Shown here piece by piece: positions 1 to 64,000 of a stretch of DNA of 64,000 bases. The position numbers and the translations under genes were made by a program. Positions within the stretch are counted from its first letter, which is position 1; every line of letters begins with the position of its first letter. The notes below the pieces were generated by a model that was given only the letters and a program-made list of their open reading frames with translations, ran no database searches and was not told where the DNA came from. Origin of the DNA: Antennarius striatus (taxonomy: Eukaryota > Chordata > Actinopteri > Lophiiformes > Antennariidae); the NCBI RefSeq assembly GCF_040054535.1, contig NC_090782.1:24168501-24232500 (forward strand). The letters run 5' to 3'.

Positions 1-960
1 CAACAAATTTTTTTAGATCAACCAACCTACCAAAAAAACCCACAATTCTACTCCACCCAATGAAAAAAACATTTAAAAAAAATTTTTTTGGGGACCCATG
101 GACCAAAAAATATTGTCAACAAAATTTTTTTTTCTAGACCAACTGCTCAAAAAAAAACAACACACCGACCAACCAAAAAACAATTTTTCTGCAAGGTATG
201 TTTTATTAATTTTCCAAGTTATGAAAAGAGTTTGTACAATAATGTAAATCAGAGAGAGAAAAAAATCCCACCCACCCACCTGCCCCTTCCCCTTCCCTTC
301 ACATAACAGGCTCACAAATTCATGATAACAACACAACTCATGTGCATGAGAGAGGTGAGCCTATCACACAAATATAAAGATACACATACAACAACAGCAA
401 AAAACTATTTTGGGACTGACCGACCGGTCGGAACAAAATTACCTTTTGACCAAAACAATGGTCAAAGAATTTGTGTTTTTCTAGCCCGATGGAGCAAAAA
501 AATGTTTTAAACTGACTGACCAGTCGGAAAAAAAAATTTTTTAGACCAACCAATGAAAACATTTTTTCAGACCATCCGACCGAAAAAGACACTTTTAGAC
601 CGACCGACCAACCAACCAACTAAAAATTTATTTTACAGAGTGACCCATTGACCGTCAAAAAAATTAATTTTTTAGACCAAACGACCACTTAAAATTTTTT
701 TATAAAAACGACCGACCATTTAAAAAAAATTATTAGACCGATTATTTAAACTGACCGACTAGTCAAAAAAAAAAAATTGAGACCAATGGACCAAATATTT
801 TTTATTTTAAAACCAATTAACCGGTTGAAAAAAAAATTTGTTAAACAGACCAGTCAAAATAGTTTTTTTCTAGACCGACCACTTGAAAAAATTTTTTTAT
901 GGACCGACTGACCAAAAACAAATTTTTAGACTAACCGACTGGTCAGAGAAAATATTGTTT
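1..960. repeat. AT-rich degenerate tandem repeat with GACCGACC core
   Basis: The first kilobase repeats a loose unit of about 30-60 bases. Each unit has runs of A or T beside a core such as accgaccgacca or gaccgactggtca. The core recurs at about 415-430, 515-525, 590-615, 705-715, 745-765, 880-890 and 900-945. Copies are diverged and vary in length. The short open frames here have no codon-like composition and are not genes. It probably continues past the left edge, so its full size cannot be seen. Confidence 0.7.
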
Positions 961-1084
961 TTTGGACCGACATCTACATTTGTTAGCACTATTGATTATT
1001 CATGAAATATCCAGTAAAATGTAATAAAATACTTCAATTATTTCATCAATGATTAAATTTAACATAAAAAACTGACATTTCTGT

Positions 1085-1158
1085 CTGTTAAAGCCCTTTG
1101 AAATGTCTGTTGACAGGATTACGCGCTTTATATATAAAACTTGATTGACTGATTGATA
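1085..1158 (+). mobile_element. 3' tail of a fish CR1/L2-type LINE or derived SINE
   Basis: The stretch has the familiar fish retroposon ending: AAAGCCCTTTGAAATG, then a GCGCTTTATATATAAAA motif, then short ATTGACTG/ATTGATA tail repeats. Many teleost non-LTR elements end this way. Only the 3' end is present, as expected from a 5'-truncated insertion. It lies downstream of the FIIND-PYD gene's stop codon, on the opposite strand to that gene. The rest of 961-1506 shows no gene; a possible ATTAAA poly(A) signal for the minus-strand gene lies at 1376-1381. Confidence 0.6.
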
Positions 1159-1506
1159 AAGAGCTTCACAGTAACTGAGGATGAACACCAAAAAATAATG
1201 TAAACAGTAATATATTAAAAAACTTTAAACTTTCATTATTATTTTACACACACCAACACAAATAAGCCTGACATCACTAATTTAAACTAAAATCCAATGA
1301 ATCATCATTTTAAAAATTCACTTCCTGGTGTGACACTAGTAGCTAGAAGCAAATAACATGACTAAAATGCTAGCCTTTAATATTGCAATAGATAACGTTA
1401 AATGCTAACATGTTAAACTATTTGGAGTGAAGGAGAATCTCCATCAGCAGCAGAACCAATCACAACCAGCTAAATCGACCCTACAATGGCCAATCTGGGT
1501 CAGTTT

Positions 1507-4500
1507 CTACTTCCTTTGCAGCTGGTCAGCCAGCTGGTTGTAATCCATCATCCGCAGGATCTCCTCCGCTACCTGCTTGGCCCCCTCGGTCTGGTACTGC
1601 TGGACCATCAGGTCCACAGTCCTGGTTCTGTCGGCTGCCTCCAGTCGGCTGACAGGGATCGGATCTGAATAAAGACTCAGGAGACGCTGGAAGGTTTTTA
1701 CATCATCCAACCCGATGGAGTTCAGGACCTTGAGCAGCAGCAGGGTCACGTCCACCGAGTCTGAGACAGACAGCAGAGACCACACCGCTGGTCAGACTAG
1801 TTTAACCAGAAGATGAAGATGAAGCTGTGTTGACTGTCCTTACCTTCAGTGCTGAGGGATGAAACAGCAACTGAAACAGAAGACACAGGTGCGCTGATGG
1901 AAATGTAATGTCACTGGAGTGTAGTTCAGGTACGTAAAGGTGCTAGCATCATGTGTTTTTGCATTAACACAGATTTTGGGCATTGTCTTGACATTGTCCG
2001 ACTACGTTCATGACCTACCTGTCAGATTGACGAATCCTTGCCAAACAACAGACTCTGAGGGGCCAAACAGCCAGCCAATCAGACGGAGTTGATTCACGTG
2101 GGTCTTCAGGTGCAGCGCCACCGTTCTGACATCGGCGGCCAGATGCACCTGAAACGAGGGCAGGAAGTTGGTGTAGTCGTTGAAGTTCAGGAACTTTGAA
2201 CTCTGAAATAAAACCAACAGAATAAGGTGTTAATGTTTTACCGAAGGGACAAACTGAACATTTTCCTTGCATAATTGAAACTGTCAGAGAAAATACACAA
2301 TAAAATGGCACCTGACCCTAAAAAAATTAAATTTATGATATTCAAAGCCTTGGATAAAAATAACAGGCTAATGGAAAGGTTGAGGAACAAGGGTTTTGTA
2401 TGACTTTCTATGACATGAGAATCACAGAATGATTCTGTACGGCTCACAGGTTGGAATCCATGCCTCCCGAAGTCATCTGAAAAAGTCTCATTTCGTCCCA
2501 ATGAAAGGTGAAGTCATTACTGTAGAATCTAAGCTAAAAGCGTTTGCTTCTTGTTGCTGCAGCTTCAACTACGCAGGTAACCAGGTAAACCAGGTAACGC
2601 TGAGGCAGGCGGAGGTCCAGGGTTCTCATTCGTCTCATCCGGCATGTGTCCCATCTTCAGATGGGGTACATGCTAATTCCTTTTAGCTTAGACGCTAGAG
2701 TGAAGATTGGAGATTGAACCAGGGGTACATTGTTTCTATGTACACTGAAGAGTTGGACCGGAAGCACTTGAACCAATGGGATTAAGCCTGTTTCCATCTG
2801 GACTTTGGTGTTTTGGTGCTTTGGTTCATCTTCTACACACTCATCAGCCACAACAATAACCACTGATGGCAGGGAAGCAGGAGCAACGGGTTTGTAATGA
2901 CCAGAAGTGGTCTAAGGAAGAACAACCAGTGAACCACCAACAACCTCCGGCCACCAACCATCCCAATGCACACATGAGCATCGAAGTGGATCACAGAGGA
3001 AAGGAATGGAGTGGCTTGATGGAACAAGAACAATTAGTTCAAGAGTTGATTTGACTTCCAAAACTCTCCAGATTGAAATCCAGTCCAGCACCTCTGGGAA
3101 GTCCTGGGCAGAAGAGCCCAATCCACAGAGGCCCCACTGCTTCCATCTTCTAGGACCTGCCATAGACATCGTGGTACCAGGTACCACAGCTCACCTTAGA
3201 GGTCTGGAGTTTGTGATGAGTTGCTTTGGTTTGTGGCTGATCGATGTAGAACACATGCACAGAAGAACAAAAACAGGACATGAACTGCGGTTTCCTTGCA
3301 GCCCACCTTGTTCCGTTTTTGCAACACACGACTTCCTGTCACTGTTGAGACTTTTATGTCTACAGTAAACTCTTTCTGATTTCTCAGACATGAAAATACC
3401 AACAGAAACTGGAAGGTTGAGTAATTCTTTGTGCAACAGAACTAGATGCCAACAATTTCCACACGCCGGTCCTTCACAGGACTGAGGACAGCTGTCGTAC
3501 CTCGGGGTGGATTGACACGACGGCCTCCCCGCTCAGTTTGTACGACTGATTTGGAATCAGCTCGCAGTCAGGAATCGACTCCACGTATTCCGCACCAGTC
3601 CGTCGCTTCCACTCCTTCATCACCTGGAGATCACATCACACAATCGGTCCACGATCACTAATCCAACTTCAGTTTAAAATTCCCTTTGAAGGTTTCTCAC
3701 TATAACATTTTAAAATATGTTTTAATTATTCTTAACGGATTGTTTGATATCTATGTACTGAATGAAGGCGCCGGCTGGAACCACAGGAGGAGCTTGAAGA
3801 CATTCGGAGGCAAATTTAATTTTATTCATGAATCTATTAACTTTTTTCTTACTGGTAAAAACCCAAAGGATGAATGAGAGTTGAGTAAACAAGTCCAAAC
3901 TCAAACACATCCCTCAAATTAAAAGAAAAAGTTCATCAATCAAACAAGTTCAGGTATTTGTTTCATTAAGTCAAACGATTTTGAGACTTTAAAGCTCCAG
4001 TTTGCCAGTGGGTGGGGCTTGTTTGCCTACGTTCCCAGTGGGCGGAGCTTGTTTACCTGAGTGAGGCAGATGTTTCTGGGCAGCAGCACAACAAAGAGCA
4101 AGTTATTGCGGGGCTGGTGGAACAGCAGCATGAGACCCTTGATCTTAGTGCTCCACTCCTCCGGCGCCACCAGACCGAAACACGAGAAGCTGGAGATGCT
4201 GATGATCACGTGACCCTCCGTCACCTGACCAGGTGTGATGATGTCCACACTGTTCACAGTGACATGAGCCACAGACAGGGAGTGTCGGCCGCCGTCTGAG
4301 GGGCAGGAAGGAGGAATTTACAGCCCCGTTGATAGACTCGGCGCAAATCAACAAGCTAATCACCAAGCTAGGTCACTTACCTGCCAGGAGTTGACAGTGT
4401 GGTAGGTGGAGTCGGTGGAAACTTCCTGTTAGCAGAGTGAACCTGAACAATGGTCCAGCAGGCCTCAGACCTTTAGAGGACAGGAAGCCAACATCCCAGG

Positions 4501-6259
4501 GAATGATCTGGTAGACCACGTCACCAACGCCCTCCAACAGGAGACCGGTGAGACTGCAGCGGAAAACACCCATCTGCTGGCAACGCAACCTACAGCAACA
4601 ACATCACCTGAATCACCCGGAGGCAAGACCGCCCTTGTTCCTTTTGCACACGTCTGCGCTACGTACGAAAGCTACAAAACAACACCTGGATAAAAGCAGC
4701 AAACCAGGGAGGTGGCAGGACAAGACACAGGAACAGAAGTCTAAGTCTAAGACTAAGACTAAGACAAGGTTTGAGGACGAGGCTCTGAATAAGAAGGGCT
4801 ACTGAGTTAGCTTAATTACCTCGTTGATGCTAGAACAAACAATGCACACCTTTCTCCTCGGTTATTCCCAACAAAGCTAAGTCTGAGGATCCCTGATTAT
4901 ATTCTGCTCTGGTTCTCTATAGAACAACGACAGGAAGAAGTAAACGACCCGTTACCTGAACATGTGGCAGTCCTCAAACACTTCAGGGGTCAGCTCAACC
5001 TAAAATGATCAAACAGGTTATAACTCAATAACCAATCATCTGTCAGATTTATGAGTGACAACACAATCTGTTTGATGTTGATACCGCTGGTGTGTCGGCG
5101 GACTCTTCTCTGATGTCAGGCAACCTCTGTGATGTCACTGCTTGTCCTGGCAGACAGAAACCTTGAACATGATGACATCACAAGGACAGGTTTAGTTTAG
5201 CACGGATACCAAAAACATGAGGTAGCTGTTAGCCTAGCCTGGCACCAAGACAAGAAGCAGAAGGGAACTTATAGCTTAGCAGGGTTTTGTGTGGACTTAC
5301 CAATTGTTGGGACGATCTTCTGCATGACGTTAACTGCATGGCAATCCAATTGTTTTCCCAGAAGTCTCAGTGTCACTGATGTCTCTGAGTGCTGCAGTGG
5401 TTCTTCACCAGTAGGAGGGAGATTTCCTCCACTCATGTGATCACTGACCAACCACTGGAAATATTTGAATTCATCCAAGACTAGAAAGTCCAAAATGTCT
5501 GTTGAGACAGGCGGTCCTGAAGATTCTAATTCAGATAGAAACTGGATAAAAAAAGTGACAAATGTTCAACGAGATTTCAGTGGATGGCAAGGAGCTAAAA
5601 CAACATCAAATACAAACCTCCGTGTTCAGATCGTCTTGAAGCTCTTGTAGGAAGAATGGATCTGATTGGCTGAGGGCCTTGTAGAACGCAATGTGAGCTT
5701 TGTTCCCTTTTCCTGGGAGCATATCAACCAGCGCCCGGTTCTTATCCATCTGGACTCCACAGATGCTGATGACTTCCTTCTTTGCTGTGTTCAGGAACCC
5801 TTGATCTTGCAGGGCGTCCATAACAAGGTCAACTGACCAAGTTCTGGTGATCAGCTTCCGGCGCCCAATTTTCACAATGTCTGGGTAAGGTTCAGGAACT
5901 GATCTAGGAGTCTGCAGGTCCAGGTGGTGGTGGTGGTGGATGACCCCGTCATCTATGCCAGTCAGCGTCAGGGCAGCATCTAATATGGCCTGTGCCTCCT
6001 CATCGTGGTAACACTTAAGCATGATTTTGGCAGTGCTGTTGGCATCAGCGTACCAGAGCCAGTGTAGGGGGATGGGAGGGGAACCCAGCAGAAGGTGCTG
6101 ACTGAGACACCACTGGACCCTCCACAGGTCCACCTTCTGCAGCGTCAACAACTTTGACAGTAGACGGGTGTTCTGCACCGACTCCTTTTTGCCCTCCCAG
6201 GTGTTGGTGCTTGCAGATGTCCTTGTAAACTCCTGAAGAACTGTGAACACATTACCCAT
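1507..6259 (-). CDS. PYD-like / CARD / PYD-like / FIIND / PYD protein (CARD8/NLRP1-related, no NACHT)
   Basis: Ten exons on the minus strand: 6259-5618, 5541-5301, 5146-5085, 4999-4956, 4589-4381, 4295-4057, 3623-3501, 2202-2019, 1870-1844, 1760-1507. All junctions are GT-AG and the phases close to 674 codons plus TAG. Residues 31-103 resemble a PYD (PPIP core). Residues 126-209 are a CARD (DKNRALVDMLPGKG, then FYKALSQSDPFFLQEL). Residues 226-293 are another diverged PYD-like fold (LDEFKYFQWLV). Residues about 316-436 match ZU5, with FRCSLTGLL and LRPAGPLF. Residues 437-582 match UPA, with LLFVVLLPRNICL. Residues 592-674 are a typical fish PYD (DPIPVSRLEAADRTRTVDLM). His410 and the SF|S site (F436|S437) match the autolytic dyad. 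An in-frame TGA two codons before ATG 6259 supports this start. Likely role is inflammasome sensing or bridging in the cytosol; that is inference. A split into two genes cannot be fully excluded. Confidence 0.82.
4057..4295 (-). other. FIIND autoproteolysis exon (ZU5 end, SF|S site, UPA start)
   Basis: This exon of the FIIND gene carries residues 400-479. It contains VAH at 408-410 and ISSFSCFGL around 433-441. In CARD8 the catalytic histidine and the cleaved serine are His270 and Ser297. The same 27-residue step separates His410 and Ser437 here. Cleavage between Phe436 and Ser437 would leave a 238-residue C-terminal UPA-PYD piece held non-covalently by the N-terminal part. Confidence 0.8.
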
Positions 6260-9200
6260 GATTCAGTCTGTCAGGATTTACTTCCCTCTGATGTGACTGA
6301 CAGTATGGAAGGAAGAGCAAGAGAAACAAAAAACAATTCAAATTATTGACGTCAAAAAGAAGACGTACAGGTTAAAAAGATGATGATGAAGCTCATGAGA
6401 GATGTCTTCATGAAACCATCAACACCTGAAAACAGCTGGAAAGGCAAGATACACCACCTTGAGGTTCTGGACCAGACTCCACCTCCAGGTTCTGGACCAG
6501 ATTTCACCTTGAGGTTCTGGACCAGACTTCACCTGCAAGTTCTATACCAGGACCACCTACAGGTTCTGGAGTAGGACCACTTATTGGTTCTGGACTAGGG
6601 CCACCTACAGTTTCTAGACCAGACTGACTAATTGCCACGACAACACACATCAAATACCTCCACAAAGTAAAAGCCTTCACATCAGACTGATTAACATGTG
6701 TAGTGTTTGTTACTGTGTTATAAACACTATTGCTGGAATCCCCTTTCTACTTCACCTACACACACATTCCTGTACTTAGTACAAAACGAGGCCGGCACCT
6801 TTTTCTGCGGTTGAACTTGGGACCACCTACCTTAGGTGAGACATTTGTGCCATGTCCTGATCTCATTACATCGGTTCACACCCACCTATTCACACCTCGT
6901 CTCACACACTCATACTGCTGTCTGTCGGATGTGCATGTGATAATAATGCAAATTGCTTAATTAGTAATGTTTAATCTTCATCATAACTATTAATCATTCC
7001 TTTAATCACAACCAAATTCACTTTACATTATTAGAAATAGTTGTTGCACTGTAGGATTATTAACTTCATAAATTATACGATTAATTTTTTTCAGTAATTG
7101 TATTTTAAGAACCATTTAAAAACCTCCAACAGACCCAACACGACACTGAAGGTCAGGAGGTCTTAGATATGTTTCAAGTATCTGAAGCGAAAGTCCTGAA
7201 AAGTGCAGTCAGCATTTTTACTTTTCTTGTTCAACACTCAACCGTTTTTGTTCGGTAACTTCTTCCATTTTTGAAACGATTTTCAGAAAATTCATACATT
7301 GCTCTCGATAAATTATGGACAGAATCAAGTTGTTTCTTACCGGCGTGAAGGGGAAGAGGAGGAAGTTCCTCTGTCCTGATATTCTTGTCGTTTGAATTTT
7401 AATCAGACGTCCAGTCCACTTCATCAACCAGAGGCCAACTTGGTATCTGATTGGTTGTTAGATTGACCCTATAAGGTTTGAATCGGCTGCTGAGGTTTGA
7501 GGTTTTGAGACGTTCTAAGAAACTTTCCAGGCTGAGGTGAACAAAACGAGAGCAGGTCGACCGCGGTGGCGATCGAATGTCAACAAATTGGTGCACCGTT
7601 CAAAAAGAAATGGTTCGTCTATATTTCTCGTTCAGTCTGAACTTACTGGACTTGCAGGTTGAAATCCTCTCCTGGACCAGAGTCTGGATCAGTAACTCTA
7701 CTCCTAATGTCCCATGCCAGGTGGGCCATGCCCTCTGATGACACATTAGGGATCCTTTCCCAATAAAAAAAAAGGTACCAGGCTGGTTCTTCAAACCGGC
7801 AACGTGTTTGGAAGAAATGGTTGGATATGAACATGAACCACAACCGACACAAGAGAAGAGGAGTTTAATAGTGATGAAGGAATCAAAACATGAGACACAT
7901 TCAACTGTGAAACCTTTCTGTGATTGGACGAGAGCCGGCAACCCAGACGGTCCTGAGTCGTAGCGCGTGGCAGCTCGGTCACAGCGTTAACGGGTCAGGG
8001 TTCAAACTGGGCCGTCGTCCTCTTTGAGACCAGATGGAAGCGGTTTGGTTCCAAGAGAAAACGCCGGGACTTTCCGTCTCTGGTTTGACGCCACCGCGTC
8101 TGATCGACCGCATCACAACGGAAAGTTTTAGTTTGCGAAACTGATGTTAGAAAAAAAAATGTCTAAAGACGCTCGTTCACGTTTCGCATTGAAGCCCCGC
8201 CCCTCCACCGTCATAATCAGTCCTCAGTTCACAGAAGATTTCCTCCTGAGGTCTCCGTGGCATTCGCCCGACCCGACAAAAAAAGAGAGGCGTTCAGGCA
8301 GGTTGCTGTGGTTTTACTGGACAGTTAAATACAATTTGACGATCCACTAATGAGGCTACAGTCATCCAGCCGAGGCACGAAGAACAAACCCACCCCCCAC
8401 CCCACCCCCGATCCCAGTCTGACGCCGACGCCGCATTCCAGGCTCCGCCTTCTTACCGGAAGGATGAGGCGTCCGACCACCTCGTGACGCGTTCAGGTTC
8501 ACGTGTCGACATCGATGCTGTTGGGTTTGAAATCGTCTCCGCTGGACGTCGACCCCGACGGGGGGGAGAGCGTCGACGTCTCCAGAACCGGAGGCGCACC
8601 TGAACGCATCACAGCGGCTGGAGGCGGAGCCCGACGTGTCGCACGGCCCCTCGTCATATTGCACAACCGATTAGCTCTCCGGAGTGTCCCACGGACGAGC
8701 TGAGGATTATTGATAAGGCATCCGTTCTGACGGGAGGTCCTGATCGATCGGCCCGACCGCAGCGACGCTCTACAACAACTTCCTGTTCTCTACCAGTCTT
8801 TTCTTCAAAATAAAAGCAGATGGAAAACAGAAACCAACACGGAAAGCTGGTGTTGGGCTGATCGTCTACTGATCAATAACTCATCGATAATTTGTTACCG
8901 GGGTCCATGAGGACGAGACGCAACAGTCTGAATCGCGTTCCGAGGATGAGCGAGGCCCGTTGTCACACAGCAGGGTTCTGGCCCGGGTTTCCTCCTCCAG
9001 CGTCAAGATGAACTAACAGAACCGTTCAGCTCTGGTCCCCCCCTCCCTCCGCGGCCAACTCTACCAGTCCAATCCGTAAACCAGTGACTCATTCTTACTG
9101 GTACGTGTGAAGCAGACCGCTCTGGTTCTGATCCGGTTCTGTTAATCTGTTAATATTTAATTTGAGGAATCTAAAACAGGCCTCAAGAAATCATCCCATA

Positions 9201-9356
9201 ATTCACAAACATAAATCTGATGTCGCTCCGTCTTCCCTCCCCCTCTGCGCCCCCCCCTCCCTGCACGGACAAATCAAAGACAATCGTTTAAAAAGAACTA
9301 AAACGGTGGAGAGGCGGAGCCGATCGCTAATCAATAACAGGTGAGACGGACCTGGA
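6260..9356. other. Intergenic region and TMEM259 3'UTR, with a short tandem repeat
   Basis: No convincing coding exon is visible. A tandem repeat of about 26 bases built on CACCTCCAGGTTCTGGACCAGA runs through about 6460-6625. The part next to TMEM259 (about 8000-9356) is GC-richer and probably includes its 3'UTR, though I saw no clear AATAAA for it on the minus strand. No NACHT- or LRR-like frame lies here that could extend the FIIND gene upstream. Confidence 0.5.
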
Positions 9357-17348
<7,992 letters not shown>

Positions 17349-20300
17349 ATGGAGTTGGCGTACGTGTGTGAGTGGGAGAAACGCCCCAAGAGCACCCACT
17401 GCCCCTCCATCCCACTGGTGTGCTCCTGGTCCTGCAGGAACCTGGTGGCCTTCACCACAGACCTGAAGAATGAGGACGACGACAAAGGTGAACAACAAAC
17501 CCCACCAGCGGGGACGGAACATCTGAGGTTCTGGCTTTCTTTAGAGGAACGTCATTCCAGACTTAAAACCAGGATTTCAACCCTGTGTGTGTTTCAGATG
17601 TGAGTCACCTGATCCACATCATCGACACTGAGCACCCCTGGGACGTTTACTCCATCAACTCTGGACACACTGAGGTCATTTCCTGCCTGGAATGGGACCA
17701 ATCAGGTGAGTCGTGTCTCTGTTGTGCCTCCACATCATGTTTCCAGCTGTATCATGTATTTACGGATGTATTTGTGCATGGAGGCTCCAGGCTGCTCTCC
17801 GCCGATGGTGACGGTCAGATCAGATGTTGGTCGATGTCGGATCACCTGGTGAACAGCTGGGAAAGCGTCCTGTCCAGTTCAGTCGACGGAGATCCCATCG
17901 TAGCGCTGAGCTGGCTGCACAACGGCGTCAAACTGGCGCTGCACGTCGAGATGGTAACACTCCGAAAAAAGATCCACAGATAACATCAAGTTACTGGAAA
18001 TGATCGGTTGATGGACTAGTTACTTACTTTTACTTTTTACTTATCTTACTTAGTTACTCTTACTTACTTTTTTTGACTTAGTTACTCATACTTTTATTTA
18101 CTTACTTTTACTTGCTTAGTTTCTCTTACATTGACTTTTACTAAAATACCTACTTACTCTCACTAACTTAGTTATACTTATTTACTTTACTAAGTTACTC
18201 TTACATTTTCTTACTGAGTTACTCTTTTATTTATTTACTTTTATTTACTTAGTTACTTGTATTTTTATTTACTTACTTTTACTTAGTTTCTCTTGCATAC
18301 TTTGACTTACTTTTACTTACCTACTTTTACTTAAGTACCTTCTTACTTACGTTTACTTAATTACTCAATTACTTAATTTCAATTTAATTAATTTGATTAC
18401 TTTTATCTACTGTTATTTACTTGCTGTTACTTTTCTTACTTAATTTAACCTACTTACTTACTTGTACTTATTTTGTTAATCCCAGAGTTACTTGTGTGTA
18501 TCCGCTGCTAGTAACTAACCTCATTCCTTCTCAGTCGGGTTCCACAAACTTCGGTGAGAAGTTCTCGCGGGTGAAGTTCTCCCCGTCTCTGACGCTGTTC
18601 GGCGGGAAGCCGATGGAGGGCTGGCTGGCCGTGACGGTGAGCGGTTTGGTCACCGTGTCGCTGCTGAAGCCGGGCGGCGCTCTGCTGACGGCCAGCGAGA
18701 GCCTCTGCCGGCTGAGGGGCCGCGTGGCGTTAGCTGACATCGCCTTCACCGGCGGTGGGAACATCGTGGTGGCGGCGACCGACGGCAGCAGCTCGTCCCC
18801 CGTCCAGTTCTACAAGGTCAAAAGCAGAAGAAAGTCTGATTGTCATGGAGATATTTCCTTGTTACTGGTTCACCATCAGGATGACGTGAACGTCTTCTCT
18901 GTCCAGGTGGTGGTTAGCGTGGTGAGCGAGAAATGTCGCATCGACACGGAACTGCTGCCGTCTCTCTTCCTGCGCTGCACCACCGACCCGCTGAGGAGGG
19001 AGAAATACCCGGCGGTCACACACCTGAAGTTCCTCACCAGAGAGAACTCTGAACAGGTAAGCGTCGGATCAGAGGACCCCAGACCAGCAAACACACACCC
19101 CAGAGGAACGCTAACACACACACGGGTTGCAGGTTCTTCTCTGCGCTTCCAACCAGAGCGGCAGTATCGTGGAGTGTTGGTCCCTGAGGAAGGAGGGACT
19201 TCCTGTCAACAACATCTTCCAGCACCGATCGCCAGTCGGTAAGAACCGCACCGCGCCGCTCGAGCCGGTTTCTCAACCGATTCTCACCGTGTTTGACCTC
19301 CGACCTTTTCCGCACACAGTCGGGGAGAAGCAGCCGACCATCCTGAAGTGGAGGATCCTGACCACCACCGGCGATCTGGAGCGTGTGTCGGCCATCGCTC
19401 TGCCCAAACTGCCCATCTCCATCTCCAACACCGACCTGAAGGTGGCGTCAGACACCAAGTTCTGTCCCGGACTCGGTGAGGAGAGCGTCTTCCGTCCCCC
19501 TTGGGTTCTAACTTTGTTTAAAGACGCCCATCAGGTGCAGATTAACCCCTGAATGTCCGCGAGTGTCATCAGAACTCCGTGTCCTTCAGGTCTGGCTCTG
19601 GCGTTCCACGACGGGAGCATCCAGATCCTCCACCGCCTCTCCCTCCACACCATGGGCATTTTTTACGGCTCCTCCTCCGGTCAGAGACCGGGGGAGGAGT
19701 CCGCCATCAAACGCCAGAGAACCGGCGGCCCCACCCTCCACTTCAAGGCCCTGCAGTTCTCCTGGACCTCACTGGCGCTGGCGGGAGTCGACAACCACGG
19801 CAAGGTGGGGGGGGACGTGTCGTCGCCCCAACCATGAAGATGACACTCATTCATGTTGGGGGGTGTTATTATTATTATTATTGTTGTCTTCTTTTCAGCT
19901 CCACATGCTGCGGGTGTCTCCCTCCATGGGTCAGGTGCTGGAGATGAACACCACGCTGCGCCACCTGCTGTTCCTGCTGGAGTACTGCATGGTGACGGGC
20001 TACGACTGGTGGGACGTCCTGCTGCACGTACAGCCCACCATGGTGCACAACCTGGTGGAGAAGCTGCACGAGGAGTACATGAGGCAGAATCAGGCTCTGC
20101 AGCAGGTGAGCAGGGGGCGTTGGGGGGAGGGGGCGGTTAGCGCTACGCCTCACGTTAGCGCCGCCACGATTAGTGGAATAGTCGCGATTATATCGACGAT
20201 TTAAACCACAAATTACTAAATTAATAGTTTTTCCCTTCTGCCTTTCTGTCCTTGACGTGCAGTCGTGGTTTCCAGGGTTTTCAGTTTTGATGTCACCTGA

Positions 20301-22392
20301 CCTTCTAGTAGACGGGCTCTGGTTGTCATGGAAACATTTCATAAAAACAACAGTGAAAAGTGTGTCAAGTGAGACTGTATCCGTCAGGCGAGAGCTTTCG
20401 TTCCACGGGAGCACCATGAAGAAGGATCGTCATCGTCGCAAGCTAACTGGCTAGTTAGCCGCTAATATTAGCATAAACAGAGAGCTAACTTACTACTTAC
20501 TCATGTAACTGTAAATGTTAGCGTTAGCGATTATGATTTGATTCGTTATCCGTCCATTAGCGCACAGATCTCGTGTTTTCTGTAACGTTAATAATAATAA
20601 TTCTTTAGTTCCAGGCGCCGACCTCATTTGTTGTTACGTTTGATGACAAAAAACCTAAAAAACAAACCTGAAATATTTATTTTTGTGTCTTTTCTGTATT
20701 TTAGCTGTTAGCTCTTTATGCTAGTTTATTTCAGTTAGCATCACGCTGACGTTTTATCAGCTTCCCGCTGGAGCCTCAACATGGATGTTTTACATTCAGA
20801 AAACATTTGATCTGATTAGTCGACTATCACAATAGTGGCCCGTGGCAGCCCTACCTCCCATGATGCTTCACTGTCGGTTGCTAAGCAGCCTGCCGTCTCT
20901 CTCTCAGGTCCTGGCGACTCGTATCGTGGCCGTGAAGGCGTCTCTCTGCAAACTCTCCACGGCGACGGCGGCCAGGGCGTGCGACTTCCACGCCAAGCTG
21001 CTCCTGATCGCCATCAGCTCCACCCTGAAGTCTCTGCTGCGCCCCCACGTCCTCAACACCCCCGACAAGAGCCCGGGGGACCGGCTGACGGAGATCTGCG
21101 CCAAGAACACCGACACAGGTGAGCCGCCGAGGAGGGAGGGGCGTGCGGGAGGACGCCGGCGATCGCTGATCGATCGTGTTTCCTCAGATATCGATAAGGT
21201 GATGATCAACCTGAAGACGGAGGAGTTCGTTCTGGACGGGCCCCCCCTCCAGTCCCTGCAGCAGCTCATCCAGTGGGTGGGCGACTTCGTCCTCTACCTG
21301 CTGGCCAACCTGCCCAACCAGGTGAGGAAAAAACCGCAACGTCGTCGGTTCTCTTTTGAGTTGAAGAGTCGCCACATCCTCCTGCCCCCCCCCCACCGCA
21401 GGGCTCCATGGTCCGTCCCGGGTTCGGCTTCATGAGGGACGGGGCGTCGCTCGGGATGCTGAGGGAGATGTTGGTGATGATCCGGATCTGGGGGCTCCTG
21501 AAGCCCGGCTGCCTCCCCACCTTCACCGCCATGTCGGACAACCAGGACAGCATGCAGCTGCTGTTCAGGCTGCTCACCAAGCTGTGGCTCTGCTGTAAGA
21601 CCCCCCCTACACACACACACACACACACACACCCCGGGTTAACACACCTGAACCGACCTGCCCGTGTCGCGTCGTGACCCTCTGACTCACTCGTGTCTCA
21701 GCTCGGGACGACGGGCCCCCCCAGGAGCCCGACGACAGCCTGATCGACGAGTGCTGCCTGCTGCCCAGCCAGCTGCTGGTCCCCACCATGGACTGGCTCC
21801 CCGTCAACGACGGCGTCATCGTCAAGCTGCAGGGGAAACACCCCCTCCGGCTCCAGTTCGGGAAAGCCTTGTGTCTGCCTGGGCTGGGCTCCAACACCCC
21901 CCTGGAGGTGTTCTCCAGGTGAGAACCAGGACCCACCTGGACCCAAAACGCTGCTGAGATACCCCGGTAGTTGTTAGCCTGTTAGCATAAAAAATACTGT
22001 GTGTGTGTGTGTGTTTGTAGGAGTCCTGGGTCTCAGAAGATGGATAACCTGCGTTGTGTTCACATGGGAGTTTATCCCACCGAGGAGAGCAAGGCCTGTA
22101 CCAGGTGAGTCCACAGGAAGTGATGTCACACCCCCTCACAGAATAAAAACACCAGCAGAAAACAAGTTAAAGAGGAAACGAATGTTCAGACGTCCCGATC
22201 GTAGGAACGTCTTCGCGTCGTTCCGACGAGGACGCGAGCGTTTAAAGACGCTGTGTTGTGTTTAGGTGCGGCTGCGTCACGATGCTCCGCTCCCCCAACA
22301 AGACCAACGCCATGAAGCAGTGGGAGCAGCGCTGGATCAAGAACTGTCTGTGTGGGGGGCTGTGGAGGAGGATCCCTCCAACGGTCCCCTGA
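17349..22392 (+). CDS. med16: Mediator complex subunit 16
   Basis: Fifteen exons: 17349-17487, 17598-17705, 17784-17953, 18535-18816, 18907-19056, 19133-19238, 19320-19475, 19590-19804, 19899-20105, 20908-21118, 21188-21321, 21402-21594, 21702-21918, 22021-22104, 22266-22392. These give 832 residues, against 877 in human. MED16 is a Mediator tail subunit linking transcription factors to RNA polymerase II in the nucleus. The N-terminal half is the WD40-like propeller ([17 protein letters not shown]-type blades). The C-terminal half carries [31 protein letters not shown] and the Cys-rich end [14 protein letters not shown], then [10 protein letters not shown], all close to human. The start ATG opens [12 protein letters not shown], matching human [12 protein letters not shown]; human has a short extra leader. 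Long introns 3 and 9 hold repeats and AT-rich sequence. Confidence 0.96.
18005..18475. repeat. Degenerate TACT/ACTT tetranucleotide repeat in MED16 intron 3
   Basis: About 470 bases of TTACTTACTTTTACTT-like sequence fill most of MED16 intron 3. Copies are diverged, with scattered TAGTTACTC variants. There is no coding potential. Confidence 0.85.
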
Positions 22393-22478
22393 ACGCATCA
22401 CGGACGCCTGAACGCATCACGAACGCCTGTACGCATTGCAAGATGTCAGCAGTGCATTTGTCAGTTTTTCCATGTGTA

Positions 22479-22484
22479 AATAAA
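22479..22484 (+). terminator. MED16 polyadenylation signal AATAAA
   Basis: A canonical AATAAA lies 87 bases after the MED16 stop codon. Further AATAAA copies at about 22507 and 22521 could also serve. Confidence 0.7.
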
Positions 22485-22559
22485 GTTCATTTTGTAATTT
22501 GTTCGTAATAAAATTTTCAAAATAAAAGCGGTTTCTTCTTGTTGTGTTCACAGCTTAGA

Positions 22560-23090
22560 CTTTTTTTTTAACTGTAGAACAAAAGACACACAAAGAGGGT
22601 GTGTCCACCCTCATCCAATCAGAGCAGACTTCATGTTCTCCCTATTAACACTGATTCGTTCACAAGCCTTAAATGGATAAACAATAAAACTGCTGGTCTT
22701 TTAGGTCATTGAATGCATCATGACATATACTTACTTTTACTTATCATTTTCTTCCTCTTCCCATCCATACGCTGTACATTTGTCCGCCTTCTGGCCATGC
22801 TGCCCCCGACGGTTTCCGCTGGTACTGCAGCCAATGAGGCCCTGGGGGGTCTTCAGCATAAAATATTTATTTCCATATAAAAGCCGTCTGAAAGAAGAAA
22901 AAAAACAGAAAATAATCAGTTATGATCTGATGGCGCCTGGTAACCATGGAAACAACACATCTACTGTAAACCATGACTGTTATTCTGTCATGATCCGAAA
23001 CAATAAATAATAATAAAATATTGTGATAAAATCCAATTTTTATTCTAGACAGAAAAGAGTCACAGCAACAGGCTTCGTCTCTCTCTCTCT

Positions 23091-23162
<72 letters not shown>

Positions 23163-23367
23163 CGTTCAGCAGCAGCAGATCTCCGCCACATAACGGAGCG
23201 GTCGCGGATCTGCGGCGCGTCTGAGAGAGAACGGAACCGGAACCGGGACTAAGGGACCCCCGAACCGGCAGCAGGTGAACCGGAGCACGGCCTCCGACAG
23301 CGGATCCGGTTCTGCTGCTGCATCTGGACCAGGAAACGTGACGGGAATCCGAGCGGATCGGTCTGAG

Positions 23368-23459
<92 letters not shown>

Positions 23460-24152
23460 GTGTGTTCGTCCGCTGACGCATTTCTACCTGCATCAGACAA
23501 TAAAACCCGGACTGATGCCGGGTTGGACCCGGTAGAACCGGAACACACCGATCCGGTACTGACTGCGGTACCGTCGGTCCGTCCGTCCGTCGGTCCGGTT
23601 CGGTCGAAACGGCGCGTTAGAATCCTGCGTTCTGATTGGTCGGAGGTTAAACGGCCACACGAGGTGTGTTTGATGTTCAGGTGTGGAGATGTGACTCACG
23701 TGACGTGTTGTTTGGACACGACGTGGACATCCGGTCCGAATCCTGGGGGGGTCGACCGTGGGTCCGGATCCTGGTGGGGGGGGGGGGGGGGGGGGGGGGG
23801 GGGCTCCGTGGGGGTGGGAGTCAGTGGTGATGAAGAGGAGCTGATTCCACGGGGTCTAAGCTGGATCACCAGGGCCCCTAAGTTCTGAGGGGCCCCTGGG
23901 TGGGGCCCTTAAATCCGACCTCAAGGATCGTCCAATCACGTGAAAACAAGCCAATTGGCTGCCAATTAAGGTGTGAAGGTCCAAAGCAGCCAATAAGAAG
24001 TCAGGTTATCTGCTCAGAGAGTTACTAACTCCAGGGGCCCCTAGGAAACGGCAGGGGCCCCGGGGAAACCCCAGGTATGTCAACGAGCAGACCTGGAGCC
24101 TGGAGTCGAACAGAGGAAGGGTTCGTCAGGATGTTCATGAAGCGGTTCACAG

Positions 24153-24247
<95 letters not shown>

Positions 24248-24261
24248 GCAGCTCCATCAGG
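22560..24261. repeat. MED16-PLPPR3 intergenic region rich in simple repeats
   Basis: No exon is supported. The region holds (CA)n at about 23093-23160, (TG)n at about 23371-23464, a 28-base G run at 23776-23803 and (TG)n at about 24154-24246. The GC-rich stretch between 23161 and 23370 may be a PLPPR3 5'UTR exon or promoter, because PLPPR3 coding begins just after the last TG tract. Nearby ORF-like frames of repeating His-Thr or Val-Cys are artefacts of the dinucleotides. Confidence 0.75.
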
Positions 24262-27200
24262 ATGATGATGATGATGATGAATTCCTCGGAGAAGATGAAG
24301 AAGAAGCCGCCTAAGGATAGCCTCACTCTGCTGCCATGTTTCTACTTTGTGGAGGTGAGATGAGGCGTTGCCACGGTAACCAAACACACGTGATCAGACG
24401 TAGGACCACATATGAAGATAAACAGGTCAGATTTGTGTCCTCACACGTCCCTCAAACATCAGAACTGGGTCGCCTGAATGAGAACCATCTGCAGCTGCAG
24501 ACGTTCTCTGATTGGACGGTTAGAACTTCCTGTAAATGTACTTCCTGTTACTGGCGGAGATGGAAACTGTTTCCAACTCAAGCTGTTCTCACCTGTTCTC
24601 ACCTGTTCTCACCTGCGTGTGCAGCTGCCCATCGTGGCTTCTTCTATGGTGTCTCTGTACTTCCTGGAGCTGACCGACGTGGTCCAACCGGCTCAGGTGG
24701 GGTTCCGCTGCCACGACCGCGAGCTCAGCATGCCCTACGTGGACGGAGGGGACGAACTCATCCCGCTGCTGATGCTGCTGAGTCTCGCCTTCGCCGGACC
24801 CGCCGCCTCGGTAGGAACACGCAGGCGTGAACAGAAAAACACGTGGAGACACGAAAATACACAGAAAAACACGTGGAGACACAAAAATACACAGAAAAAC
24901 ACGTGGAGACACGAAAATACACAGAAAAACACGTGAAGACACAAAAATACACAGAAAAACACGTGGAGAAAATGATAACATACAAATGCACATTCACAAA
25001 GGAACGTACACAGTATATGTAGGTATACACTAGTATACACAATCATACACTAGTATACACAAGCACACTAGTATGCACTAGTATACACAAGCACGCTAGT
25101 ATACACTAGTATACATGAGCATACACTAGCATACACTACTATACACTACCACAGTAGTACACACTAGCATACACTAATATACACAAACATTAACTAGTAT
25201 ACACAAGCACACTAGTATGCAAAACTATGCACCAGTACATACTAGTATACACTAGTACACAGTAGTATACACTAGCATACACAACCACACACTAGTATAC
25301 AGTAGTATACACTTTTATACACAAGCATATACTAGCATACACTAGTACACACTATCGTATAGTACTAGTATGCAGAAGCATACACTAGTTTACACGAGCA
25401 TACACTGGTACACACTATCATATAGTACTAGTATGCAGAAGCATACACTAGTTTACACGAGCATACACTGGTACACACTATCATATAGTACTAGTATGCA
25501 GAAGCATACACTAGTTTACACGAGCATACACTGGTACACACTATCATATAGTACTTGTATGCAGAAGCATACACTAGTTTACACGAGCATACACTGGTAC
25601 ACACTATCATATAGTACTAGTATGCAGAAGCATACACAAGTTTACACGAGCATACACTGGTACACACTATCATATAGTACTAGTATGCAGAAGCATACAC
25701 TAGTTTACACGAGCATACACTGGTACACACTATCATATAGTACTAGTATGCAGAAGCATACACTAGTTTACACGAGCATACACTGGTACACACTATCATA
25801 TAGTACTAGTATGCAGAAGCATACACTAGTTTACACGAGCATACACTGGTACACACTATCATATAGTACTAGTATGCAGAAGCATACACTAGTTTACACT
25901 TGCATACACTGGTACACACTATCATATAGTACTAGTATGCAGAAGCATACACTAGTTTACACGAGCATACACTGGTACACACTATCATATAGTACTAGTA
26001 TGCAGAAGCGTACACTAGTTTACACGAGCATACACTGGTACACACTATCATATAGTACTAGTATGCAGAAGCGTACACTAGTTTACACGAGCATACACTG
26101 GTACACACTATCATATAGTACTAGTATGTAGAAGCATACACTAGTTTACACGAGCATACACTGGTACACACTATCATATAGTACTAGTATGCAGAAGCAT
26201 ACACTAGTTTACACGAGCATACACTGGTACACACTATCATATAGTACTAGTATGCAGAAGCATACACTAGTTTACACGAGCATACACTGGTACACACTAT
26301 CATATAGTACTAGTATGCAGAAGCATACACTAGTTTACACGAGCATACACTGGTACACACTATCATATAGTACTAGTATGCAGAAGCATACACTAGTTTA
26401 CACGAGCATACACTGGTACACACTATCATATAGTACTAGTATGCAGAAGCATACACTAGTTTACACGAGCATACACTGGTACACACTATCATATAGTACT
26501 AGTATGCAGAAGCATACACTAGTTTACACGAGCATACACTGGTACACACTATCATATAGTACTAGTATGCAGAAGCATACACTAGTTTACACGAGCATAC
26601 ACTGGTACACACCCGTGATGACAGTAAACAGGTGCGCTGTGTGTATCAGATCATGCTGGTTGAAGGACTCGTCTACTGCCTGCAGTCCAGACTGAAGCTC
26701 CGCAGACCTGAAGGAAGCATCAACGCGGGAGGCTGCAACTTCAACTCCTTCCTGAGGAGGACGGTGCGCTTTGTAGGTAGGACTACACCTGTAGTAGCCA
26801 CACCCATAACCACACCTGTAACCACACCCACAACCACACCTGTCCCCCCACCAGTAGAGCCTGAGGTTTGCCGTCTCTCTCCAGGTGTGCACGTGTTCGG
26901 CCTGTGTGCGACGGCGCTGGTCACGGACATCATCCAGCTGTCGACGGGGTACCACGCCCCGTTCTTCCTCACCGTCTGTAAACCCAACTACACGCTGGCC
27001 GGCGTCTCCTGCGACAGGAACGCTTACATCACCAAGGACATCTGCTCGGGACACGACCAGCACGCCATCATGGCCGCCAGGTGGGACACCCTCTGCTCCG
27101 CCTTCAGGGCGGGGGCGGGGCTGACGTGTTTGAAGGATTTCAGTCGCTGTCATCTCAAATGTTCTGCTCTTCCGTCTGTCCCACAGGAAAAGTTTCCCTT

Positions 27201-28992
27201 CCCAGCATGCAACTCTGTCTGCCTTTGCAGCCGTTTATGTCTCTGTGAGAGAATCTACTTATTCCAATCAGATAATTGATCGTCTTCCGTTGAGGCATTG
27301 ATCTAAACGACACTCCTCCTACTTTCAGATGTACTTCAACTCCACCATCTCTGACAGCACCAAGCTGCTCAAACCCGTGTTGGTTTTTGCGTTCGCCATC
27401 GCCGCGGCGTTGACGGGCCTGACTCAGATCACGCAGCATCGCAGCCATCCCATCGACGTCTACGTGGGCTTCCTCATCGGAGCGTTCATCGCAGCGTACC
27501 TGGTGAGATCCGACATCTAATGGTGAACCTTTAGAGTGTTAGCAGGGTGTTAGCACGCAACAAAAAAAAGTTAGCATTAGCAAACCCTGATTTTCTTCTT
27601 TAGGCCTTCCACGCCGTTGCCAACTTTAAGTCCTCTGATGATATCACTCCGCCCCCGCCTCCCCCGCCCCCAAAGGAGGACCCTTTGCGAGCGCTGACTG
27701 AGCGTGGACACGAGTCCGTCTACAACAAGGGCCCCGCCTCGGCCTCAGAGAGCAACGATGAGATCGCCGCGGCTCCAGCCCCCCTGGACCGGCTGGAAGG
27801 TCTGGGGCCCCTGCAGAGGGAGAAGGACTCTATGGGGAGCCTGAAGAGGGCCAGCGTGGACGTGGAGCTGCTGGCTCCTCGTAGCCCCATGGGGAAGGAG
27901 ACCATGCTGACCTTCAGCAACACGCTACCCAGGGCTAGCATGAATGTTAACGGCGTTCTGGCAGCCAACCCGTCAGAGGATCTGGTTCAGCCGGTTCAAC
28001 CGGTGCAACCAGTGCAGCGGCGCCTGAAGGCGGTGCAGGTACCCATGGACCCGATGCGTTCGCAGCAGCTGATGTCAGAGTGGAAGCAGAAGTCGATGGA
28101 GATGAGAGGCCTGAGCGTCCGGGACGAGACGGAGCGCGAGGCCAGCGAGGACGGCTCCGAGGTGGGCTCAGTGGGGACGGACGACGGGGGGCCTCAAGCC
28201 CCCGTCTACCAGCCCACGGCGCAGTCCGGGAGGGCGCCTTCTAGCCGCAATCCCACTCCACCTCCAGGTGGGGCAAAAGCTGTGGCGACACCAAGACCTC
28301 CTCAGATCCCCGAGGCTGGACCCCCGCCAGTCTCCCCAAAAAGCGCCCTGACCCGCGCCAAGTGGCTCGCCATCCGAGAGAAAACAAGTGGCGAGGGGTC
28401 GGCCCGGGCCGCCGCCAATCAACCGCGACTCATGCAAGTCATCGCCATGTCGAAGCAGCAGGGCCTCCTCCCATCGTCATCCTCAGGAGAGAAGTCCTCC
28501 GAGACCACCTCCACCTGCTCCGGCACCTCCTCCACCACCGACTCCCCCCATTACCGCCCAAACTACGAGCAACGTGAGGGATCAGGTATAATAACGGTGG
28601 ACGCCCACTCGCCGCACCATCCCGTTGTGCAAGCCCCTCCTCAAGCCCCGCCCCTTGCAGGAAACGGTAACCCGTGGGAGTGGGTAGGGGCGTCCAACGA
28701 ACGGGACCCGCGAGACACCTACGACCTCAACAGCCTGAACCGAGGAGACTCCGCCGCACGAGGCAGCAGCTTCCGTCCGCACCGATCCGCCTCGCCGCGT
28801 GCCGCCGCCGTGGAACCCGATCCAGCGCCGCCTCCACCCAACCCACAGGTGGAGATGTCAGTGGAAGCTCAACGTAGGGAAATGGCCATGAGGCGCAAGA
28901 CAGCGCTGGTTCTGTTGGATCGAGAGAGTCGTCACCAGACTGAACAGGAGAACTTCTATAAGAGTTTGCACGGTCGAAGGTTCAAGGAGTAG
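24262..28992 (+). CDS. plppr3: Phospholipid phosphatase-related protein type 3 (PRG2/LPPR3)
   Basis: Seven coding exons: 24262-24354, 24625-24810, 26650-26776, 26885-27080, 27187-27244, 27329-27502, 27604-28992; 740 residues. Residues 1-31 open with six Met codons, then [14 protein letters not shown] as in human. The membrane core follows: [67 protein letters not shown] and [21 protein letters not shown]. The last exon encodes a long cytosolic tail ending RRFKE (human RRFKD), with [17 protein letters not shown] conserved. PLPPR3 is a neuronal plasma-membrane member of the lipid phosphate phosphatase family. It is thought to lack phosphatase activity and to control axon branching, partly through PTEN. 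Intron 2 holds a large minisatellite. Confidence 0.96.
24826..24970. repeat. 30-bp tandem repeat in PLPPR3 intron 2
   Basis: Nearly five copies of a 30-base unit containing CAGAAAAACACGTGGAGAC lie just after the exon 2 donor. The unit is a multiple of three, so it stays open in one frame. Copies are directly adjacent with no variable spacers. Confidence 0.9.
25010..25354. repeat. Irregular ACTAGTATACAC repeat
   Basis: Short, uneven units of ACTAGTATACAC and ACAAGCATACACTAG fill this stretch. They share motifs with the 63-bp unit that follows and look like the diverged edge from which it was amplified. Confidence 0.8.
25355..26612. repeat. 63-bp minisatellite, about 20 copies, in PLPPR3 intron 2
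   Basis: The unit contains TAGTATGCAGAAGCATACAC, then TAGTTTACACGAGCATACAC, then TGGTACACACTATCATATAG. It recurs every 63 bases with only single-base differences between copies. Because 63 is divisible by three and the unit lacks a stop in one frame, it gives an apparent 253-codon repeat frame. That frame is not a gene: it lies inside an intron and shows no coding-type substitution pattern. Confidence 0.95.
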
Positions 28993-31307
28993 TCCGGTAC
29001 CTTTCAGAATAAAAGCCTTACTTTGGTGACTAACAGCACAGTCCCAGGACAGCAGTGAAGACCGCCTTGCTATGACTCTGTTGGACCACCAGGGGTGTCA
29101 GGTCCTCAGCTGCTCAACACTCTGGACAGTTTTGTCCGACTGTAATAGATTTCTCTAACATCCCATCAACAGACGGGACCGTTTGTTCCATTCCGGCTCT
29201 GGATTGGGTTTTAGTTTCTATTAGCATTGTTTCTATAGGCTGTAGATACTGGTGTGACTGGTTTCTTCTGGCTGGAGATACTGGTGTGACTGGTTTCTTC
29301 AGGCTGGGGATACAGGCTTGACCGGTTTCTTTGGACTGGAGATACTCGTTTAACTGGTTTCTTAAGGTTGGAGATACTGGTTTGACTTGTTTCTTCAGAC
29401 TCAAGATATTGGTTTGACTAGTTTCTCCGGACTGGAGATACTGGTTTGGCAGGTTTCTTCTGGCTGGAGATACTGGTTTGACTAGTTTCTCCGGATTGGA
29501 GATACTGGTTTGACTGGTGATCTTACTGATGGGTTACCTTCATCTTTCATCATCGTCCACAGCGTTGAGCGGCAGAACCAGATGCCGGATGGTTTCCATG
29601 GCGACTCACTCTGTCAATAATGTGAAGTTTAGACGAAGAGAGAAAACAGCTCAGAGACGAGTTTGAAAAATTACTTCTGGAAGCACAAAAAAATGCAACA
29701 AACGTGAGAATCCTCCTGCTGTTTCCTCCTCGCATCAGCCACCAATCGCAAGTTCGGGAGCAGACCCCGCCTCCTTTGAGGGGCGGAGTCTATGACCTTT
29801 TCTTCGTTGCGAGGTGACGGCTGGAGGGATGCAGTAAAACGAATTTCATCCCACTGATTGTATATTACCAGGGTGAGTGTGTCGTGGCCGTTTGTTGTGA
29901 TGGTTTGGTTGCTATAGTGATTCTCAGCATGTTTGTTTGTGTGCTGCTTTCTGATTGGTTGAGCCTGTGTCCTTGTATGCGTGTGAATCTGAATGTGTGT
30001 ATTTATTAAGGGTGGATTGATATGATTTAAATATTTGGTTGAAGGATTCGCTCACGGTTTTGTTGTGGAGCCCAGAAAAAAAAAAAATTACCTGCTGACG
30101 TTAATCGTCTTTAATTTTATTTTCCTTTGGAATCATTAAAGATTTAGAGGAAATTAAGACAAATTTTCAAAAAACGTTTCTCAGAAAGAATTTAATCTAT
30201 GAGACAATTACTACCAAGTAAGTTTTCAAGATGAATATGTTTCCATGAATATTTGATTAACATAAATACGAGTTAATTTTCCTGCTGAAGGGAATCAATG
30301 AAAGATTCATTTTTCTCCTCGAAAAATATTTTCTTTCATGTTCAAACTGACAAAAACTGCACAGAAACTGGATCATAGAAAAGCTTGTCGTGGATCTGGA
30401 AGCGAATCATGGAGCGCGTCTGTAAATAGGAGTTATTGATGAGCCGATCGTGGGCGTGTCCTGCTGTTAACGTGTCCGTGTGTCGTTGCATGTGTTTGAT
30501 TTCAAATCAGACAGACGTCATCCAGGTGATCCGAGACCTGCAAAGATCTCGCTCGACATTTCCATCTGAATGTAAAAATATGAAGAATCTAATCTGTGCA
30601 TTCTGTGACTGGGAAAAAATAAAAAAACAGTAAAAACTACACACACACAAAAAACACAACTGCTGCTATAAAAATGTGTAAAAATAAGAGACATTAAGAC
30701 AGTTGGAAGCTGAAGGAGTGACACTGCATGCTCTGTGATCAAAGTTCAAAATTAAAAGTTATTCTTGATCACTCTGTTGGCAGAAGTTATTTTAGTTCCC
30801 TTTCTGGTAATTTTGTTGTTGTTTTTTTCACCGTGTGAACCTGGACTGTTTCACCGTGTGAACCTGGACTGTGCGGGACCTTCTGGGTGTGTAGAAGAAT
30901 AGAGAACCTGTGAAGCTGCAGTGCATCATGGGTAAACATCACAGAGGGTCCACCGGGGACCTGACCGCATCGTCGAGTTCATAGTTCCACCGTCGCCCCA
31001 ATGCATTCTGGGACACCTACACCTCCTGTGAAGTCACGTGACCCGCACAGAGATTTAGTGTTCATCTCAGGTGAGACCCCAACCCGTCACTCACCTGAGG
31101 CCCAGTTTTCTCTGACTGGTTCTGAAAACAAACGTGAGGAAATCCTAAGGTTTGTCTGATCAGAGGACACACACACACACACACACACACATACACACAC
31201 ACACACGCTGCTGACGCCTCGTGTCCTGCACCTTCAGGCTCATTATGCAGTTTCCATGGCAACAGTGTTGATGGCTGATGAGATAAGGCCTGCAGAGAGA
31301 GACACGC

Positions 31308-31386
<79 letters not shown>

Positions 31387-32920
31387 AGGCTCATATATTT
31401 TAAAGCTTTCACATTGAATTCCTTTCGGAAACATTTATTTTATTACATCTGACGCCTCCTTTCATTTCACATGTTTTTCCTGGCTGCGCCTCCTTAACGG
31501 AGGAGGGTTGGGTTCCCCCCGGTTCCCCCCGGTTCCCCCCCGGTTCCTCCTGGACGGACATGAAGCGTCTCTGCTCCACAACTGGTTCAGACACAATGGA
31601 AGCCTGACACCAGCACACGTACACCTCTCCATCCAGCAGCAGGCGTGTTGCCATGGCAACAGCAGCTACGGATATATGGATGTGTATATGTGAGTGTGTG
31701 TGTGAGTGTGTGTGTGATGGAGTTCAAGTTATCATTACAATAACTGCTTTCATGACTACACGTCTTATTTTGAAGGAGTCGGATATTATAAGCAGTGGTA
31801 CGGCAGCATATTCCCACAGACTGGCAGAAGCACGGCGCCAACCACAGGCCGCACACGTAACTGCACATGACGACCACTTAATATCCGTAGTCATGGCGAC
31901 TATCCTACCATCCATCCATCCATCCATGGGTGGATGGAACGATGACTTCACTTCCTGTCACCAGGACTTTACACTGCTCTCATTGGTCTCAGCTGATTAG
32001 AGATCTTCACGTTAACAGTCAGCTGCTGGTGCTAGTGATGCTAATGATGCTAACGCTGAGTTAGCTCATCAGGATCTCCACCCCCCCCTCCTCCCACAAC
32101 CCCCACTCTCCTCCTCCACCCCGAGCAACAGAAAATATTATTACTGGAGATTATCTAGTTACCTCTCATGGCTTCTTCAGGTGTTGTAAACTCCTCCCCT
32201 TCTTCAGGTGTTGTAAACTCCTCCCCTTCTTCAGGTGTTTTAAACTCCTCCCACTCTTCTTCTTTGTACTTTTTATCTTTTGTGTGGGCGGGCAGTAAAA
32301 TTACATAAACATGATGATCACTTCCATAAACTTTGTTGGGGGTGTTGGGTTGCGACCCAGAACAGACATCTCCACCGATTCGGTTCTGATCTAGGATTTA
32401 AACTTGGATCCACCAGATTGAAATGCAGCTAAAAACTGTGTTGATTACATTTATTGATTTCTTTGTTTTAATTAGAACAAGTCTGAGCGCTGACAATCTG
32501 CAAAAGAGCTTTATTCTTGTTTCGTTAGCAGTTAGTCCAGAACCATCAAACCCATCGAAACGCTCAGTTCTGCTGAGTCAACTTTTTCTACGAAAACAAA
32601 AACCTCCTTCGTTCTGTTAAAACAAACCGCTGCTCACTTTAATTCTGAATTATTAATGCACAACTTCAGACACATTGTCTTCACTCAGCAGGTTGCTGCT
32701 GATTGGATAAAGGGAGTGGCCGTCGCCTTCAACAACCAATCAGAAGCAGCTTTTTTCTGGGAGTGTTCAGTATAAAACCATTTCAATCTCAGCCGAGGGA
32801 GGAAATCAGAAAAGTCCAGTCAGCAAATAAAAACTTTCCTATTGAGCTAACAGGAAGGGCCGGTTAGACCCCAACACCCCCCCCCCCAAACACACACAGG
32901 TCCTAGTCCTGGATCCAGTC
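28993..32920. other. PLPPR3-MISP convergent intergenic region and 3'UTRs
   Basis: An AATAAA at 29008-29013 lies close after the PLPPR3 stop, so one short 3'UTR form is possible. A degenerate 33-36 bp repeat (GAGATACTGGTTTGACTGGT) spans about 29225-29520. (CA)n tracts lie at about 31167-31206 and 31311-31383. GGTTCCCCCC copies lie near 31510-31545, and three copies of a CTTCTTCAGGTGTTGTAAAC unit near 32175-32255. TTTATT at 32510-32515 is a possible MISP poly(A) signal on the minus strand. No exon was recognised. Confidence 0.6.
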
Positions 32921-35900
32921 TCATTGATCCCCCCGGTTGGCAAACACTCCAGCCTCCCAGCGCAGAGCTCGTTGGTTCTTATGTCGAATCACACGAGTCG
33001 ACTCGACGACCTGGAAACAAAAGAGACAGCGATGAAGAGGCCGAGCCAAGAAGACGACGCAGAGACCTACACCACAAGTCTTCTTGAGGGGTTTTAAACT
33101 AGTCTCTTCTTCCTCAAGTCTTTTTTTGCCTAGTCCTGCCTCACAGACCGAGAGCTTTCAGGTAACATGAAATCCAGGCTAACATTCCAGGAGATGAGAA
33201 CCTGAAAACAACCTGCTGTACATGCAGTAATATACACAGAATCCTTTGCTAGACATCTTTAAGCCCTCAACCGCCTCCCCTCGCATCCATCATCGTTTTG
33301 TTCCCACGCAAGTCAAGACCGATCAGTTTAATCCTGTTCAACGGATTTAGAACGGTGGCTTTACAAGAAACGAGTTCACAGATGAAGAGCAACAAGTTCT
33401 CAACTGTCGCTCCCATCAGTCCATGTGACTACCGTCTGTGTATCTTCTAGTTAGTCTGATGAACGTCTGACTAAAGTAAATGGAGTACCTCATTGTTTAC
33501 GTCATCCACCGGCAGGATCCCAGCGTACTGCAAAGACAAGAAACACAGAGAAGCTGTTAAATGGTTTATTTTGAAAGGACAGAGCAGGAAACCAGAGGCA
33601 GGAAGTTTTGGACGACTCACTGCGCTCTCCTCCAGCTTCAGCTGGGCCCGTCTCTCCTCGAAGTCCTGCAGCAGCGTCTCGGTCAGACCTCTGACAGAAA
33701 GAGGGAGCGGCCAGACCCCCATGGGGGAGGAAGTGGAGGCAGATGGAGAGGATACAGGAAGGGAGGAAGAAGAGGGTGGCAGAGGGGAGGAGCCCCAGGG
33801 CTGAGCGGTGATGAAGGAGACGGAAGGCGGGCGACCGAAGGGGCGAGGAGGTGGAGCTGACACGCTGATCTTCCCTGAAACACAACAGGAAGGAAATACA
33901 TAAATGACATCATACATCCCAGTGTGATGTCAGAGGGTCGAGGCGGTGATGTCATCAGTAGAGCAGGGATGGTTTCTGATTGGTTGCGTTCCTTGGCGGA
34001 TTCGTGTTTCTATTACTGATTGACACAAAGAGGCGCCTGAAGCTGCTGGACTTCGTTCCCTCGTTAAAGTTACTCATTCAGCCAACAGCAGCATCCACAG
34101 CGCCGGGCGACGACGGCTGATGATGGCAACCAACATCTGACTGGAAGATGGATGCAACCAATCATCAAGAACATCAACAGTTTTAGTCCTCTCACGGAAT
34201 AAAGGTTTGATTTACAGTCTGGTTTCCCCGGGCAGTGTTCTGCTGACGCATTCAAACTGGAATGTGACTCAGCAGAATGCACCCGTCCACCAACCCCTAA
34301 CCAAACTAACCAACCAACCAATCAAACAACCAACCAACTAAACTAATAAACCTCTAAAGCAGACAGTGTTGAGCTCAAAACTGTTAAATCAATCCAATAG
34401 AATTTAAGAAAGTTTCTTGGACCTCTTGGGGCTTCTTCAGTTCTAGTGACTTGAAGAACTGAAGAAGTCTCTTGCATGAGAGGTGGAACATCTTCAAGAA
34501 ACTGTTTAAAGTCCAACGGATTGATTCAAACAGCTTTGGACAACCATGACCTGGAGAACTGAGGACCTACACAGACACAGTGTTGAGCTCTTGTATGAAC
34601 TTCCCAGTGGGCGGCGGCTCTACCAGCCAAAACAGAACTATCCCATAAACTTATCATGATGAGGACATACCTGTGTTTCCAGGTGGGTAGAACTGGCTGA
34701 TGGCCATTTTATTAGCCTGTTCTACCAGAGGAGCAGGAGAGAAGACCTGTTGATCTGGTTCCACCCTTGATGCCCTTAGGTCTCGGAGCTCCTGCTCCCG
34801 TCTCTGGTACTCCTTAATTTCCTTCTCGATGAAATCTGGAGCACCTCGTCCTGTTGACTGCAGGCCAGTGGACTGGAGGCTTTCCCTCCAGGTCTGAGGT
34901 TTTGGGGGCACTTCATGTAGTGGCGTACATGGTGGAGAGGGTGGAGATGAGGAGTCAGTGGATGACATGTTTTGGTCCTTAAAGTCTGTTGTGTCCTGGA
35001 CCTCAAAGTCTCTCACAGGAAAGGAAGATGGAGCTGAATTCAATCGGCTGATGTACAATTCAGTTTCTTCAGAATGTCGATGAGGACAGCAAGGTGGCAG
35101 GAAGACCTCATCATCTCCAGACTCAAACTGACATCTTTCTTCTAGTCTCTTGTCCACATCTTGTTCGTCTAACTCTTTCTTTATGTCCTTCAGTGGAGAA
35201 TCTAGACCGGTTCTCCACATGATTCCTCCCTGCTCCTGAGGAACTTCTTTGCTCTGATTCTCCTTTTGGAAGTCACGCTGAATGAAGCTCATTCGGTTCT
35301 TCTCTTTGGCTTTGAATGGCGTTAGCAGTGACTGTAAACGTTTAGTTGTGATCTCGACCATCTCTGCCCTGCTGTTGTTGTGTTTTAGCCCTCGAGACAG
35401 TCGCAGGTTTTCCTCCCGTTCCTGAATCAACCGGATTTCCCTTTCAATTGGGGTCTCATACTTGCTGACTGACTTGGTATTCCTGTTGCCTTGACTGACG
35501 TCATTGAACACAACTTCATCATTGACGTTGCCACCATCTACGTCAACAGACAAATCCTCCAAACCGGAGTCCAGATCGTCGAACACATTACTTTGCTGAC
35601 TCATATCTTCCAGCGTCTCGTACCCAATTGGATTTGTATCTGGATACATCTCAACTTCGGCCGGTCTGCTCACCTCCGGGCTGTGATGCGTGTCCACCTG
35701 GTTTGATGAGGATCCATCAGGAACTGTCGGTGCAGATGTGTTCAAATATGTTCTTGAAGACCTCAGAGACCTGCTGAACGTTTTCAGCTGATCCTGTTCC
35801 ATCTTCAGAAACTGTTCTCGCGCAGCGTTGAAGTTTATCTGCTCCTTGTCAACAGTTCCAGGTTCAGTAGACCACGGAGGTCCCGGTGTGGAGCTACCAG

Positions 35901-36591
35901 GACTGTAGCTCAGACTGAAACCCTCCACAAGATTGCTTGGAGATCTGGTCAGATCCAGCTTCTCCATTGCAGTCACCTGATCTTTGAATGCTAGCTTCTT
36001 CTTTGGTGCTTGGTCTCGAATGATGTCCTCTCGGAGTTGCCTCTCTTGTTCCACCTGGACCACTTTTATACCGTTGTTCAGACCCACTTTGTACTGTGCG
36101 TCTCCATTGTTGTCTGAGAAGAGACTTTGTGGCTTTCTGTTGCTGGCATATGTTTGTAGTTTGAATCCGTTCTCCTCCTTCAGGGTCGCCAGGTAAGCCT
36201 GCCGCTGGGGTGAGACCATCCAGGCTTCGTTAAGCTCTGCCTCCGGGCTTGTTGGGTCCTCCACAAAGGAGTAGAAACCACATTGAGAACCAGAGCTGCT
36301 GCTGGGAGTACTGGGGCTGCTGGGAAGCCATTCGTCGCTGATGCTCCCCCCGTCCTGTGACGACGCAAACTGCTGGGTCGCAACCACCATTCCCCCAGAC
36401 CAGTCACCCTGTGGTGAGGTGACAACCACAGAGGATTGATCACGAGCAACATAGATACTGTCTGAATTATGGACTGGATGGTCTTGGTTGGGGGTGTCAC
36501 CCAGGATGGGGCCGGTGATGGTGCGCAGATCCGACGGTTGCAACAGGGGGGAAAGGGGTTTTAGCACCCATTTCCTCGGGTTCCTGTCCAT
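32921..36591 (-). CDS. misp: Mitotic interactor and substrate of PLK1 (mitotic spindle positioning protein)
   Basis: Four coding exons: 36591-34671, 33874-33621, 33527-33489, 33010-32921; 767 residues ending in TGA. MISP is an actin-bundling, PLK1- and CDK1-regulated protein that anchors astral microtubules and orients the spindle. Conserved pieces are [18 protein letters not shown] in the middle, a QEREEELRDLR-type coiled stretch near 34780-34830, and the C-terminal [14 protein letters not shown] / [16 protein letters not shown] end. I chose ATG 36591 because human MISP also starts MDR. The frame stays open upstream to the acceptor at 36717, so a longer N-terminus is possible. A donor at about 38754 (CACAG|GTAAGAG) marks a likely non-coding first exon. 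Its place next to PALM and PLPPR3 matches human 19p13.3. Confidence 0.93.
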
Positions 36592-36717
36592 GGCAGCAAG
36601 AGGTGCTGTGGAACCCGTAGGGGGCGGGGTTATCGATGAAGGAGGAGCTTGAATGGAGGTGTACGCTCGGAAACTCTGAGGAGTTTCAGAATCCTGACAG
36701 ACACCTGTTGACAGTCT

Positions 36718-38830
36718 CTGAAACGAAAAGAAAGACGGGACCGTTACCATGGAAGCCACAGACGACATGAGTGTTACCGTGGAAACCACAAGGAGGGACA
36801 CTGGGAACAAAGGAGTGAATGATTATCCTGGCAACAACAGAAAAAAAGAAACAGTTACTATGGTAATTCTGGAGCAGACTGTTACTATGGAGACCCTTAC
36901 ATCAGGTTATTCTGGGAGAAGTCAGTACCAGATGACAAAATCACACAAACACAAACCATTTAATTCTCTGGAAAGACTTGCAAAGGATTGTGGGATTCAG
37001 AGTCTTTCTGGTCAAATAGTGAAGGTGCTAGTGTGAACATGTGATGGATTTTAATTACAGTAAGTCTAACTGTGAGAAATTTAGACCTAAAATATCAATC
37101 AGCACTGTGTCTACTAATCATTTATGATATCACTATTGACAGAGTCATGTGACGCTCATCTTTTTTCTATGAGTCTATCTATCTATCTATTAATAGTCTG
37201 ATAAAATATAATTCAAAGGAAATAAAACTAAATTTAGGCATATATAATCCAAGTTGAGTAAAGGTTCCTGAGAAAATTGATTTGTCAGCTGTATTTTCTG
37301 TTTTAGAGGGAATAAATCTGAGGAATGTCACTAAAGTTTATTATAGCCGATTGATCAGCAATAATGCATTTTACAGCCATTGTTATCAGAAGGTAATTTG
37401 ATTCCAGGAATCCACCCTTAGCATCAGGCGTCATTCATTTAATCATTCTGTCGGGAAAACCTATCTTTAGTTTTTATGTCTCTCACATGTCAACAGTCAT
37501 AAAGAGCAGAGAATACCACAGAGCTAACTTAGCTTAGCTTCACCCCATAGACACAGATGAAACGTTGTGGGAAGAGAATGCTAACAAAAAAGGAATTTAG
37601 ACAGGAAGGATCATTTTCTACAGTAGAAGAGTTGTTTTTTTTTTTAAAGAAGGTGAAAAAAAGAAGTTGATGAGACTCAGAAGTCGTTTTGCTTTTCTCA
37701 TTCACCATTAGCGTGCTAGTAGCCTGGAACAGCTACAATGGTAATGCAAACGCAACATGATTTTTATCCTTGTTTTGTCAGTATGAACTGAATGGGACAA
37801 GGTCAATATTTATATTAAAAGGTTCAAAATATGAATTTAAAATGATTTTTTTAAAGGATCTATGGTTCATTTAGGGCGTGGCCAACTCTTGAAACACAAA
37901 CAGGCCATGTTAAACCCCTTCAATCCATTCAGATAAAAACAAAAGACATGCTGGAGCGTCTGGAAACGCAGTTAGCATCACTTTAGCATGCTAGCATCTG
38001 TGTGTCGGTGATAAGCCCCGCCTGCTGCTGTCAGCTGATAACGCTCGCTCCGTTTTGTTTATCAGAAGCGACGGCGCTTCAGCTCCGTAACTGACAGACA
38101 GAAGGTCAGAGGTCACCGCGGGGTTTGGACATGTTGACACGTCAGGACGGGAATATGAAGCCAAAAGTGACGCGTTTACTGAAATCAGGAAATATGTCAA
38201 CACGTGAGTCAGCGAAACACGTCACGCGTTCGCTGTCATCCTTCATGACTGACGCGTTGGACGTGAACACGTTTAAAACGATGGTAAAACTTCAGAATCC
38301 CAATTTTTGATCACATGTTTACAAGAGCGACTTGAACAGCTCGCGTCTCTCCGTCAGAGCTTCAATTCCCCAAATTTCAGATGTGTCATGAACGCAGCAT
38401 GGATTTTCTATATTGGGAAATAACGGCTGCAGTTCCTCTGACGCCACCTGAGGCGATGAGCTCCACCTGTAGGTGGCGCTAACAGCAGAAGCCAGACTGT
38501 GACGTTCACTTTCATTCATGTTTGGACACAAAACGGTTCAAAACAACTGAATTAAAATGAAATCTATGAAGTTATCATCATTAGATGAACCTACAATAAA
38601 CATCCAATATTTTAAATAAGAGCATGTTTGCTGCTTCAGATCTGATCCTTTTTTTTTTTCTTAAAAATGAGAATTAAATCATTATTATTATTTATTTATT
38701 TATTTTAATTTGAATATAATTAATTAAAGCGGTTTCTCTTACCTGTGATCAGTTTCTGTTTGCAGCGGCTGAACCTCAGACTGAATAACTGACGTGACAA
38801 AGTTCAGCTTCTATCACCAATCAGACGCTC
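36718..38830. other. MISP intron 1 and putative 5'UTR exon
   Basis: About 2 kb of AT-rich sequence lies between the MISP main exon and a good donor on the minus strand near 38754. Sequence just above that donor is probably the first non-coding exon. A short TCTATCTA run lies at about 37170-37190. No other gene is visible. Confidence 0.45.
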
Positions 38831-39560
38831 CGCCCACCACACAAACACACTAACACACACACACACACACACACACAACACACACGGTACTTGTATATAT
38901 CTATATATCACCTTTGAACTTGAAGCATGGAGCAGCTCTTTGAACTTTATCAAAACTTTCTTTAAGATGTTTTTGGCTAACTGCTCTGAAATACTAACAT
39001 GATTAAAATAAAACTAAACCAGATGCTCTTCGTCTACATGGGGAGGTGGGGGGTGTGGGGGTCAGCGTGTTTTGGGCCACAGCACCTTGGGAGGGGTGGG
39101 GGGTGTGAGATGTGATTCTTCCTCCTATTCTGTAGGGGGCAGTATCACATCTCACCCCTGGATAGAACTTCTGTGGAGGTCAGCACATGACTCGGGCAGC
39201 AAAGGGGGTAAACATAAGATGATGACCTTGACCTTGAGAAAACTAGGTCAAGGTCGAATTTTTTCTTTCGTCCACTCAGGAACCGGATAAGATAGAAAGA
39301 CAAAGGAGAAGGCCAGTGTGAGTAAGACCGTAGATCAAAGCTCCTGCTTTGATCTATGAAAGTAGGTCAGGGTAAAATTTTGAATTGGGGTGTCGCAGGT
39401 TGTTGCAGTCTCTGACTGCATTGGTTCTACTTCATTCTTTCTTATGACGTCGGACTGAAAGTAAACTAATTTTCATGTTTAATTCTGTCTTTATCGGTCT
39501 TTATCGTAAGTGTTTCCTGATTGGTCAGGTTTATTCCGGCTCCACCCCTTCGGGTCTCAC

Positions 39561-39746
39561 CTTGGTGTCGTTCTCCAGACTGTGACAGAGGACCTGCCAT
39601 GGAGGAGTGTACCTGAACATCCTGGTCTCCACCCGGTCTGACTGGTTCGTTCTGGTTCTGGTCCGTCTGATGATGATGACAGCGATGATGAAGTCGGTCA
39701 GCGGGAACCAATCAGGATCGATCTTAAAGATAGATGGAGGATAAGG
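39561..39746 (-). CDS. Possible unassigned 62-codon exon
   Basis: An open frame of 186 bases is bounded by CAAACAG at its 5' side and AAG|GTGAGA at its 3' side, phase 0 at both ends. It would encode PYPPSIFKIDPDWFPL, a short hydrophobic stretch (TDFIIAVIII), an Arg-rich run and RYTPPWQVLCHSLEND. I do not recognise the protein. By phase it could splice to the MISP acceptor at 36717, giving an alternative MISP N-terminus, or it could belong to an unannotated gene. It may also be a chance frame. Confidence 0.25.
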
Positions 39747-40149
39747 CTGTTTGAACGGGACAGTAGAGCAAATTAAATAAACTCAGGAGATATTGTTGAA
39801 GGTCAGAGGTCATAATTGAAAAAATAAAGGAAAAGGTGTGTGTTTATAAAGTTTTTACACACAAACATGAGTGATGTAAACAAACTGATGACATCATGAG
39901 ACAAAAAGAGGAGGGTCAGCCACGTCCAATCAAATTGTCTGAATGTCAGAGGTGGGCGGAGCTAGGAATCTTTGTACATTTCTTCACATTCCAACAAAGG
40001 GATCGATATAATTGTTAAGCAGCTGATCAGACCGACAGGTAGGTGATGTCATGATGATGTCATGATGACATCACACAGGTAAGAACACACCGATGTAGAG
40101 GGAATAGACTCACCCTGAAGGTTCAGCAGCTGATGGAGGACTGACCCAG

Positions 40150-40153
<4 letters not shown>

Positions 40154-40222
<69 letters not shown>

Positions 40223-40299
40223 TGCTGAGCAGGACAATTTGTCAGGAATGCTGCTGACCAACAGAAACACACAGACAATGACCGGCCAAACCCACCCCA

Positions 40300-40372
<73 letters not shown>
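40154..40372. repeat. Inverted (TG)n / (CA)n pair
   Basis: A (TG)n tract at about 40154-40221 and a (CA)n tract at about 40302-40372 face each other about 80 bases apart. They lie in the MISP-PALM intergenic region and could pair as a hairpin. The rest of 38830-42707 shows the possible exon at 39561, the LINE relic near 41100 and otherwise nothing I can name. Confidence 0.85.
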
Positions 40373-40376
<4 letters not shown>

Positions 40377-41089
40377 ATTTTAATCAAATCACGTTTCCTT
40401 TATTTTGGAAATTACATCACAGCGTTATGACATCACGTCAGGATGGGGGGGGTTGATGTGGGTGCACAGAAACAAGTTTAAAACACAGTTGTCCTTCATG
40501 TCATCAGGAGGAGGTGATGTGTGGCCGTCTCCTGCAGGAGGCCACAGTGGGCCCTGATTAGTAAGTTTCCATGGCGACAGGAGGAAGCTGTTGGATATGT
40601 GGAGGAGAGTTTATGATGAGGATGAACTCCAGTTTGACACCACGTGTTCGAAATCTGCACATGAAAGTCATGAAAGTCGGCTTGAGTTCAAAACAAAACA
40701 AAAGCAGAACTTTTCCTCTCCGGCTTCATTTTTCTTGGCTGGTGTCCCTCCTCCGGACCCCGGAGCCAAACTCGTCTTCCTCGCCAAGAGGACGGTTCCG
40801 CACAAACAGAAAGTGACTGATGGAGTCATTTAGTCTGTTTGCAGCAACGACTGAAAACCAGCGTGAAGCTCACGAGTCCCGCTGAGATCTTTGTGAACCA
40901 CGGAGGCAGATTCAGCGACTGTCCGTGATTTAGCACCCGGCGTTAGCTTAGAATTAAAGCACCTATCATGATATAACCCCCCCCCATCCCCCACCTGTAA
41001 TTTTGCTTCAGCACAAACCAAAAAGCCCAATCAGGTTGAGTCTGATCTGGTCCAGAACATTAAACTGTAACAGACGCACGTGTTCTATG

Positions 41090-41430
41090 GGTTTACATTC
41101 TACGCAGATGACATCCTCTTATTTGATGGTAAAACTGGATTAAATCCCGGATTAACTCGAACAGTTTGAGAAGCTGTTTCGTGATGAAAGTAAATGCTGG
41201 AGGAAGACCTGAACATCCTGCTGTCTTTTTGGCCTCCGGAAATTTGATCTCATCTCTTATCGAACATCTGGATCAATGGTAAAATCCAACCGCGTCCAAC
41301 GATAGCACGACCAGGCTTTGGATTACTCAACTATCACGCAGCACTTCAGCCAGAAATGAGTTATTATTTACTCACCTCCATGCTGGCGTTTTTTCTGTAC
41401 TCCACCATCGCAGCTTTCTCTGGAGGAACT
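41090..41430 (+). mobile_element. Degraded L1-type LINE ORF2 fragment (reverse transcriptase)
   Basis: Near 41095-41130 the plus strand encodes FYADDILLFDG, the reverse transcriptase catalytic block with the YADD motif. About 150 bases later another frame encodes NGKIQPRP, then GFGLLNYHAALQP. This resembles the L1 region reading IWNGKxPR ... GGLGLPNFxxYxxA. The frames are broken by stops and shifts, and much of the intervening domain is missing. It is an old, dead, 5'-truncated copy. Its exact ends are uncertain. Confidence 0.55.
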
Positions 41431-42707
41431 GAAGGGGGCGCTGTTTAGCTCAGGCAAAAGCTTGAGTTCACCTTTGGTTCTTCGCCATCTTTGAGCTCAA
41501 CCAGGACCCTGGACCTCTGCTTTGGGATGGAAAGGTTTTCCTTTTGACCTTAAGTCTCTCAGATTAAACGTTAAAAGTGGCGTGTGTCGACGACCAATAG
41601 GATCTCGGCTAGTGGCGTCGCCACACACAGTGAAGTTTTCTCTGTAAAAAATGATTGATCTCAGGTACGAGTCGTGAGAAGTCGTTTTATTCTAGTCTGT
41701 TTTTACTGCTATTGAAGCGTCTCTCTACAGTGGTGGTGAGAAGCGTTACTGGGTTATTTGAGGATAAGTCCTCCATTGCTGCTCGGCAACAGCGCTTCAA
41801 ACAGTTTACACTTAAATCTGCATGTGAACAATAAAGTTTTGGGGGTTTTTTTTTAATGTCTTCACTGCTCATTGTTTCCATTCTGCAAACATGAAATGTT
41901 TGGATCTTCTGAGTTTGGATGGGTTTTGTTTTAGGTTGGTCTTGATTGGACTCTAGGTATGTCCACCACTGAGTACTAGTCTATTTGGTTGGCTAGTCAG
42001 TAACATTAAGAAAAACCTACAGGATGGATCTCAACAGAACCTGGGTCTAGGAAAGAACCCATTACATTTTGGGGCCAAACGATTTGTGGATCCAAGGTTT
42101 TTTCTACTTTCTTCAACCACGAAGAAGCTGTGAAACTGGACTCGCGTGCGGATCTGGTCGACCTGGTCGGTGGTCCAGACCTCTAGATCTACATCCCAAA
42201 CCTCGCCTATGGTCATGACAATGACATAATGAGAGCGGATGCCATTGGCTGGATTACGTGTCTCTACCCGGGATCAGCCTGAGTGGAAGGAGCCGGTTGA
42301 CATGGGTCAAACCTTAGAAGAGACTCCGAAAACAGAATCACTGAGTCAAACTTAGGAAAGAAATACAACTCTAAAAGGATTTTAGATCCAATAATTTATA
42401 TCATGTCAAGAGAGAGAGAGCGGAGGTTAAAGTTGCATGGCCAATGCTAATGCTAATGCTAAGCAGATGCTTTGAGGCATCTCGACAGAAAAAAAATGAG
42501 GAGTACAAAAGTAAAAAGGTTTCCAGAAAACAGAAACAGGTAAAGAAAGATTTTAGAAAACAGGAGGAAGAAACAGGAAATGATGTCTTGTTGTTAGAGG
42601 CGGGGCCAAAGGCAGTGGGTGTTTAGTTCCTGTAGCTTTGTCCTGAAAGTCTCTGCCCTTTATATATTTGTTTTATTATATATTTCAATACAGCGCCCCC
42701 TGCAGGA

Positions 42708-49409
<6,702 letters not shown>

Positions 49410-51301
49410 CTCTCACTGCAGATCAGTCCGCTGGACCAGAACCATCTGATCCACATCCGAGACAGAAAACAGACCCGCCCACCAGAGGAGAGAGAAGCGG
49501 GGGGGTGGGGGGTAGAGAGAGAGAGATGGAGAGAATAACGGAGGAGAGGCAGGCAAATTCTTCTTTTTTTTAAAAAAAAAAACTCCATTAAATCTCCTAA
49601 AAGATGAACGTCTTCTCCTCAGTTTCATAAAACTTTATTAAACACGACGCAGCTAAGAGTTTGTTTGAGCTCTGATGACGTCACTGGCTCAAACAGCGTG
49701 AAACATTCGAAAGCAGTGAAGTCACGTGTTTCATTCCATTTAAATAATGGAGCCGATCAGTTCATGTAAATACAGTTATCAATCACTCCCCTCAAGTCAG
49801 TCATGACGCGTCCAGCAGGGGGCGCCAACACGCAATGAAACACACTGCAGACGCTCTGCGAGGAAATCCTTTTATTTTATTGAAAGAATCATTAGTGTTT
49901 CAATACACACATAACGGGCGTGTTTGTGTGTGTATGTGTGTGTGGCTTCTAACAGTTCGATTAAAACTGAAGGGATCATTAGAAAAAAAATATGAAAAGA
50001 AAGTCCTGATTTGGAGGAAACTCTATCTCAAACTTTTCTGATGAAACTGAGGAACTCTGAACAGGAAGTCGTACCAAAGTTCAAACCCATCAAAACCCAC
50101 ACATGAATTTAAAAAAAAAAAAAAGTTTGGTAGAAACAAAAGACAGAATAACAATAAATAAATAAATTAGACGAGACTGAAATGTTTGTTTCATCTTCAT
50201 GGCTTCAGTCGTCACTTCTAAATAAACAAAACAAACTCACGTGGAAATAATATGAGTGGACGGATTCTTTTTTAAATTATCTGAAAGAACTACGAGTCCC
50301 AGAAAGCACTGCTGCACACCGTCCAATCAGAGAGCTGCCATACAGTTGCCAAATGAAGAGCTACATTGGTGGGATTAATCCAGATCTGTGAATTCAGCAG
50401 CTGATGGGTCTCTGATGCAGCAGTGGCTCATGGGTAATGTAGTGCTTAGAAGAGTGAGGAGAATAAAATCAAACAGCTCGATGTATGGTTTGGTTTTTTT
50501 AACGCCACACCGGAACAATGTTCAACAACTCACTTGGGGGGAAAAAAATAATCAACACAGAACAAAAGTGGAACGTTTCCGGAAGTTCCTTCAAACAGGT
50601 GTGACCCGATTGGATCGGTGCCCCGAAACAGAACCTCGAGTTCTGGTCCCCAAAACGTGTGACTGTTCACACCTCACTGCGGCGGTTCCCGCCTGCTGGA
50701 TCTGGCGACCCGGCGGGGTTGACCTCAACGTGCCCGGATGTTTAAAACGCACCGGTCCATCGATGCCAAACGAGCCACAATCGATCTTCACAGAGTCTAG
50801 AAAAGGATTCAGGACTGGACAGATTGTCTCACGCAAATTAAATACCTTGTTTATCTTCATGATTTAAGGCACTTTTCAGCATTAGCATGCTATTTTTAGC
50901 ATGAATTGTGTTTGTGTTTATTAAATGCTAACAGTTGCTGTGGAACAAACAAGTTTAATATTAATAAAACAAACCGAATACATTAAATCTTTGATTTCCA
51001 TCATAAGGACATCAAGCTAACATCCCGTCTGCTCGTCTGCTAACTGTCTGCTAGCAGGTCGGTTGAATGTCGCGATCCAGCAGGTGGGAGGTACGCAGCG
51101 GCGTCCCAAAGGTGTAGGAAATGTGGAGGAAACCATTCCTTCAACTCGCTTCATCCAGATTTTTCTGTTTATTCCTTCAGACTAACATCGTGGATCGTGC
51201 CGGGAGTATCGGAAGTGGGCCGGGCTTTCAGTTGAAATGAAATCGGACGCAACGTTCCTAAATTTGGGTCGGCGTGGAAACTTGTGGGCGACAAAGCGGC
51301 G
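49410..51301. other. PALM promoter side and MAP1S 3'UTR
   Basis: PALM and MAP1S run in the same direction with about 1.9 kb between them. PALM 5'UTR and promoter sequence should lie just above 49409. A TTTATT at 51168-51173 is a possible MAP1S AATAAA on the minus strand. The remainder is AT-rich with no exon I can support. Confidence 0.5.
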
Positions 51302-54300
51302 TCAGAATTCCACCTTGCAGGCGGGGAAGGTCTCCTCCTGCATGGCGACGGTGCTGTTGCTGCCCAGCACCGTGACCGACAGCTGCTTCTGCCGCTCGTG
51401 GGTCTCCTGGTACCAGTCGTGCATCGCTAGCGAATCGTACGTCGGGATCAGGGTCACCTGAGGACAGGTAGAACCGGAAACGGATCAGCGGAAGCAGCAC
51501 CGACGGACGATCCCCGCCGGTCGGGACCGGACTCACCTGAGGCTCGGGCCAGCTGGTCTTCCCCTCCAGGAGAGCGTCCAGGATGCTCCTCATGGCCCCC
51601 TCCTTCCTCGGGTCGTCCCCGCTGATGATGTAAAACGAGGAGCGGAGACGTCTGAAGAACTCCTGGTCCACGGTGGAGGAGGATCGGCCGGACGGGAGGT
51701 AGGCCAGGTCCACGTAGACCACAGAACCATCAGAACCCGGAGCTCTGGGAGCTGAGAGGACATCAGAATTCAGTTCAAAAAAACTTTATTAGTCCCCAAG
51801 GGGCAACTGAAAGCACACGAGCAGGATCGGTGTAAAAGTGACAAAATACAGTGTAAACATAAACAATAACATAAAAAATAATAACAAATATAAATACACT
51901 GTTTATGTTAAATAATAATTCAAAACCTAGTTAGTTCCAAACCTAGTTAGTACAAAACTTAGTTTGTACAAAAACCAAACTAGTTTAGAACCTCATTTTT
52001 AAAAATTTTAATTTAATTTGTTCAAAATCTAATGAGTTAATTAGTTAGTTCATAAAACTAGATAGTTTAAAACTTAGTTATTTCAAAACCTAGTTAGTTC
52101 AAAAAACAATTACTTTTAAACCTAGTTAAGAACTAGTTTAAAACCTGGTTAGTTCAAAACCTAGTTAGTTCCAAAGCCATTTAGTTTAGAACCTAGTTTG
52201 TTTAAAACCTAGGATTAGTTAGTAGGTTCAAAATCTAGTTATTTTAAAACCTAGTTAGTTTTGTAGGAGAATGACAACAGTTATGGGAAAAGCAAAGTCT
52301 TTCCAGGTGAATTAAGACCGACGTCTGTTTCTCTCGTGTCTAGAAAGGCTCTTCTTACCTGAGGTCAAAGGTTTCATTGCTGCTATCCTGGAGCCTCCTA
52401 GTGAACTTCGAGTAGACGTCTTTGCGTCGAGACTGGAGGTTAACTTCAGCGACCCCATGGAGCTGCCAGCTTTGGCTTTTGCGTTGTGGCTTGCGGTCCC
52501 CCCAGAGGGGGTCTTCTGTTTGGTACCGGTTGGTTTCTTGGTCGCGCCGGTTGAGCTCTTGAGGTTCTTGCTCAAACCATCGGCCTCGGAGTCAGCCATG
52601 CAAGCTCCAGGCTGGGGGGGTAGAGGAGGTAAGTCTCTAACTGGGGCTGGCGGTGGGTCGTGGGAGGCCAGCTGCCCTCCCATGGGGGAGCAGTGCTGAA
52701 CGGGGTGACTGTGCGGGTGAGCGGGTAGGAACTGATCACTGAAATCATCGTCGGACTCCACGTCTCCGGTCATGGACGGACATTCCTCCGTATTGGTGGG
52801 CGCGTCGGACTCCGTGGCCGTCAGGAGCGAGTCGCTGACCGATGTGGGCGGAGTTCCTTGGCTGTAGGCTGAAGGGCCGTCGCTGCTGCTCGGATCCTGT
52901 GATCGGTCGTCGTCGTCAGCAATGTCTGGCAAGCCGCCACTGGCGGGGACAGGGTTAACGTGCTGATGCTGGAACTCACAAGGCGACACCAAACAGAGGT
53001 CCACATCATGAGGAACATCGGAGATGAGCTCTGACACCCCATGGACATGCGACTCTGATCCCTGCCCATATTGCCCGTTTTGGTTCGACGTCGGAGGTGA
53101 GCCCAGCCCAGCGTTGGGGTCGGACTCCCCAACGAGTCCATTGGAGTAGACTTTGGGTCCTTTGGTTGGAAGAACTTGCTCGATAGAACAAGACAGGGAT
53201 TCATCGACTTCGGTTGAGTGTGGAGAGCCAACCTCAGCCGGCATGGAGGTACCGGTGGACGAAGAGTCTTTGAAAGAACCCAACATCAACAAACTAGATG
53301 CTTTGTCCTGGGAGGACGACGAATTGTCCAACCCTTCCTTGGGGGAACTCAGCCCAGAGGCTCGATGAGAGTCTACCTTCTTGTAATCCTCAAGGCTCAA
53401 ACTGCTCACCTGTCCCACACCTTGGTCGTCTTCTTCAGCAGATCGATGGAAAGAGATCACGTCATCCGGTCGGTTGTTGGATGTTCTCTTCACCTGCACG
53501 GCCTGGACCGACTCCAGGGATCTAAACTTCTCTGGACTCTCTTCAACGGCCTTTGCCTCGCCAGAGTTCCCGACTAAGTTCTGACTGCTGTTCCCATTTC
53601 CATCAAGTCGAAGCTTTTCTAATTCAGTCGTCACGTCTTCAGGCGTTGTCACCTTGGAGACCTCTGCCCCCTTTGGGTTTGGTTTATCCTTTGGACCTAG
53701 CTTAGCTTTTGTCCCTTTATTTGCCGTGTCTCTCTTTGGAAGAGTTCCATCTTTCAGTGGAGCCTTGCCTGAAGCTTTTCTTTGTTCTACACTTGCTGAT
53801 CCTGGACTCATTGTCTTCTTCATTTCCTTATCAGCAGATTTTGTTGCTTTATTCTCCTCTGTTTTTACTTCCTTCTTGCCATCCTTTTTGGGGTCAGTCT
53901 TTATTTCTTTTTTTGGTTTTGAACTTACAGTTTCCTTCTTTGGCACCTCCTTCTTTTTCTCTACACTCTCTTCTTTCTTGACAACGATTTCGGGGCCTCT
54001 CTCATCCTTTTTCACATCTTTCTTCTCTTGTTTTGACACATCTTTCTTTGGAACAAGTTTTTCTGCAGGTTTAACCGGTTTTGATTTGCTTATATCTTTA
54101 AGTTTGGACTTTTCCGCCACATCCTTCTTCTCTTTCGATGCGGTGTCAACTGCTGCCTTTGGCTTTGCTTTCACCTCCTGTTTTTGAGCATCTACTCGTC
54201 CAATTTTCTGCAAGGCACTACTGGGTCTGAAATCCTTTGATGGGGCCTTGAGGCTTTCACGGCTCTCAGTTCTTTTGGGTTGCTTCTCAGATTTACATGT

Positions 54301-56134
54301 TTCTATGTCCTTCAAACAAACAGCAGGATGTTTGAGGAAATCACAACTTTTCAGTTTTTCAAGTCCATCCAAAATTTTGGCTTGCGGTGTGCAACCAGGG
54401 AAAAGGACACGGATGATCTTCTCCTGAGGATTTGAAGGGTGCCAGACTAACAAGGCACAAACGGAAGCAAGGCATGGGAGCGGGAGATCTGAGCCTTTTA
54501 CATCTGATCCACCGTTTGGCCAAATCTGCATTAAGGTTTCAAAATTATTGCTTCCACAAACCGGGTTCAGCGTGTACAGCTCCAGACGACCAACTCCCAT
54601 CTTTTGGAACAAGATAAGAGGTTCTATGCTGGGTCCGTCCGACCGGCTGATTGGTTCAGGTTTGATTCCCAGTCTTTGTAAATACCTGAGAGTGAGTCCC
54701 ACCTGGTCACAGCTCCGGAGCTCACTGGGATCTTCCTCAATGAGCTTCAGTCTGTCAGGAGCATTGAGGAAGACCACCCCAATCTCAGGGGAGATGAGGT
54801 TTTTCATCCAGTCCTCTTCAGTCTGAGCTCCGGCGGAGTCTCCTTCCTGCTCGGCTACTTTCCTCTGCAGCAGAGCGTTGAACCCGAGGAGGTTGTCGGC
54901 ACCGAGGTGAGTCAGGAGCACCGAGTCGATTCTGTCCAGGTGTCGAACCAGTTTCCAAAAGCAGGAGCGGGGATCCGAGCCGCCGTTCACCAGGACGTTA
55001 AAACCGTTTACCGCAAAGAAGGCAGAGTCGCCTCGACCGCCAGGAAAGACGTAGCAGCAAGGCCGCGAGAGTTTCAGGAAGCCCACGGTGCTGGGGGGCT
55101 CCAGGAGCTCGAACGGCGAAGCAGATTCCAGAGACTCAGAGAGGTACTCTATAAACTCCTGCAGACCCTCCATTTCTGGAAGGACAGGGGGAGGGTTGAT
55201 CTGGATATTTATGAAGTCTAGCAGGTTGTGTTTCTCCAAGAAAGACGCCTTCCAGAGGCCAAAGTTGGGACAGCTGAGGGTGAGGCTGGCCTGGACCGCC
55301 GGGCTTGCAGAGCTCAACGACTCACCAACCTACCGGAGCAGAAACACACGCCACCGACGCTTCTGAATATCAACAGCAATGTTTGATGTGAAAGAGAAGA
55401 CACCAAGCTAGTCTCGCTAACCTGTTGCTAACTCCCGAACGGACGTGTCTTCTTACCTCTTCCTCTGCAAAGATTTGAACAAAGTGGTTGAGAGAGAAGC
55501 CGCCGGTTTGCAACACCAGGTCTCCAGTGTCTTCAACGCACTGACCGGCCAGAATCAACAGTTTGTGTCGGGACGAGTCACAGACGAGTCGCCGGACCTG
55601 TGAGACAGGAGACACGTCTATTAGAGATGACTCGATTCAGTCGGTTCCAAAAGGCGCCACGCGAAGGAATGTGATCAAATCGATTCAACGGGTGATTTTT
55701 CTTTCGGACACAGAGTCCCAGAGTCATCGAGGAAGGGAATCGATAAAGTTTGATGACTCTTTAATTCTCACCTCGGAGCAGACGAAGTCCTGAGCCGGGT
55801 TCACCAGAACCTGTGTGTCCAGGATGTCTCCGCTGTGCTGCAGCGTCCGCTGCCCTGAGAGGAAACACATCACAGACAAGCTAGCGTTACTGTTTCTATA
55901 TACGTAACGCACTGAACAGATAACCTTTGACCTGCCCACTGGAAGTCCCTTCCTTCCTGTCATGTGGTTTCCATGGTGACTGCTACAGTGAACGGAATCT
56001 GTTGTCAAGGTGATCGTCCTCCTATCTGATGACATCAGACATCAACATGCTCCATTGTGTGTGTGTAGGCTGCTCAGCAGTGTCAGCTGACTGTTCTACA
56101 TTCTTATCAGACAACCAACCGTTTGTCTCTAACC

Positions 56135-56227
<93 letters not shown>

Positions 56228-56335
56228 CCTGGGACTTGTTCTGACAGGAAGGCTGAGTGTCGGGACACAAACAGTTTGAGCTGTTGGTCCAGAACAGGAA
56301 CCTCCAGATCCACAGACCAGCATCGCACGCCTGCA

Positions 56336-56366
<31 letters not shown>

Positions 56367-58562
56367 ACACACTTTAATCTGATCACTCTATCTCATCATC
56401 ACGTCCCATGATGCATCAGCGCTAGGCAATGAGCTCCAGACCCGCATCCCAGCAGCACGGGCTCGTGTGGCGTTCACTGTTTGGTTCAAAGTCTGTAAAA
56501 GACACGACCGACCTCCATCTGGGAGATGTTTCCCGTCTCAGCAAACAGGAAGCTGCTCGTATTTAGTAACATCACTTCCTGTGGCGTTTCAGCCGACAGG
56601 AGGCAGAAATTCTTTGTGTTCCGTCACAGCAGATCCGTTCTCCTGAGGTCCTGTCCTCTCGCTGTTCTGTTCATTCATTATTGATCCAGGGGTCTCGATC
56701 GATCAGCTCTGATTAAAACCAATCAGCTTCAGGAAGCCGTCATCGGCTGCAGCTGTTGTTTGTTCGCTGGGTGACTTCAGATCCCTGCTGGAACTTCCTG
56801 TTAGTGAATCAGTGCTGACTCGGCAGTCTGACCACCGGCGTCCACCACACGCCACTAAGTACACCCCCGACCGCCGCCGCTTGATTCCACGTCTAAATGT
56901 TGTTTGACGCCCGGTCGCCACCGGGCGTCAAACCAGGTCAACATGTAGCTTCAAGTTTACTCTTAAAAACAAGAGAAAGATTATTATGGGATTTAAAAAG
57001 ACCTTCATATCCACCATAATCTCTTGATTCTCCCTGTCATTACCAGAGTTCAGCACCGCACCAGCTCACCAAACACCAGATGGAGAAACCGCCCTCCACC
57101 CTGCGAGCCTATCAGCGGTGGGGAGGCGTAGAAATCGTCCATTATTCATTTATATAGAACATCCTCGGGTCAAACACACAAACGTACATTTCTATTTAAT
57201 TGTCACATGTTTATGTCACATAAGATTAATTCCCTTAAGTTCTTTAGTCCGCTTAAAACTGGTATAACTTTGTTTAGGTCTACTGAATTAATTTGCAAAT
57301 CCATCTTGAACAAACGTACTGTAGCTGGAACAAAGGTCCAACTGAACGGTTTGTTCCTATTTTAAAGGAACTAATTGAAAATCAGTCAAACTCACCATAA
57401 TAAAGTAACTTCCGGTGGAAAAGTGAATTTCAAAATAAACTTCCCACCAGATTGAAACAACGACGAAAAGTCTTTTATAATGTCGATTCGTGAGAGTTTC
57501 TGCTTAAAACCCTGAAAAGTGACAGTTTTATTCGAACAAACAGGTACTTCTGCAAATTCAACTTCCGCTTAAAAGAACTACTAGTTGAAAAACTATGAAA
57601 CCCACCAAAATAAAATACCTTCCGGTAGGAAGGGAATTTCAAAATAAACTTCCCACCAGATGGAAAGAGTACTTGAAACTCTTTTTAAAGACGATTTGTG
57701 AGCGTTTCCAGTTTAAAACTGTGAAACGCGAACGTTTTATTCCAACAAACTAAAACTCCTGCAACTTCAACTTCCGCTTAATTTACGCCTGGAACGTTTT
57801 CTGTCAATAAAAACACAACAATGTCGTAAAAACGTGAACGAACCCAAACGAATCACAGACATCTTTAAACTGAGTTTAAACGATCGGAACCTTTACAGGA
57901 CGTCCTGCCTGTGACGTCACGTCTAAATTTAACCACAAAAACAACGACAGCTGCCAGAAAGATGCCTTCAAATAGTCCACAAAAGGTTTAAACCGGGAAC
58001 ATCAAGAGTCCGCGGTGGGTTAATGTGGATGTTCGGAATAGAAACAGGAACAATCCGTTAAAATAAATGTTGATCTAACAGAAGAGGTGGTTGGAAAAAA
58101 AAAGAGGAAACGGGTGAGGGGCTAAGTTAGCTTGATGTTGACGTTCGTCAGCGCGTAAAAAAATCGTCTTTTAATGCTTGGAAATGTAAATTCAATGTAA
58201 ATTTAACACTTTGTGCATGTATAAAGTTTAAAAACATGTTATTACATCGCTTAAAGTTCAGCTCTGGTGAACGGAACCAGCGAGCTCTTCCTCACCTCGG
58301 GGCTTTTAGTCTGAAGGGCCCCGCTAACTTCCCGCCCTGTGGACCCGAGCTGCAGTCCGGTTCTTGAGTTTGTGGTGCCGGTTAACTTCTTCCAGGACTC
58401 ACCTGACTCTATCTGCTTGAGGACCCGCTCCAGAAGCCCCGCCGGTCCCAGCGCCCCAACCACCACCAGCAGGGAGTAGTCCGCCGCCGTCTGCCGGGAG
58501 GAACGGGCCGGAGAAGAACCAGGACCGCCGCCCAACTCTGCTGCTGCTGCCGCCGCCATCAT
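51302..58562 (-). CDS. map1s: Microtubule-associated protein 1S
   Basis: Seven exons: 58562-58403, 56330-56229, 55854-55772, 55597-55457, 55329-52359, 51751-51537, 51457-51302; 1275 residues. The N-terminal MAP1 heavy-chain region is well kept: [60 protein letters not shown] and [17 protein letters not shown]. The middle is a long Lys/Glu-rich segment ([11 protein letters not shown] type) longer than in human, then [16 protein letters not shown] and [14 protein letters not shown], both nearly identical to human. The C-terminal light-chain region has [11 protein letters not shown] and ends [13 protein letters not shown]1S binds microtubules and links LC3, mitochondria and autophagy. The start is ATG-ATG followed by an Ala run. 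Exon 2 is bracketed by GU-repeat tracts. Confidence 0.96.
51765..51900 (-). mobile_element. LINE/SINE 3' tail (Rex-type) in MAP1S intron 5
   Basis: On the minus strand this reads TGCCCCTTGGGGACTAATAAAG followed by a T-rich end, the common ending of several fish non-LTR retroposons. Only the tail region is recognisable. It lies directly next to MAP1S exon 6, about 15-30 bases upstream of its acceptor. Confidence 0.5.
51900..52265. repeat. Degenerate AAAACCTAGTTAGTTC repeat in MAP1S intron 5
   Basis: More than a dozen imperfect copies of a 16-20 base unit fill most of the intron between the large exon 5 and exon 6. They show no coding frame. Confidence 0.85.
56135..56362. repeat. (CA)n tracts bracketing MAP1S exon 2
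   Basis: A (CA)n tract of about 87 bases (about 56138-56224) abuts the exon 2 donor. A second (CA)n tract (about 56336-56362) abuts its acceptor. In the MAP1S transcript both read as (GU)n, the binding sequence of TDP-43-type proteins. Confidence 0.9.
56363..58402. other. MAP1S intron 1
   Basis: About 2 kb with no recognised exon. A diverged repeat of about 170-200 bases occurs in the middle: similar stretches at about 57370-57560 and 57550-57760 share CCTTCCGGTGGAAAAGTG-like and CTTCCCACCAGAT-like sequence. Confidence 0.5.
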
Positions 58563-59072
58563 CACGGTTTGGACGGTCCAGTAGTGACGTCACCCGATAC
58601 AGCTATAAGTTACGCCCCAATGTGGTCAAATGAGCCGGGACGAATTAAGTGACACATGATACAGCCAATCAGAGAGGAGGACCAAAAGCGAGGAAAGAGC
58701 ATAGCCAATAGGAAGGAAAGGGGCGTTCACTGTCGCTTAGGAGAAATCTAAATCGTTGGGGATTTATGATCTCAGTAGTTTCACGATCAGAAAGTTGTTA
58801 TTTAGGAGAAAGCGGAAGTTTAAGTTTTACTGAAATTTTTTTAGCCGTGGAATGACTTGAAATTCTACGAGAACGTGTAAAGCAGCACGAAATAAACTAA
58901 TATAGTTGAAAACATTCAACATACGCCTGATTATTTACAGTTTAGTGTGAAAGAGTGTTAGAAATCTAAAGGTACTCTGATCTAAAGATAATAAATATAT
59001 CATTATTGAAGATATTTTCAAGATCAGAGGAATCAATACTTTCACTGATTCCGATGGAAATTTCTGTAAAAC

Positions 59073-59144
59073 TAGCAGAGGATGGTTTCGATCCATCGAC
59101 CTCTGGGTTATGGGCCCAGCACGCTTCCGCTGCGCCACTCTGCT
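59073..59144 (-). tRNA. Initiator tRNA-Met (CAT)
   Basis: Seventy-two bases fold as a full tRNA. The acceptor arm pairs AGCAGAG with CTCTGCT, leaving the 3' A. The anticodon loop is CCCATAAC within GGGCCCATAACCC. The T loop region GATGGATCGAAACCATC carries the initiator-type AUCGAAA instead of TTC. This matches the vertebrate initiator tRNA-Met as I remember it. A TTTT pol III terminator follows directly on the minus strand (59067-59070). There is no intron. The gene lies between the divergent MAP1S and TRMT13 genes. Confidence 0.97.
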
Positions 59145-59410
59145 GCACACTCAAACTTGCGTTCACATAGAGTACTGAACATCTAGAAAGCAATTTTATT
59201 ATCAAATGAATTCAGTCCATAATGGATCTGGGGATACTGTATGTTCGAAATGTGCAAATAAAACAAAAAGGTGCATCATAAAACAGAGAATAAATATTAG
59301 AGAACCCAAAAGCATGAGCCGAGAGAGGCTTGAAGACTTCTGTAGATTCCTACAGTTTGGTAAACGCCTGAATGCATCACATTGCGTCACCAGCTTCCCT
59401 GTCCTCCAAC
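59145..59410. promoter_or_regulatory. Region between the tRNA gene and TRMT13 start
   Basis: This short stretch lies upstream of both the minus-strand tRNA and the plus-strand TRMT13. It should hold TRMT13 5'UTR and core promoter sequence. No TATA box is evident. MAP1S's own start lies on the far side of the tRNA gene, within 850 bases of TRMT13's ATG. Confidence 0.35.
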
Positions 59411-62339
59411 ATGGCGACCCCCTTGCCCGGCAGATGTGGCTTCTTCGTAGAGAAAAAGAAACGTTTCTGTAAAATGATCGTTGGTAAAGGGAAGGTGTTC
59501 TGTGGAGAACACGCGACGATGGTGAGTTCACGGACACGTGGTGAGTTCACGGACACGTGGTGAGTTCAGGGACACAGACAGCACGATTACAAGTGTACAG
59601 CTGACTGCAGTCCGCTCCTCAGACAGAAGTCGTGATTTAAACTTAATTAGTTTTCAATTCAGAGACACAAACTAATCTTTCTAATAATAATAATAATAAT
59701 AATAATGTCAGAATATCCATGATATTTTATTCATGTCAAGTCTGGACAGACTTTATTTCCCATGACGTCACCGTGACGACATCGTCCTGTGTTCCAGTTG
59801 GTACTTGGATATCTATGTTCATCCAATCACGTGTCTTGAAACCAAGTCCTAGTTTTTCTGTTGCCAATAGAGTTGAAAATTCAGATTCTTTAACAGATTG
59901 ACACGCCCACACTGACCAAACAGGAAGCAACCATATTTGGTGAATTTGTGTCACAGTTTAAATCTTTAAATTTCAGGAGGAGGGAAGCAGCAGAAGGATC
60001 GTATGTCCTCTTGACCCCAAACAGTGAGTCATTAGTAATCAATGAGGTTATTGATCGGCTGTGTGACTGGGAGATACGGAGAGCTGATGATGTTGTGTTT
60101 CAGCACCGTGAGTGAAGACAAGCTGCACAAACACCTGAAGAAGTGTAACTCCAGACAGAAACCCCACCCTGTGAGGAAAACTGCCACAGTCATATCAGTC
60201 AGTGGCTGGCGGTGACGGCCTGTAGTCTGACAAACTGTTTGACCTCCTGCAGGTTTATTACGTGGAGAACATCAACTCGGGGTCAGCAGACGGACCCGAG
60301 AGTCTTCAGCAGGTAACGTCTGAATGATAAACTGGGTCATGCTAACAGTTTGAGCTGAGTCATGCTAACAGTTTGAGCTGAGTCATGCTAACAGTTTGAG
60401 CTGAGTCTTGCTAACAGACGGCTGTCCGTGTGCCAGGTGAGTCTGTCTGAACGCAGCAGGTCTCAGCTGCAGTCGCTCCTGGACAAACTGAAGTCTGCAG
60501 CCGAAGGTGAGTTCATCGATTATCACCAGGTGTGTGTGTGTGTGTGTCACCTGTTGATTCCATGTTGTTGTTGTTGTTGTTGTTGTTGTAGGACTGCAGT
60601 GTGACGTTGAAGACAGTGTTCTGTCTCACCCTGTTCTTCAGGAGGAACTCAACGACCCAAAGAATGGAGACTCCGCCCACAAACACCTGAAGCAGCAGGT
60701 AGTTAAAAATAGATCACATTTGACTGGACATACATCCCTACACCTGACCACACCTGACCACACCTGACCACACCTGACCACACCTGACCACACCTGACTA
60801 CACCTGACCACACCTGACCACACCTGACCACACCTGACTACACCTGACTACACCTGACTACATCCAACAATACCTGACCTTACCTGTACACCCTAAACAG
60901 GTGTACAGGTAAGGGGTCAGAGGGGACACACCTTCACTAGCCACGCCCCTGAGTAGGTGGGCTCTTCAGTGTTTTTCCTCTCTCACTTGTCAGGTGTGTC
61001 TAGTCTTCTATCTTAGGTCACCTGGAGGCACTGGGCCTGCTGGCAAGAGGCCGCTGCTTCCTGGAGTTCGGGGCAGGTCGGGGGAAGCTGTCCCACTGGA
61101 TCCATGAAGCCCTGAAGACCCCCGACCACCTGAAGACCCCCGAACACCTGAAGACCCTTGATGACCTGCAGCTGCTACTGGTGGAGCGCTGCACCACCCG
61201 CTTCAAGGCAGGGAAACACCGGAACACCTCATAGACCACCGAGATACCAAGTCCTCAAGTCCACATGATCAATACTGTCCAAGAACTCCCAACCGATCAT
61301 GGACCATCTGGTCTTTAGATCAGATGGTCCATGAGGGCGGAGCCTTTGAATGGTTGTCTGATCTGTTCTGGTCTAGGTGGACGGGAAACATCAGGACGCC
61401 GGCGTTCAGTTCGAGAGGCTGCAGGTCGACATTCAACACCTGGACTTGAGTAAGAATCCAAGAGAGGTCGACGTCTAGCCCAGGGGGTTCAGGTCTTCTG
61501 ACGCGAGTCTGTGGTTCTTCCAGGTAAAGTCCCTCTGCTCACTCAGAAGAAACTCCCCCTGGTTGGAGTTGGGAAACACCTTTGTGGAGCAGCGACAGGT
61601 AGGTCTGGTTCTAGACCAGGTTCTAAGGACGACCTGTTCTTCAGCAGCAAGTTGAAGACTATAGACTCTGATTCTGACCCCAGATCTGGCTCTGCGCTGT
61701 TTGTTGGAAACACCGCGACTCAGAGAGGGGACTGAACCGCCTCCAAAACGCCTCAAGCCCTCAGGACCGTCAGATCTAGAATCAGCTGATGATACGGGCT
61801 CCAGTCCTGGTCCGGTATTGGGCCTGGCGGTGGCGCTGTGCTGCCACCATCGGTGCGAGTGGCGTCATTATGTCGGCCAGCAGTTCTTCCTGCAGCGAGG
61901 TCTCAACGCTGAAGATTTCTCGGCTTTCTGTCGGATGTCCAGCTGGGCCACGTGTGGACTCCGAACAAAGCAGCACCACCTGTCTCAGGATCCGACCAAT
62001 CAGAGGGAAGACGAGGAGGAGCACGAACCAGTAGAGGAGACGGATGTTGTGAACGGGTAAGATATAAACCTTTGTGTTAAATGTTGAGTCCTGACGGCCA
62101 AGAACCAAAAGCACCGGACAGGGAAGAACCTGGGCAGAAGAATCTGATGTCTCCTCAGGTTTCTGTCTCCAGACGAACGCCAGCGAGTCGGTCGTCTCTG
62201 TAAACGTCTGATCGACGGCGGCAGACTTCACTTCCTGAAGACCAGGGGGTTCGCCGGTAAACTGAGTCGTTACGTCGGCAGTCAGGTGACCCTGGAGAAC
62301 GTCTTACTGAGCGCCGTCCCCTCGCCCTCGTCCACATGA
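59411..62339 (+). CDS. trmt13: tRNA:m4X modification enzyme TRM13 homolog (2'-O-methyltransferase)
   Basis: Eleven exons: 59411-59521, 59977-60023, 60104-60170, 60253-60312, 60437-60506, 60592-60698, 61004-61207, 61377-61449, 61524-61598, 61684-62056, 62159-62339; 455 residues, against 481 in human. The enzyme 2'-O-methylates position 4 in the acceptor stem of certain tRNAs (Gly, Pro, His). Visible parts: TRM13-type CCCH zinc finger (GRCGFFVEKKKRFCKMIVGK), U11-48K-like CHHC finger (CPLDPKHTVSEDKLHKHLKK), SAM motif CFLEFGAGRGKLSHW, then VGVGKHLCGAATD, ALCCHHRCEWRHYVG and RMSSWATCGLR. Exon 7 appears to end at a GC donor (AAG|GCAGGG) and holds an extra in-frame triplicated segment. ATG 59411 is chosen; an upstream in-frame ATG at 59372 would add 13 residues. 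AATAAA lies at 62501-62506. Confidence 0.94.
60740..60875. repeat. CACCTGACCA decamer repeat in TRMT13 intron 6
   Basis: About thirteen copies of a 10-base unit CACCTGACCA, some with CACCTGACTA, lie shortly after the exon 6 donor. They are direct, tightly spaced copies. Confidence 0.95.
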
Positions 62340-62500
62340 GACGTCAAAACATTTTTTTCCTTTCAAAGAAAGTTTTTTAAAAATTTATACTGAATTATTT
62401 TCTGTCGATTTTATTTCAAACCACACGATAAACGAAACAACACAAACGTTCGAACCGTTGGTGTTCGTCTTCTGTTCGCCGTCACCTTCCAAAATCAGAA

Positions 62501-62506
62501 AATAAA
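62501..62506 (+). terminator. TRMT13 polyadenylation signal AATAAA
   Basis: A canonical AATAAA lies about 160 bases after the TRMT13 stop codon. It is within 200 bases of the convergent LRRC39 stop codon, so the two 3'UTRs probably meet or overlap. Confidence 0.7.
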
Positions 62507-62696
62507 GCTGTGAATGTACGAAAGTGTTGAGGCTTCGTCGTCTCCTCTGATGTTAACAGCTGTGGCTAACAAGAAGTAGTGAAGAACAAGTCACCATTCA
62601 GCCAGAAAACAATCTTATTTTATATTTTGACTTCCGCCAATGATGCTAACGGTTGATACTAATGGTGGTTGTAGCAGTTGATGCTAACAGCTGATG

Positions 62697-64000
<1,304 letters not shown>

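Follow-up and report, generated by a model that had tools for sequence, protein, structure and literature searches.

The striated frogfish, Antennarius striatus, carries a gene whose predicted product has the domain order PYD-CARD-PYD-ZU5-UPA-PYD and which, on balance, we judge to encode a self-cleaving NLRP1/CARD8-like sensor that signals through a PYD. The gene lies in the window analyzed here, a stretch of 64,000 nucleotides (C7:24168501-24232500) from the 548 Mb genome of this percomorph of the order Lophiiformes. In a Pfam profile search of a 674-residue gene model, FIIND was matched at residues 326-444 (2.6e-32; 111.7 bits, cut-off 25.8) and UPA-FIIND at 451-556 (1.2e-17; 65 bits, cut-off 27). 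CARD and PYRIN were likewise above cut-off, the best PYRIN stretch being 599-669, and the peptide of exon 10 alone matched PYRIN (4.7e-14) and gave no CARD match in Pfam. A sequence-only reading of this DNA had proposed a FIIND protein with a PYD as its last domain, and the profile search, with ZU5/UPA followed by PYRIN, bears out that half of the layout; the N-terminal PYD, the CARD and the degenerate PYD had gone unmentioned.

The internal CARD of exon 1 is a clear Pfam match (5.5e-15), the first PYD in the same exon is weak (7.3e-5; 23.3 bits, cut-off 22.9), and the middle PYD, in exon 2, falls below cut-off in the frogfish (E 0.22). In four chosen relatives the first PYD scored 6e-8 to 2e-13 and the middle PYD 2e-8 to 7e-12; judged from these scores, the middle PYD has decayed in the frogfish. 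Of the three PYDs, conservation is lowest in the N-terminal one (0.505). Among 20 C-termini chosen from relatives, the last domain was PYRIN in all 20 by Pfam, with a weak DED match in five (best 0.019), and a profile built from them matched 37 PDB sequences, every one of which bears a PYD. No Death domain match followed UPA in the frogfish model or in the 20 C-termini. Pfam found neither NACHT nor LRR before the FIIND in the frogfish model, nor a nucleotide-binding or ligand domain anywhere in it, and P0002 and P0047 matched no NCBIfam family.

The gene runs from 6259 to 1507 on the minus strand in ten exons whose borders are GT/AG and whose phases match, with a single ATG and a single stop (Table 1). 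These are the ten phase-consistent exons of the sequence-only reading, found where it had placed them, and nine keep the borders given there. The start it chose for exon 3, 5146, is probably wrong and 5161 is preferred, because the deposited A. striatus protein P0001, the top protein match to the model, and its relatives retain five extra residues; the product would then be 679 amino acids long. Since the acceptor at 5146 looks stronger than that at 5161, although the relatives fit the latter, both may be used. P0001 shares the nine-residue linker exon and the C-terminal PYD with the model. It also has a 14-residue insert between UPA exons, which none of the 28 remaining rows of alignment A1 shares, and its start lies inside exon 1; in insert and N-terminal start the 674-residue model fits the relatives better than P0001 does. 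The protein begins MGN in the frogfish DNA (window 6259-6245) and in 16 of the 29 rows of A1; N-myristoylation of the MGN terminus is possible, but eight of these 16 have Lys at position 6. Just upstream of the start-codon exon is a 25-base tandem repeat (window 6453-6622, 7 copies, 73% matches). The expected neighbor, TMEM259, is present as a membralin exon on the same strand (window 10672-11088, 3.3e-38).

Table 1. Features of the frogfish gene in window coordinates.
Feature	Position	Strand	Content
Exon 1	5618..6259	-	ATG, PYD (about 6166-5990), CARD (about 5872-5633)
Exon 2	5301..5541	-	Degenerate PYD (about 5496-5311)
Exon 3	5085..5161	-	Linker; start 5161 (P0001, relatives) or 5146 (sequence-only reading)
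Exon 4	4956..4999	-	ZU5 start
Exon 5	4381..4589	-	ZU5; LPH histidine 4399-4397
Exon 6	4057..4295	-	ZU5 end, VAH histidine 4266-4264, UPA start
Exon 6, predicted self-cleavage SF↓S	between 4186 and 4185	-	
Exon 7	3501..3623	-	UPA
Exon 8	2019..2202	-	UPA end; phase-1 donor placed as in the C20 FIIND-CARD gene
Exon 9	1844..1870	-	Nine-residue linker
Exon 10	1507..1760	-	C-terminal PYD (about 1737-1525) and stop

A word-based protein search gave 44 proteins among the matches listed: P0001-P0029 belong to the same family, and P0030-P0044 carry a FIIND in other domain arrangements. A further search added P0045 (Myripristis) and P0046 (Lampris), bringing the family to at least 31 acanthomorph members, a lower bound that does not imply absence from other fishes, zebrafish included. 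Antennarius and Polymixia are acanthomorphs by taxonomy, and the remaining species of the 31-protein set are presumably acanthomorph fishes too. The 31 form a single clade (100/100) in both a 48-row and a 72-row tree; 30 are named uncharacterized or hypothetical, and P0019 is named CARD8. A PYD match of more than 60 residues follows UPA in 26 of the 31, across many species. P0019, P0022, P0023, and P0029 have no PYD after UPA and P0027 has a partial one, beyond the last PYD of P0020 lie about 130 residues more, which match CARD in part, and that of P0013 runs into a divergent tail.

Self-cleavage of CARD8 needs S297, H252, and H270, according to the available text of D'Osualdo et al. (PMC3210808). 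In the acanthomorph family, F-S is present in all 30 rows of the 31-row set that have letters at the site, V-x-H in 31 of 31, and LPH is invariant across the 34 rows of alignment A3; the residues that CARD8 needs to cleave itself are thus retained. A freed UPA-PYD piece, as previously proposed, agrees with the PYD after UPA and the intact FIIND cleavage residues. Seven salmonid rows (P0047, P0049, P0050, P0054, P0068, P0069, and P0073) have F-C in place of F-S, so that a cysteine may stand in for the serine nucleophile in these FIINDs; P0039, a FIIND-CARD protein, has F-Y.

A word-based search with a salmonid UPA-PYD query yielded 37 proteins among the matches listed. These comprise salmonid FIIND-UPA proteins that end in a PYD (21, isoforms included) or in a CARD (seven, isoforms included), five without an end domain, one ambiguous protein (P0066) and one acanthomorph protein (P0025); the only non-FIIND proteins among them are two pike caspase entries with a PYD (P0082 and P0083), with 53% identity over 26% of the query. 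By these matches the FIIND-PYD arrangement is not unique to the frogfish gene, being found in several salmonid proteins. A domain search found no internal CARD in the 21 PYD-ended salmonid proteins listed. The precomputed Pfam annotation of P0078 (Salvelinus namaycush) shows PRY/SPRY (B30.2) with FIIND, UPA, and PYD, and the B30.2 is presumably N-terminal, because the FIIND begins at residue 529.

The 72-row FIIND-UPA tree, built after removal of nine partial or isoform rows from a set of 81 and with seven of its 72 rows unlabelled, speaks against one shared origin for the PYD-ended FIIND proteins: a single PYD clade is rejected (AU p 8.6e-5). Its best topology has four changes between PYD and CARD ends, and well-supported branches alone force two. 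Because a single PYD-ended clade is rejected, the two ends have probably been exchanged more than once, and in salmonid arrays gene conversion could produce a similar pattern. In both trees end labels were set per group, with P0019, P0022, P0023, P0029, and P0027 counted as PYD-ended. The earlier 48-row tree, with fewer salmonids, separated the 31 acanthomorph rows, together with a single salmonid, from the rest at a branch (99/91) and showed no multiple end changes; P0038, P0041, P0043, and P0044 were labelled CARD-ended in it though no CARD was matched. A second frogfish gene, on C20, combines FIIND and CARD exons with a frame resembling LRRs (below the LRR cut-off), and its UPA exon, read by eye, has a phase-1 donor at the position of that of exon 8, followed by a CARD exon rather than linker and PYD. 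A third FIIND-like frogfish locus (C6:8759150-8761776) has FIIND and UPA followed by a Death domain frame (1.6e-7), matches that would form one gene.

In a CARD tree of 86 columns, the internal CARD of the family (30 rows) and the C-terminal CARDs of seven salmonid FIIND-CARD proteins are sister groups (96/84). The tree omitted P0020, P0054, and P0069, has long frogfish branches, and used 13 of 21 frogfish CARD matches, leaving out six short ones, the gene's own CARD and one with a stop. This grouping suggests that the internal CARD arose through fusion of tandem FIIND genes. In the simplest scenario, which is unproven, genes for PYD-FIIND-CARD and PYD-FIIND-PYD stood in tandem and became joined, the first FIIND being lost. 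The tree does not favor an origin of the N-terminal half from ASC, the frogfish ASC-like CARD falling outside the group.

Signaling partners were sought with a six-frame profile search of the frogfish genome, whose domain counts are lower bounds, since diverged exons can be missed. It gave at least 11 PYD matches and at least 30 caspase exon matches. An ASC-like gene on C9 consists of a PYD exon and, 2 kb further downstream in the same orientation, a CARD exon, the PYDs on C16 and C22 adjoin NACHT frames (C16 by Pfam, C22 by eye), and on C6 a CARD just before a caspase exon marks a CARD-caspase candidate. No PYD match lies within 2 Mb of a caspase match, the nearest pair on one contig being about 2 Mb apart. 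Two more PYD exons stand beside the ASC-like gene (C9:20784330-20792256); by eye they resemble its PYD, and they are possible PYD-only paralogues. About 92 kb from the gene described here, C7:24072233-24077851 holds two SAM domains, a PYD (1.7e-16) and a 1219-residue frame without a Pfam match, frames that we take to resemble a SAMD9-type protein with a PYD.

The FIIND would cut itself at SF↓S, and the N-terminal piece (PYD-CARD-PYD-ZU5) would remain bound and silence the C-terminal UPA-PYD. Degradation or displacement of that piece would let UPA cluster the PYDs, which would seed filaments of the ASC PYD, and the ASC CARD would then recruit a CARD-caspase. The gene structure, the domains, the conservation of cleavage residues, the ASC-like gene, and the CARD-caspase gene were seen here; cleavage, binding, release, seeding, and outcome we infer. 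The NLRP1 UPA-UPA contact involves a two-proline loop, according to the text available for PMC8081665. Because this loop is not evident in the family when read by eye against CARD8, UPA clustering may differ from that in NLRP1. Counting against the proposed mechanism are the four of 31 models without the last PYD, the partial one, and the extension of P0020 past it. A more elaborate reading, rather unlikely as a whole, would make the acanthomorph protein a guard. Its N-terminal half, in which a PYD-CARD derived from FIIND-CARD is joined by a second PYD, would be a bait resembling the inflammasome parts attacked by pathogens, and destruction or cutting of this bait would free UPA-PYD to rebuild the inflammasome from the PYD side; the CARD or PYD last exon would have been swapped after the shared phase-1 intron, and neighboring FIIND genes would have fused.

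The sequence-only reading had named ASC or PYD-bearing caspases as targets of the freed UPA-PYD. Caspases of zebrafish bear PYDs, as stated in the accessible portions of PMC9978379 and PMC4932187, and the two PYD-bearing pike caspases were the sole non-FIIND proteins among the matches listed for the salmonid query. Direct, zebrafish-like action on an N-terminal-PYD caspase without ASC is nevertheless very unlikely in the frogfish, where no PYD match was near a caspase match, even allowing for diverged exons that a six-frame search may miss. With an ASC-like gene, a CARD-caspase and no PYD match near a caspase match, the frogfish UPA-PYD would most likely need ASC. Still more improbable than direct action is that exon 10 is part of a different gene or that the gene is silent: the model is known here from DNA and deposited proteins, and among acanthomorph models four stop short of the PYD and one inside it, but the PYD is conserved, follows UPA in most of the family across many species, and is found with its linker exon in P0001.

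PYD-only and CARD-only regulators exist in mammals, and by that precedent UPA-PYD or the whole protein might be a brake that caps ASC or caspase filaments. Its three PYDs or PYD-like domains and one CARD, the degenerate state of the middle PYD, and the lack of a nucleotide-binding or ligand domain match in the model would suit such a role. A plain decoy, however, would need no cleavage residues, which are strictly conserved in the family, and UPA favors filament formation in the cases described in the literature available; we consider a brake unlikely. Alternatively, the N-terminal PYD-CARD-PYD could be the active part, an ASC-like bridge, with the FIIND-PYD end merely regulatory. PYD and CARD do follow one another within one exon, and Foldseek aligned full-length ASC (2kn6) over 196 columns (E 1.5e-3, rmsd 16.3), an alignment that would cover the N-terminal half of the structural model. 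VIA-align, however, puts the ASC PYD on the last domain, a comparison that says little on the first or middle PYD, and the low conservation of the N-terminal PYD and the salmonid FIIND-CARD affinity of the internal CARD, with the frogfish ASC-like CARD outside, make this bridge quite improbable. We retain the self-cleaving sensor as the preferred reading.

Like NLRP1 and CARD8, the frogfish protein has a ZU5-UPA FIIND, its cleavage residues and fold, and a death-fold domain directly after UPA; unlike them, it ends in a PYD and its CARD precedes the FIIND, and unlike NLRP1 it has no NACHT or LRR match in the model. It shares the order PYD then CARD with ASC (PYCARD), which has no FIIND, and it differs from the ZU5-UPA-Death arrangement of UNC5, PIDD, and ankyrin in having PYRIN and no Death match after UPA. 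Salmonid proteins such as P0047 and P0078 also place a PYD after FIIND-UPA but are without an internal CARD, with B30.2 in P0078 and F-C in P0047 and P0049. Zebrafish Gbp1, Gbp3, and Gbp4 are GBP-FIIND-CARD proteins, fish FIIND proteins with a death-fold end but a GTPase front and a CARD end, and Gbp4 requires Asc (available text of PMC6721725 and PMC4932187). A FIIND with a death effector domain, another non-CARD death fold, is labelled in the alignment legend of D'Osualdo 2011 (PMC3210808); compared by label only, these proteins differ in having a DED and in coming from the mammals of that alignment.

In the open-licence literature searched, as far as its accessible text extends, we found no description of FIIND followed by PYD, in keeping with the suggestion that the arrangement may be undescribed, and only FIIND-CARD forms were named among fish FIIND proteins. 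Zebrafish Nlrp1 is stated in the available part of PMC10565642 to lack a C-terminal PYD, apparently meaning an N-terminal one. Our results suggest that a CARD is not a fixed part of the FIIND-UPA release device. If UPA launches a PYD as well as a CARD, the device would be a general trigger for death-fold filaments, and the CARD/PYD swap has seemingly been made in nature more than once. The PYD-ended family makes it straightforward to test whether clustering of UPA is enough by itself to activate the tail, and it represents an unnamed sensor family in farmed fishes, with sea bass, sea bream, tilapia, and yellow croaker among the 31.
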